This document shows, piece by piece, positions 1-61,400 of a stretch of 61,400 nt of DNA. The notes beneath the pieces are model-generated. The model was not told where the DNA came from and made no database searches. It saw nothing but the letters and a program-made list of their open reading frames with translations. The position numbers and the translations under genes are program-made. Origin of the DNA: Actinomycetota bacterium (GTDB taxonomy: Bacteria; Actinomycetota; Rubrobacteria; Rubrobacterales; Rubrobacteraceae); the NCBI GenBank assembly GCA_004563715.1, contig SIRX01000146.1, forward strand, positions 1 through 61,400. Direction: 5' to 3'. Numbering within the stretch: the first letter of the stretch is position 1; each line of letters starts with the position of its first letter.

Positions 1-95
1 TTCGCCAGCCAGAACACGTCTCGAAAGCCGTCTCCCGACTTCGCCTCCGGCTTCGGCGTGTACCGCGCCCGCCGTCTGTGCCTTAGCCCGTTCAT
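1..95 (-). CDS. N-terminus of a minus-strand protein truncated by the window edge (MNGLRHRRRARYTPKPEAKSGDGFRDVFWLA...), possibly a PadR-like regulator
   Basis: ATG at 95-93 with an open frame to the window edge; perfect palindrome just upstream. Family is a guess only. Confidence 0.4.
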   Translation of the reverse strand, partial: MNGLRHRRRARYTPKPEAKSGDGFRDVFWLA

Positions 96-115
96 CTTTC
101 GTCCCCTATTACTAG

Positions 116-136
116 TGTGTATATTCGATATACACA
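116..136. promoter_or_regulatory. 21-bp perfect inverted repeat TGTGTATAT-TCG-ATATACACA, putative operator
   Basis: 9-bp perfect arms, 3-nt centre, located 20 bp upstream of the minus-strand ATG at 95. Confidence 0.65.
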
Positions 137-293
137 ATAAAACAACAACATCCGCCGGGTGTCAAGGGCGGGCCGAAAAAATATGCGGTCCGGGCGGTGG
201 GGTATGGGGGTGTGTACCGGTTACGGGGCGCTTTGTTCTGGCGGCATTGTAAGATGACTTGATGAGCGAGCTTGGCAACCCGTATCGGGCAGG

Positions 294-1019
294 ATGTCCG
301 GAGCCATGAGCCCCCGGATGGTCCGCTGGGGCCGGTTCGCGCTGGTGATGGCCCTGGCGGTGGTGTTCGGGGCGCTCTACTCCTTCTCCGACGTGTTCCG
401 CTCGGAGGTCAACGAGGCCGCGGGCATCTTGAGCCGGGGGGACATAGCGGCCTTGAGGGACTACATACTCTCTTTCGGGCTCTGGGCGCCGGTAGCCTCG
501 CTCCTGTTGATGATCCTGCAGGCGATCGCGGCTCCGCTGCCGTCGTTCCTGATCACCTTCGCCAACGGGCTGGCGTTCGGCACGTTCTGGGGCTGGATGC
601 TGAGCATCCTCGGCCACGTCGTGGCGGCGATGGTGTGCTTCTGGATCTCGCGCGCCCTCGGGCGGGGGCCGGTGGAGGTGCTGGTTGGGAAGGTGGGCCT
701 TGAGTCCGCCGACCACTGGTTCGCCCGGTGGGGGCTCTACGCGGTCTTCGTTGGCCGGCTCGTTCCCGGCATCTCGTTCGACGTGATCTCTTACGCCTCC
801 GGTCTCACCCGGATGCGGTTCCGGAGCTTCTTGCTGGCGACGGCGCTCGGTATCGCGCCGCAGACCTTTCTCTACTCTTACCTCGGGCGCCAGGCGCCGG
901 AGTACGTCGGCGTCTTTCTCGTGTCGTCCGCCCTGGTCGTCGTTGGCGCGGTGGCGCTGGTTCTCTTCCGCCGCAGAAAAGCGGTGCGGGACGGTTCCCG
1001 GAAACGGACGGTAAGATAA
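294..1019 (+). CDS. TVP38/TMEM64 (SNARE-associated/DedA-like) family membrane protein
   Basis: Multi-TM protein with GRLVPGISFDVISYASGLTRMRFRSFLLATALG motif. Confidence 0.8.
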   Translation: MSGAMSPRMVRWGRFALVMALAVVFGALYSFSDVFRSEVNEAAGILSRGDIAALRDYILSFGLWAPVASLLLMILQAIAAPLPSFLITFANGLAFGTFWGWMLSILGHVVAAMVCFWISRALGRGPVEVLVGKVGLESADHWFARWGLYAVFVGRLVPGISFDVISYASGLTRMRFRSFLLATALGIAPQTFLYSYLGRQAPEYVGVFLVSSALVVVGAVALVLFRRRKAVRDGSRKRTVR

Positions 1020-1116
1020 ACGGGCACGGCAGCGTGGATATCGGGAGGTTTCTCTGGGTTTCTTCGAGAGGATAAAGCGTGGGATCTTCGGGGGTAGCGG
1101 CCGGGACGGTGAAGAA

Positions 1117-1494
1117 ATGTCCCCGGTGCTCGAAGCGGGAGAGGCGGAGAAGGTCGGTACCTCCGAAGACCCCCTGCACGGTTACGAGGAGGCGTTGGAG
1201 CGCAACTTCGCGGCGATGGAGGCCGAGCAGCGGGGGGAGGTGGACCGGGCGATCTCCCTCTACGAAGAGAGCCTCGCCGGGGAGTTCGTCGAGAGCCATC
1301 CTTACGAGCGGCTCGCCAACCTCTACGAGCAACGGCGGTCCTACGGGGAAGCCTTGCGGGTGCTGGAGACGTATATCCGGCTCGCGCGCAGCGGGAAGCT
1401 CCCCCGGGGAGCCCAGCGTTCGGCGGACCGGAGGCTCCCTGACATAGAGCAGCGGGCCGCCCGGTACCGGGGCCTGTTGCACGGGTCGGAATGA
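1117..1494 (+). CDS. Small tetratricopeptide-repeat-like protein
   Basis: Helical repeat pattern (AISLYEESLAGEFVESHPYERLANLYEQRRSYGEALRVLETYI); overlaps tdk start by 4 nt. Confidence 0.6.
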   Translation: MSPVLEAGEAEKVGTSEDPLHGYEEALERNFAAMEAEQRGEVDRAISLYEESLAGEFVESHPYERLANLYEQRRSYGEALRVLETYIRLARSGKLPRGAQRSADRRLPDIEQRAARYRGLLHGSE

Positions 1495-2060
1495 GCGGCC
1501 GGCGGACGACGGGCTCCCTCACCGTCATCACGGGCTCGATGTTCGCGGGGAAGACGGAGGAGTTGATCCGTCGGGTGCGCCGCGCCCTCTACGCCCGCCG
1601 CACCGTTCAGGTGTTCAAGCACGCGCTCGATACCCGATCGGAGTCCACCGAGGTACGTTCCCACGACGGCGCCTTGCACGAGGCCGTAGCGGTCACGACG
1701 GGCGAGGAGGTGGTCGCGGGCGTAGAAGAGCCTACCGATCTGGTGGCCATCGAGGAGGCGCAGTTTTTCGACGCGGAAATCGTAACCGCGGTCGAGGAGT
1801 TGGCGGATGGAGGGTACGAGGTCGTGGTCACGGGGCTCGACATGGACTTCCGGGGCGAGCCCTTCGGCCCGATGCCCGCGTTGCTCGCCGTGGCCGACGA
1901 GGTCGTCAAGCTGCGCGCCATCTGCGCCCGCTGCGGCCGGGACGCTTCACGTTCCCAACGCCTCATAGACGGCGAGCCCGCGGCCGCTTCCGCGCCCACC
2001 ATACTCGTCGGCGCGCGGGAGAGCTACGAGGCGCGGTGCCGCCAGTGCCACCAGGTCTAG
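1491..2060 (+). CDS. tdk: Thymidine kinase
   Basis: GSMFAGKTEELIRRVRRA P-loop, Zn-binding CARCG...CRQCH, GLDMDFRGEPFGPMP. Confidence 0.93.
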   Translation: MSGRRTTGSLTVITGSMFAGKTEELIRRVRRALYARRTVQVFKHALDTRSESTEVRSHDGALHEAVAVTTGEEVVAGVEEPTDLVAIEEAQFFDAEIVTAVEELADGGYEVVVTGLDMDFRGEPFGPMPALLAVADEVVKLRAICARCGRDASRSQRLIDGEPAAASAPTILVGARESYEARCRQCHQV

Positions 2061-2144
2061 AGGTTTGAGATCGACCCGGGTAAGATGGTTTCCGGTGGGT
2101 AAGTATTTCCCGGAACCGCGTCGGGGATTTTTAGGAGGAAGTCA

Positions 2145-2423
2145 TTGGTTGCAAGAGAGAGGCCGGAAGCCTGGGTGGGCGAGATGGTAACCGTGACGCT
2201 GGCCGTGCGTAACCCGCAGGAATTCACGGGCCGGCTGGAAGAAGTCAACGACCGGGGCGTGGTGTTGACCATAGCCCCGGACCGGCCGGGAGCGTTGGAA
2301 GCGTTCTACCCCTGGAGCGCCGTGCGGCGGCTGCGGCCAGGCTCCGAGGGAGAAGGGGAGCCGGACCGGGGCGGCCCGGACCGCCCGGAACGGCTTCCGG
2401 GGGACCCCGGCTGGTTTTCGTAA
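2145..2423 (+). CDS. Hypothetical small protein, possibly Sm/LSM-like fold
   Basis: TTG start preceded by AGGAGG; VTVTLAVRNPQEFTGRLEEVNDRGVVLTI. Confidence 0.5.
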   Translation: MVARERPEAWVGEMVTVTLAVRNPQEFTGRLEEVNDRGVVLTIAPDRPGALEAFYPWSAVRRLRPGSEGEGEPDRGGPDRPERLPGDPGWFS

Positions 2424-2745
2424 CGGCTCGTACGCAGCCGGGCCGCCCGGCGTGTACCGGCCCGCGTAGACGGAAGCCAGCCGGCTGCCGGGACCCTAGA
2501 CCGTGTTTCTCGTAGCCTGGGGCACCGTGCATCACGCTCTTCAAGCCTGCCGCCCTGAGGGCGGAGATCATCTACCGGGCCGGGGCGCCGGTTTCTACGG
2601 CCTTCGACGCATTCCCCGGTGTTCTCGGCGGCGCGGCGGGTGCCTGGTTCGCCGGCCGTTTCCGCGTCCGCCAGGACGGGACGCCCGTCGAACCAACATC
2701 TATACTCGAGACCGCGTAGTGAGGCAGAATCGAAAGGTGGTGCCG

Positions 2746-3246
2746 GTGGCGATCTTTGACGACTTGAAGGCTGCGAACCGCGAGTACGCGGGCTCGTTCG
2801 AGGGCGGAGACCTGCCGGTGCCCCCGGCCCGGCGGGTGGCCGTCGTGACCTGCATGGACGCCCGGCTCCACCCCGAGAAGTTCCTCGGCCTGGAACTGGG
2901 CGACGCCCACGTTATAAGGAACGCCGGCGGGCGGGTCTCCGAAGACGCCATCCGCTCGCTCGTGATCTCCCAGCGCCTCCTGGGCACCCGGGAGGTCGTC
3001 GTAATACAGCACACCGACTGCGGCATGATGACCTTCAAAAATGAAGACCTGGTAGCGAAGGTCCGGGAGGAGCTGGGGGCGGACGCCTCGCATATGGACT
3101 TCCTGCCCTTCTCCGACCTGGAGCAGAGCGTGCGCGACGACGTGCGAAAGCTCCGGGACTCAGACCTTATCCCCGACGACATCACCCTCGTGGGCGCCGT
3201 CTACGACGTGGAGAGGGGCGAGGTTCGTGAGGTCTTGCGGGCCTGA
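2746..3246 (+). CDS. Beta-carbonic anhydrase family protein
   Basis: CMDARLHP, HVIRNAGGRVSEDAIRSL, HTDCGMMTF zinc-ligand motifs; likely GTG start at 2746 inside the longer ORF 2503-3246. Confidence 0.88.
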   Translation: MAIFDDLKAANREYAGSFEGGDLPVPPARRVAVVTCMDARLHPEKFLGLELGDAHVIRNAGGRVSEDAIRSLVISQRLLGTREVVVIQHTDCGMMTFKNEDLVAKVREELGADASHMDFLPFSDLEQSVRDDVRKLRDSDLIPDDITLVGAVYDVERGEVREVLRA

Positions 3247-3339
3247 GGGGACTATACGTTGGCCGCGTTACGAAAACTCCGTTTCCGGGCACAATATTAG
3301 GGACGTTCTTCGGGTAGACCGGGAAAAGGAGGATAACCC

Positions 3340-4008
3340 TTGGACACTACGACGCTGGTGATCATCATCGTGGCGGCCGCCGTGGTAATCGCCCTGATCG
3401 CGCTGTTCTTCTTCCTGCGCGGTAGCGGGGACGGCGAACAAGAGGAGCACGAGCGCGAGCGGGAGCAGGAGCGCGAGAGCCGGCGGGAGCGGGCCCGGGA
3501 GGAGTTCGGGCCAGAGTACGAACGCGCGGCGCGGGAGCGCGGCTCGGAGGATGAGGCCGCCGAGGAGTTGCAAGAGCGCCGCGAGAAGGTACGCCGCGAG
3601 ACGGAGCCGCTCTCCGACGAGAGCCGCCAGCGCTACGAGGGCCGCTGGGAGGAGGTCGAGCAGGTCTTCGTGGACAACCCGGCGCGCTCCATAGAGATGG
3701 CCGACCGGACGGTCTCGGACCTCATGGAGGAGCGCAAGTTCGTCGCGGACGTCGCCCAGGACGACGCGGAGACGGAGAAACGTCTGGGCGTGGCCTACCC
3801 GGACGTCGCCGACGACTACCGGGAGGCGCGCAGGATGCGGGCCGGCATGATCGGCCGCGCGGACGACAGCGGTGAGGCGCGGGACGGGGACGCGGAAGGG
3901 CATTCCGAGGGCTCCGACCAGGGCTCCCGCGGGGAAGACGACACCGAGACCCTGCGGCAGGCGCTGCGTAAGTACCGGACGGTGTACAAAAAGCTGATCG
4001 AAGGTTAG
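3340..4008 (+). CDS. Membrane-anchored, highly charged coiled-coil hypothetical protein
   Basis: Single N-terminal TM then Glu/Arg-rich region and conserved-looking C-terminal RYEGRWEEVEQVFVDNPARSIEMADRTVSDLM. Confidence 0.7.
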   Translation: MDTTTLVIIIVAAAVVIALIALFFFLRGSGDGEQEEHEREREQERESRRERAREEFGPEYERAARERGSEDEAAEELQERREKVRRETEPLSDESRQRYEGRWEEVEQVFVDNPARSIEMADRTVSDLMEERKFVADVAQDDAETEKRLGVAYPDVADDYREARRMRAGMIGRADDSGEARDGDAEGHSEGSDQGSRGEDDTETLRQALRKYRTVYKKLIEG

Positions 4009-4105
4009 CGAAGGTTAGAGAAAGCCCGGCGAACGTCGCCGGGAGCATCCGCCGTATAAAAAATACGGGCAGAGGTTTCGAGCCGACGGGCAGGGGTGAT
4101 GCACA

Positions 4106-6127
4106 GTGGCGGAGAACCTGGTCACCAAGATACTCAAGGAACACCTGATCAGCGGCGAGCTGGAGCCCGGCGAGGAGGTCGGGCTCGGCATAGACCAGAC
4201 GCTGTTGCAGGACGCCACGGGGACGATGGCGTGCCTCCAGTTCGAGCGGATGGGGGTAGATAGGGTCCAGGTCCCCTTCGCCGTACAGTACGTGGACCAC
4301 AACATCATCCAGCTCGACCACAAAAACCCCGACGACCACCGCTTTCTGCAGGCGTTCGCGGCGAAGTACGGCATGCGTTACAGCCGGCCCGGCAACGGCA
4401 TCTGCCACTACCTGCACGTCGAGCGCTTCGCCAAACCCGGGGCCACCCTTATCGGGGCCGACTCCCACACCACGACCTCGGGGGCGGTGGGCTCCATCGC
4501 CATCGGGGCCGGCGGGCTCGACGTGGCTCTGGTCATGGCCGGCAGACCCTTCGAGACGCCCGCGCCCAAAGTGGTCGGCGTCGAGGTCACCGGCGAGTTC
4601 CCCGGCTGGGTTACTCCTAAAGACGTGATCCTGGAGCTGCTCCGGCGGCGGGGCGTGAGCGGCGGCCTGAACCGCATCTTCGAGTTCTACGGACCGGGAC
4701 TGGAGAACATAGACATTACGGGACGGATCACGATCTGCAACATGATCGCCGAGCTGGGCGCGACCACCGGCGTCTTCCCCTCCGACGATAGGACCCGCGA
4801 GTGGATGGAGGCCCAGCAGCGTCCGGACGACTTCCGGGCGCTGGCCGCCGACGAGGGCGCGGACTACGACGAGCACGAGCACGTAGACCTCTCCGAGCTT
4901 GTCCCGCTTATCGCGCAACCCCACTCGCCGGGCAACGTGGTGCCCGTGGAGGAAGTGGCCGGCACGAAGGCCGCCCAGGTCTGTATCGGCAGCTCGGTCA
5001 ACTCCGGCTTCGAGGACCTGGCGGTGGCCGCGGCGGTTTTGCGGGGCGAGGTGGTCCATCCCGGCGTCGTCATGACCGTCACGCCGGGGAGCCGCCAGAT
5101 CCTGGACTCCATCGCCCGGTCCGGCGTGTACTCGGACCTGGTGCGGGCCGGGGCCCGAATGCTGGAGCCCGTCTGCGGGCCGTGCGTCGGGATGGGCCAG
5201 GCCCCGCCGTCGGACGCCGTGAGCGTCAGGACCTTCAACCGCAACTTCCCCGGCCGCTCGGGGACGCAGACGGACCAGGTCTACCTCACCACCCCGACGG
5301 TGGCGGCGGCTACCGCGCTGCGGGGCGTTATAACCGACCCGCGCGATCTGGGCGACTACCCGGACCTGCCCGAAGCGCCGGTGGAGCCCGCGGTGGATGA
5401 CCGCCAGATCCTGGAGCCCGCGCCGGAGGACGAGGCGGCGGGCATCGAGATACCGCGCGGCCCCAACATAAAGCCGCCGCCGGAGCCCGAGGAACTGCCG
5501 GACGACCTCTCGGCCACCGTGACCATCGTGGTCGAGGACGACGTCTCCACCGGCGACCTGGCCCCCGACGGCGTGGAGGTCATGTCGTTCCGCTCCAACG
5601 TGCCGGAGATCGCGAAGTTCACCTTTCGCCGCTTCGACCCCGAGTACCACGAGAAGGCGCAGGAGATGGCGCCGGGCATTATCGTGGGGGGCGAGAACTA
5701 CGGCCAGGGCAGCAGCCGGGAGCACGCCGCGCTCGCGCCGCTGCATCTCGGCATCCGGGCGGTGGTCGCCAAGAGCTTCGCCCGCATCCACCGCCGCAAC
5801 CTGGTCTCCCAGGGCATCCTGGCGCTGGAGTTCGAGGACGGCGGAGACTACGAGAAGTTCGAGCAGGGCCAGGAGTGGGAGCTGCCGGACATCCGCCGGC
5901 GCCTGGAGGACGGCGACGAGAAGGTGAAGGCCCGCCGGGACGGCGAGGAGGTGACGCTGCTCGCCAACCTCTCGGAGCGGGAGCGCAGGATCCTGCTGGA
6001 CGGCGGCATCCTGCGCCAGCTACGCCGGGAGCAGCAAGAGGCGCCCGCCACCGGCAGGCACGAGCCCGAAAGCGCCGAGGCCCGCAACGCCGGAGACCGC
6101 CCGAACCCCGAGGCGCCAAGGGGCTAG
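4106..6127 (+). CDS. Aconitate hydratase (mitochondrial-type/AcnA-like, 673 aa)
   Basis: [41 protein letters not shown] motifs. Confidence 0.92.
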
Positions 6128-6163
6128 AAACAGAAGATCTCTATCGCCGGGTTCCCCGTCCCG

Positions 6164-6907
6164 TCATGCGATCACCGGCCACCAGTAGAAGACTATGTAC
6201 GCTCCGGCCACCGCCAGCAGTACCCCGGAGAGAAGCCGGACGTAAGGCACGGCGCTGCGGACCCGGGAGACCACCCCTTTCTTGAAAAACGCCAGGGCCA
6301 GGGTGAGGACCAGCAACACCGAGGCCATGCCCAGACCATAGCTCGCGAACTGTACCGTCCCCGATACGAAGCTGCCGCTGGTAAAGCTGGTCCCCATCAC
6401 CGCGAGGAACACCGGCAGGGTGCAGCTTAGCGAGGCCAACCCGTAGGCCAGACCGAAAAGGAAAAAACCCCGAACGCCCACCGAGGTGGGGTCTCCAACG
6501 CGCGCGGCGAGACGCTCGAAGGCGCCGGTGTAGAACGTACGACCGGCTAGCACCCAGAGCCCCATCAATACGAGCGCCACGCCGATAACCGTACCGACCC
6601 AGGGCATCGCGCCCAGGAGGGCGTTCCCGCCGGACGCGACGACCACGCCGGCCAGCCCGAAAAGCAGGATAAAGCCCAGGGAGACCACGCCCCCGATCAG
6701 GACCGCCCGGAACGCCCGGCCCGCGGCCGGGCGTTTCTCGAAGCCTTCCTCCTGGCTGCCGAGGTAGAGTGAGAGGTAGGCGGGCAGCATCGCGAAACCG
6801 CAGGGGTTGACCGCCGCCACGATGCCCGCGCCGAAGGCGAACCCGAACGGGAGCAACGCGCCGAGGCTCGTCAACCACTGGGTAAAGAATTCCTGGAGCC
6901 CGGTCAC
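6164..6907 (-). CDS. ccdA: Cytochrome c biogenesis/thiol-disulfide transporter CcdA-like membrane protein
   Basis: GIVAAVNPCGFAMLPAYLSLYLG and SLSCTLPVFLAVMG motifs; GTG start overlaps preceding stop (GTGA). Confidence 0.88.
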   Translation of the reverse strand: MTGLQEFFTQWLTSLGALLPFGFAFGAGIVAAVNPCGFAMLPAYLSLYLGSQEEGFEKRPAAGRAFRAVLIGGVVSLGFILLFGLAGVVVASGGNALLGAMPWVGTVIGVALVLMGLWVLAGRTFYTGAFERLAARVGDPTSVGVRGFFLFGLAYGLASLSCTLPVFLAVMGTSFTSGSFVSGTVQFASYGLGMASVLLVLTLALAFFKKGVVSRVRSAVPYVRLLSGVLLAVAGAYIVFYWWPVIA

Positions 6908-7632
6908 AGCACGCTTTCCAGCGTTGCCCGTATCGTCCCGGCGTCCGTGATGGCGACGTCCCGGAAGACCTCCTCCCCGGCTTTGTCGAGGATGATGGTG
7001 GTCTCCAGAGCGCTCGCCCCGAACCTCTGGGCTATATCTCCTCCGTCGAGTACGGTAGGCAAGGGCTCGGTGATACCGGCCTGGTTGTTGAACGCCTCGA
7101 TGGACTGCTCCGTTTCAAACGGGTCGATGGATATCATCAGCATGTTGAGCCCACGATCCTCGTAGGCCGGGAGGATCTCGGACCACGTCCGAGCTTCCTC
7201 CATGCACCGCGGTCACCAGCCCGCCATGAAAAACAGCGCCGTCACCTCCCCCTGGCCTATGCTGACCTCCTCGCCTCCGATCGTGGTGACGACCAATCCG
7301 GAAGGGTCTTCTTGATCCGAACCAGTCCCCGGCTCGTCTTCAGCGGCTCCGTTATCGGCCGGGGCTGGGTCCGCGCCCTCTGTCGCAGCCTCCTCCGAAG
7401 CGGTCTCCTCGGGTGCGGCCTCCTCCGGAACGGTCTCCTCGGGTGCGGCCTCCTCCGGAACGGTCTCATCCGGGGTGGCCTCTTCGTCGGCGCTACCGGG
7501 GGTGGTAGCCTCCTGGGTTTGGGGTTCGGGCGAGTCCGGGCGTTCGGCCTGGCCGGCATCGTCGCCGCAAGAAGCCAGAACGAACATCGTCGCCAGGAGC
7601 AACATTAACGTCAGGGATCGCTTCATCCTCAC
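6904..7632 (-). CDS. Thioredoxin-fold (redoxin/TlpA-like) lipoprotein, predicted selenoprotein read through in-frame TGA at 7215-7213 (WUPRC)
   Basis: ORFs 7213-7632 and 6904-7203 are in the same frame, joined by ...FFMAGW-TGA-P-R-C-MEEARTWSEILPAYEDRGLNMLMISID; lipobox LASC; SECIS-like hairpin downstream of the TGA. Confidence 0.82.
7171..7200 (-). promoter_or_regulatory. Putative bacterial SECIS hairpin GAGGA-AG-CUCGGA-CGUGG-UCCGAG-A-UCCUC
   Basis: 11 Watson-Crick pairs, 5-nt apical loop with G at position 2, loop starts 25 nt after the UGA. Confidence 0.72.
7389..7478. repeat. 3 x 30-bp tandem repeat encoding EETVPEEAAP-type decapeptides in the lipoprotein linker
   Basis: Units CCTCCTCCGGAACGGTCTCCTCGGGTGCGG with minor variants at 7389, 7419 and 7449. 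Confidence 0.85.
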
Positions 7633-8840
7633 CTCTCGTTTTGGGGGTCGTAGACTCGCGTTTCGGGCCGGAAGGCGGCCCAGGAGAACCAGAAGTGGTC
7701 TATGCTCACGACGGGCTCCAGCCGGCTACCCGCTAGCTCTCCGGCTACGGCTTCACCGAGCACGTTCCATTCGCTGCCGGTCTCTTTGTCGAGTATAGTG
7801 CCTCCTTCGGAACGGAAAGTGAGCGTCCTGCCGTCGGCCTCTCTGGAGAACGCGTTTGCGGAGCCCACGTCCCGGCCCGCGTCTATAGAGCCTTCATCCA
7901 GGGCTGAGGCGGTTCCCTCTTGCCAGAAAACAGCCACGGGCTCCCCGGCCACGGTGTCGTTTACGGCGCGGTGTTCGCTGAGGACCCCGTAAGGGTAGGC
8001 GACGGCTTCCTCGGGGGCGTCCACGGTTATGACGCGCGCCATGGGCGGTAGATCGCCCGGGGTGTCCGGCCCGTCGTAGAGGAACGGCGAGGAGTCTACG
8101 TCATCGTAGCCGGCGTAGGGGTTGCGCCCGTAGTCGCGGTTGAAGCCGGTCTCCCGCGAGAGGACTTCGGCGTCCGGGTGGGCGGCTCGGACTTCGTCCC
8201 AGGATACGATAGGAGAAGGAAGGGTTTCGAGCTTCTCGCCGTTAAGCTCTCCGGCGATGGCCTCGCCCGTGGCCTGCTGCCACCAGCTCTCGGTCTGGCG
8301 GTCGTACATGATCAGGTTAGAGAACCTCAACCTCCCGGTGGTGCCGAAGTCCAGTTCCCGGCCCTCCACGGTCCTCTCGAAGGTAATGGCCGTGTTGCAC
8401 AGCGGACAGAAGGTCACGGACACAGGGATGCCGCCCACGGTGTCGTTGACGATCTCGTGCCACACGATCAACTGGATGGGGTACGCTCGGACCTCGCCGG
8501 CCACTTGCAAAAGGATCACCGGCTCCCGGCCTTCGAGCCACCGGTCCGCCTCCGAAACACCGGCGAAGCGCGGCTTGTCGATGGCGGGTATGCCGTCTTT
8601 GGGCGGGCCTCCGGAGCGTATCTCCTCGTAGGATACGCTGTGCCGGTTGAAATCCGTGTCGAACTCCCGCTCGGCTCCGGATGGCGGTTCTTCGGCGGTC
8701 GTGGTCTGTCCTCCGGGGGTAACGCCGGAGCCGGCTCCTTCCTCACCGGATGAACCGCAGGCTGGTAGAAGCAGCATCGCGGCAACGGCGACCATCGCCG
8801 CCACGAGGACGAACGGGCTTCTCGAAGCCACTACTCCCAC
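7629..8840 (-). CDS. DUF3179 domain-containing lipoprotein
   Basis: N-terminal lipobox LPAC; VTFCPLCNTAITFERTVEGRELDFGTTGRLRFSNLIMYDRQTESWWQQATGEAIAGEL; stop overlaps the next gene's GTG start. Confidence 0.88.
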   Translation of the reverse strand: MGVVASRSPFVLVAAMVAVAAMLLLPACGSSGEEGAGSGVTPGGQTTTAEEPPSGAEREFDTDFNRHSVSYEEIRSGGPPKDGIPAIDKPRFAGVSEADRWLEGREPVILLQVAGEVRAYPIQLIVWHEIVNDTVGGIPVSVTFCPLCNTAITFERTVEGRELDFGTTGRLRFSNLIMYDRQTESWWQQATGEAIAGELNGEKLETLPSPIVSWDEVRAAHPDAEVLSRETGFNRDYGRNPYAGYDDVDSSPFLYDGPDTPGDLPPMARVITVDAPEEAVAYPYGVLSEHRAVNDTVAGEPVAVFWQEGTASALDEGSIDAGRDVGSANAFSREADGRTLTFRSEGGTILDKETGSEWNVLGEAVAGELAGSRLEPVVSIDHFWFSWAAFRPETRVYDPQNER

Positions 8841-9133
8841 CGTATAGCCACCTCATCTCACGAGCCGGACGGCTGAACCCTGCGCTTTGAACGTTCAGCC
8901 TCTTTGCATAACCTCTCTGCTGTTTCTACTGACTGCCCGCGGTCCAGATTTCTTACGGAAAGCCGCGTTCGTAACCGCCCGGGAAAACCTGGTGAAAGAC
9001 GGGCGGGGGACGAAGTAAGAAATCCCCACCTTGCTCGATCAGTGTGAGAGAAAGGCGAAATGGCACGGTTGACGCAAATGTTTACCAGGTGTTCATGCGA
9101 AACGTCGGACAACCAACGAAGGAGGAGATCTCT

Positions 9134-9553
9134 GTGGAAGCACTGGATCCGGTAGCACGGTACGCGCACTGGGCCCTGCGCCTGGCGTTGGGTAGCGTGT
9201 TTCTCTACCACGGCCTGGAGAAGCTGTTCGCCCTGGGCCCGACGGCGGAGATGATGGGGATGCCCGTGTTCGTGTTGTTGCTGGTCGCGCTGGCGGAGAC
9301 GGCGGGAGGAGCGCTAATTCTCCTGGGCGGTGTGTTGTACGATTGGATGACGCGGCTCGGGGCGCTCCTGATCATCCCGGTGATGATCGGCGCGATCTCC
9401 CTGGTCCACTGGGGGCAGTGGAGCTTCGTGCCCTCCGAGACTCATCCCATGGGCGGCATGGAGTTTCAGGTTACGCTCATACTCATCTCCCTGTACTTCC
9501 TACTGAAAGGCAACGGGGTCAACAACGCGGGCGCGCCAAAGACCAGCGGCTAG
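9134..9553 (+). CDS. DoxX family membrane protein
   Basis: RLALGSVFLYHGLEKLFALGPTAEMMG...ETAGGALILLGG; GTG start with GGAGGAG upstream. Confidence 0.85.
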   Translation: MEALDPVARYAHWALRLALGSVFLYHGLEKLFALGPTAEMMGMPVFVLLLVALAETAGGALILLGGVLYDWMTRLGALLIIPVMIGAISLVHWGQWSFVPSETHPMGGMEFQVTLILISLYFLLKGNGVNNAGAPKTSG

Positions 9554-9569
9554 AATCGGGGCACAGAAA

Positions 9570-10064
9570 TCATCTCGCTTCCCGGTCCGGGTGGTTGGGT
9601 TTCCCGGGGGCCAGGAGCGTAGCGAGCAGCAGGGTTACCCCGACGACTATCGCGATGTCCGCGGCGTTGAAGATGGGCCACTGCCGGAGGGGCCAGAACT
9701 GCAGGTCCAGGTAGTCGGTTACCTCCCCGGCGGCGAGACGGTCGAAGAGGTTACCGGTGGCGCCTCCCAGGATCAGGCCGCACCCCAGCGCCGTTAGCCG
9801 GGACGGCGGGCTGGCGAGCAGCATCCAGAACACGACCACCAGGGCCAGAAAGCTACCCACGAGGAGCACGAGTTGGTTGTCGCCCAGGATGCCGAACGCG
9901 CCCCCCGGGTTCTTGACGTAGGTGAGCCAGATGACGCCGTCCAGCACGACAACGCTCTCGCCGAGCCTCATCGAGCCCTCTACGGCGCGTTTGGATACCT
10001 GGTCGATGGCGAACACGGCGAGGGCGAGGGAAACGGCGAGCAGAGAGCCGGCCCGGCGGCTCAA
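9570..10064 (-). CDS. lspA: Lipoprotein signal peptidase (signal peptidase II)
   Basis: IDQVSKRAV, NPGGAFGIL, GGATGNLFDRL, VTDYLDLQFWPLRQWPIFNAADIAIVVG; TTG start overlaps the upstream TGA. Confidence 0.9.
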   Translation of the reverse strand: MSRRAGSLLAVSLALAVFAIDQVSKRAVEGSMRLGESVVVLDGVIWLTYVKNPGGAFGILGDNQLVLLVGSFLALVVVFWMLLASPPSRLTALGCGLILGGATGNLFDRLAAGEVTDYLDLQFWPLRQWPIFNAADIAIVVGVTLLLATLLAPGKPNHPDREAR

Positions 10065-10687
10065 GCCGGGTCCCCCGGTCCCGGAGGCCCCAGGGCGTCT
10101 TCGGTGCTGTCCTGGCGCTTTTTGATCCGGACGACGACGTTGGATTTGCGGATCATGAGCAACAGCGCACCGCCGCTGAGCGCGGTAAAGACCAGTCCTC
10201 CCACGGGATCGAACACCGGGTATCCGAGGGTGAGGTTCATGCCGATGCCCCAGGTGGCCGCCCAGGAGAGCGGCCAGGAGAGCGCCACGACCGGCGGCCA
10301 CAAAGCGGAGAACCAGAGGTACTCGCGCAACACGGACCACTGCGCCAGCCCCACGGCGACGCCCGCCGACAGACCGATAACCAGCAGGTCACCGATCTCC
10401 GCGCCACCACCCGTCAGCAGGAACCCCACGGTGTTGCCCAGCGTCAAGCCAGAGATGGTAGAGAGGATCCAACCCAACCCCATGACCAGGTGGCGGCGCA
10501 GGATCACGAGCTGCGCTGCACCGACCAGCGCGCCCGCGAGCGCCCCGCCGAGCGCCGCCGGCAGCACCCCGTTCATCGGGCCTACAAAGGAGATCGTGGC
10601 GATACCGCCGAGCGGGAAGCCCACGAAGGTGAGCATCCACTCGGCGAAAAAGCGGTTCTCGTTGATCTGCGGGGTGTCGTCGCTCAC
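10061..10687 (-). CDS. Hypothetical multi-pass membrane protein
   Basis: Multiple hydrophobic segments; coupled to lspA by TTGA overlap. Confidence 0.6.
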   Translation of the reverse strand: MSDDTPQINENRFFAEWMLTFVGFPLGGIATISFVGPMNGVLPAALGGALAGALVGAAQLVILRRHLVMGLGWILSTISGLTLGNTVGFLLTGGGAEIGDLLVIGLSAGVAVGLAQWSVLREYLWFSALWPPVVALSWPLSWAATWGIGMNLTLGYPVFDPVGGLVFTALSGGALLLMIRKSNVVVRIKKRQDSTEDALGPPGPGDPA

Positions 10688-10719
10688 GGGTTACTTACCT
10701 CCGTGGGTAGCAGGTAATA

Positions 10720-11364
10720 TCAACCGGCCGCCGGCGCCTCGGCCGCGCCCTGGACGTGCGGCGTAAAGCCCGCGAGCGGGACCGGGGGGTTGAACCGTTC
10801 GAGCGAGACGACCCGAAAGCCCGTCTCCTCGATGGCGGCCACGGTGTCCCGGTTGGGATGGCACCCGGCCAACAGCCGCCGCCAGAGCGGCTCGATCCGG
10901 TCCTGCCAGCGGGCTGTACCGCCCTCCGCCCGCACGTGCTCGATAAACAGCAGCCCGCCGCCCGGGCGCAGTACTCGCCGGACCTCGGCGAGCGCCGCCC
11001 GCTGGTCCGGCACGGTGCACAGCACCAGCGTGGCGACGACCGCGTCGAAGCTGCCGTCTGCGAACGGCAACGCCTGGGCGTCGGCGTCGGAGACCTCGAC
11101 CGGCACCCGGGCTTCGGCCAGCCTGGGCCGCAGCTTCTCGCGCATGTAAGGGTCGGGCTCGGAGACGACTAGGCGCTCCAGGTTCCGGTAGTAGGGCAGG
11201 TTGGCGCCGGTGCCGCCCCCGATCTCCAGCACCGCGCCCCGGGCTTCGGAGAGCAACCGGGCGCGCCGCTCGCCCATGTAGGCTCTCTCGGCCGCCGCGC
11301 CCAGCCGGTCGTAGAGGGCGGCGAAGAGCCGGTGGCCTTCGGGTTTTCTCGCGGAGCAGCGCAT
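10720..11364 (-). CDS. Class I SAM-dependent methyltransferase
   Basis: VLEIGGGTGANLPYY, ALPFADGSFDAVVATLVLCTVPDQRAALAEVRRVLRPGGGLLFIEHV. Confidence 0.88.
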   Translation of the reverse strand: MRCSARKPEGHRLFAALYDRLGAAAERAYMGERRARLLSEARGAVLEIGGGTGANLPYYRNLERLVVSEPDPYMREKLRPRLAEARVPVEVSDADAQALPFADGSFDAVVATLVLCTVPDQRAALAEVRRVLRPGGGLLFIEHVRAEGGTARWQDRIEPLWRRLLAGCHPNRDTVAAIEETGFRVVSLERFNPPVPLAGFTPHVQGAAEAPAAG

Positions 11365-11493
11365 CTCCCCGATTGTAGACCAAAGGGGCGTGGTTCCCAC
11401 GGACCATACACATTCCATCCCGAGACCGATGGCGGAACAGGGGTCCCGGCGTACGCTCTACTCGCAGGCCGCTGGAGACAGAGAAGGAGCGAA

Positions 11494-11935
11494 GATGCAG
11501 ACAGAACAGCGTAGAGCAGAGCAAGAAGAGGGTTACGGGTTGGCGAGAGAACCCGCGGCGGTGATGAGCCCCCAGGACGAGCGGACGTGGTCGGTGCTCG
11601 CGCACCTCTCCATCTTTCTGAACCTGCTGACCGGGTTTCTCGGGCCTGTGGCGTCTCTGCTGGTCTGGTTCTTCTACCGGGACCGCTCGCAGAAGGTGGC
11701 CTTCCAGGCGCTACAGTCGACGATCTATCAGGGAGCCTGGATCGTCATACTCGCCGCCGGGTGGGCCATAACGGGCCTGCTGACCTTTATCCTCATCGGC
11801 TTCCTGCTCGTGCCCGGCATGGCGCTTATCAGCGTGTTTCCCTTTGCCCACTCCGCGTACGCCGCCTACCGGGTGAGCCGGGGTGAGAACTACCGCTACC
11901 CCTGGGTGGCGGACCTGATCGAGGACCGCGCGTAG
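11494..11935 (+). CDS. DUF4870/Tic20-like membrane protein
   Basis: DERTWSVLAHLSIFLNLLTGFLGPVASLLVWFFYRDRSQKVAFQALQSTIYQ. Confidence 0.82.
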
Positions 11936-11958
11936 TATTCCCGGGAGGCGACGCCGAG

Positions 11959-11988
11959 GCCCCGGCCTTTATCTGGCCGGGGCTTTTT
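11959..11988 (+). terminator. Rho-independent terminator after the DUF4870 gene
   Basis: GCCCCGGCC-tttatct-GGCCGGGGC followed by TTTTT. Confidence 0.85.
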
Positions 11989-12115
11989 CTTTCTTTTCTT
12001 CTTTGTCGGGACGTAGGTCTCGGGTCCCGGTCAGATTCGTACCGCAGCCCGATGCCCGTTGTCCGCAACCCCCTTACAGTTGCTGCGTAACCTGTATGCG
12101 AGCGAGGAGGTTCCC

Positions 12116-12880
12116 ATGACCGGAAAGAGAGGCACCGCTGTGAGAGAAGGATCGGAGACGAGGCCGGTGGAGGACCGTTCGAACGGCTCGATCATCGAGG
12201 CCCGGGGAGCGCAGAAGGTCTACGACACCGGCGAGATCAAGGTCCACGCGCTCAAGGGGGTGGACCTCTCGATCCGGCGCGGCGAGATGGTCTCCGTTAT
12301 GGGGCCTTCGGGTTGCGGTAAGACGACGCTCCTCAACTGCCTCTCCGGCCTGGACGGGCTGGACGGTGGAGAGGTCCTTATAGAAGGCGAGCCCCTGAGC
12401 AAGATGTCCGACAGGAAACGCACCCGCTTCCGGGCGGAGAAGATGGGCTTTATCTTCCAGTCGTACAACCTGATACCGGTGCTCTCCGGCGTGGAGAACG
12501 TGGAGCTGCCGCTGCTGGTGGCCGGAGTGAAGCCCCGGGAGGCCCGCCGCCGCGCTCACGAGGCGCTGGCGCTGGTGGGGCTCGACGACCAGGCCGGGAA
12601 GCGTCCGGCGGAGATGAGCGGCGGCCAGCAGCAGCGGGTCACGGTGGCCCGGTCGCTCGTGAACGAGCCGGCCATCGTGTGGGGCGACGAGCCCACCGGC
12701 GCCCTCGACTCCGAGACCTCCAGCGAGATCATGGACCTCCTGGTCGAGCTTAACGAGGAGCGGGAACAGACCTTCGTCCTGGTTACCCACGACGCCTCGG
12801 TCGCCCACCGGGGTCACCGCATAATCCGCATGCGCGACGGCCTTATCGAGAGCGATCGGGCCAACGGAGAGGAAAGCTAA
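12116..12880 (+). CDS. ABC transporter ATP-binding protein (MacB/LolD-like)
   Basis: [44 protein letters not shown]. Confidence 0.9.
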
Positions 12881-12881
12881 G

Positions 12882-15878
12882 ATGGACACCCTCTTCGGCG
12901 TACCCGTAGACCAGCTGATGTGGATCCTCCTGGCCGTCTTCGGGGCCGGGGCTGCGGTCATGATCCTGTCGGCCGTCCGCAACCGGGTGGCCTTCAAGAT
13001 GGCCGTCCGCAACATCCCGCGCCGCAAGGCCCAGTCGGGTCTGATCGTGCTCGGCTTGATGCTGGCGACGCTCCTCTTTTCGGCCTCCTTCACCACCGGC
13101 GACACCCTGACGGAGTCGCTCCGCACCCAGGCCCTCGACGAGATCGGGCAGGTCGACGTGGTCCTCGCGAAGGACGCGCCGGAGCCCGAGGGAGAGTTCG
13201 GCCCCGGCGGACCGGGCGGGCGCGGGGCGTACTTCGACGAGGCCGTCCTCGACGAGACGCGCGAGGCGCTCGCCGGCCGTGAGGAGGTGGCGGGCGTCGC
13301 GCCCCTGGTGGCCGAGACCGTGCCGGTGCTCTCTTCGGGAGATGCCCTGAGCGAGCCGGCGGTCGACGTGCTCGGCCTGGACCCGGACGCGACGCGGGGC
13401 TTCGACCGGCCCACGGGAGCCTCGGGGAATACGCTCGCCGTAGGCGACCTCGGAGAGAACGAGGTCTACGTCAGCGACGAGACTGCCGGCCGGCTGGACG
13501 TAGAGGCTGGAGACGAGGTCCAGGCCGTCCTCGGCCCGCAGCCCACGGAGTTCACGATTGCCGGCGTTTACACGGAAGGCGCCAACCCGGCCGCCGAGAC
13601 CTCGCTGGTCATGCCGCTGGAGCGGCTCCAGGAACTTACTGGCAACGAGGGCCGCATAAACAACGTCATCATCACCCACGAGGGGCCCGCGGTCGAGGGC
13701 GGTGCGCCCACGGACGGGACCGTGGACGCGCTGGCGCCCGTCCTGACGGCCAACGACCTGGAGGCGGATCCGGTCAAAAAAGACGCGCTAGAGCAGGCCG
13801 ACGAGACCGGCGAGCAGTTCTCCAGCATCTTCCTGCTTTTCGGCCAGTTCTCGATCGCGGTCGGGATACTCCTCATCTTCCTGATCTTCGTGATGCTCGC
13901 CGCCGAGCGCAAGCGCGAGCTGGGCATCGCCCGCGGGGTCGGGATGCAGCGCGGGCATCTGGTTCGGATGTTCGCCTTCGAGGGCGCCCTCTACGCCCTC
14001 GCGGCCGCGGCCCTCGGCAGCCTGCTCGGGGTCGCGGTTGGCTGGGCCATGGTGCGGGTTATCGGGCGGGCGTTCGCCCAGTTCGACGGCTCCGGGATGG
14101 AGATCTCCTTCGCCGCCAACCCCGCGAACGTGGTAATCGCGTTCACGCTCGGCATGGTGCTGACGTTCCTGATCGTGCTGGTCTCCGCCTGGCGGGTGAG
14201 CCGGATGAACGTCGTGCGGGCCATCCGCGACATCCCCGAACCGGACCGCAAGGGCCGCAGCGTGCGGGGCGTCCTTTTGGCGGTGTTCGTACCTGTCGTG
14301 GGCGCGCTGGCCTTCTGGCAGGGGGCGCAGGCGGAGCAGGCCGGGCTGTACCTGTTCGGCATCTCGCTCGTCGTCATCGGGGCGGCGCTTCTGGCCCGCA
14401 TCGTCCGGGTGCCGGACCGCATTTCCTTCACGGTTGCGGGGCTGGCCCTGGTCGGGCTGTGGGTCTCGCCCTTCGACCTCGGGACGGACGGTATGGCCCA
14501 GGGCATAGACCTGTTCTTTGTCTCGGGCATCATGATCGTTATCGGCGGGGTGTGGGTGGTGATCTACAACTCCGACCTGCTGCTGCGGGCCATCGTCGCG
14601 GTGTTCGGGCGCATCCGGGGGCTGCCCCCGGTCCTCAAGGCCGCCGTTTCATACCCGATGCAGAACCGCTTCCGCACCGGCATGATCCTGGCCCTGTTCT
14701 CCCTGGTCATCTTTTCGCTGGTGACGATGAGCTTTATCAACAAGTCCGTGGCCAGCATCTTCGAGGACACCGACCGGCTCTCCGGCGGCTTCGAAATTCG
14801 GGCTTCGGGTTACGCCGCCCCGGTCCCCGACATGCAGCAGGCGCTCCGGAACGCGGAGGAAGTCGACCCGGACGACATCACCGGCGTCGGCAGCGTCTAC
14901 GGTCTGCCCACGGAGGCCAAACAACGAGGCACCGAGCGCGAGGTGCGGGACCTCTTCGTGCAGGGTGTGGACGAGGGCTACGCGCAGAGCGTGGGCTACG
15001 GCTTCAAGACCACCGCCGCGGAGTTCGGCTCGGCGGAGGAGGTCTGGACGGCACTCCGGGAAGAGGAGAACCTCGCGGTGATCTCCGCCGCCCTCGCGCC
15101 GACCCGCAGCAGCTTCGACTTCGGCGGGCCGGAGCCGCCCATAGAGCTCTCGGGCTTCTACCAGGAGGACGCCGCGCTACCGGACGACCTGTACATCCGG
15201 GTCGAAGGCCCGAACGGCGGCGAGGTCCGGGACCTGCGCGTGATCGGGATCGTGGAGGACACGGCTTTCTACGTCGGGGACGTCACGACTTCCCGGGCGA
15301 CGCTCGAAGGGATCTCCGGCGCCCCGCTGCCACCGCAGAGCTACATGTTCGACCTGGCCGACGGCGCGGACGCCGCCGCGACGGCCCGGGACATAGAAAG
15401 GGAGTTCGCGCAGAACGGCCTGCAGGCAGCCGTACTGCAGAAAGAGATAGACGACATAGCCGCGGCCAACACCATAATCAACGACCTGCTGACCGGCTTT
15501 ATGGCCCTGGGCCTGCTGGTTGGGATAGCTGCTCTGGGCGTGATCGCCGCCCGCTCCGTCGTGGAGCGGCGGCAGCAGATCGGGGTGCTCCGCGCCCTGG
15601 GCTTCCAGAAGGGACAGGTGCGCCTGGCCTTTTTGCTGGAGTCCTCGTTTATCGCGCTGCTGGGCATAGGCCTCGGTATTGCGCTGGGGGCGGCCCTCTC
15701 CAACGAGGTCATAAACAGCCTCACCGAAGATCTCGCGGGGGCCAGCTACCAGGTCCCGTGGACCACGCTCGCCCTGATCGTGGCGCTCGCCTACGGGGCC
15801 TCGCTCCTGACCACCTTCCTGCCCGCCCGGCAGGCTTCGAGGGTCTATCCGGCCGAGGCCCTGCGCTACGAAGAGTAG
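12882..15878 (+). CDS. FtsX-like ABC transporter permease (998 aa)
   Basis: MacB-type periplasmic domains plus two FtsX domains (VVERRQQIGVLRALGFQKGQV); directly follows the ATPase. Confidence 0.88.
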   Translation: MDTLFGVPVDQLMWILLAVFGAGAAVMILSAVRNRVAFKMAVRNIPRRKAQSGLIVLGLMLATLLFSASFTTGDTLTESLRTQALDEIGQVDVVLAKDAPEPEGEFGPGGPGGRGAYFDEAVLDETREALAGREEVAGVAPLVAETVPVLSSGDALSEPAVDVLGLDPDATRGFDRPTGASGNTLAVGDLGENEVYVSDETAGRLDVEAGDEVQAVLGPQPTEFTIAGVYTEGANPAAETSLVMPLERLQELTGNEGRINNVIITHEGPAVEGGAPTDGTVDALAPVLTANDLEADPVKKDALEQADETGEQFSSIFLLFGQFSIAVGILLIFLIFVMLAAERKRELGIARGVGMQRGHLVRMFAFEGALYALAAAALGSLLGVAVGWAMVRVIGRAFAQFDGSGMEISFAANPANVVIAFTLGMVLTFLIVLVSAWRVSRMNVVRAIRDIPEPDRKGRSVRGVLLAVFVPVVGALAFWQGAQAEQAGLYLFGISLVVIGAALLARIVRVPDRISFTVAGLALVGLWVSPFDLGTDGMAQGIDLFFVSGIMIVIGGVWVVIYNSDLLLRAIVAVFGRIRGLPPVLKAAVSYPMQNRFRTGMILALFSLVIFSLVTMSFINKSVASIFEDTDRLSGGFEIRASGYAAPVPDMQQALRNAEEVDPDDITGVGSVYGLPTEAKQRGTEREVRDLFVQGVDEGYAQSVGYGFKTTAAEFGSAEEVWTALREEENLAVISAALAPTRSSFDFGGPEPPIELSGFYQEDAALPDDLYIRVEGPNGGEVRDLRVIGIVEDTAFYVGDVTTSRATLEGISGAPLPPQSYMFDLADGADAAATARDIEREFAQNGLQAAVLQKEIDDIAAANTIINDLLTGFMALGLLVGIAALGVIAARSVVERRQQIGVLRALGFQKGQVRLAFLLESSFIALLGIGLGIALGAALSNEVINSLTEDLAGASYQVPWTTLALIVALAYGASLLTTFLPARQASRVYPAEALRYEE

Positions 15879-15892
15879 GCAACCTCGCACAG

Positions 15893-15922
15893 GGGGTTCG
15901 CCGGTGCTGGCGAACCCCTTTT
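15893..15922 (+). terminator. Rho-independent terminator after the FtsX permease
   Basis: GGGGTTCGCC-ggtgct-GGCGAACCCC-TTTT. Confidence 0.85.
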
Positions 15923-15994
15923 CGTCCTCCGGGACTACTCCAGCTGCGTCTCCGGAACGATGCGGTTCCGGGCGGCGCGGGGTAGAGTTAAGTC

Positions 15995-17488
15995 ATGAAG
16001 CGGAGCATCTTCTCTCTGCGGCGGCTGCGCTGGAAGCTGACGTTCAGCTACACGCTGGTCACGGTCGTGGCGTTGTTAGCCCTGGAGCTGTTGCTGGTGG
16101 CCGCCCTGATCGGCTTTCTCAACTCGCCGCTGTTGCCGCGTCTTATCGCCCAGCAAATAAGGGACGAAGGCGCGCCGCGGCTGGAGGAGCCGCTAAACCA
16201 GACGCCGCCCGACGTCGAAGTCCTGCGGGAAGAGCTGAACTGGCTGGCCGAGGGTTCGGACGTGCGGGGGGCGGATCAGGCCCCGCGGCAAGAGGATGGC
16301 ATCGGGGTCCGGGTCAGCCCAGACGAGGGCACCCTGTTCGTGCTGGACGACCAGCGCCGCCTGCTGGTCTCGGTGCCCGAGCTGGAAGACTTCCCCGAGG
16401 GGGAACGCTTTGAGGCCGCCCGCATCCCTGGTCTGGAACCGCTGCTGGATAAAGGCTACAGCGGCGTGGAGAACTCCGGCGAGCTCTCGTCCAACACCCC
16501 GGAGCGCCGGGTGCTCACCGTCACGCCGATACAGGGCGAGGGCGGCGAGGTAGCCGGGTTGCTCGTGGGAACCCTGCGGATGCCCAACCTCACGGGGCCG
16601 CTCCTGATAGCGGTGGGCGTCAGCGCGATCGCGCTCACCATACCGGCGGCCATCCTGGGCACGCTCTTCGGCTTCGTGACGGCCTGGGGCCTAACCCGGC
16701 GGCTCCAGCGGCTCGCCCGCGCCGCCCGATCCTGGAGCCGGGGCGACTTCTCGGCGCAGGTCCGGGACCGCTCCAGAGACGAGCTCGGCCAGCTCTCGCG
16801 GGAGCTGAACAGCATGGCCGAGGACCTGGAGGCCCTGATGCAGGCCCGCGGGGAGCTGGCTACCATGGAGGCCCGTAACCGCTTTGCCCGCGACCTGCAC
16901 GACTCGGTCAAACAACAGGTGTTCGCCACGTCGCTGCAGATCGCCACGGCCCGGTCCCTCCTCCGGCGCGACGAGGAGGCCGCCGAGGAGCACCTAGCCC
17001 AGGCCGGCGAACTGGTGCGCCAGGCGCAGAAGGAGCTGAACGTCCTGATCCACGAGATGCGCCCGGCGGCGCTGGAGGGCCGGGGTCTGCCGAAGGCGTT
17101 GCAGGAGTACGCCGCCAAGTGGTCGGAGGGGGCCGAGATCCCCGCCGAGGTCCACGTTCGGGGCGAGCGGGAGGTGCCGCTGGAGATCGAGCAGGCCGTG
17201 TTCCGCGTCGCCCAGGAAGCCCTGGCGAACGCCGCCAAGCACAGCAAGGCAGAAAGCGTGGAGGTGGACCTGATCTACACCCCCGACGACCTGACGCTCC
17301 GCGTCGCCGACGACGGCCGCGGCTTCGAGCCCGCCGAGAACCCCGGGGAGGGCTTCGGCCTGCAGAGCATGCGCGAGCGGGCGCTCAGGCTCGGCGGCCG
17401 CGTGGGCGTAGACAGCGCGCCGGGCAAGGGCACCCGCATAACCTGCACCGTTCCGCTCACAAAAGCTGTGGCCGAAGAAAGGAACTGA
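15995..17488 (+). CDS. NarL-class sensor histidine kinase
   Basis: HAMP region, ARNRFARDLHDSVKQQVFATSLQ (HisKA_3), HATPase motifs. Confidence 0.9.
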   Translation: MKRSIFSLRRLRWKLTFSYTLVTVVALLALELLLVAALIGFLNSPLLPRLIAQQIRDEGAPRLEEPLNQTPPDVEVLREELNWLAEGSDVRGADQAPRQEDGIGVRVSPDEGTLFVLDDQRRLLVSVPELEDFPEGERFEAARIPGLEPLLDKGYSGVENSGELSSNTPERRVLTVTPIQGEGGEVAGLLVGTLRMPNLTGPLLIAVGVSAIALTIPAAILGTLFGFVTAWGLTRRLQRLARAARSWSRGDFSAQVRDRSRDELGQLSRELNSMAEDLEALMQARGELATMEARNRFARDLHDSVKQQVFATSLQIATARSLLRRDEEAAEEHLAQAGELVRQAQKELNVLIHEMRPAALEGRGLPKALQEYAAKWSEGAEIPAEVHVRGEREVPLEIEQAVFRVAQEALANAAKHSKAESVEVDLIYTPDDLTLRVADDGRGFEPAENPGEGFGLQSMRERALRLGGRVGVDSAPGKGTRITCTVPLTKAVAEERN

Positions 17489-17493
17489 AAGTC

Positions 17494-18156
17494 GTGGAGA
17501 AGACCGGCGACCAGATAACCGTCCTCCTGGTGGACGACCACGCGCTCGTGCGCCAGGGGGTGCGGGCGTTCCTCGAAACGCAGCCGGACATCACCGTCGT
17601 CGCCGAGGCGGGCGACGGTGAGGAAGCCGTCCGGTGCGCCGCCGAGTACGCCCCAGACGTGGCGCTGATGGACCTGATCATGCCCGGCATGGACGGCGTG
17701 GAGGCCACCCGCCGCCTGACCGCACGCTCCCCGCGCACGAACGTCGTGATGCTCACGAGCTACCACGATGACGAGCACGTCTTCCCCGCTATAAGGGCCG
17801 GGGCGCTCTCCTACGTGCTGAAGGAGATCGGCCCCGAAGAGCTGGCCGACGCGGTCCGCAAGGCCGCCGCCGGGGAGGCGGTGCTGCACCCGCGGGTGGC
17901 GGCCCGCGTCGTGCGGGAGCTGCACGGCGCCCGGCGCGACGCGCCCAACGTCTTCCACGAGCTCTCCGACCGGGAGATGGAGGTGCTCAAGCTCATAGCC
18001 GAGGGGTTGGGCAACGCCGAGATCGCGCAGCGCCTCTACCTGAGCGAGAAGACCGTCAAGAGCCACGTCTCCAATATCCTCGGCAAGCTGCACCTGGCCG
18101 ACCGGACCCAGGCCGCCGTCTACGCCTGGCGCGAGGGCGTAGTCCGCCGCGGCTGA
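17494..18156 (+). CDS. LuxR/NarL-family response regulator
   Basis: LVDDHALVRQGVRAFLE receiver and LSDREMEVLKLIAEGLGNAEIAQRLYLSEKTVKSHVSNILGKL HTH. Confidence 0.93.
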   Translation: MEKTGDQITVLLVDDHALVRQGVRAFLETQPDITVVAEAGDGEEAVRCAAEYAPDVALMDLIMPGMDGVEATRRLTARSPRTNVVMLTSYHDDEHVFPAIRAGALSYVLKEIGPEELADAVRKAAAGEAVLHPRVAARVVRELHGARRDAPNVFHELSDREMEVLKLIAEGLGNAEIAQRLYLSEKTVKSHVSNILGKLHLADRTQAAVYAWREGVVRRG

Positions 18157-18265
18157 GACGAGCAAGCGAAGCTCGCGTGTTGCTACGAGTTCTGGTGTCT
18201 CCTCCAAAGATCGTTCGTGGTGCTCGGTTCGAAAAAACAAACCAGGAACGACCTAGAGTGTACTC

Positions 18266-18901
18266 ATGAGTCGTGGTCGAGAAAGCTTTCAGTATCGCTT
18301 TTTGGCGGGAGAACGTAGCGGAATGCTCCTGACGCTCTTGCTGCTGCACGGTACGGGAGGCGACGAGAACTATATGATCCCTCTGGGCCGCGCGCTGTCT
18401 GGAGAAGCGGCGCTGCTGAGCCCGCGGGGCACGGTAGTAGATGCCGGGAAGGTGCGCTTTTTCCGTCGGTTAGCAGACGGAGCGTCCGACCTGGAAGATC
18501 TAAAGGAGCGTACACACCAGCTGGCAGATTTCATAGAGCGGGTTGCGGTAACGCACGGATTTGAGCCGGCCAGGCTCTTCGCCGTTGGCCTCTCGAACGG
18601 GGCTGACATAGCGGCGAGCTTGCTGCTCTCGAGGCCAGGGCTTTTGCGGGGCGCGATCCTCTTCAGGCCGATGGTGGTGCCGAGGCCGCAGGTGTTGCCG
18701 GATCTCTCCAGCCTTCCAGTCCTCATATCCGCCGGGATCACGGACCCGACCTCGAAAAAGGAGCGGGCCCATCAACTCGCGCGCGTCCTCGACGAGGCCG
18801 GGGCAGAGGTCTGCTTCCGTTGCTGGCGGGCGGGTCATGATTTGAAGCTGGCCGAGATAAAACAGGCCCGCGAATGGCTCTCCGGGCGGACAAGGGTCTG
18901 A
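18266..18901 (+). CDS. Phospholipase/carboxylesterase family alpha/beta hydrolase
   Basis: LLLHGTGGDENYMIPLGRAL, FAVGLSNGADIAASLLL nucleophile elbow, RAGHDL. Confidence 0.82.
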   Translation: MSRGRESFQYRFLAGERSGMLLTLLLLHGTGGDENYMIPLGRALSGEAALLSPRGTVVDAGKVRFFRRLADGASDLEDLKERTHQLADFIERVAVTHGFEPARLFAVGLSNGADIAASLLLSRPGLLRGAILFRPMVVPRPQVLPDLSSLPVLISAGITDPTSKKERAHQLARVLDEAGAEVCFRCWRAGHDLKLAEIKQAREWLSGRTRV

Positions 18902-19193
18902 TTTCAACGTCAGGAGCCGGCGACAGGCTGCAGCGATCGAAGAAAGAAGAAAGCGGAGAAGCTTCAATACTTCCGACCCTCGGTAGGAGCGAAACAAACG
19001 AGCGCAAGCGTTTACGCAAAACTTGCTCAACGTTACAATAGCCACAAGCGGGCCTGGAAGAGAAGAGGAGGGAGTAGGCCTATAAGACGAGCATTGCCCC
19101 CGGCGGTTCCGAACTCCTGACCGGACAGCTCCACGTATTCTCTAAACGGCAGGACGTATCCGGCAAGACACATCAGGCAAAGGAGACTAGAGG

Positions 19194-20456
19194 ATGGCCC
19201 CTGAGTCAAGCAGGTCTTGGTGGCGGAGGTATTTAGAGTTTCCCCTCATCTGGAAGTTCGCTATCGCCCTGGTGCTGGGGGCCGTAGCCGGGTTGGTCGT
19301 GGGGCCGCCCATCACGGTGGTAGAGCCTCTGGGAGACTTGTTCTTGCGGCTCTTGCAGATGTTGATCGTGCCGATCGTCCTGTTCACGCTGGTCGTCGGG
19401 GTCTCCTCGATCGGCCCGGCGCAGTTCGGGAGGGTCGGCGTCAAGGTTCTGGGCTTCTACGTGGTCACGTCGGTCGTCGCCATAACGGTCGGCCTGTTCA
19501 TCGCCCTGGCCGTCCAACCTGGAGCAGGGCTGAGTATACCGGAAGGAGCGGGCGAGGAGCCGGAAGAGGCGCCGCCGGTAAGCGAGACGCTGCTCAACAT
19601 CGTCCCCGAAAACCCCATAGAGGCGATGGCCGAGGGTAACGTGCTGGCCGTGATCTTCTTCGCCGTGGTGGTCGGTATAGCGCTGGGCGTTATGCAGCAG
19701 AGCGACAGCGAGCGGTTGCGCGAGTTGAGCCAGCTCACCCGGCGTCTGTTCGAGGCGGGGACCGAGGTCATATTCCTCGTCGTGCGGGGCGTGCTCGAGT
19801 ACGCTCCCATAGGCATCTTCGCCCTGATCGCGGTTACGCTGGCGGAGACGGGCGTCTCGGCCCTCGTGCCCCTGGCGAAGCTGACGGGGGTCGTGTACGG
19901 GGGCATAGCGCTCCAGATCGGCTTCTACGCCCTGGTGCTCGCGCTGTTCGGCGCCAACCTCTGGCAGTTCTTCAGTATGGCGAAAGAGCCTATGGCAACG
20001 GCGTTCGTCACGCGCTCCAGCGGCGGGACGCTCCCCGTGAGCGAACAGGCTGCGGAAAAGATGGGCATCAACGAGGGAGTCTACAGCTTCTCCTTGCCGC
20101 TGGGGGCGACCGTCAACATGGATGGCACCGCGCTCTACGTCGGTGCCTCGGTAGTCTTCGTGGCGAACGTGGCGGGCGTCGACCTGAGCCTCGGACAGCT
20201 CCTCGGGGTCGTCCTGGTGGGCGTGCTGGCCTCCATCGGCACGGCGGGCGTGCCGGGCGCCGGGCTCATCATGCTGTCGCTCGCGATAAGCCAGGCGGGG
20301 CTCCCCTTTGCCGCCGTGGCGCTGGTAGCCGGGATCGACGCCATCCTGGACATGGCGCGGACCATGTGCAACGTGACCGGAGACCTCACCGGGACCCGGG
20401 TGATCGCGCAGACGGAGGAGGGCATGCTGGAGGAGCCAGAGGCCTCCGCCGCGTAG
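19194..20456 (+). CDS. Dicarboxylate/amino acid:cation symporter (DAACS family)
   Basis: TRSSGGTLPVSEQAAEKMGINEGVYSFSLPLGATVNMDGTALY. Confidence 0.92.
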   Translation: MAPESSRSWWRRYLEFPLIWKFAIALVLGAVAGLVVGPPITVVEPLGDLFLRLLQMLIVPIVLFTLVVGVSSIGPAQFGRVGVKVLGFYVVTSVVAITVGLFIALAVQPGAGLSIPEGAGEEPEEAPPVSETLLNIVPENPIEAMAEGNVLAVIFFAVVVGIALGVMQQSDSERLRELSQLTRRLFEAGTEVIFLVVRGVLEYAPIGIFALIAVTLAETGVSALVPLAKLTGVVYGGIALQIGFYALVLALFGANLWQFFSMAKEPMATAFVTRSSGGTLPVSEQAAEKMGINEGVYSFSLPLGATVNMDGTALYVGASVVFVANVAGVDLSLGQLLGVVLVGVLASIGTAGVPGAGLIMLSLAISQAGLPFAAVALVAGIDAILDMARTMCNVTGDLTGTRVIAQTEEGMLEEPEASAA

Positions 20457-20586
20457 GCATCAAGGGCGCCAACGGGTTCGTCAGTCGTGGCTGGTGATCA
20501 GGCTATCCGTCGGGTAAAACCGGCCGGATCATCTATAATCCACCCAGGGACGCGTACCGGATTCCAGAGAAGAGGGTGCAGAGAAC

Positions 20587-23496
<2,910 letters not shown>

Positions 23497-23521
23497 AACA
23501 AAGTCTGGAGGGGAGGAGCCC

Positions 23522-24472
23522 GTGAAGGTACTCGTCACCCGCGAGATCCCCGAGGCCGGGCTCCGCCGCCTCGAAGGCTTCGACGTGACCGTTCTTTCCG
23601 AGGAGCCGCCGGAGAGAGCAGACCTCCTCGAAGCCGTCCGCGGCGCCCACGGCATCCTCTCGGTCCTCACCGAGAAGATAGACGCCGAGGTCCTGGACGC
23701 CGCTGGCGAGGACCTCGAGGTCGTAGCCAACATGGCCGTCGGCTACGACAACATAGACGTAGAGGCCGCGGAGGAGCGCGGCGTGGCCGTCACCAACACC
23801 CCCGGCGTCCTGGACGAGACCACCGCCGACACCGCCTTTATGCTGCTGCTCGCCGCCGCCCGGCGTCTCGGCGAGGGCGAGCGTCTCATCCGCTCCGGCA
23901 ACTGGCACGCCTGGGGGCCCAAGCAACTCACCGGCCCCGACGTGTGGGGCAAGACTTTGGGCATAATCGGCTTCGGCCGCATCGGGCAGGCCGTCGCCTG
24001 GCGGGCGAAGGGTTTCGGCATGGAGGTCCTGTACACCGCCCGCTCCCGCAAGGAAGACGCCGAGAGAGAGCTGGACGCGAAGCTCCGGGACCTGGACGAC
24101 CTGCTCCGGGAGAGCGACTTCGTCTCCATCCACACCCCGCTGACCGACGAGACCCATCACCTCATAGGTGAGAAGGAGTTCTCCCTCATGAAGCCCACCG
24201 CCGTCCTCGTCAACACCTCGCGCGGCCCCGTGGTGGACGAGGCGGCCCTGGCGGAAGCCCTCGCGCAGAAGCGCATCTTCGCCGCCGGCCTCGACGTGTA
24301 CGAGGAGGAGCCGAAGGTCCACTCGAAGTTCCTTGAACTCGAAAACGTCGTCCTCGCGCCGCACATCGGCAGCGCCTCCATCGAGACCCGCAACCGGATG
24401 GCGGAGATTGCGGCGCAGAACCTGCGGGCGGTGCTGGAGGGTAGGGAGCCGGAGAACCCGGTAGAAGGCTAG
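23522..24472 (+). CDS. D-isomer 2-hydroxyacid dehydrogenase (glyoxylate/hydroxypyruvate reductase type)
   Basis: GKTLGIIGFGRIGQAVAWRAKGFGM, VNTSRGPVVDEAAL. Confidence 0.9.
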   Translation: MKVLVTREIPEAGLRRLEGFDVTVLSEEPPERADLLEAVRGAHGILSVLTEKIDAEVLDAAGEDLEVVANMAVGYDNIDVEAAEERGVAVTNTPGVLDETTADTAFMLLLAAARRLGEGERLIRSGNWHAWGPKQLTGPDVWGKTLGIIGFGRIGQAVAWRAKGFGMEVLYTARSRKEDAERELDAKLRDLDDLLRESDFVSIHTPLTDETHHLIGEKEFSLMKPTAVLVNTSRGPVVDEAALAEALAQKRIFAAGLDVYEEEPKVHSKFLELENVVLAPHIGSASIETRNRMAEIAAQNLRAVLEGREPENPVEG

Positions 24473-24481
24473 GGAGGCCAT

Positions 24482-25270
24482 TTGACTACAGAGCACCGCG
24501 TCGCCCTCGTGACCGGCGCCGCCCGGGGTATCGGGCGCCGGATAGCCCTCACGCTAGCCGGACGCGGCTACGCGGTCATCGCGAACGACCTCGAAGCGCC
24601 GGAGGCTACCGTAGAAGAGCTGCGCCGGGCCGGAGCGCGAGCCCTTTCCGTGCCCGGCGACGTCTCGGACGAGGCTTCGGTGCGGGAGACGGTCCGCCGG
24701 GTGCTGGACGAGTTCGGGCGGGTGGACGTGCTGGTGAACAACGCCGGCATCAGCCTGCTACGGCCGGCCGAGGAGACCACCGCTGGCGAGTGGCGGCGGG
24801 TGTTGGAGATAAACCTTACCGGGCCGTTCCTCATGTGCCGGGAGTTCGGCAAGCTGATGCTGGAGCAGGGCTCGGGGAGCATCGTGAACGTCAGCTCGGT
24901 CGCCGGGCTTCTCGGCGTCGCGGACCGGGCGGCCTACAACGCGAGCAAACACGGCCTGATCGGCCTGACGCGCACCCTGGCCGCCGAGTGGGGCGGGCGG
25001 GGCGTCCGCTGCAACGCCGTGTGCCCCGGCTGGGTAAAAACCGAGATGGACGAGGAAGACCAGTCATCCGGCGGTTACACCGACGTGGACATCGAGGGCC
25101 GCACCCCTATGGGCCGCTTCGCGACGCCCGAAGACGTCGCCGCCGCCGTGGCTTTCCTGGCCGACCCGCGGCAGAGCGGCTACGTCAACGGCCACACCCT
25201 CTCCGTGGACGGCGGATGGTTCGCCGACGGGAGCTGGGAGAGCCTGCGCCACCGCAAGCAGTCTTACTGA
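24482..25270 (+). CDS. SDR family oxidoreductase
   Basis: VTGAARGIGRRIA, NNAGIS, YNASKHGLIGLTRTLA. Confidence 0.9.
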   Translation: MTTEHRVALVTGAARGIGRRIALTLAGRGYAVIANDLEAPEATVEELRRAGARALSVPGDVSDEASVRETVRRVLDEFGRVDVLVNNAGISLLRPAEETTAGEWRRVLEINLTGPFLMCREFGKLMLEQGSGSIVNVSSVAGLLGVADRAAYNASKHGLIGLTRTLAAEWGGRGVRCNAVCPGWVKTEMDEEDQSSGGYTDVDIEGRTPMGRFATPEDVAAAVAFLADPRQSGYVNGHTLSVDGGWFADGSWESLRHRKQSY

Positions 25271-25309
25271 ATTGATGCTTTGATACGAAGCAGGGTCCGG
25301 GAGTTACTT

Positions 25310-25999
25310 CTAGGTCTGTCCGGTGTGCTCCCGGACGAAGACGGAGCTGGCGAGGGCTTCACCGAAGCTGTGTGACTCGCCGCCCTCGTCTTCGACGGTC
25401 GTCACGGAGTCCAGCTCTCTTACCTCCCGCACGGTCAGAAGCCGTCCAGGAACCAGCCCGCGCTCCCCGAGGTAGTCGAGTGCCGAGGCGTCTTCGTCGC
25501 TGACCTTGAAGATGCGGACCCGCTGGCCGGCCTGCGCCTCGCTGAGCGGGAACGAGACGTCCGGTTCCAGCACGCCCTCCGCCGTTGGTATGGGCTCCCC
25601 GTGCGGGTCCTGGTCCGGATGCCCGAGAAACTCCGCCAGCCGCTGGGTAAACGCGTCGGAGACGGCGTGCTCCAACCGCTCGGCCTCCTCGTGGACCTCC
25701 TCCCAGGAGTACCCGAGGTGCTCCAGCAGGAAAGTCTCGATCAGGCGGTGCCGCCGCACCAGCCGCAGCGCCTCCTCTCGCCCCCGCTCGGTCAACGACG
25801 CCCCCCGGTAACGCTCGTGTACCACGAGACCCTGCTCCTGCAAACGTCCCAGCATGTTCGTCACCGACGCTGGCGCCACTGAGAGCCGGACGGAGATCTC
25901 CTTGGTCGAGGCCGACCCCGTGCCCGCGATCGTCCATATGGCCTTTAGATAGTCGCCTATCGAGGAGGAGAGAGGTGCTGTCGGCGTGGAGTCCCGCAT
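25310..25999 (-). CDS. DtxR/MntR-family metal-dependent transcriptional regulator
   Basis: DYLKAIWTIAGTGSASTKEISVRLSVAPASVTNMLGRLQEQGLVVHERYRGASLTERG; SH3-like FeoA C-terminus. Confidence 0.92.
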   Translation of the reverse strand: MRDSTPTAPLSSSIGDYLKAIWTIAGTGSASTKEISVRLSVAPASVTNMLGRLQEQGLVVHERYRGASLTERGREEALRLVRRHRLIETFLLEHLGYSWEEVHEEAERLEHAVSDAFTQRLAEFLGHPDQDPHGEPIPTAEGVLEPDVSFPLSEAQAGQRVRIFKVSDEDASALDYLGERGLVPGRLLTVREVRELDSVTTVEDEGGESHSFGEALASSVFVREHTGQT

Positions 26000-26102
26000 G
26001 CCACCGGCATCTTAGCACACCGGCGCATCCAGCCCGCCCCAGACGTTTGGCCACCATGCGACGAAGCTCTTGGTGGTCCGAAAAACAAATTTGCATAAAG
26101 CC

Positions 26103-26132
26103 TTGACATAATTTAGGTTAAACTAATAATAT
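26103..26132 (+). promoter_or_regulatory. Promoter (TTGACA ... TAATAT) containing DtxR/MntR-like box TTAGGTTAAACTAA
   Basis: Box at 26113-26126 is a 12/14 palindrome lying between -35-like and -10-like hexamers (18-nt spacer). Confidence 0.65.
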
Positions 26133-26168
26133 GGGTTAACGAAGATCGCAAACGTGCGGAGGGAGACT

Positions 26169-27164
26169 ATGAGCTTCCGGTTGAAGAGCAAGTCGAAAAC
26201 TGGTTCAGAGGGTTCGAGGCGCTTTGGTTGGCGGCGCTGGCTGGCGGCGGGCCTCGTGGGGGCTCTGGCGGTGTTTCTGGTGGCGGGTTGCGGTGAGGGG
26301 CCGGGTGAGGCGGGGGCTGTCGAGGGAACGGTCGAGGCGACGACTACGACGACCATGATCACGGACCTGGTCGAGCAGGTCGGTGGTGAGCACGTGGAGG
26401 TCACCGGGCTGATGGGGCCGGGCGTGGACCCGCACACCTACCGGGCGAGCCAGAGCGACGTGGCGGCTCTGACGGAGGCGGACGTCGTCTTCTACAACGG
26501 GCTCTTCCTGGAGGGGCAGATGCAGGACCTCTTCGTGGACGTGGCCGAGCAGACCTCCACCGTCCGGGTAACGGAGGCGGTGCCCGAGGAGCGGCTCCTG
26601 GAGAGCGAGGATTACGAGGGGCAGTTCGACCCGCACGTCTGGTTCGACGTCTCGATGTGGCAGATGACCATAGACCCGGTCGTCGAGCAGCTCTCCGAGC
26701 TCAAGCCCGACGCTGCGGAGGACTTCGAGCGGCGCGGCGAGGAGTACCGGCAGGAGCTCGAGGAGCTCGACGCGGAGGTGCGGGAGAGGATCTCCTCCAT
26801 CCCCGAGGAGGACCGGATGCTCGTGACCGCTCACGACGCCTTCCGGTACTTCGGCGAAGCGTACGGCATGGAGGTCGTAGGCGTCGAGGGCATCAGCACC
26901 GAGGGCGAGGCCGGAGCCGGAGACATCCGGGAGGTCGTGGACTTCGTGGTCGAGAAGGAGGTGCCGGCCATCTTCGTCGAGGGCAGCGTGCCGCCGCAGA
27001 ACATAGAGGCCGTGCAGGCCGCTGCCCGGGACCGGGGCTGGGACGTGCAGGTCGCCGACGAGGAGCTCTACTCCGACGCCGGCGGCCCGGAGGGCAGTGG
27101 CGCCGAGACCTACACCGGCATGGTGCGGGCCAACGTAGAGACCATCGTGGAGGCGTTGTCGTAG
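26169..27164 (+). CDS. Metal (Mn/Zn/Fe) ABC transporter substrate-binding lipoprotein (ZnuA/MntA-type)
   Basis: VAGC lipobox, VTGLMGPGVDPHTYRASQSDV, DPHVWFDVSMW, TAHDAFRYFGEAYGMEVVGVEGISTEGEAG. Confidence 0.92.
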   Translation: MSFRLKSKSKTGSEGSRRFGWRRWLAAGLVGALAVFLVAGCGEGPGEAGAVEGTVEATTTTTMITDLVEQVGGEHVEVTGLMGPGVDPHTYRASQSDVAALTEADVVFYNGLFLEGQMQDLFVDVAEQTSTVRVTEAVPEERLLESEDYEGQFDPHVWFDVSMWQMTIDPVVEQLSELKPDAAEDFERRGEEYRQELEELDAEVRERISSIPEEDRMLVTAHDAFRYFGEAYGMEVVGVEGISTEGEAGAGDIREVVDFVVEKEVPAIFVEGSVPPQNIEAVQAAARDRGWDVQVADEELYSDAGGPEGSGAETYTGMVRANVETIVEALS

Positions 27165-27165
27165 A

Positions 27166-27948
27166 ATGAAGCCCGTCTTGAAGCCTGGCAGAGAGAGAGC
27201 CGCGGTCGTGGCCCCGGACGCTACTCCCCTGGAGGTCCGGGGCCTCACGGCCGCTTACCGGGAGAAGCCCGTCCTCTGGGACGTGAGCTTCCACGTGCCC
27301 GAGGGACAGCTCGTCGGGATCATCGGTCCCAACGGGGCGGGCAAGACGACCCTGCTGAAGGTGGTGATGGGTCTCATGCAGCCTGCCGCCGGGAGGGTGC
27401 GGGTCTTCGGCCAGAGCTTCCAGAAGGCCCGCCGCTACGTCGGCTATGTGCCCCAGCGTGGCAGCGTGGACTGGGACTTCCCCACCGACGCCCTCGACGT
27501 GGTGCAGATGGGGCTCTACGGGAAGCTCGGCTGGTTCCGCCGGCCCGGGAAGAAGGAGCGGCGCGTCGCGGAGGAGTGTCTGGAGAAGGTCGGGATGGGG
27601 GCGTTCGCGCACCGCCAGATCTCCCAGCTCTCCGGCGGCCAGCAGCAGCGGGTCTTTCTGGCCCGGGCGCTGGCCCAGGACGCCCGGCTCTACCTCATGG
27701 ACGAGCCGTTCGCCGGGGTGGACTACACGACCGAGCGGGCCATCGTGGGCCTGCTGCGCGAGCTCAAGGCCCAGGGCCGGACGGTCGTCGCCGTCCACCA
27801 CGACCTCGGGACCGCCGCCGAGTACTTCGACCGGATCGTCATCCTCAACCGCCACCTCATAGCCGAAGGCCCGGTAGGGCGGGCGCTCACCCGCGAGAAC
27901 CTCGAAGCAGCTTACGGCGGCAGCGGGGCCTTTATCGGCGACCGGTAG
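27166..27948 (+). CDS. Metal ABC transporter ATP-binding protein
   Basis: [65 protein letters not shown]. Confidence 0.92.
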   Translation: MKPVLKPGRERAAVVAPDATPLEVRGLTAAYREKPVLWDVSFHVPEGQLVGIIGPNGAGKTTLLKVVMGLMQPAAGRVRVFGQSFQKARRYVGYVPQRGSVDWDFPTDALDVVQMGLYGKLGWFRRPGKKERRVAEECLEKVGMGAFAHRQISQLSGGQQQRVFLARALAQDARLYLMDEPFAGVDYTTERAIVGLLRELKAQGRTVVAVHHDLGTAAEYFDRIVILNRHLIAEGPVGRALTRENLEAAYGGSGAFIGDR

Positions 27949-27954
27949 GAGAAG

Positions 27955-28863
27955 ATGTTCGAGGTACTCTCGGCCGTCCTCTTCGACTATACCGTGCGCA
28001 ACATCGCGCTCGGCTCGGCCATACTCGGGGTGGCCGGAGGCGTGCTGGGGTGCTTCGCCGTGCTGCGGCGGCAGAGCCTGCTGGGCGACGCGCTAGCACA
28101 CGCCACCCTGCCGGGCATCTGCGTGGTCTTCATGCTCACCCAGACGCGGGTCTCCCTCTGGCTCCTGCTCGGGGCGGGGCTCTCGGCGTGGCTCGGCGCG
28201 CTCGCCATACTCGCCGTGGTGCGCGGGACGCGCATCAAGCAGGACGCCGCGCTCGGGATAGTGCTCTCGGTCTTCTTCGGCGCGGGGGTGGTGCTGCTCA
28301 CGCTCATCCAGCAGACCGGGGCCGCGGGACAGAGCGGGATCGACCGGTTCCTCTTCGGGCAGGCGGCCAGCCTCATCCGCAGCGACGTGATCACTATGGG
28401 GGCGCTCGCCGGGGCCGCGCTGCTGGTAGTCGGCGTGTTCTACAAGGAGTTCAAGCTGCTCACCTTCGACGGGCCGTTCGCCGCGAGCCTCGGCTTCCCC
28501 GTGCGGGCGCTCGACGTGTTGCTCACCTCCCTGATAGTCGTCGCCGTGATAGTCGGCATCCAGGCGGTCGGCGTGATCCTGATGGCGGCCATGCTCATCA
28601 CGCCCGCCGCGGCCGCCCGGCAGTGGACCGACCGGCTCCCGGCCATGATCCTCATCTCCGCCCTGTTCGGGGCGGGTAGCGGGGTGGCGGGCGCGCTCGT
28701 CAGCGCCCTGGGGCCGAACCTGCCCACGGGGCCCCTGATCGTGCTGATCGCCACCGGCGTCTTCCTCCTCTCGCTCCTCTTCGGCGCGAGCCGCGGCCTC
28801 CTGTGGAGCCAACTGCGGGAGCGGCGCAACCGGGCGGCGGCCCTGAGCGGGGGCGGGGCGTGA
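27955..28863 (+). CDS. Metal ABC transporter permease (ABC-3 family)
   Basis: LRRQSLLGDALAHATLPGICVVFM and repeated TM helices. Confidence 0.9.
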   Translation: MFEVLSAVLFDYTVRNIALGSAILGVAGGVLGCFAVLRRQSLLGDALAHATLPGICVVFMLTQTRVSLWLLLGAGLSAWLGALAILAVVRGTRIKQDAALGIVLSVFFGAGVVLLTLIQQTGAAGQSGIDRFLFGQAASLIRSDVITMGALAGAALLVVGVFYKEFKLLTFDGPFAASLGFPVRALDVLLTSLIVVAVIVGIQAVGVILMAAMLITPAAAARQWTDRLPAMILISALFGAGSGVAGALVSALGPNLPTGPLIVLIATGVFLLSLLFGASRGLLWSQLRERRNRAAALSGGGA

Positions 28864-29954
28864 GCGCGGGCTTCGTCATCATCGTGACCGGGATACTGGT
28901 CGCCGTGCCGTGCGCCGTGCTCGGGACGCTGCTGGTGCTGCGGCAGATGGCGATGGTCGGGGACGCCATAAGCCACGCGGTGCTGCCGGGGATAGTGTTG
29001 GCCTTCTTCCTCTCCGGGTCGCTCGGGCCGCTCGCGGCGCTGGTAGGGGCCGGGGCCTTCGGGCTGCTCACGGCGGTCTTTATCGAGGCGCTGCGGAGCA
29101 CGGGGCGGGTCAAGGAAGACTCCTCCATCGGCATCGTCTTCACCGCGCTCTTCGCGCTGGGGGCGTTCTTGATCTCCCGCTACGCCGGCAACGTCCACCT
29201 CGACCTCGAGCACGTGCTCTACGGGGAGATAGCCTTCGCGCCGCTCAACACGCTCGTCGTGGGGGGCGTAGACCTCGGGCCGCGCACGTTCTGGACGCTC
29301 GGGATAGTGACGGTGCTGGCTCTGGGGCTCGTGCTGCTGCTGTACAAAGAGCTGAAGGTCTCGACCTTCGACCCCGGGCTCGCCGTGGCCCTCGGGCTGG
29401 CTCCGGGGGTGGTGCACTACCTGCTCATGGGAGCGGTCTCGGTCACGGTGGTCGGGGCGTTTGATGCGGTCGGCGCCATCCTGGTGGTGGCCTTCCTGAT
29501 CGCGCCGCCCGCCACCGCCTACCTGCTCACCGAGCGCCTCTCTTACATGATGGTCCTCGCGGTGGCGGTGGGGGTAGTCTCGGCGGTGGCCGGTTACTAC
29601 CTGGCGTACGCCGCCAACGTCTCGATAGCCGGCGCGATGGCCGTGGCCGCCGGGGCGCTCTTCGCCACCGCCGTCCTGGCCTCTCCGACGCACGGGGTCC
29701 TGGCTAACGCCGCGCGCCGCCGCCGCAACCGGCGCTCTTTCGCCCGCGGGCTGCTGCTCGCCGGTCTCTCGCGTTCGCGGCGGAGCACCGAGCACGATCT
29801 GGCGCACCACCTCGGCTGGGATGGCGAGCGGGTCTCAACGGTTCTCCGGGCTGCCCGGTCCGGTGGCTTCGTGCTCCAGACCGGGAACGGGGAGGTAGTC
29901 CTTACCCGCAAGGGCCAGGAAGCCGTCGAGAATCTCTCCAGAGCCCTCCGGTAG
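28860..29954 (+). CDS. Metal ABC transporter permease with C-terminal winged-helix-like domain
   Basis: GTG start overlaps upstream stop; permease core to ~29690, then RRSTEHDLAHHLGWDGERVSTVLRAARSGGFVLQTGNGEVVLTRKGQEAVENL. Confidence 0.85.
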   Translation: MSAGFVIIVTGILVAVPCAVLGTLLVLRQMAMVGDAISHAVLPGIVLAFFLSGSLGPLAALVGAGAFGLLTAVFIEALRSTGRVKEDSSIGIVFTALFALGAFLISRYAGNVHLDLEHVLYGEIAFAPLNTLVVGGVDLGPRTFWTLGIVTVLALGLVLLLYKELKVSTFDPGLAVALGLAPGVVHYLLMGAVSVTVVGAFDAVGAILVVAFLIAPPATAYLLTERLSYMMVLAVAVGVVSAVAGYYLAYAANVSIAGAMAVAAGALFATAVLASPTHGVLANAARRRRNRRSFARGLLLAGLSRSRRSTEHDLAHHLGWDGERVSTVLRAARSGGFVLQTGNGEVVLTRKGQEAVENLSRALR

Positions 29955-30108
29955 AACCAGGGGTCTACTCCCCGAACCAGTCAGATAAAAGGCTGGCTCG
30001 CGGCTGACGAGGTTCGTTCGCTTTCCGGTCGGGTTGCATCGTGCTATCAATTAGGGTCGTGCGTGATTCGGACCCAACACCAGACCGGCCGCCAGCGGAT
30101 GGGCCGCG

Positions 30109-30930
30109 TTGATCGACCTCTTTGCGGGCCTGCCACCGGTCTTACAGGCGTTTATAGCCACGTTGTTTACGTGGGGAATGACCGCGGCCGGGGCGGCGTT
30201 GGTCTTCGGCACCAAGAACGTTCCGCGCAAGCTCCTGGACGCCATGCTGGGCTTCGCGGCGGGGGTCATGATCGCCGCGAGCTTCTGGTCGCTTCTGGCG
30301 CCAGCGATAGAGCTCTCCCGGGACCGGGCGCTGCCGGTGTGGATGCCGCCGGTGATCGGGTTTCTCGCCGGCGGTGTCTTCCTGCGGCTCCTGGACCGGC
30401 TGCTGCCGCACCTGCACCCCGGGATGAAGATGTCGGAGGCGGAGGGCCCCCACACGAGCTGGCGGCGCAGCGTGCTGCTTGTCTCCGCCATAACGCTGCA
30501 CAACATCCCCGAGGGCCTGGCCATCGGGGTGTCTTTCGGGGCGGTGGGGCTCGGCATCGCCGAGGGCGTACCCGGGGCCACACTCGGGGCTGCTGTCGCC
30601 CTGTCCATCGGCATCGGGCTGCAGAACTTCCCCGAGGGCACCGCGGTCTCCATGCCGCTCCGGCGCGACGGCATGAGCCGTGGCAAGAGCTTTTTCTACG
30701 GCCAACTCTCGGGCGTGGTCGAGCCCATCTCGGCGGTCATCGGGGCGGCGGCGGTGATCGTCGCCCAGCCCATACTGCCCTACGCCCTGGCGTTCGCCGC
30801 CGGGGCCATGATCTTCGTCGTCGCCGAGGAGCTCGTCCCGGAGGCCAAGCGCGGCAGCCCGGACATCGCCGCCATGTCCCTGATGGTTGGCTTCGCCGTG
30901 ATGATGACGCTCGACGTAGCCCTCGCCTGA
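30109..30930 (+). CDS. ZIP family metal transporter
   Basis: [14 protein letters not shown] and [15 protein letters not shown] motifs. Confidence 0.9.
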
Positions 30931-30970
30931 TAGCCCACCCGACGCCTGCTGCTATATACTTCCCCGTGCC

Positions 30971-32308
30971 TTGAGTGGTAACCCGTCATCCGGCTCCTCC
31001 GAAACCCGGGACGGCGGCCGGGCCTCGGGGCTCGCGGTGTGGTCGTGGGTACTATACGACTTCTCGAACACCATCTTCTCTATCAGCATTTTGAGCTTCT
31101 TTTTCCCGGTGTGGCTCGGGGAGGAGCTCGGGGCCGGGGCGGACGTCTTCAACTACGCCACGGCGGCGGGCGCCCTCCTGGTGATACTGGCCGCCCCCTT
31201 TCTCGGCGCGGTGGCGGACCTCCGGCAGCGCCGGATGCCCTACATGGTCCTGCTGACCCTCCTGGCGGTCGCCCTGACCGCCGGCCTGGAGTTCGCCGGC
31301 GGCGTGGCGGCGGTTGTAGCCTTATTCATAGCGGCGAACTTCGCCTACCAGTCGGCGCTGATCTTCTACAACGCCCTCTTGCCCGCCGCCGCCGCCGGGA
31401 GGGGGGCCGGAAAGGTCAGCGGTTACGGGGTCGCCGCCGGGTACGTCGGCACGATCTTCGCCCTCCTGTTCCTGACCCTTTTCGTCACCGAGGCCGAGGC
31501 CGTGCGCTCCCTGCTCGGGCCTCTGGGTGGCTGGATCGAGACCGGCGCTCAGCGCAGCTCTAACGCCTTCGTGCCGACGGCCGTTCTGTACCTGCTCTTC
31601 AGCCTGCCGGCCTTCTTCTTCGTGCCGGACCGGGCGGTGCGGCCGCCGCGGCGGGTGAGCCCGGTCTCTGTATACCGGGACGTCTACGCCACGATAAAGA
31701 ACATCCGCGGCTACGCCGGGCTCGGGACGTTCATCATCGCCACGGCGCTCTACACCGACGCGGCCAACACCGCGGTCTCCAACATGGCGCTCTACGGCCA
31801 GCAGGTCTTCGGGATGGATAGCGGCGCTATCCGCAACCTGCTCCTGTTCTCGACCGTCTTCGCCGCCGTCGGCTCTGTGGGCTTCGGCTTCGCCACGGAC
31901 CGCGCCGGGCCGAAAAGGACGCTTATGGTGGTGCTCGTCCTCTGGCTCGGGGCCATCGTGCTCGCGGTGGTGGCCGTCGCGCCTTGGATGCTGCTGCTCG
32001 CCGGCCCGCTCGTGGGCATCGCGCTCGGCGCCACCTGGACCGTCAGCCGGGTCATGCTCGTCGCCCTCTCGCCGCCGGAGAAGCTCGGCGAGTTCTTCGG
32101 GCTCTACGCCCTCTCGCAGAAGCTCTCCGCCGTGGTGGGACCGGCGATGACGGGGTTCCTGATCGGGGCTTTCGAGGGGTACGGTACGGGTGTCTCCTAC
32201 AGGATCGCCATCAGCTCGCTGGTCGTTACCATGCTCCTGAGCATCTTCTTTCTCTCTCGCGTCCCCGACGCCCGCCCCGATCCGAAAGTGGAGCGGTATG
32301 CTCCCTGA
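30971..32308 (+). CDS. MFS transporter, UMF1/Atg22-like
   Basis: WVLYDFSNTIFSISILSFFFPVW, multi-TM topology. Confidence 0.85.
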   Translation: MSGNPSSGSSETRDGGRASGLAVWSWVLYDFSNTIFSISILSFFFPVWLGEELGAGADVFNYATAAGALLVILAAPFLGAVADLRQRRMPYMVLLTLLAVALTAGLEFAGGVAAVVALFIAANFAYQSALIFYNALLPAAAAGRGAGKVSGYGVAAGYVGTIFALLFLTLFVTEAEAVRSLLGPLGGWIETGAQRSSNAFVPTAVLYLLFSLPAFFFVPDRAVRPPRRVSPVSVYRDVYATIKNIRGYAGLGTFIIATALYTDAANTAVSNMALYGQQVFGMDSGAIRNLLLFSTVFAAVGSVGFGFATDRAGPKRTLMVVLVLWLGAIVLAVVAVAPWMLLLAGPLVGIALGATWTVSRVMLVALSPPEKLGEFFGLYALSQKLSAVVGPAMTGFLIGAFEGYGTGVSYRIAISSLVVTMLLSIFFLSRVPDARPDPKVERYAP

Positions 32309-32377
32309 TCGCGGAACCCGAGGGCCGTGTTGTACCATCCACCCCATAAGGAAAGAAGAGCGTGAGGAGGCGCCGCG

Positions 32378-33517
32378 ATGGGCCATGTAGTGATGCGGGG
32401 CCGCGTGGTTACGGACTATGAGGTTTGGGACGGCGCCGCGTTGCTCCTGGAGAACGGTTGCATCCAGGGGATGATACGAGACGGCGAGGCCCCGGAGAAC
32501 GCCGAGGTCCACGACTACGGAAGCTCCTTTCTGGTGCCGGGCTTTGTGGACCTGCAGGTAAACGGCTGTTTCGGGATAGACGTCTCCACGCGGCCCGAAC
32601 GCCTGCCGGAGCTCTCGGAGAAGCTGCCCGCCACGGGCACCACGGCCTACCTGCCCACCCTGATCTCCTCCCCCGAAAACCTCTACGAGCAGGCCCTGCC
32701 GAAGGTAGGTCTTGCTACGGCAAAATCTGTCTCCGGTGCGGAGGTGCTCGGGGCCCACCTCGAAGGACCGTTTTTGAGCCAGGAGAAGCGGGGCGCGCAT
32801 CCGCCAGCCTGCATCGTTCCACCGGACCCCGTGCTACTCGCGGAGCTTCTGGACCTCGGGCCCGTGCGGATGGTCACGTTGGCCCCGGAGCTGGAGGGGG
32901 CCGACGAGCTCGTGGACTTCGCCGCCGGGCGGGGGGTGGTCGTCTCGGCCGGCCACTCTGACGCCCCTTTCGAGGCCGCCTACGAGGCGTTCGACCGGCG
33001 GGTGGCCGGCGTCACGCACCTGTTCAACGCCATGAGCCCCATGCACCACCGGGCGCCGGGTCTTCCCGGGGCGGCCTTCGCCCACCCCCGGGTGGTCTGC
33101 GGCCTGATCTCCGACGGCCTCCACGTCCATCCGGAGATGGTGAACCTTGCGTTCCGCATGCTGGGCCCGGACCGAGTCTACCTCGTCACCGACGCCACCG
33201 CCGCGACCGGCATGGGGCCGGGCGAGTACGCCCTGGCGACCCGCAAGGTCTACCAGGACGCCAACATGGCGCGGCTCGGCAGCGGGTCGCTCGCGGGGAG
33301 CCTCTTGACCATGAGCGAGGCGTTCCAGAACGTGCTGGCCTTTACCGGCTGTACCCTCCCCGAGGCCGCCCGCATGGCCTCCACCACCCCCGCCCGGCTC
33401 GTCGGCGAGGGCCGGCGCAAGGGCCGCCTGGCTCCCGGATACGACGCCGACGTAACCGTCCTCGCCCCCGACCTCTCCCCCGAAGCCGTCTGGAGCCGGG
33501 GCCGGAGGGTCTACTAG
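32378..33517 (+). CDS. nagA: N-acetylglucosamine-6-phosphate deacetylase
   Basis: PGFVDLQVNGCFGIDVS, GAHLEGPFLSQEKRGAHP, GVTHLFNAMSPMHHRAPGL, LVTDATAATGMGPGEY. Confidence 0.92.
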   Translation: MGHVVMRGRVVTDYEVWDGAALLLENGCIQGMIRDGEAPENAEVHDYGSSFLVPGFVDLQVNGCFGIDVSTRPERLPELSEKLPATGTTAYLPTLISSPENLYEQALPKVGLATAKSVSGAEVLGAHLEGPFLSQEKRGAHPPACIVPPDPVLLAELLDLGPVRMVTLAPELEGADELVDFAAGRGVVVSAGHSDAPFEAAYEAFDRRVAGVTHLFNAMSPMHHRAPGLPGAAFAHPRVVCGLISDGLHVHPEMVNLAFRMLGPDRVYLVTDATAATGMGPGEYALATRKVYQDANMARLGSGSLAGSLLTMSEAFQNVLAFTGCTLPEAARMASTTPARLVGEGRRKGRLAPGYDADVTVLAPDLSPEAVWSRGRRVY

Positions 33518-33560
33518 AATTCGGGCCGGAGGAAAACCCGAGAGGAACGGAGGCCGGAAC

Positions 33561-34103
33561 ATGCAACGAGAGGTAAACGGCGTAACGGTGGAGGTGGTGC
33601 AAGGGGACATCTCCGACCAGGAGGACGTCGTGGCGGTCGTGAACGCCGCCAACGCCCGGCTCCAGACCGGCGGCGGCGTGGCGGGCGCCATTCACCGGGC
33701 GGCGGGTCCCGGGCTCGCAGAGGAGTGCCGGCCGCTCGCCCCGATAAGCCCCGGCGAGGCCGTTATAACCGGCGCCCACGGCCTGCCCAACGACCACGTC
33801 ATCCACACCCTCGGCCCCGTCTACGGCCAGGACCGTCCCGAAGAAGAGCTCCTCGCCCGCTGCTACCGCAACTCTCTGGCGCTCGCCGAAGAGAACGTCG
33901 TAGCCTCGGTCGCCTTCCCGGCCATCTCGACCGGGGTGTTCGGATACCCGCTCGAAGACGCGGCGGAGGTCGCGCTCCGCGTGGTGCTGGATGAGACACA
34001 GAAGCTGGAGGGCGTGCGCCTCGTCCGCTTCGTGCTCTTCAGCGACCGGGACGCCGAGGTCTTCGAGGGGAAGCTCTCGGAGCTGGCGGAGGGCCGGGGT
34101 TGA
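33561..34103 (+). CDS. Macro-domain (ADP-ribose-binding/O-acetyl-ADP-ribose deacetylase) protein
   Basis: GDISDQEDVVAVVNAANARLQTGGGVAGAIHRAAGPGL, AFPAISTGVFGYPLEDAA. Confidence 0.92.
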   Translation: MQREVNGVTVEVVQGDISDQEDVVAVVNAANARLQTGGGVAGAIHRAAGPGLAEECRPLAPISPGEAVITGAHGLPNDHVIHTLGPVYGQDRPEEELLARCYRNSLALAEENVVASVAFPAISTGVFGYPLEDAAEVALRVVLDETQKLEGVRLVRFVLFSDRDAEVFEGKLSELAEGRG

Positions 34104-34124
34104 GCGCCGGATGCGGAATATAGC

Positions 34125-34505
34125 ATGGCGGGCTTTCGTGCGGACAAACCGCCGGCGGAGGTCTACCGGGGCTACCTGGAGTCCGGCCGGCTCGGCTTTC
34201 AGCGGTGCGCGGGCTGCGGGGCGGCGGTCTTCTACCCGCGCGTGCTGTGCCCGGCCTGCGGCGGCACCTCCCTGGGTTGGGAGACCAGCGGCGGCCGGGG
34301 GATGGTCTACGCGACGACCGCCGTCTACCATCGGGACCGCGAGCCCCACAACGTCGCGCTCGTAGAGCTGGAAGAGGGCTTCAGGATGATGAGCCGCGTC
34401 GATGGGTTACCGGCGGAGGAGGTCCGGATCGGGACGCCGGTGGTCTTCGAGGTGCGCCGGGAGGAGGGCGGGCCGGTGGCCGTCTTCGTGCCGGAGGAAG
34501 GATGA
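34125..34505 (+). CDS. Zn-ribbon/OB-fold (DUF35) protein
   Basis: QRCAGCGAAVFYPRVLCPACGG zinc ribbon then OB-fold; ATGA overlap with thiolase. Confidence 0.88.
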   Translation: MAGFRADKPPAEVYRGYLESGRLGFQRCAGCGAAVFYPRVLCPACGGTSLGWETSGGRGMVYATTAVYHRDREPHNVALVELEEGFRMMSRVDGLPAEEVRIGTPVVFEVRREEGGPVAVFVPEEG

Positions 34506-35650
34506 GCCTCCGGGACCGGGTCGCGGTCGTCGGGGCGGCGGAGTCGGACCTCGGCGAGGTCGGTCCGGGATTTACTCCGCTGGACCTGATCGGGCAGGCC
34601 ACCAGCCGCGCTCTCGACGACGCGGGCCTCACCAGAGACGACGTTGACGGCCTCTTCTCCGCCTCGGCCTACTACCACATGCCCACCCTCTCGGTCGGCG
34701 AGTACCTCGGCATCCGGCCCCGCTACTCGGACGCCACCAACCTGGGCGGCAGCTCCTTCGTCTCCCACCTACTGCACGCCGCGGCCGCCATAGAGTCCGG
34801 GCTCTGCGAGGTCGCCCTCATAACCTACGGCTCGACCCAGCGCTCAGACGGTGGAAGGCTGGTCTCCGGCTCCGAAGCCCTGCCCTACGAGGCATCCTAC
34901 AGGCCCCGCTACCCGGTGAGCATGTACGCCCTGGCCGCCTCCCGGCACATGTACGAGTACGGGACCACCCGCGAGCAGCTCGCCGCGGTCGCCGTCGCCG
35001 CCCGGAAGTGGGCCCGGCTCAACCCCAGAGCGTTCCGGCGCGGTCCCCTGACGGTTGACGACGTGCTGGGCGCCCGCATGGTCTCCTCGCCTTTAGGCGT
35101 CCTCGACTGCTGTCTCGTCACCGACGGCGGGGGAGCCCTGCTGCTGACCAGCGCCGGTAGGGCGCGCGACCTCCGGCAGCCGCCGGTGTACCTGCTCGGG
35201 GCGGGGGAGGCCCACCACCACCGCAACATTTCCCAGATGCCGGACCTCACCACCACGGCCGCCGTAGACTCCGGAAAGCGGGCCTACGAGATGGCCGGTG
35301 TCGCGCCCGCCGAGGTGGACGTGGCGATGCTCTACGACGCCTTCACCATAAATACCATCATGTTCCTCGAAGACTTGGGCTTCTGCGGAAAGGGGGAGGG
35401 CGGCGCGTTCGTGGAGGACGGGCGCATAGCCCCCGGCGGCCAGCTCGCGGTCAACACCAGCGGCGGCGGCCTCTCCTACAACCACCCCGGGATGTACGGC
35501 CTGCTGTTGACCATAGAGGCGGTGCGCCAGCTCCGCGGCGGGTGTGGCGAACGGCAGGTGCCGGGTGCCCGCGTAGCCCTCGTTCACGGAAACGGCGGCG
35601 TCTTCTCCAGCCAAGTCACCGCCGTTCTGGGCACCGGGGACACCGTATAG
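34502..35650 (+). CDS. Thiolase-family protein (SCP-x/lipid-transfer thiolase type)
   Basis: Start ATGAGCCTCCGGG; HGNGGVFSSQVTAVLG and GGGLSYNHPGMYG; paired with DUF35. Confidence 0.88.
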   Translation: MSLRDRVAVVGAAESDLGEVGPGFTPLDLIGQATSRALDDAGLTRDDVDGLFSASAYYHMPTLSVGEYLGIRPRYSDATNLGGSSFVSHLLHAAAAIESGLCEVALITYGSTQRSDGGRLVSGSEALPYEASYRPRYPVSMYALAASRHMYEYGTTREQLAAVAVAARKWARLNPRAFRRGPLTVDDVLGARMVSSPLGVLDCCLVTDGGGALLLTSAGRARDLRQPPVYLLGAGEAHHHRNISQMPDLTTTAAVDSGKRAYEMAGVAPAEVDVAMLYDAFTINTIMFLEDLGFCGKGEGGAFVEDGRIAPGGQLAVNTSGGGLSYNHPGMYGLLLTIEAVRQLRGGCGERQVPGARVALVHGNGGVFSSQVTAVLGTGDTV

Positions 35651-35669
35651 CCCATGATAGAATCCGGCC

Positions 35670-36098
35670 ATGACCGATACATCGAGAAACGCCCCGAACA
35701 AGGTAGACCTGACCGACGAGGAGTGGAGGGCGGCGCTCACGCCCGAGCAGTACCGCGTAACGCGCAAGAAAGGCACCGAGCGGGCCTTTACCGGCGAGTA
35801 CCACGACAAAAAGGATCCGGGCGTCTACCGTTGCGTCTGCTGCGGCACGCCGCTCTTCTCCTCCGAGACCAAGTTCGACTCGGGCACCGGCTGGCCCAGC
35901 TTCTACGCCCCCATCTCCGGGGAGAACGTCGAGACCGAGGAGGACCGCAGCTTCTTCATGCGCCGCACGGAGGTTCACTGTGCCGCGTGCGGGGCGCACC
36001 AGGGCCACGTCTTCGACGACGGGCCCGCCCCGACCGGCCAGCGCTACTGCATAAACTCCGCCGCCCTCCGCTTCGACCCGGGAGAGTGCTCCGGGTAG
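35670..36098 (+). CDS. msrB: Peptide-methionine (R)-S-oxide reductase
   Basis: [52 protein letters not shown]. Confidence 0.95.
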
Positions 36099-36280
36099 GG
36101 TTGCCGCGAAGAAGCCTGGTCCTCCTGCCGGGTACGGCGTCCGCGCCACCCGGCCACTTCTTACGGAACCTCGACGAAACTCTGCGCTCCCGGACCGGAT
36201 ATTGTGGTTTCTCATCCACCTGGCCGGGCCGGATGCGCCTATGCTTCCGGGGTAGGCTACAACCCGGAGGATAGACCACG

Positions 36281-37666
36281 ATGGCTACGAGCAGGATCCA
36301 GGACGAGCGCGTACAACACTTGAACGACGAGGAGGTCCGCCGCGGCGACTACGTGCTGTACTGGATGCAGTCTTCGCAGCGTGCCGACCACAACCACGCC
36401 CTGGAGTACGCTGTGCAACGGGCCAACGACCTGGACCAGCGCCTGCTCGTCGTCTTCGGCCTCACCGACGACTACCCGGAAGCCAACCTTCGCCACTACG
36501 CGTTCATGCTCGAAGGCTTGCAGGACGTAGAAGAAGCGCTCAAGAAGCGCAAGATAAAGTTCGTCGTCCGCCGGGGCTCGCCGGATGGGGTGGCGCTCGA
36601 AGCCGGGGAAAACGCTTCGCTCATCGTCACCGATCGCGGCTACCTGCGCCCGCAGCGGGCGTGGCGCGAGAAGGTGGCCAGAGAGGCCTCCTGCCGCGTG
36701 ACGCAGGTCGAGTCGGACGTTGTGGTCCCCGTCGAGCTGGCCTCCGGCAAGGCCGAGACCGCCGCCCGGACGCTGCGGCCCAAGATCCACGAGTACCTGG
36801 ACGACTTCCTCTTGGGGCTGAACCCGACAGAGCCCGCGAAGCAGTCGCTGAACATGGGTGAGAAGGGGCTCGACCTCTCGGACGTGGGCGAAGTACTCGA
36901 CGAGATGGACCTCGACCGCGGCGTGGAGGCGCTGAGCCACCTCTACCGGGGCGGGAACTCGGAGGCGAAGAAGATCTTCCGGCGGTTTCTCAAAAAGAGC
37001 CTGCCGGACTACGACGCCAACCGCAACCAGCCGCAGACGGACTACGTCTCGCACATGAGCAAGTACCTCCACTTCGGCCACGTCTCCCCGGTCTGGCTCG
37101 CCCTGGAAGCGATGAACGCGGACGCCGGAAAAGACGACACTGACTCGTTTGTGGAAGAGCTGATCGTGCGCCGCGAGCTGACGTTCAACTTCGTCTACTA
37201 TACGGAGGACTACGATTCCTACTCGTGTCTTCCGGGTTGGGCGAGGGAGACCCTGGAAGAACACAGGGACGACGAGCGCGAGCACGTCTACACCCGCAAA
37301 GAACTGGAGAGCGCCGAGACCCACGACGAGTACTGGAACGCGGCCATGAGGGAGATGGCCCACACCGGTTACATGCACAACTACATGCGTATGTACTGGG
37401 GAAAAAAGATCCTGGAGTGGATGAAGACCCCCGAGTACGCGTACGAGACCACGCTCTACCTCAACAACAAGTACTTTCTGGACGGGCGGGACCCCAACTC
37501 CTACGCCAACGTCGCCTGGGTCTACGGCCAGCACGACCGCGGTTGGACCGAGCGGCCCGTCTACGGCAAGGTCCGCTACATGTCCGAGGGCGGCCTGCGG
37601 CGCAAGGCGAAGCCGGATCAGTACGTTGAGAAGGTGGGGCGCCGCGTGCGGGACGGGCGTCAGTAA
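36281..37666 (+). CDS. Class II deoxyribodipyrimidine photolyase
   Basis: MREMAHTGYMHNYMRMYWGKKILEWMKTPEYAYETTLYLNNKYFLDGRDPNSYANVAWVYGQHDRGW. Confidence 0.93.
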   Translation: MATSRIQDERVQHLNDEEVRRGDYVLYWMQSSQRADHNHALEYAVQRANDLDQRLLVVFGLTDDYPEANLRHYAFMLEGLQDVEEALKKRKIKFVVRRGSPDGVALEAGENASLIVTDRGYLRPQRAWREKVAREASCRVTQVESDVVVPVELASGKAETAARTLRPKIHEYLDDFLLGLNPTEPAKQSLNMGEKGLDLSDVGEVLDEMDLDRGVEALSHLYRGGNSEAKKIFRRFLKKSLPDYDANRNQPQTDYVSHMSKYLHFGHVSPVWLALEAMNADAGKDDTDSFVEELIVRRELTFNFVYYTEDYDSYSCLPGWARETLEEHRDDEREHVYTRKELESAETHDEYWNAAMREMAHTGYMHNYMRMYWGKKILEWMKTPEYAYETTLYLNNKYFLDGRDPNSYANVAWVYGQHDRGWTERPVYGKVRYMSEGGLRRKAKPDQYVEKVGRRVRDGRQ

Positions 37667-37677
37667 CCTCGTAGCGT

Positions 37678-37703
37678 CCGCAGACGCTCGCGGGCGTTTG
37701 CGG
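37678..37703. other. Strong hairpin downstream of photolyase
   Basis: CCGCAGACGC-tcgcgg-GCGTTTGCGG (one G.U pair); no U-tract. Confidence 0.55.
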
Positions 37704-37770
37704 CTCTCGCGCACGGCGGCGAAAAACCAGGTCCGGCTGGTAATCTATTTGCAGGCCGAGAGGAGGGCTT

Positions 37771-39498
37771 GTGGACTGGCTGGCTACACTATATGCGGCG
37801 CCTCTGTACGCGGTGGCGTTGCTGTCCGCCGGCCTCGCCGTCTACACCTGGCGCCGGCGCGGCACCAACGGGGCGGGCGCCATGACGGTCTTCCTGCTCG
37901 CGCTGACTACGTGGGCGGCGGGGGCCGCGCTAGAGATCAGCGTAGCCGGGCTGCCCGCGAAGCTGGTCTGGTCGCGGCTGGAGTACCTGGGTATCGTCAC
38001 CGTGCCGCCGGCCTGGTTGGTGTTCGTCCTGCAGTACACCGGCCAGCAGCGGTGGCTGACGCGGGCCCGGGTTCCGCTCCTCTACGCGATGCCGCTCGTT
38101 ACGTGGGTCGTGTTCTGGACCAACGAGGCGCACGGGTTGATGTGGCGCGAGGTGCGTCTGGAAGGCGGGCTCCCGTTCCCGGCGCTGGAGGTCGTCGAGT
38201 ACGGCGCGTGGTTCTGGGTTCATTCGGCCTACTCCTACACGCTGATGCTCGTCAGCGCCGGGTTGTTGGGCCGGGCGATGTTCCGCCGGTCGCGGCTCTA
38301 CCAGGTGCAGAGCGGCGTGTTCCTGACGGCCCTGCTCGTGCCGCTGCTGGTCAACCTCTGGTACATAACCGGCCTCAGCCCGATACCCCACCTGGACCCC
38401 ACGCCCTTCGCGTTCGCGGTCAGCGGGGTGCTCGCGGTGTGGGGCCTGTTCCGCTTCCGGCTGCTGGACCTCGTCCCCGTGGCCCGGGACGCGGTGATCG
38501 AGGGTATGAGGGACGGCGTGATCGTGGCCGACAGCTACGGCCGCGTCGTGGACCTGAACCCCGCCGCCCAGGAGGTTCTGGGCTACCCGGCCTCCAAGGC
38601 CGTGGGACGGGACGTCGGGCGTCTTCTCGGAGGCCGCGAGCTTCCGGCCCGGGGTAACGGGGCGGAGATAAAGCTCGGCGCCAGGAACCAGCAGCGCGAC
38701 TACGAGCTCTCTGTGTCGCCGTTGCATGATCGCCGGGGCCGTGACCAGGGGCGGCTGATCCTGCTGCGCGACGTGACGGAGCGCAAGCGCCAGGAGGAGG
38801 AGCTGCGGCAGCGGGCGGCGGAGCTGGCCGTATCCAACGCCGAGCTGGAGAACTTCGCGTCTTTCATCTCCCACGACCTGCGCGCGCCGCTGCGCAGCAT
38901 CGAGGGCTTTGCCCGGATTCTGGCCGAAGACTATTCGGAGGCGCTGGACGAGCAGGGCCAGGACTACCTGCGGCGGGTCCGGGCCGCCGGACGGCGCATG
39001 GGCTACTTTATCGACGACCTGCTAGACCTCTCTCGGGTGGCGCGCCGGGATATGCAGAACGACACCGTGGACCTCGCGGTCGTAGCCCGGGCCGTGGTCG
39101 AGGACCTCCGGGCGAGCGACCCGGATCGCGAGGTGGAGTTCACCGTCGTCGGAGAGATGCTCGTCGAGGCGGACCCGAACCTGATCCGGGTCGTTATCCA
39201 GAACCTCCTGGAGAACGCCTGGAAGTTCACCGGGCCCCGGAAGCACCCCCGCGTGGAGTTCGGCGTGACGCGGCGGGATGGATCCCCGGTCTACTACGTG
39301 CGGGACAACGGCGTGGGGTTTGATCCGGACCACGCCGGTAAGCTCTTCGAGACCTTCCAGCGGCTTCATACCCACGACGAGTTCGAGGGAACGGGCATCG
39401 GTCTCGCCACCGTCCAGCGTATCATTCACCGTCACGGCGGCGAAGTGTGGGCCGAGAGTTCGGAAGGAGAGGGGGCGACCTTCTACTTCACGTTGTAG
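37771..39498 (+). CDS. Sensor histidine kinase with N-terminal 7TM and PAS domains
   Basis: Seven hydrophobic helices, PAS (VIEGMRDGVIVADSYGRVVDLNPAAQEVLGYP), FISHDLRAPLRSIEGFARIL, C-terminal HATPase. Confidence 0.9.
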   Translation: MDWLATLYAAPLYAVALLSAGLAVYTWRRRGTNGAGAMTVFLLALTTWAAGAALEISVAGLPAKLVWSRLEYLGIVTVPPAWLVFVLQYTGQQRWLTRARVPLLYAMPLVTWVVFWTNEAHGLMWREVRLEGGLPFPALEVVEYGAWFWVHSAYSYTLMLVSAGLLGRAMFRRSRLYQVQSGVFLTALLVPLLVNLWYITGLSPIPHLDPTPFAFAVSGVLAVWGLFRFRLLDLVPVARDAVIEGMRDGVIVADSYGRVVDLNPAAQEVLGYPASKAVGRDVGRLLGGRELPARGNGAEIKLGARNQQRDYELSVSPLHDRRGRDQGRLILLRDVTERKRQEEELRQRAAELAVSNAELENFASFISHDLRAPLRSIEGFARILAEDYSEALDEQGQDYLRRVRAAGRRMGYFIDDLLDLSRVARRDMQNDTVDLAVVARAVVEDLRASDPDREVEFTVVGEMLVEADPNLIRVVIQNLLENAWKFTGPRKHPRVEFGVTRRDGSPVYYVRDNGVGFDPDHAGKLFETFQRLHTHDEFEGTGIGLATVQRIIHRHGGEVWAESSEGEGATFYFTL

Positions 39499-39510
39499 GC
39501 TATGCCACAG

Positions 39511-40344
39511 CTACGTCGAACGGCTCGCGGCGCGCTCCTCGAGGGCCTGGCGGTCCAGAACGAAGATGCGGCGGTTGCGGACCTCGATCAAACGCTCCCG
39601 CTGAAGCTCGGTCATGGCCTTGGAGACCGCCTCGCGGGTGGAGGCGATCATGCTCGCCAGCTCCGCGTGGGTGAGGCGGAGGTCCAGCATGGTCTCCTCG
39701 CCTTTTTCCCGCCCGAACCTCCCGGAGAGGTTGAGTAGCAGCGCCGCCAGCCGGCTGGAGACCTCCCGGTGCAGGAGGGTTACTATGAGCGCGTCCGACT
39801 GCCGCATGCGGTCGGAGATCGCGGAGAACAGGGCGAGGGCGAGGTCCGGCCGCCGTTTGACGAGCCAGGCCACCGCGGGCTTGCGCACCATCGCGACCCG
39901 GGCTTCGGCCTGGGCCTCGGCGAAGTCGTCCTGCGCGCCGCCCTCGGTCAGGTCGAGCCTGCCGAACATGCCGCCGTCTTTGAGCAGGGCTACCGTGGCC
40001 TCCTTGAAGTCCCCGTAAGTCTTGTATACCCGGACCGTGCCCGAGCGCAGGAAGTAGAGGTACTCACCGGGGTCTCCGGGGCTGAAGATCATCTCTCCCG
40101 TTTCGAAGCGCCGCTCGACCACCCGCAGCCCGGACCGTTCGAACTCCTTGAGTACGGAGGCCTCTGGAGGAGCGGTGGGGGCGGCCGGCGAACCGTTTCT
40201 CGGGCGCGAAGCCTCCCGCAGCGGCGCCCGGTCCATCGTGGCGAGCACCCCGGCCGCCGCCATTGCGTAGAGTCCGGCGGCCATCCCGGGCCTCTGGTAT
40301 GTCTTCCGGGTCACATCGACCAGCTTTTCCAGAAGGATCTTCAC
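39511..40344 (-). CDS. Crp/Fnr family transcriptional regulator
   Basis: cNMP-binding fold (MIFSPGDPGEYLYFLRSGTVRVY) and HTH (LTHAELASMIASTREAVSKAMTELQRERLIEVRNRRIFVLD); GTG start. Confidence 0.88.
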   Translation of the reverse strand: MKILLEKLVDVTRKTYQRPGMAAGLYAMAAAGVLATMDRAPLREASRPRNGSPAAPTAPPEASVLKEFERSGLRVVERRFETGEMIFSPGDPGEYLYFLRSGTVRVYKTYGDFKEATVALLKDGGMFGRLDLTEGGAQDDFAEAQAEARVAMVRKPAVAWLVKRRPDLALALFSAISDRMRQSDALIVTLLHREVSSRLAALLLNLSGRFGREKGEETMLDLRLTHAELASMIASTREAVSKAMTELQRERLIEVRNRRIFVLDRQALEERAASRST

Positions 40345-40600
40345 CCTCTCTCCCTTCAGCGTCTTTTCCTCTATATACTGTTTGCGGGAGCCCGCCGGAT
40401 TGCTCAAATGCTCTCTTACCGCACCTAAAAGCGCCCACTGTCCGCTTTTGTGGTAGCTCTTTGCGGGGCTGGCCACTCGCCGGGCACAGGCCAGCTTGTG
40501 CAACTGTCGTTTACTATGGTGTATATTCCGGGATGCTGTTTTATGGTCGCCCGCCCGGATAAATCGTAAACTCCCTGCTCAAGCGTCTCGGAGGGATGAC

Positions 40601-41863
40601 TTGCCAGACCACATTGACTTCAATCGCGTTCAGGAACGGTCGGCCCCGGGTTCGACGAACGGTGCCTCGCGCCGCGACGACATATTCGACAAGACACATG
40701 CTTTTACCCGGGCCGACGAGGCGATGGCCCTCGGGGTCTACCCGTACTTCAAGCCGATCTCCGGGCAGGGCACCGGCACCGTCGTGGTCGACGGGCGGGA
40801 GATGATCATTACCGGCTCCAACGACTACCTGGGGCTTACCCAGGACCCGCGCTTGCAGGAGGCGGCGTCCGCCGTCTTCGACCGGTACGGTACGAGCTGC
40901 ACCGGCTCGCGGTTTCTGACGGGCACGCTGGAGCTGCATGAGGAGCTGGAGCGGCGGCTGGCGGGCTTCATGGGCGCCGAGGCGGTGCTCACGTTCAGCA
41001 CCGGCTTTCTTGGGGCGCTCTCGGTGATCAGCGCCCTCGCGGGGCGTCAGGACATCCTGTACTTCGACCGGGAGAACCACGCCTGCCTCTACGACGGGGC
41101 GCGGCTCTCGTTCGGCACGCTGCGCAAGTACCGCCACAACGACCTGGAAGACCTGGAGCGCCTGCTGGAGAAAGACGCGGGCAAGCCCGGGGGGCGCATG
41201 ATCGTCACCGACGGCGTGTTCTCGATGAGCGGGCACGTCGCCGACCTGCCGGGCATCGTCGAGCTCGCCCGGACCTACGGGGCCCGGGTAGCCGTGGACG
41301 ACGCCCACGCCACCGGCGTGCTCGGCGCTTCCGGACGCGGGACGCCGGAGCACTTCGGGCTCCAAGGCGAGATAGACCTGGTCATAGGGACCTTCTCGAA
41401 ATCCTTCGCCTCCGTGGGCGGTTTCGTCGCCGGCCCGGAGCCGGTCGTGAAGTACGTAAAGCACCACGCCCGGCCGTTCATCTTTACCGCCGCGCTCCCG
41501 GCCATGCAGGTCGCCGCCACCCTCAAGGCCTTAGACATCATGGAGACCGAGCCCCAGCACCGCGAGAAGCTGCTGGCGAACGCCGAGCGGTTGCGCGGGG
41601 GCTTGGGCGGCCTCGGCTACGACACTCTAGGCTCCGAGACGCCCATAGTGCCCGTCGTCATAGGGCCGGACGACCTGACGGTGATCTTCTGGAAGGCCCT
41701 CTGGGAGGGCGGCGTGTTCACCACCCCGGCCTTGCCACCCGGCGTCCCGCAGAACCAGAGCCTCATCCGCACCAGCGTCAACGCCACCCACACCACTCAG
41801 CAGGTGGACGCCCTGATCGAGGTCTTCTCCAGGGTCGGCCGGGACCTGGGCGTAATCGGCTAG
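40601..41863 (+). CDS. Alpha-oxoamine synthase, serine palmitoyltransferase-like
   Basis: TTG start with GGAGG; GSNDYLGLTQDPRL, YGTSCTGSRFLTGTLELHEELERRLAGFMGAEAVLTFSTGFLG, VAVDDAHATGVLG, GTFSKSFASVGGFVAG (PLP Lys). Confidence 0.85.
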   Translation: MPDHIDFNRVQERSAPGSTNGASRRDDIFDKTHAFTRADEAMALGVYPYFKPISGQGTGTVVVDGREMIITGSNDYLGLTQDPRLQEAASAVFDRYGTSCTGSRFLTGTLELHEELERRLAGFMGAEAVLTFSTGFLGALSVISALAGRQDILYFDRENHACLYDGARLSFGTLRKYRHNDLEDLERLLEKDAGKPGGRMIVTDGVFSMSGHVADLPGIVELARTYGARVAVDDAHATGVLGASGRGTPEHFGLQGEIDLVIGTFSKSFASVGGFVAGPEPVVKYVKHHARPFIFTAALPAMQVAATLKALDIMETEPQHREKLLANAERLRGGLGGLGYDTLGSETPIVPVVIGPDDLTVIFWKALWEGGVFTTPALPPGVPQNQSLIRTSVNATHTTQQVDALIEVFSRVGRDLGVIG

Positions 41864-41875
41864 GAGACAGGCCCG

Positions 41876-43015
41876 TTGGCCGGCCGGCAAGCAGTAGGTT
41901 CAGGAGCCCCAAAGGTCCGGCCCGTCGGGACCCGCCGAGACCTCACGCGGTTTATCCGGTACCCGTTCAAGAAGTACCGGGAAGACCCGTGCTGGGTGCC
42001 GCCCCTGGTTTTCGACGAGCGGCGGAAGTTCGACCCTAGAAAGAACCCCTTCTACGAGCACGCCCGGATCCGGCTCTTTCTCGCCGAGCGAGACGGAGAG
42101 GTGGTGGGGCGCGTCGCCGCCATAGACGACGACAACCACAACGCGGCCCACGCGGAGAACCTGGTCTTCTTCGGCTTTTTCGAGGCGGAGGACGCGGCGG
42201 CCGCCGGGGCGCTGCTGGCGGAGATAGAGGCGTGGGGGAGGAGCCTCGGCCGAAACGCGGTGCGGGGTCCGGCGAACCCCTCGATGAACGACGGCGCGGG
42301 CTTCCAGGTGGACGCATTCGATACGCAGCCCTTTGTCATGATGCCGTACAACCCGCCCGCGTACCCACGCTACGCCGAGGCCGCCGGTTACGAAAAGGTC
42401 AAAGACCTCTACGCCTACCTATTCGAGCGCGACTGGGAGGTGGGAGAGAAGATCGGGCGCCTCGCCACCCGGGTCCGCCGCCGCTACGATCCCGTCGTCC
42501 GCACCGGCGACGCAAAGAACTTCGACGCGGAGCTCGGGCTGTTCAAGAAGCTCTACAACGAAGCCTGGGTAGAGAACTGGGGCTTCGTGCGCTACACCGA
42601 CGCCGAGTTCGACCGTCTCGCCCGCGAGTTGAAGCTCGTCGTGGACCCGGACCTGGTGGTCTTTGTCGAGCTTGGAGGCGAGGTGGCCGGCCTGGGCCTC
42701 TGCCTGCCCGACGTAAACCAGGTGCTCAAAAAGGCCCGCGGCAGGATCTTCCCCAGCGGCCTGATGGCGTTCCTGAACCGCAAACGGATCGTAGACCAGA
42801 TCCGGCTCGTGATCCTGGGCGTCATGCCCCGCTTCCGCGGCAGGGGGCTCGAAACGGTGATCATCGACGAGCTCTACCGCCACGCCATCCGGAAGGGCTA
42901 CCGGCGCTGCGAGTGCTCGTGGGTGCTGGAGGACAACCGGGCGGTGATGCGCGGCCTGGAGGCGGCGGGCGCCCAACGCTATAAAACTTACCGAATGTAC
43001 CAGAAGCCTCTGTAG
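41876..43015 (+). CDS. GNAT-family acyltransferase (candidate bacterial ceramide synthase-like)
   Basis: NPFYEHARIRLFLAERDGEVVGRVAAIDDDNHN; PRFRGRGLETVIIDELYRHAIRKGYRRCECSWVLEDNRAVMRGLEAAGAQRYKTYRMYQKPL. Confidence 0.8.
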   Translation: MAGRQAVGSGAPKVRPVGTRRDLTRFIRYPFKKYREDPCWVPPLVFDERRKFDPRKNPFYEHARIRLFLAERDGEVVGRVAAIDDDNHNAAHAENLVFFGFFEAEDAAAAGALLAEIEAWGRSLGRNAVRGPANPSMNDGAGFQVDAFDTQPFVMMPYNPPAYPRYAEAAGYEKVKDLYAYLFERDWEVGEKIGRLATRVRRRYDPVVRTGDAKNFDAELGLFKKLYNEAWVENWGFVRYTDAEFDRLARELKLVVDPDLVVFVELGGEVAGLGLCLPDVNQVLKKARGRIFPSGLMAFLNRKRIVDQIRLVILGVMPRFRGRGLETVIIDELYRHAIRKGYRRCECSWVLEDNRAVMRGLEAAGAQRYKTYRMYQKPL

Positions 43016-43021
43016 GCCCGG

Positions 43022-43987
43022 ATGCCGGAGAGCGTACTGGTGACCGGAGCAACGGGCTTTCTCGGCAGCCACATGGCGGAGGCCTTCGCCGCGGCGGGAT
43101 ACGAGGTGCGCTGCGGCCTGCGGGCCACGAGCGAACCGCGTTGGATCTCCGGCCTTCCCGTCGAGCCCGTGCCGCTCGACCTCGACCGTCCGGCGGACCT
43201 GACCCGCGCGCTGCGCGGCGTGGACGTGGTGGCCCACGCCGCCGGTATTACCCGGGCGCGCCGGCCGGAGGACTACGAGCGGGTGAACGCCGTCGGCACC
43301 CGGCGGCTCGCCGCCGCCGCGCGAGAAGCCGGGGTGCGGCGCTTCGTACTGGTCAGCAGCCTCGCCGCCCGCGGCCCCGACGGCTTCGGGTATCCCGCCA
43401 GCGCCTACGGCCGCAGCAAGCTGGCGGCCGAGACGTATCTCCGCTCCCTCGGTGGGCCGATGAAGACCGTCGTCCTGCGTCCAGCCGCCGTCTACGGACC
43501 GCGCGACACGGACCTCCTACCCCTGTTCCGGATGGCGGCCTCCGGCCTGCTCGCGCTCCCGGCCGGACCGGGCCTCCTGCAACCCGTATACGCGGCCGAC
43601 GCGGCGGCCGCCGTCCTGGCCGCCGCCCGCGAGCCGGAGGTAGGCTCCGGACCCTTCCCGGTGGCCGAGGCCGCCCGCTACACGTGGCCGGAGGTCGCCC
43701 GCCATCTGGCTGCCACGCTCGGATATTCCGTCCGCACCGTTCGCCTCCCGGCCGCGGCTTTCCGGATAGGGGGCCGCCTGGCCGAACGGGCGGCGAAGCT
43801 CCAGGGCTCCCCACCACTCTTCGACGAACGTCGGGCCGAGGACCTAGCCGTTTACACCTGGACCTGTGACCCCTCGGCTACGGAGAAAGCGCTCGGGTGG
43901 CGGGCGGAGGTGCCGCTGCCGGGGGGCCTGGCGCGGACCGCCCGTTGGTACGAGGAGGCGGGTTGGCTCCGTACCGGGTCGCGATGA
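43022..43987 (+). CDS. NAD(P)-dependent epimerase/dehydratase (candidate CerR-like reductase)
   Basis: VTGATGFLGSHMAEAFAAAGYEV Rossmann; YGRSKLAAE. Confidence 0.85.
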   Translation: MPESVLVTGATGFLGSHMAEAFAAAGYEVRCGLRATSEPRWISGLPVEPVPLDLDRPADLTRALRGVDVVAHAAGITRARRPEDYERVNAVGTRRLAAAAREAGVRRFVLVSSLAARGPDGFGYPASAYGRSKLAAETYLRSLGGPMKTVVLRPAAVYGPRDTDLLPLFRMAASGLLALPAGPGLLQPVYAADAAAAVLAAAREPEVGSGPFPVAEAARYTWPEVARHLAATLGYSVRTVRLPAAAFRIGGRLAERAAKLQGSPPLFDERRAEDLAVYTWTCDPSATEKALGWRAEVPLPGGLARTARWYEEAGWLRTGSR

Positions 43988-45126
43988 GCGGCCGGCCCCT
44001 CATCCTCTTCGCCACCATCGCCGCCGGCGGCGGGCACGTGGCGACGGCCCGGGCGATGGCCGAGGCCGTCGAGCTTCTCCACCCGGGGCGCTTCGACCTG
44101 CGCGTCTCGGACTACATGAAAGAGGTCGGCGTCGCGGGCCTCGACCGGCGGCACAAGGACTCCTGGCGCCGGGCGTTGCGCTACCCGGTCCTCGCCCGCA
44201 CCGGCCAGCGCCTCATAGACGCCTCCCCCCGGCTGACCGTCGCCGCGCAGCGCCGCCTGCTGAGAGGTTTTGCCCGCGCCGCCGCCGAGGACCTGGGCAG
44301 AAAAAGGCCGCTGCTCGTCGTCTCCAACCACGGCCTCATCACCGCGGGGCTGGCCGAGGCTCGGCGGCTCCACGGCCTGCGGGTTCCGGTCCTCACCTTC
44401 GCCACCGAGCCTCACGGCATCAGCGCCTACTGGGCGGAGCCGCGGGCGGAGCACGTCGTGGTTCCTTCTGAGAGCATCCGCCGCCGGCTCGCGCGTTTCG
44501 GCGTGCCGGCGGCGAAGCTGGCGGTGGTGGGCTACCCGGTGCGGCAGGCGTTCCTGAACGCGCCCACGAAAGAGGAGGCCCGGGCCCAACTGGGCCTTCG
44601 GCAACGCCTCACCTGCCTCGCCGCCTTCGGGGGCGAGGGTGTAGGAGGCAACCAGCGGCGCCTGGTGCGTACCCTCCTGGACTCGGAGACCGCCCCGCAG
44701 GTCGTCGTGGTTACCGGGCGCAACCCGGCCGCGAGGGCCGCGCTGGAGGAGCTTGCCGTCGAAGACGACCGGCTCCGGGTAGAAGGTTACGTGGACGACG
44801 TCGCCTCCTACCTGGCGGCGGCCGACGTGTTCGTGGGCAAGGCGGGGCCGGCCTCGGTCTACGAGGCGCTGGCGGTGGGGCGGCCCGCGATCCTCACCGG
44901 CTACGCCGGCCTGAACGAGCGCGGCGTAGCCCGCTTTGTCGAGCGAGAGGAGATGGGCGTCTTCGCCGGGACCGGCGCGAGGTTCCGGGAGAGCCTGCGG
45001 CACTACGCCTCAAACCCGGCACTTCTGGAGGAGACGGCGCTGCGGTGCCGGGCGCTGGACCTGGGGTACGCGACGGAGCGCCTGGCCCGCTACGTCGTCC
45101 GCTACGCGCTGGAGAGGGGTAGCTAG
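43984..45126 (+). CDS. GT28-type glycosyltransferase (MGDG synthase/MurG-like)
   Basis: FATIAAGGGHVATARAMAEAV; VVGYPVRQAF; GYVDDVASYLAAADVFVGKAGPASVYEALAVGRPAIL. Confidence 0.88.
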   Translation: MSGRPLILFATIAAGGGHVATARAMAEAVELLHPGRFDLRVSDYMKEVGVAGLDRRHKDSWRRALRYPVLARTGQRLIDASPRLTVAAQRRLLRGFARAAAEDLGRKRPLLVVSNHGLITAGLAEARRLHGLRVPVLTFATEPHGISAYWAEPRAEHVVVPSESIRRRLARFGVPAAKLAVVGYPVRQAFLNAPTKEEARAQLGLRQRLTCLAAFGGEGVGGNQRRLVRTLLDSETAPQVVVVTGRNPAARAALEELAVEDDRLRVEGYVDDVASYLAAADVFVGKAGPASVYEALAVGRPAILTGYAGLNERGVARFVEREEMGVFAGTGARFRESLRHYASNPALLEETALRCRALDLGYATERLARYVVRYALERGS

Positions 45127-45127
45127 C

Positions 45128-46180
45128 GTGCTCCGAAACTTGCTGGTCCGGACCGGGGTCTTCCTCGCGCTCAGCCTGGGACTCGGTATTTCGGGCCTGT
45201 ACCTGGTGGCCGGCGCGGAGGTTTTCCGGGCTGAGACCTACCGCGTCAAGGACCTGAGCGCCGGCATACTTTTCGTGTGCCTGGCGGCGTTCCTGATGGA
45301 GTGGCTGATGCCGCCCGTGAGGCTCCTGCTGTTGTGCAAAAACCAGCGCGTAGGCATGACCTACCGTGCGGCGCTGCTCGTGCACCTCGTCTCGGTCTTC
45401 GGGGCCGTGGTCACGCCGGGCAACGCCGGGCAGGCCCCGGCGGCCGTGGCGGCAATCAAAAGCACCGGCGCGCCCCTGGGCAAGAGCCTCGGGGTCGTAC
45501 TGCAGGTCTTTATCCTGGACCTGTTCTTCTTTGCCTGGGCCGTACCGCTGAGCCTCTTGTTCTTGATCTCCACCCGCGCCGTCGCGCTGCCCGGGAGCGT
45601 CGAGGCCGCAGCGCTCCTGATGTCTGTCCTGGCGCTCGCCGGAGCCGTGGCGCTAGGCCGCTATCCCCGGCCCTTAATGGCCGCGCTGCACGCCCTGGCG
45701 AAGCCTCCGCCGCTCCGCCGCTTCGAAGCCCGGCTGCGCCGGGTCGCCCGGGATTACGGCCGGAGCGTCTGGCTCTACCGGAGCACGCCCCTCGCCCGGC
45801 GCCTGGCGCTCAACACCGTGACCGCCGTCCACTGGCTCGCCGCGTTCGTTCTCCTCTGGGGGCTGCTCGAGGTCTACGGCGTGGACGTGGGCCTCGGGGT
45901 GACGCTGGCGCTGCTCAACATCCTCACGCTGGTCTCCCAGGCCGTGCCCACACCGGGCGGGGCGGGTTTCGTGGAGGCCGCCGTAGGTTTGAGCCTCGGC
46001 ACCTACGCCACGGGTGGCAGCGTGGCCGCGGCCCTGCTCATCTGGCGGCTGCTGGCCTTCAATGTCATCTTCCTGATCGGTCCCGCTGCTGGCTGGCTTC
46101 TGTACCTCCGGGCGGGCGGCCCAGGCCGGAGAGCCGCAGAAAGAAAGCGTCCCGGACGGCGGTCGGCAGCAGGGCCATGA
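45128..46180 (+). CDS. Lysylphosphatidylglycerol synthase TM/UPF0104-type flippase-like membrane protein
   Basis: Multi-TM with VVTPGNAGQAPAAVAAIKSTGAPLGKSLGVVLQVFILD and VPTPGGAGFVEAAVGLSL. Confidence 0.82.
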   Translation: MLRNLLVRTGVFLALSLGLGISGLYLVAGAEVFRAETYRVKDLSAGILFVCLAAFLMEWLMPPVRLLLLCKNQRVGMTYRAALLVHLVSVFGAVVTPGNAGQAPAAVAAIKSTGAPLGKSLGVVLQVFILDLFFFAWAVPLSLLFLISTRAVALPGSVEAAALLMSVLALAGAVALGRYPRPLMAALHALAKPPPLRRFEARLRRVARDYGRSVWLYRSTPLARRLALNTVTAVHWLAAFVLLWGLLEVYGVDVGLGVTLALLNILTLVSQAVPTPGGAGFVEAAVGLSLGTYATGGSVAAALLIWRLLAFNVIFLIGPAAGWLLYLRAGGPGRRAAERKRPGRRSAAGP

Positions 46181-47930
46181 CGCGGGCCGGGACCGCGTCG
46201 AGCGTGGCGAGCCGGCGCGCCGGCGTCCGCCGCGAGAGCGCCGCTTTTACCACGGTGTCCGCCACCTTCTCGACGCTGGTCGCGTTGCCGGTGCCCCACA
46301 GCGGGCTCTCCAGGAAAGCCTCCAGGTAGCCGCCCCAGCCGTCGCGGGCGGCGGAGGCCTGCTTTCTCAGGGAAGCCTTCGCCTTCTCGGCGAAGCCGGT
46401 GTCTATCGCGCCGGGGATGAGCACCACGACTTCCACGCCCCAGGGCTTGAGCTCCATGCGCAGGGCGTCGCTCATGGCTTCGAGGGCGTATTTCGAGGCC
46501 GAGTAGGCTCCCATAAACGGCGTCGTGACAGAGCCGTTGGTGGAGCTGATGTTGATGATGCGGCCCCAACCCCGCTCCCGCATCCCGGGCGCCACCGCCC
46601 GCGCCAGCAGGAGGGGGCCGTAGGCGTTGACGCCGAACTGCAGCTCCACGTCCCCGAACGCCTGCCTTTCGAGGGCGTCCGGCCTGGCTAGCCCCGCGAC
46701 GTTTACCAGCAGGTCCACGGCTCCGCCCCGGCTTTCTATCTCCTCCACGGCCGCCGCGACGCTCTCTTTGGAGGTGACGTCCAGGGCGAGTGGGTGTGCG
46801 TCCTCGATGCCTGCGGGCGGCTCCAGGTCCGCCGCCCAGACCGTTATTCCCTTTCCGGCCAGCTTGCGGGCCACGGCCCGGCCCAGGCCGCCCGCCGCGC
46901 CCGTGACGAGCGCGACCGAGGGCCGCCGCAGCAGGCCCGCACGCCGCAGCCACGCCTCCGTCTCCCGCAAGCCGGCCTCCAGGCTCACCTCGGGCTCGAA
47001 GCCCAGGATTCGTCTCGCTCTCTCTCCGGCGTACGTCGCGCGGCTCGTCATCACGCCGACCATCTCGGGGACGGCGCGGGGCCGCCGGCCGAGGGCGCGC
47101 TCCGCCCTCTCTGCCGCCCGGGCGCCGGCCCGGGCCAGCGGGGCCGGTACGCGGCGCAGGGGTTTCCCCGTCATCGTTGCGTAGGAGCCCAGAAACTCGT
47201 TCCACGTCACGGGTCCCGCGCCGACGTTGAACGTCTCGCCCGCGGCCTCCGGGACGGAGCCGGCCAGCTCGAAAGCCCGGGCCACATCCTCAACGTAGAC
47301 CGGGTCCGCCAGGTCTTCACCGTCGCCGATCACGACGGGCAGCCCTCTGGAGATCGCGGCGAACGGCGCCTCCGTCCAGGACGGAGACCCGGGACCGTAG
47401 ATCATGGTCGGCCGCAACACCACGAGATCCAGCCCGGCACGCCCGGCCTCGCGCCGCGCCGCCCTCTCGGCCTCTATCTTGGTATCCCCGTAGAGGTCGC
47501 CTACGCTTCGGAGCGGCCGCTCCTCGGTGACGAACCCTTCCCGCACCGGGCCGTACACCGCGATGCTGCTCGCCAGCACCACCCGCCGCGTACCGGCCTC
47601 CGCGGCGGCCCGCACCACGTTCTCCGTGCCGCCGACGTTCACCGCGTAGGCCAGCTGCTCATCGAAAGGCGTCCCCATCCAGGCCGCCAGGTGGAACACC
47701 ACCTGACATCCCCGGACGAGCTCCCCGACGTTTCTGGCCTCCCGAACGTCGCCACGCACCGGCTCCGCCCCGGTGCTGCCCAGGCGTTCCGCACCGGCTT
47801 GGTCGCGCACCAGCCCCCGGACGCGATGCCCCTGCTGCACGAGACGGCGAACCAGCGCCGTTCCCAGGGAGCCTCCGGCCCCGGTGACCGCGACCGCCGC
47901 CGGGGAGCTTCTCGTTTCGTTGTTCTGCAC
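46065..47930 (-). CDS. Fusion protein: N-terminal NAD-dependent epimerase + C-terminal short-chain dehydrogenase
   Basis: Two Rossmann motifs (VTGAGGSLGTALVRRLV; VTGAAGGLGRAVARKLA), YGDTKIEAE and YSASKYALEAM catalytic motifs. Confidence 0.88.
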   Translation of the reverse strand: MQNNETRSSPAAVAVTGAGGSLGTALVRRLVQQGHRVRGLVRDQAGAERLGSTGAEPVRGDVREARNVGELVRGCQVVFHLAAWMGTPFDEQLAYAVNVGGTENVVRAAAEAGTRRVVLASSIAVYGPVREGFVTEERPLRSVGDLYGDTKIEAERAARREAGRAGLDLVVLRPTMIYGPGSPSWTEAPFAAISRGLPVVIGDGEDLADPVYVEDVARAFELAGSVPEAAGETFNVGAGPVTWNEFLGSYATMTGKPLRRVPAPLARAGARAAERAERALGRRPRAVPEMVGVMTSRATYAGERARRILGFEPEVSLEAGLRETEAWLRRAGLLRRPSVALVTGAAGGLGRAVARKLAGKGITVWAADLEPPAGIEDAHPLALDVTSKESVAAAVEEIESRGGAVDLLVNVAGLARPDALERQAFGDVELQFGVNAYGPLLLARAVAPGMRERGWGRIINISSTNGSVTTPFMGAYSASKYALEAMSDALRMELKPWGVEVVVLIPGAIDTGFAEKAKASLRKQASAARDGWGGYLEAFLESPLWGTGNATSVEKVADTVVKAALSRRTPARRLATLDAVPARVMALLPTAVRDAFFLRLSGLGRPPGGTEASQQRDRSGR

Positions 47931-49123
47931 TATAGGTCCGTCCTCTCGTCCGGTTTCTCTCTACGTGCGGCCGTCGCCGGGGCCAGCAGTGAGGCGTAGA
48001 TCTCCTCCAGCCGGCGTCCGCTCTCGTGTACGTCGTGCGCCCGGGCAGTCCGCCCGGCGTTTCGTTGCAGACGCCGGAGCCTCTCCGGGTCCTGCAGCAG
48101 GCCGTCTACGGCTCGCGCCGCTCTCTCCAGATCGTCCGCCTCGTAGCAGAGACCGCAGCCGGCTTGCCGGACCATGTCGCACACCGCGCTGGTCGCCGAC
48201 CGGAGGGCTATTACGGCGCATCCCCGCGCCATCGCCTCCAGGGTGGCGATGCTCTGGAGCTCGGTCGGAGAAGGCATCAAGAACAAATCGCTGGCCTCGA
48301 GAAGGTCCTGCTTCTCCGTTTCCGGCACGTAGCCCAGAAAGCTCACCACTTCTTCCAGACCCAGCTCCTTTCTGCGCCGCTCCAACGGCTGGCGCAGCGG
48401 CCCCGCACCGGAGATCAACAGTCGGAAGTCCCGGCGTCGCGCTGCCAGGGCCGCGGCTATGTCCAGCAGGTCCAGGGGACGTTTCTCGTGCGAGAGGCGG
48501 CCTACGTGGGCGAGCAGGAACTTGTCGCCGGCCAGATGCCGCCCCCGCAGGTTGGCCGCGCGTTCGCGGCTGCCGGGGTCTCTGTGCGGGAGCCGGAGCC
48601 CGTTGGAGACGACGTGGACCGGGCGGGAGGTGTAGGAAGCCGCCAGCCGGGCGGCGAACGGCGTGGGCGCGACCAGGCAGTCCGGGTGGCGGTAGAGGAA
48701 CGTATACCAGGCGTGCAGCACCCGGGAGACCAGAGGCCGCAGCCGCTCGAAGTGGAGCGTCATGCTCTCCTCCTGGGTGTGGAAGCCCATCACGGCCGGC
48801 ACGTCCGCCCTGCGGACGGCCTGGAGCGCCCGCAGGGCGAGCGGCGTCGGGGTGTTGACCTGGAGCACTTCGGCCCAGGTTACCATCTCCGCTATGGCCG
48901 ACCGGCGGGGCAGGGCGAGTTGCGTCTGCTTTCCGCCCGGGCGCCACGCGGGCAACCGGGTGACGCGCACGCCGGGGGGCGGACCGGCCGGCGACTTCTC
49001 GGTTCCGGCCAGGGCACGCACCTCGTGGCCGCGGGCCAGCAGGGCCTCGATGTGCCCCTCCGTGGCGGCGGCCTGGCCGCCGTAACCGGGGTACAGGTCG
49101 TCGGCGACGAACGCTACGCGCAT
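47930..49123 (-). CDS. GT4-family glycosyltransferase
   Basis: MRVAFVADDLYPGYGGQAAATEGHIEAL; VGRLSHEKRPLDLLDIAAAL; PSPTELQSIATLEAMARGCAVIA; stop overlaps next gene's start. Confidence 0.9.
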   Translation of the reverse strand: MRVAFVADDLYPGYGGQAAATEGHIEALLARGHEVRALAGTEKSPAGPPPGVRVTRLPAWRPGGKQTQLALPRRSAIAEMVTWAEVLQVNTPTPLALRALQAVRRADVPAVMGFHTQEESMTLHFERLRPLVSRVLHAWYTFLYRHPDCLVAPTPFAARLAASYTSRPVHVVSNGLRLPHRDPGSRERAANLRGRHLAGDKFLLAHVGRLSHEKRPLDLLDIAAALAARRRDFRLLISGAGPLRQPLERRRKELGLEEVVSFLGYVPETEKQDLLEASDLFLMPSPTELQSIATLEAMARGCAVIALRSATSAVCDMVRQAGCGLCYEADDLERAARAVDGLLQDPERLRRLQRNAGRTARAHDVHESGRRLEEIYASLLAPATAARREKPDERTDL

Positions 49124-49358
49124 CCGCCTGCGCGCCCGGGTGTTCGGGGTGTGGTGGCGGGGATCTTCGGCACCTCCGTCTTCTGAGATCTTTTTGTTTT
49201 CCAGCAAGAAAGACTACACCACACGGCCGGGAGCGGTGAGTTAGTTACCGGCGATGGCATCCCCGGTTTGCTAGACTCTCGGAGATGGATGGCTTGCTTG
49301 TGCCGGGTTTGACGAGAAGGACGTCGGGTCCCGGTCTGCAAAGGGTGAAGGGAAAAAC

Positions 49359-50957
<1,599 letters not shown>

Positions 50958-50988
50958 CGCCCGTTACCGCCGGGGTTTGCCACAGCCT

Positions 50989-51990
50989 CTAGAACGCGAG
51001 ATGCGGGGCCAGAAGCCCTTCCAACGGTTCGCCCGACATCGCCGCTACCGGGAGCGCGGCCATGAGCAGGACACGCGCCTTCTGGCCGTTCAGGCTGCCG
51101 GCGAAGATGGCCCCCGCCGCGTGCAGATCGTGGCCGCCGCCGTTGCCGTAGACCGGCTCTGCCCGGCCCTCCGCGCAGCGGGAGACGACCAGCACCGCGA
51201 CACCGGCCTCTACGCAATGCCTCACCTCTTCCAGAACCTCGTGGTTTCCGTTGCCGATGCCGAAGGCTTCCAGGATTAGGCCCCGGGCGCCGGCATCCCG
51301 GGCGGCCCGCAGCAAAGCACCGTCCGCGCCCGCGGCGAGCTTGATCAGGTCCACCCGGGGCAACTCGCGTAGTTCCCGGGCCAGGTTTCCGGGACGGCGG
51401 CGGGGGTGGAAGACGTGGACGCCCTCCCCCGTAACGGACCCGACGGGACCGCAGCCGGGTGAGGCGAAGGCCCGCGGGTCCGTGGTGTGGGCCTTGGTGG
51501 CCTCGCGGGCGCCCTCGACGGTGCCGCCCATCACGATGACGGCTCCCAGGCCGCGAGACGCCGGGTCCGCGGCCACCCGGACGGCGTCCCGGAGGTTACG
51601 GGGGCCGTCGGTGTCGAGAACGGCGGCGTTGCGCTGCGCCCCGGTAAAGACGACGGGCTTCTCCCCGGCGTAGAGGAGGTCCACCAGGTAGGCCGTCTCC
51701 TCCATAGTGTCGGTGCCGTGGGTGACGACCACGCCATCCACGGCCGGTTCGGCGTCCAGCGCGCGGACCCGGCGGGCCACCTCCAGCATGTTTTCGGGGG
51801 CCATCAGGTAACCGCCGATCTCGAACACCTCCTCGGCCCGGACTTCGGCGGCTTCTTCGAGGCCCGGCACGCCGGAAAGGAGCTCCTCGCCCGGCACCGA
51901 CGCTACCACGCCGCCCGCGGGGTCGGGCCGGGACGCTATGGTCCCGCCGGTCGTAAGAACAACGACTCTCGCTCTGGATTCTCTCTCCAC
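50989..51990 (-). CDS. L-asparaginase
   Basis: VVLTTGGTIASRPD; VDGVVVTHGTDTMEETAYLVDLL. Confidence 0.93.
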   Translation of the reverse strand: MERESRARVVVLTTGGTIASRPDPAGGVVASVPGEELLSGVPGLEEAAEVRAEEVFEIGGYLMAPENMLEVARRVRALDAEPAVDGVVVTHGTDTMEETAYLVDLLYAGEKPVVFTGAQRNAAVLDTDGPRNLRDAVRVAADPASRGLGAVIVMGGTVEGAREATKAHTTDPRAFASPGCGPVGSVTGEGVHVFHPRRRPGNLARELRELPRVDLIKLAAGADGALLRAARDAGARGLILEAFGIGNGNHEVLEEVRHCVEAGVAVLVVSRCAEGRAEPVYGNGGGHDLHAAGAIFAGSLNGQKARVLLMAALPVAAMSGEPLEGLLAPHLAF

Positions 51991-52035
51991 AGAACCGCTC
52001 CCGGGCTCGCCTCCTGACCGGCGCGGATTCTACCA

Positions 52036-53034
52036 GTGTCCGTGGACGTTTATCTCACCGGGCACTATCCTGTGTCAGCCCTGTACCCGATACCCGAAGG
52101 AGTCGAGATAGCGAGGATACCCCCGCACGTCTTCCTCGCGCTCGCGGCCCTTTTCTGGGCCGGCAACTTCGTGGTGGGAGGACCTCTCGCGGAGGTGCTG
52201 CCGCCCTTCGGTTTGAACTTCCTCCGGTGGTGCGTGGCGTGCGCGGTCCTGATCCCTCTCACCTTCGCGCGCGAGGGCACCGCTTTCCTCCGGCCGGCCC
52301 TGCGGATGTGGCCCTCGATGCTGGTGATGGCGGTGACCGGTGTGCTGCTCTTCAACTCCCTAGTGTACCTGGCCCTGACGGAGACCACGAGCATCAACGC
52401 GGCCCTCATCAACGGGGCGACCCCCATCCTGACGCTCTTTGTCGCCGCGGCGCTCGGGGGCGGCGCGCCGACGGGCCGGCGGCTCTTCGGCTCGGCGGTC
52501 TGTCTCGCGGGTGTGGCGTGGATCGTCTCCCGAGGCTCTCTGGAAGTTCTGCTGGGCCTGTCGCCGAACCGGGGTGACCTGCTGATGCTGATCGCGGCGT
52601 TTTGCTGGGCCGTCTACACGGTGCTGAGCGGCGGGGCGGCGCGCCGGATCTCCCCGCTCGCCGCTACGACGGTGAGCGCGGTCATGGCCCTGCCGCTGCT
52701 CGGGCTCTTCGGCGGCTACGAGTTGTTGACGCAGCCGGTGGGGGAGGTCTCACCGGCCGTGGTGTCGGGCCTTCTGTACATCGGCCTCGCCGCCTCGGTG
52801 GCGGCCTTCCTCTGCTGGAACACCGGCATCGGCAGGCTGGGGGCCGCCCGGGGCGCTATCTTCCTGAACCTGGTGCCGGTGTTTACTGCGGCCATCGCCG
52901 TGCCCGCGCTGGGCGAGCGCCTGTTGCCCGTGCAACTCCTCGGCGGCCTGCTGGTCTTCGTGGGCGTCACCATAGTGTCCCGGCCGGCCCGGGAGGGCAA
53001 GAGGACCGCGCCGCCGGGCACCCCGGCCCCGTAG
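52036..53034 (+). CDS. EamA/DMT-superfamily transporter
   Basis: Ten hydrophobic segments; LFWAGNFVVGGPLAEVLPPFGLNFLRW. Confidence 0.85.
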   Translation: MSVDVYLTGHYPVSALYPIPEGVEIARIPPHVFLALAALFWAGNFVVGGPLAEVLPPFGLNFLRWCVACAVLIPLTFAREGTAFLRPALRMWPSMLVMAVTGVLLFNSLVYLALTETTSINAALINGATPILTLFVAAALGGGAPTGRRLFGSAVCLAGVAWIVSRGSLEVLLGLSPNRGDLLMLIAAFCWAVYTVLSGGAARRISPLAATTVSAVMALPLLGLFGGYELLTQPVGEVSPAVVSGLLYIGLAASVAAFLCWNTGIGRLGAARGAIFLNLVPVFTAAIAVPALGERLLPVQLLGGLLVFVGVTIVSRPAREGKRTAPPGTPAP

Positions 53035-53125
53035 CAGAAGCAGAAGAACGTCTTTCGCTTTACACAGCCGGGGGGCCTCGGGTGCTATAAAGCGGGCAAC
53101 GGTGGTTCTACAAGGAGGTTGGCGG

Positions 53126-53641
53126 TTGGCGCGGAGCATCGAGTGGGTCGGATGGGCGGGGGACACGCCGGTCCCCAACGGGGCGCCCCCGGGGTTCGTG
53201 CCGCACGTCCATCGCCGGGTGTTTGAGGTCGCGCGTCCGCGGGAGCGGGTGTGGGCGTGGCTCAACGATCCGGCCACGTTCGTCGAGGGCCAGGTGTGGC
53301 CCTTCCGGGTCGAGTTCGTGGGCGGCGGCTTCGAGCCCGGGGTGCTCAACACCCACCACGGCCCGCTGATGAGCTTCGCCGGAGCGATAGGGGAGGTAAG
53401 AGGGCCGGAAGAGGGCGGGGCTGCCTACCGGGATCTCAGGTACTTTTACGGGAGCTACGCGATCAGCCCGCGCCTCGTCCGCCCCACGCGGCTTCAGTTC
53501 TGGGCCGGGGATGCGGGCCCGGGAACGCGGGTGACCTTGCAGGTGGACAGCCTGGTGCGGGATTTTTTCTCGGGCCCCTGGACCCTGATACAAAAGGTGT
53601 TCTGGAGCCGCTTCCCCCGCTGGATGGCCTCCGCCCTCTGA
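53126..53641 (+). CDS. Hypothetical SRPBCC/START-like protein
   Basis: RRVFEVARPRERVWAWLNDPATFVEGQVWPFRVEF; TTG start with AAGGAGG. Confidence 0.55.
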   Translation: MARSIEWVGWAGDTPVPNGAPPGFVPHVHRRVFEVARPRERVWAWLNDPATFVEGQVWPFRVEFVGGGFEPGVLNTHHGPLMSFAGAIGEVRGPEEGGAAYRDLRYFYGSYAISPRLVRPTRLQFWAGDAGPGTRVTLQVDSLVRDFFSGPWTLIQKVFWSRFPRWMASAL

Positions 53642-53723
53642 ACCGGGAAGGCTTGCGCGGCTTTCCGACCGGGTATAGACGTACGGGCAACAGGTTGGAG
53701 TACAAGAACCCGGGAGGAGAAAC

Positions 53724-53882
53724 GTGGACATCATCCGCATCGTGGCGGCGATAATCCTGCCGCCGCTGGGCGTTTTCCTGCAGGTAGGTATCGGCAAGCA
53801 ATTCTGGCTGAACATCCTGCTCACGATCCTGGGGTACGTGCCGGGCATCGTGCATGCGGTCTGGATCATCGCCCGGAGGTAG
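53724..53882 (+). CDS. YqaE/Pmp3 family small membrane protein (52 aa)
   Basis: VDIIRIVAAIILPPLGVFLQVGIGKQFWLNILLTILGYVPGIVHAVWIIARR; below the ORF track length cut-off. Confidence 0.92.
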   Translation: MDIIRIVAAIILPPLGVFLQVGIGKQFWLNILLTILGYVPGIVHAVWIIARR

Positions 53883-53966
53883 ACCCGGGGCGGCCCTTTT
53901 CTGGCGGAGGGGACGTGAGGCCCGTCCACGCCCCCTTCCCCGCTTCTGCTTACATCGCGTCCTGCT

Positions 53967-54926
53967 TTACGCCTCGGCGACGCGCAGGACCAGCTTGCCG
54001 CGTCCGTGTCCGGAGTCGAGGCGTTCGTGGGCCTCGCCGACCCGGCTCAGGTCCAAAACTTCTTCTACCAGTGGCTTTACCCGCCCTCGCTCCGCGAGCC
54101 GCGTGAGCGCGTCCAGCCGCGCCCGCTCGCGCAGGAGCAAGACGCCGTAGAGGGTCTGGTTGTTTACGTAGAGCGGCGTGAGGTCGCCCTGGGCGCCCAG
54201 GATGGTTGCCAGGCGGCCGAAGGGCCTGGTCGCCGCGATGCTCTCCACGATGGTGGTGCCGCCCACGCAATCTAAGACGGCGTCCACGCCTTCCCCGGCG
54301 GTGGCTTCCAGGGTGGTCTGGGCGACGTCCCCGTTCGTGTAATCTAGCTGCTGGTCCGCGCCGAGCGTTCTGAGGGTCTCCTGGTTGTCGGGGCCGGCGC
54401 TGGCGATGACGCGGGCCCCGGCGGCCCGGGCGATCTGCACGGCGAAGGAGCCGACGCCGCCGGCCCCGCCGTGGATCAGGACCGTCTCGCCGACCGTCAG
54501 CCCGAGCCGCCGGACGAGCGCCTCGTAGGCCGTTCCCCCGGCGAGTGGGACGGCGGCGGCCTCCTCGTGCGAGAGCGAGGCCGGCTTCTTCGCGACGATA
54601 TCCGCCGCGGCGACGTTGTACTCGGCGTAGGCTCCGTTGGAGCCGGGGCCGAAGATCTCCGGCGTGTAGTACACCTCGTCACCGGGGGTGAAATCCTCCA
54701 CCCCCGGCCCGGTCTCCTCGACCACGCCCGAGACGTCCGCGCCCAGCACCACCGGCGGCTCCAGGCCGGCGAAGCTCCCGTCGGCCCGCAGCTTGGCGTC
54801 TATCGGGTTGGTACCCGCGGCCACGACCCGCACCAGGACCTCGCCCGGTCCGGGCTCCGGTTTCGGTACGTCGCGCTCCTCGAACAAGTCCGGGGGGCCA
54901 AACTCCGGTGTTACCATAGCCCGCAT
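53967..54926 (-). CDS. NADP-dependent quinone-oxidoreductase-type medium-chain dehydrogenase
   Basis: GETVLIHGGAGGVGSFAVQIARAAGARV; GTNPIDAKLR. Confidence 0.9.
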   Translation of the reverse strand: MRAMVTPEFGPPDLFEERDVPKPEPGPGEVLVRVVAAGTNPIDAKLRADGSFAGLEPPVVLGADVSGVVEETGPGVEDFTPGDEVYYTPEIFGPGSNGAYAEYNVAAADIVAKKPASLSHEEAAAVPLAGGTAYEALVRRLGLTVGETVLIHGGAGGVGSFAVQIARAAGARVIASAGPDNQETLRTLGADQQLDYTNGDVAQTTLEATAGEGVDAVLDCVGGTTIVESIAATRPFGRLATILGAQGDLTPLYVNNQTLYGVLLLRERARLDALTRLAERGRVKPLVEEVLDLSRVGEAHERLDSGHGRGKLVLRVAEA

Positions 54927-55050
54927 GGGGTCTCCCTTCGTTCGTTACCGGTCCTCTGATGACCAGAGACCCTATCATCCGGGATACGCCCGGGCTGTGA
55001 ACGGGTAGAATACCGGGCAGGCGGGAGGCGTCAATAACAGGAGGTCCCAG

Positions 55051-55605
55051 TTGACGGAGGAAAACCAGCCCGGATCGGGGCGGATGACGGCGGACCGGAT
55101 GGCGGAGGCGCTCGGCGAGTCCTACAGGAGGATCGTGGAGAGCGCCGTCGAGTCCCAGCAGCGGAACATGGGCCTGGCCCAGAATTGGGCCGACAACCTC
55201 TCCGGCGTGCTGGAGAGCCAGGTGGAGACGAACCGGGCGCTCACCCGGGCGATGGAGTCCTACGTAAAGGTGGTGGAGGAGGCCCTCGAGAGCCAGGAGC
55301 GCACCAACCGGGCGCTCTCCGAGAGCCTGGAGTCCTACCGGGAGGTCATAGACCGGGTGGCCAACCTCCAGGACCAGAACACGGAGATGGTCCGGGGCTT
55401 TTTCGAGGGCGTGATGGGTGAGATGAAGACGCAGACCGACCAGAACCTGCGGATGGCCGGGGAACTCGTGGAAGGCTCGGAGAAGCAGGCCGACGCCTTC
55501 CAGAAGATGTTCCAGGAGGCGGTCAACTCCTACATGGAGCTTATGAACGCGCCCTACGAGCTCTACCGGAAGAACCTGGAGGCTTTCGGCGGCCAGGGCC
55601 GGTAG
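55051..55605 (+). CDS. Phasin-like amphipathic coiled-coil protein
   Basis: All-helical repeats (VESQQRNMGLAQNW, LESQVETNRALTRAMESY, LESQERTNRALSESLESY). Confidence 0.55.
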   Translation: MTEENQPGSGRMTADRMAEALGESYRRIVESAVESQQRNMGLAQNWADNLSGVLESQVETNRALTRAMESYVKVVEEALESQERTNRALSESLESYREVIDRVANLQDQNTEMVRGFFEGVMGEMKTQTDQNLRMAGELVEGSEKQADAFQKMFQEAVNSYMELMNAPYELYRKNLEAFGGQGR

Positions 55606-55646
55606 GCCCGCCGGGAGCGCCGGTCCGAAAAGAGGAGGCGGTAGCC

Positions 55647-57110
55647 GTGCAAGAGCTGCGCGAGAGAGAAGTCAGGAACCTCATCGGGGGCGAGTGGGAC
55701 CCGGCCGACGGCCGGGAGACCGAGCCGGTCTACGATCCGGCCACCGGCGAGGTTATAGCCGAGACCCCGCTGTCCACCGCCGGGGACCTGGATCGGGCGG
55801 TGCGCAAGGCGCGGGAGGCTTTCCCCGGCTGGGCGGCCACGCCCGTGACCGAGCGGGCGCGCCTGCTCTTCCGCTTCAAGATGCTCCTGGAGGAGCACTT
55901 CGAGGAGCTCAGGGACCTGGTCACCCTGGAGAACGGCAAGGATCGCAACGACGCCGCCGGCGAGGTCCGACGCGGGATAGAGGTCGTGGAGTTCGCCTGC
56001 GGGATGCCCACCCTCATGATGGGCGAGAGCGTGCGGGACGTGGCAAGGGGTATAGACAACGTTTCCTACCGCTTCCCGCTCGGGGCGGTGGCGGCGATCA
56101 CGCCGTTCAACTTCCCGTGCATGGTCCCGCTGTGGACCCTGCCCGTCGCTATCGGGGCGGGCAACACCTACATCCTCAAGCCCTCCGAGCGCACCCCGCT
56201 TTCGGCCCAGCGGCTCGGGGAGTTGCTCTCTGAGGCGGGGCTGCCGGAGGGGGTCTTCAACATCGTCAACGGCGCCCGGGAGGCGGTGGACGGCATCCTG
56301 GAGCACCCCGGCATCGAGGCCGTCTCCTTTGTGGGGTCCAAGCCGGTCGCCGAACACGTCTACAAGGGCGGCACGGCCCACGGAAAGAGGGTGCAGGCGC
56401 TCGCGGGAGCCAAGAACTCCATGATCGTCATGCCCGACGCCGTGCTCGACAAGACGGTGGAGAACATGATCTCCTCGGCCTACGGCAACGCCGGAGAGCG
56501 GTGCCTGGCCGGGAGCGTGGTAGTGGCGGTCGGAGAGGTGGCCGACGACCTGGTGGCGAAGCTCAGGGAACAGGCCGCCGCCATGAAGGTCGGGCCGGGC
56601 AGCGAAGAGGGCAGCGAGCTTACCCCGGTGATCCGGGACTCCCACCGCCAGAAGGTCCGCCAGTACATAGACCTCGGCGAGGAGGAAGGGGCTGAGGTCG
56701 TTCTCGACGGCCGGGAGCCGCCGTTGGAGAAGGGCTTTTTCCTCGGGCCGACCCTCCTCGACCACGTTACCGGCGACATGCGGGTGGGGCGGGAGGAGAT
56801 CTTCGGCCCCGTTCTCTCCGTGGTCCGCGTGGACGACCTCGACGGGGCTATAGAGTTCACCAACGGCTCGCCCTTCGGCAACGCCTGCTCCATCTTTACC
56901 GAGTCGGGCGCGGCGGTGCGCAGGTTTCGGGAGAACGTCGGGGCCGGGATGCTCGGCGTGAACGTCGGCGTCGCAGCCCCGATGGCCTTTTTCCCGTTCA
57001 ACGGTATAAAGGATTCCTTCTGCGGCGACCTGCACGCCACCGGCAAGGACGGGGTACGCTTCTTCACCGAGAACAAGGTCGAGATCACCCGCTGGTTCTC
57101 CGGTCCCTGA
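55647..57110 (+). CDS. mmsA: CoA-acylating methylmalonate-semialdehyde dehydrogenase
   Basis: ITPFNFPCMVPLWTLPVAIGAGNTYILKPSERTP; YGNAGERCLAGSVVVAVG catalytic Cys. Confidence 0.9.
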   Translation: MQELREREVRNLIGGEWDPADGRETEPVYDPATGEVIAETPLSTAGDLDRAVRKAREAFPGWAATPVTERARLLFRFKMLLEEHFEELRDLVTLENGKDRNDAAGEVRRGIEVVEFACGMPTLMMGESVRDVARGIDNVSYRFPLGAVAAITPFNFPCMVPLWTLPVAIGAGNTYILKPSERTPLSAQRLGELLSEAGLPEGVFNIVNGAREAVDGILEHPGIEAVSFVGSKPVAEHVYKGGTAHGKRVQALAGAKNSMIVMPDAVLDKTVENMISSAYGNAGERCLAGSVVVAVGEVADDLVAKLREQAAAMKVGPGSEEGSELTPVIRDSHRQKVRQYIDLGEEEGAEVVLDGREPPLEKGFFLGPTLLDHVTGDMRVGREEIFGPVLSVVRVDDLDGAIEFTNGSPFGNACSIFTESGAAVRRFRENVGAGMLGVNVGVAAPMAFFPFNGIKDSFCGDLHATGKDGVRFFTENKVEITRWFSGP

Positions 57111-57285
57111 TCCCTTTTCCGGGTAGGAGCCAGACCCGGGGGGCGCGCCGTTCGCCGCCTCCGGTCTGCACCCGCGTTCTTCCTCGTATACTAGAGCGCG
57201 AAATGCCCGGGGCAACCAGCTGGTATCGGCCGGTATCGCCGGGCGGAAACGGGATAAACTGGCTGCTGGCTTTGGAGGAGCCTAC

Positions 57286-58761
57286 ATGAATCCGGAAAAC
57301 CAGGCTTCAGCTTCCCATACCGTACCGGGGACGCCGGTGACCCGCGGAGGACGATTGGACCGGGCGCTGGCGCGCGCCAGCGACGCGCAGCTCAGGGAGG
57401 GAAACCGTCTCTCGCTCCTCAAAGACGGGCCGGAGACGTATGACGACTGGCTGGCGGCGATCTCGCGCGCCAAACGGTGGGTGCACCTCGACAACTACAT
57501 CTTCAAGAACGACACCACCGGGGAAAAGTTCGCCGAGGCTCTCGCGCAGAAAGCCTCCGAGGGCGTCCGGGTCCGAGTGCTGCACGACTGGTTCGGTTGC
57601 ATGAACGTGCCCCGCTCGTTCTGGAAGGCGCTCCGGGAGACGGGCGTCGAAGTCCGATCCGTAAACCCTCCGACCCTGGGGGCGCCGCTCGGGATGATAC
57701 AGCGCGACCACCGGAAGCTCATCGCCGTCGACGGAGAGTACGCCTCGACGGGCGGCGTGTGCATCTCGGACGGCTGGCTGGTCCGTTCGCCGGAGACGGG
57801 CCTGCCCTACCGCGACACGGCGGTCCGGGTACGCGGTCCGGCGGTGGCCGATATAGAACGCGCCTTCGCGACCTTGTGGGACCAGACAGGCGATCCGCTC
57901 CCCGCAGACGAACGGCCGCACCCGGAGGGGATCCCGCCCTCCGGGGAGGAAGCGGCGCGCGTGGTGGTTCAGGAACCGCGCAAGATGCGGACCCTGCGCA
58001 TCCTGCAACTGCTGACCGCGGGGGTCGAGCGGCGGTTCTGGATCACCGACGCGTACTTCCTCTCCATGCCCATCCTCACGCAGGCGCTGATGGCTACCGC
58101 CAGGGACGGTGTGGACGTCCGGGTCCTGGTGCCGGCCACGAACGACCTGCCCTGGATCGGGGCCGTCTCCCGCGTCGGTTACCGGCAGTTTCTCGAAGCG
58201 GGGGTGCGTATCTTCGAGTACGGAGGCCCTATGATCCACGCCAAGACCGCCGTCGCCGACGGCTGGTGGTCGAAGGTCGGCTCTACCAACCTGAACTTCA
58301 GCAGCCTGGCGGCAAACTGGGAGATAGACCTGGTGGCCGAGGACCGGGGCTTCGCCTCCCGGATGGAGGATCTCTTCGAGGAAGACCTCGCCGACGCCCG
58401 GGAGGTGCGTCTGGTTCGCACCGCGGCGGCCGCGAAGGTCCGGACGGACCGTCCGATAGACACCTCGAACCGCAGAGCCCGGCGCGGCGCCGTGGGCAGT
58501 GGTTCCGGGTCCGCCTCCACGCTCGCCCGGGTCGGTAGCGTAACCCTTCAAAAGAGCGGGGCTCCGCTGGATACGCGCGAGCACGCGCTCGCCGGGGCGA
58601 TAAGCGGCAGCCTGCTCGCCCTCTCTCTTCTCGGGGTCCGCTTTCCGCGGCTCCTGGCGTGGCCGCTCGCGGCCCTCGGGCTGTTGCTCGGCGGGCTGGG
58701 CGTAGCGCGCACGATCCGCTCGACGCTTACCGGCGCCTCGCCCGACGACCCCGAAGGCTAG
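57286..58761 (+). CDS. Phospholipase D-family/cardiolipin synthase-like protein with C-terminal TM extension
   Basis: Two HKD-like motifs (QRDHRKLIAVDGEYASTGG; MIHAKTAVADGWWSKVGSTNLN). Confidence 0.9.
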   Translation: MNPENQASASHTVPGTPVTRGGRLDRALARASDAQLREGNRLSLLKDGPETYDDWLAAISRAKRWVHLDNYIFKNDTTGEKFAEALAQKASEGVRVRVLHDWFGCMNVPRSFWKALRETGVEVRSVNPPTLGAPLGMIQRDHRKLIAVDGEYASTGGVCISDGWLVRSPETGLPYRDTAVRVRGPAVADIERAFATLWDQTGDPLPADERPHPEGIPPSGEEAARVVVQEPRKMRTLRILQLLTAGVERRFWITDAYFLSMPILTQALMATARDGVDVRVLVPATNDLPWIGAVSRVGYRQFLEAGVRIFEYGGPMIHAKTAVADGWWSKVGSTNLNFSSLAANWEIDLVAEDRGFASRMEDLFEEDLADAREVRLVRTAAAAKVRTDRPIDTSNRRARRGAVGSGSGSASTLARVGSVTLQKSGAPLDTREHALAGAISGSLLALSLLGVRFPRLLAWPLAALGLLLGGLGVARTIRSTLTGASPDDPEG

Positions 58762-59008
58762 ACCCGGACCGGCTGCGAACCTCTTTAACCGACTTTAACC
58801 AACTCCCGGTTTGCCGCGCCCGCCTGCGAACCAGGGCAACCCCGAAAACCGCGCAAGCCACCCTTCGGCGCCTGTACAGCATTTTCGTTACATCACAGAC
58901 ACGATTTCGTAACATTTTTTCAATATTTTCTTGACGAGCCGGTGACTTCGCCCGGGAGGTTGGTTAACATGCGGGCCGACCACGCCAGACGTTTACGGAG
59001 GGGGATAT

Positions 59009-60016
59009 ATGCGTCGGTCTGTGTTGTTCGCGGCAGCCTTTCTTCTGGCTGCGATTGCCGCCACGTCTGCTTCGCTGTTCATCTTCTACGAATCTTCCGA
59101 GGCCCGGACGCCTTCGCAGGGGTCCGTAGCCAGCGGCCCGGAGCTTCCGGAGGAAGACTTCCCGGCCTACTCTCAGACCGTGGACAACTCCTCGGAGTCG
59201 CGCTTCGAGGCGCCGGGTTGGGAGTCGGAGTCCTCCAGTTCCGAGCGTTACGGTGAAGACTACCGGATCGCCGGGCCGCGCGGAGACGTCGAGCGGGCCC
59301 GCTACAAGGTGAGGATACCTGAGACGGATACGTACTCGGTCTACGCCTGGTGGCCTTCGGCGGGCGTGGACAACGTCTCCGCCCGGTACGGCATTAGCAC
59401 TACCTCGGGGGTGGAGTGGACCGAGGTAGACCAGGGAAAGGACGGTGGCTCCTGGGTAAAGCTCGGTGAGTATCGGATGAAGGGTGGCGACCGCTACGCG
59501 GTGCAGATCGCGCCCGGTTCCGACGGCGCGGGCCACCTGGTAGCCGACGCCGTGGCCGTCGTGCGGGGCGTACAATCGGGGCCGCCCGAGAAGAGCTACG
59601 GCCCGGCGGACGGCGAGACGTTTGCGGCCCAGGGCAAGCGTCCCTCGCGGAAGGCCATAGTCCGGCAGGCCAGGAGACACCTGGGCACGCGGTACGTCCT
59701 GTCGCCTCCAGGGCCTTGCCGGGCGTTCAGGAAAGAAGACTGCTCCTGCCACACCAAACTCGTCTTCCGGAAGTTCGGAAAGCGCCTTCCGGACGACCCG
59801 GCCCGCCAGTGGCAGCGCGGACGCCGGATAGCCAAGTCCAACGTCCGGCCCGGGGACCTCGTGTTCTTCCGGGAGAACGGCCGGAACATCACCCACGTCG
59901 GGATCTACTCCGGCAACGGAAATATCATCCACGCCTCCAGCTACTTCGGCAAGGTCGTGGAGAGCAAGATGAAGTACATCAGAGGGTACGTAGGCGGGAG
60001 ACGGCTGAACTGGTAA
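59009..60016 (+). CDS. Secreted golvesin-like domain + NlpC/P60 peptidase
   Basis: Signal peptide; SQTVDNSSESRFEAPGWESES...; KEDCSCHTKLVFRKFG, ITHVGIYSGNGNIIHASS. Confidence 0.85.
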   Translation: MRRSVLFAAAFLLAAIAATSASLFIFYESSEARTPSQGSVASGPELPEEDFPAYSQTVDNSSESRFEAPGWESESSSSERYGEDYRIAGPRGDVERARYKVRIPETDTYSVYAWWPSAGVDNVSARYGISTTSGVEWTEVDQGKDGGSWVKLGEYRMKGGDRYAVQIAPGSDGAGHLVADAVAVVRGVQSGPPEKSYGPADGETFAAQGKRPSRKAIVRQARRHLGTRYVLSPPGPCRAFRKEDCSCHTKLVFRKFGKRLPDDPARQWQRGRRIAKSNVRPGDLVFFRENGRNITHVGIYSGNGNIIHASSYFGKVVESKMKYIRGYVGGRRLNW

Positions 60017-60088
60017 CCGCTACGGGACAGCGTTCGCGGGAGGAAAGAGGAGAGACCAACAAACCATAGGAACCCACCACGGCCAGAG

Positions 60089-60118
60089 AAGCCGGTTCGC
60101 TTCGCGCGGACCGGCTTT
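60089..60118 (+). terminator. Rho-independent-like terminator between the two NlpC/P60 genes
   Basis: AAGCCGGT...ACCGGCTT hairpin; weak U-tract. Confidence 0.55.
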
Positions 60119-60188
60119 CGTCTCGGGGACCGGACAACGATCAGTTGCCAACAAAACTTAATAAAGAAACAAAATATGCAAAAAACTA

Positions 60189-60219
60189 AAAGAATTTGTT
60201 GAACGTGTATAAATTCTTT
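60189..60219. promoter_or_regulatory. Perfect inverted repeat AAAGAATTT-N13-AAATTCTTT in AT-rich promoter region
   Basis: 9-bp arms; spacer contains a TTGAAC -35-like hexamer. Confidence 0.5.
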
Positions 60220-60280
60220 GTCACAATACGGCAACAGTTTAATAACAGCACAAAGCGTACATACGACGGAGGGGGGAAAA

Positions 60281-61246
60281 TTGCTCCGGCTGGTATTGGC
60301 TTCATTGGCGGTTGTCCTGGCGAGTTCCATAGCCTTGGGGGTGGCTCTTTTCGCCGTTCCGGAGACTTCGGAGGCCGCCAGCAAGCGGTACTCGCAGGTG
60401 ATCGACAACTCCACCAAGGGTCGTTTCAGGGCCACCACGAACTGGGGTGTGAGCTCTTACAGTAACCAGCGGTACGGAAAAAACTACCGGTTTGCCAAGC
60501 CGGCCAAAAGGGGCCTGGCGATGTACAAGACCAGGATTCCCCGGGGTGGATACTACACCGTGTGCGGTAGATGGCCGGCCAACAACGGTTACAACAGGGC
60601 GACGCCCATAAGGATCCGGACCGCTGAGGGGGTCAAAGTCCGGCGGGTCAACCAGCAGAGGAACGGCGGCCGGTGGGTGAGGCTGGGCACGTACAGGATG
60701 AGGGCCGGGGACGCTTACAACATCCGGGTCTCCCGGAACGGCAAAGGAAACAAGTACGTTATCGCCGACGCCTTCAAGATCATCCGGGCGCCGGATGCGA
60801 AAGGTGTGCGGTGCCGGGCGGCTTCTACGACGACCTCCAAGTCTTCGACGGCCCCCAGGGGGGAGCGGGTCCTCGAGGAGGGGAAGAAGTACCTCGGCAA
60901 ACCGTACCGGCTGGGCGGCCAGGCCATGTGCGACCAGGGCCGTTACATAGATTGCTCGTGCCTCACGCAGAGGGCCTACAAGGCGATAGGCCTCTCGCTG
61001 CCGGACGACCCGGTGAGGCAGTTCCAGTACGGCCGCAGGGTAGATAGCCCACGAAAGGGCGACCTGCTGTTCTACGACGAAGACGGTCCCGGCGGCCTGC
61101 AAGTAACCCACGTCGGCATCTACGCGGGCAAGAACAGCAACGGAACCGACTTGATCCTCCACGCCTCCAGTTACTGGGGTGAGGTGGTGATCAAGCCGAT
61201 GCGCTGGCCGCGAGACGGATATCTGGGGGCCAGGAGGCTCACGTAG
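60281..61246 (+). CDS. Secreted golvesin-like domain + NlpC/P60 peptidase (paralog of 59009-60016)
   Basis: TTG start with GGAGG; YSQVIDNSTKGRFRATTNW...; GRYIDCSCLTQRAYKAIG, VTHVGIYAG, ILHASS. Confidence 0.86.
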   Translation: MLRLVLASLAVVLASSIALGVALFAVPETSEAASKRYSQVIDNSTKGRFRATTNWGVSSYSNQRYGKNYRFAKPAKRGLAMYKTRIPRGGYYTVCGRWPANNGYNRATPIRIRTAEGVKVRRVNQQRNGGRWVRLGTYRMRAGDAYNIRVSRNGKGNKYVIADAFKIIRAPDAKGVRCRAASTTTSKSSTAPRGERVLEEGKKYLGKPYRLGGQAMCDQGRYIDCSCLTQRAYKAIGLSLPDDPVRQFQYGRRVDSPRKGDLLFYDEDGPGGLQVTHVGIYAGKNSNGTDLILHASSYWGEVVIKPMRWPRDGYLGARRLT

Positions 61247-61289
61247 CCACGTAGCTTTTTACGGGCTTACGAGGATACTGTTGGTTTAT

Positions 61290-61400
61290 TCAACACGCCG
61301 GAGCCAGGGCTGCCAGATGGGAGCGCCGGGTAGCGGCGATGGGGGCTCCGTTCAGCCAGTTGCTCACCCGATTGACGTTGACCGCCGCCGCGGTTCCCAA
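61290..61400 (-). CDS. C-terminal fragment of a protein truncated at the window edge (...VNVNRVSNWLNGAPIAATRRSHLAALAPAC)
   Basis: Open frame with high GC3 running off the window, stop TGA at 61292-61290. Confidence 0.35.
   Translation of the reverse strand: MGTAAAVNVNRVSNWLNGAPIAATRRSHLAALAPAC

Follow-up and report, generated by a model that had tools for sequence, protein, structure and literature searches.

A putative ceramide gene triad beside a predicted glycolipid module in a Rubrobacteraceae actinobacterium

Ceramide is a lipid characteristic of animal and plant membranes, and sphingolipids in Gram-positive bacteria have been little explored. The Caulobacter crescentus ceramide pathway comprises spt (CC_1162), cerR (CC_1164), cerS (CC_1154), acpR, and aasR (PMC11324152, PMC11087976). 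For the glycosphingolipid GSL-2 of Caulobacter, the glycosyltransferases Sgt1 and Sgt2 act on ceramide only and are encoded away from spt (ccna_00793 and ccna_00792 versus ccna_01220; PMC6445935). Actinobacterial ceramide is not unprecedented, as ceramide production has been reported for Streptomyces aurantiacus (Stankeviciute 2022, as cited in PMC11743623); for Rubrobacter, no report of ceramide or sphingolipid was found in the literature searched. Here, we describe a locus at 40601-49123 of contig SIRX01000146.1 (GCA_004563715.1, a Rubrobacteraceae actinobacterium). The window, i.e., the whole stretch of DNA analyzed, covers positions 1-61,400.

Layout of the locus and its gene families

A preliminary description had listed seven ORFs, arranged as a tight forward-strand operon facing a convergent, coupled reverse-strand pair. 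Profile matches and ORF coordinates recovered all seven with the claimed families and in that layout (Table 1). The P4 ATG overlaps the P3 stop codon (ATGA), P5 begins with GTG 1 nt past the P4 stop, and the 3' ends of P5 and P6 overlap by 116 bp. P1 starts with TTG, preceded by GGAGGG, and the predicted structure of P2 is a tandem-GNAT fold (pLDDT 93). As previously noted, the locus has no apparent acyl carrier protein (ACP) gene: a motif scan saw no ACP-like small ORF, and the ORFs of the locus likewise include no acyl-ACP synthetase/AMP-ligase gene.

Table 1. The seven ORFs of the locus, with family assignments and the evidence for each.
ORF	Position	Strand	Assignment	Evidence
P1	40601..41863	+	Spt, serine palmitoyltransferase-like alpha-oxoamine synthase	PF00155; SerpalmtaseCFB 441.8 bits; SPT PDB matches; trees
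P2	41876..43015	+	bCerS-type tandem-GNAT N-acyltransferase	PF00583; Spt clustering in many phyla; YghO alignment
P3	43022..43987	+	CerR-type NAD-dependent reductase (extended SDR)	CerR tree; best match of Myxococcus CerR
P4	43984..45126	+	GT28-like lipid glycosyltransferase, diglucosyl-diacylglycerol-synthase-like	Family match; orthologues in triad-less relatives too
P5	45128..46180	+	Flippase-like membrane protein	PF03706, 78 bits; GT28 neighbour in L042, L194, L195
P6	46065..47930	-	Fusion: extended SDR (HpnA-like) + classical SDR	Outside CerR clade; conserved in L194, L195
P7	47930..49123	-	GT4 glycosyltransferase	Overlaps P6; convergent with GT28 in L192-L195

Relationships of the Spt, bCerS, and CerR candidates

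P1 finds its best NCBIfam match in SerpalmtaseCFB but falls below all NCBIfam SPT equivalog cut-offs (NF047600, 441.8 against 640 bits; NF047599, 381 against 500; NF047603, 304 against 670), as do the triad SPTs of Streptomyces and Rubrobacter radiotolerans. Residues H180, D253, H256, K287 (the PLP lysine), and R410 of P1 (P0001) are conserved in alignment with the S. multivorum SPT. A first tree, built from a sparse set with few outgroups, placed P1 among SPTs with support of 94/90. Approximately unbiased (AU) tests on that set rejected pairing P1 with Kbl-type rows (p=0.011) and did not reject a basal position next to BioF/Kbl (p=0.755). Adding 20 synthases drawn from the same genomes gave a second tree, in which a strongly supported BioF/Kbl clade (100/99) excluded P1, and the AU test for P1 joining that clade gave p=0.042. 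The branches that set P1 among SPTs are moderately supported (94/90 and 93/86). The earlier assignment of P1 as SPT-like is upheld by the denser tree.

The preferred reading of P1 as Spt was weighed against two others. It is very improbable that P1 serves biotin synthesis (BioF) or threonine degradation (Kbl) and adjoins lipid genes to which it is unrelated. The fold is common to these enzymes, P1 scores 378 bits against the bioF model and 356 bits against that for glycine C-acetyltransferase, and the sparse set was compatible with P1 as the sister of E. coli BioF alone (p=0.106). Against this reading stand the position of P1 outside the BioF/Kbl clade, the rejected Kbl-type pairing, and the constant adjacency of Spt to bCerS and CerR within Rubrobacteraceae. 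Moreover, P1 is the genome's sole alpha-oxoamine synthase, and no bioB was found over the cut-off. The other reading, which we consider improbable, has the triad start from an amino acid other than serine (alanine, yielding 1-deoxyceramide, or cysteate or lysine), so that its sphingolipid-like product would not be a serine-derived ceramide. Spt accepts alanine, and the use of further amino acids has been suggested (PMC11334938); the catalytic residues examined in P1 are common to all synthases of the superfamily and so do not distinguish serine from the alternatives. Yet the best PDB matches of P1 are SPTs, at 370 bits versus 249 for the cysteate enzyme, and P1 and the Sphingobacterium SPT share the motif GVYPYF(K/R)PI.

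Homologues of P2 span many phyla. Of 80 loci that carry one, 43 have a P1-type synthase in the neighborhood and 41 have a P3-type epimerase; when the GNAT has no adjoining spt, the genome often encodes one elsewhere. P2 also aligns to E. coli YghO, which neighbors an SPT. Both lines of evidence, the clustering with Spt and the E. coli alignment, support the proposed bCerS-type identity. P3 falls within the triad-CerR clade, grouping at 97/83 with the E. coli member, and is the best match in the genome to a Myxococcus CerR query (123.7 bits, against 75 bits for P6). Its reading as CerR therefore stands. P6 was also considered for this role, both as CerR and, from a 157-bit match to the KdsR model, as a 3-ketosphinganine reductase. 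Both candidacies were ruled out by the same tree, in which its N-terminal half lies outside the CerR clade, and by its presence with P4, P5, and P7 in triad-less genomes. Judged by sequence, P6 is part of a predicted glycolipid module and is not CerR.

The triad and its neighbors across Rubrobacteraceae

The Spt-bCerS-CerR triad occurs in six Rubrobacteraceae genomes, including that of R. radiotolerans, where it is carried on a plasmid. The grouping is beyond chance: relatives keep its order, and clusters of these genes recur in many phyla. In a further draft genome (G291), bCerS and CerR are present and Spt was not found. A GT28-flippase pair adjoins the triad in two of the six genomes, the window and G355, and an LTA-synthase-like gene adjoins it in the other four. 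LTA-synthase-like paralogues are numerous in Rubrobacteraceae.

The preliminary description had taken the adjacent glycosyltransferases and flippase as a sign of a glycosylated sphingoid lipid. In full, that view would make this a dedicated glycosphingolipid locus in which P1-P3 make ceramide, P4 and P7 glycosylate it, P6 shapes the sugars, and P5 flips the product. The five-gene operon, with its start-stop overlap of P3 and P4 and 1-nt spacing of P4 and P5, speaks for such a locus, as does the recurrence of triad and GT28-flippase in G355. We nonetheless regard it as unlikely. GT28, flippase, epimerase-SDR, and GT4 keep the same arrangement in two relatives (G174 and G388; loci L194 and L195) in which neither Spt nor bCerS was found, and the remaining triads have the LTA-synthase-like neighbor instead. 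Nor do GT28 orthologues track the pathway: they occur in 3 of 7 bCerS-bearing genomes versus 5 of 33 others (p=0.13) and, counted by triad, in 2 of 6 genomes (p=0.34). The ceramide backbone in the original interpretation is well backed by phylogeny, best matches, and conserved clustering, and the glycosphingolipid part is not. Adjacency can mislead; these glycosyltransferases look like members of a glycosphingolipid operon, yet the same four genes sit in relatives without sphingolipid genes found.

Proposed pathway and comparison with described systems

We propose that P1-P3 (40601-43987) form a ceramide triad (module A) that makes the backbone, and that this triad has been fused to P4-P7 (module B), an older glycolipid module, with the junction coupled start to stop; we hold this explanation to be probable. 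The P4 tree is compatible with one or with several fusions of triad and GT28. For module A, families and clustering come from the present data, and activities, order, and substrates are carried over from Caulobacter. By that analogy, Spt would form 3-keto-sphinganine by condensation of L-serine and a long-chain acyl thioester, the bCerS-type GNAT would add a second acyl chain onto the amine, and CerR would reduce the ketone to yield dihydroceramide. Ceramide production by this bacterium is likely from its gene content, and it is directly testable, given that the six triad genomes include a named species, R. radiotolerans. Module B would represent an older glycolipid module of the family that adds sugar onto a membrane lipid, probably diacylglycerol, and may move the glycolipid across the membrane.

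Sugar-coated ceramide in this bacterium is a possibility because P3 and P4 are translationally coupled. In both the window and G355, the GT28-flippase pair is directly downstream of the triad, to which it is coupled in the window; co-expression of the two is therefore probable, and some of the ceramide may carry sugar in this bacterium, a suggestion that we make tentatively. More speculative, and rather unlikely, is that the ceramide head group in Rubrobacteraceae is set by a swappable neighbor. In the window and G355 this would be the GT28-flippase, giving glycosylceramide; in R. radiotolerans and the three remaining triad genomes it would be the LTA-synthase-like transferase, giving phosphoglycerol-ceramide or a similar product. 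If true, the latter would be a head-group route not described in the literature searched. Given the many paralogues in the family, a head-group role specific to the triad is conjectural for the LTA-synthase-like gene.

Among known systems, the locus resembles Caulobacter in clustering Spt, a GNAT ceramide synthase, and an NAD-dependent reductase, a likeness seen at the level of family and gene set. It differs in its actinobacterial host, in joining Spt, bCerS, and CerR in one operon, and in lacking ACP and acyl-ACP synthetase genes. In the E. coli locus, the SPT exceeds the NCBIfam cut-off and has YghO, an ACP, an epimerase, and an AMP ligase as neighbors; this is the gene set of Caulobacter CC_1165-CC_1162 plus CC_1154 (PMC11324152). 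Ceramide and glycosyltransferases together, as initially proposed, would recall GSL-2; unlike that system, the predicted GT28 of the window has orthologues in triad-less genomes. Its best NCBIfam match is the Gram-positive diglucosyl-diacylglycerol synthase PRK13609, but at 86 bits it lies far below the 500-bit cut-off. Within Actinomycetota, a plasmid of Streptomyces sp. NBC_01001 (L179) carries consecutive SPT, GNAT, and epimerase genes in an order identical to that of the window; these are distant (44%, 38%, and 33% identity), with no GT28 or flippase annotated there. Finally, plasmid 1 of R. radiotolerans RSPS-4 (NZ_CP007515, L177) carries an orthologous triad, with 76%, 65%, and 67% identity. 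This triad differs from that of the window in being plasmid-borne and in what comes after it, namely a gene of the LTA synthase family and a small multidrug-export gene, with no GT28-flippase.

Organization of the locus

The open reading frames named in the preliminary description are present as described, in a draft genome of 3.47 Mb that is 99% complete. P3 overlaps P4 and P5 follows P4 almost directly, so P1 to P5 look like a single operon whose last genes are translationally coupled. The locus was said to lack a dedicated acyl carrier protein (ACP) gene and, likewise, scanning it for motifs revealed no small ORF resembling an ACP. A Crp/FNR-type regulator (cNMP_binding and HTH_Crp_2; 39511-40335, minus strand) lies divergent from the operon and could control it.

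Coordinates of the candidate ceramide triad (P1 to P3) and the neighboring glycolipid genes (P4 to P7)
Gene	Assignment	Position	Strand	Remark
P1	predicted Spt-type synthase	40601-41863	+	TTG start, GGAGGG box upstream
P2	bCerS-type GNAT	41876-43015	+	
P3	putative CerR-type reductase	43022-43987	+	
P4	GT28-like	43984-45126	+	overlaps P3 as ATGA
P5	PF03706 flippase-like	45128-46180	+	start one base past P4 stop
P6	epimerase-SDR fusion	46065-47930	-	overlaps P7; extends into P5 end
P7	GT4	47930-49123	-	overlaps P6

Assignment of the candidate ceramide triad

We classify P1, from its sequence relationships, as a predicted Spt-type synthase with serine as the likely substrate. Among NCBIfam models, the Bacteroidetes-type SPT model matches it best (441.8 bits; bioF, 378; glycine C-acetyltransferase, 356); P1 scores under every curated NCBIfam SPT cut-off. 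The closest solved structures are SPTs: the leading group (8guh and 3a2b) scores 370 bits and a second one (2jg2 and its relatives) 280, and a cysteate enzyme structure scores 249 bits. The PLP lysine K287 and H180, D253, H256, and R410, residues common to the whole superfamily, are all present; P1 also shares GVYPYF(K/R)PI, a stretch missing from BioF and Kbl, with 8guh and with several triad synthases.

The alternative is that P1 belongs with BioF or Kbl. A 72-row tree placed P1 on the SPT side (94/90), and the AU test on that set left a basal position beside BioF/Kbl tenable (p = 0.755), with p = 0.106 for P1 as sister to E. coli BioF and p = 0.011 for sister to Kbl-type rows. With 20 more synthases added, the BioF/Kbl-like rows formed a clade (100/99) with P1 outside, and a topology uniting P1's family with this clade had p = 0.042 in the AU test. 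P1 is also the sole alpha-oxoamine synthase superfamily member in its genome, where no bioB scores above its cut-off; it therefore has no evident biotin role, and the organism, with no BioF either, is likely a biotin auxotroph.

P2 is a predicted bCerS-type GNAT, as originally suggested. A profile scan of named genomes returned 80 P2-homologue loci from many phyla, with a P1-type synthase within the fetched flanks in 43 and a P3-type epimerase in 41; chance co-location is expected at only a few per cent (at most six synthase matches per genome, sample n = 17). Where no synthase lies nearby, one is often found elsewhere in the same genome. Its fold is confidently predicted as a tandem GNAT (pLDDT 93), similar to those of other such proteins and with a weaker likeness to an N-acyl-histidine enzyme. 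Some Myxococcota loci carry a second bCerS-type GNAT copy nearby (L110:12293-13402, L148:12208-13329, and L136:13295-14368).

P3 is the putative CerR-type reductase. In a tree, it and its orthologues grouped with triad epimerases and the E. coli epimerase (97/83), and it is the best match in its genome to the CerR-position gene of Myxococcus (123.7 bits). P6, considered for the same role, scores 75 bits against that gene and falls outside the P3 group in the tree, as do eight further extended SDRs encoded in the genome.

Triad and glycolipid genes across Rubrobacteraceae

Among 40 Rubrobacteraceae genomes, Spt orthologues (73-77% identity) occur in this one and five others, and in all six the gene order of Spt, bCerS, and CerR is conserved. 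G054 and the Rubrobacter radiotolerans plasmid encode identical synthases; on this plasmid, the triad (L177:10725-16973, NZ_CP007515) precedes a gene of the LTA synthase family and a small multidrug-export gene and lies close to type I-D CRISPR genes. An LTA-synthase-like gene adjoins the triad in G054, G026, G319, and G328; this PF00884 membrane protein family is strikingly expanded, with up to 21 matches in one Rubrobacteraceae genome. A seventh genome, G291 (L039:1-2772), has bCerS and, at a contig end, the first part of CerR, with an alcohol-dehydrogenase-like gene in place of Spt, which was not found in that 83% complete draft. Two other families of the phylum (f29 and f39; L043-L047, L049-L052, and L054-L056) encode Spt (40-47% identity to P1, in its own Spt clade) and GNAT (35-39% to P2), adjacent and divergently transcribed in eleven loci and separated by ABC-type genes and a hydrolase in L056; no P3-type epimerase was found near them.

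The preliminary description took the neighboring glycosyltransferases and flippase-like protein to suggest a glycosylated sphingoid lipid; in the comparison, the glycolipid genes look like a module separate from the triad. Seven other family members have GT28 orthologues (58-68% identity), and five of these lack bCerS. G174 and G388 have GT28, flippase, epimerase-SDR, and GT4 exactly as arranged here (L194:1055-6207 and L195:1562-6840), and neither Spt nor bCerS was found in these genomes; G388 is weaker evidence because it is only 60% complete (G174, 98%). GT28 and GT4 are convergent in G249 and G301. GT28 is present in 3 of 7 bCerS-bearing genomes versus 5 of 33 others (p = 0.13) and in 2 of 6 full-triad genomes (p = 0.34). 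Because the module occurs without the triad and GT28 tracks neither bCerS nor the triad, P4 to P7 cannot be read as ceramide-dedicated. Among known activities, P4 comes closest to diglucosyl-diacylglycerol synthesis, with a score (86 bits) far under the cut-off. As P4 is coupled to CerR here, some ceramide glycosylation is possible. GT28 and flippase adjoin the triad only here and in G355. The synthases of these two genomes group as sisters at modest support (97/78), which would fit a single joining of triad and GT28; the P4 tree gave no resolution on this point.

Relation to known ceramide systems

In Caulobacter, Spt, bCerS, and CerR are established as the enzymes of ceramide synthesis (PMC11087976, PMC11324152), with the order of acylation and reduction under debate (PMC11087976). 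Reports of Spt-like genes extend to about 40 phyla (PMC11334938). For Rubrobacter and its family, we found no account of sphingolipids in the open-licence literature.

The E. coli SPT (599.9 bits) passes the NCBIfam cut-off of 500. Its neighbors are an ACP, an epimerase, a fatty acyl-AMP ligase, and the P2 homologue YghO (31% identity), with lptF and lptG adjoining. By description, this locus corresponds to the Caulobacter set of CC_1165 to CC_1162, CC_1154, and second lpt genes (PMC11324152), and its gene content suggests a Caulobacter-like candidate ceramide gene set (L180:1522-7119, plasmid NZ_MG591698; also chromosomes). Of 5426 complete E. coli genomes, 4039 contain at least 80% of the spt-ACP-epimerase-AMP ligase-yghO locus. 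A Streptomyces plasmid encodes SPT, GNAT, and epimerase consecutively and in the order described here. Streptomyces aurantiacus is reported to contain ceramides (as cited in PMC11743623).
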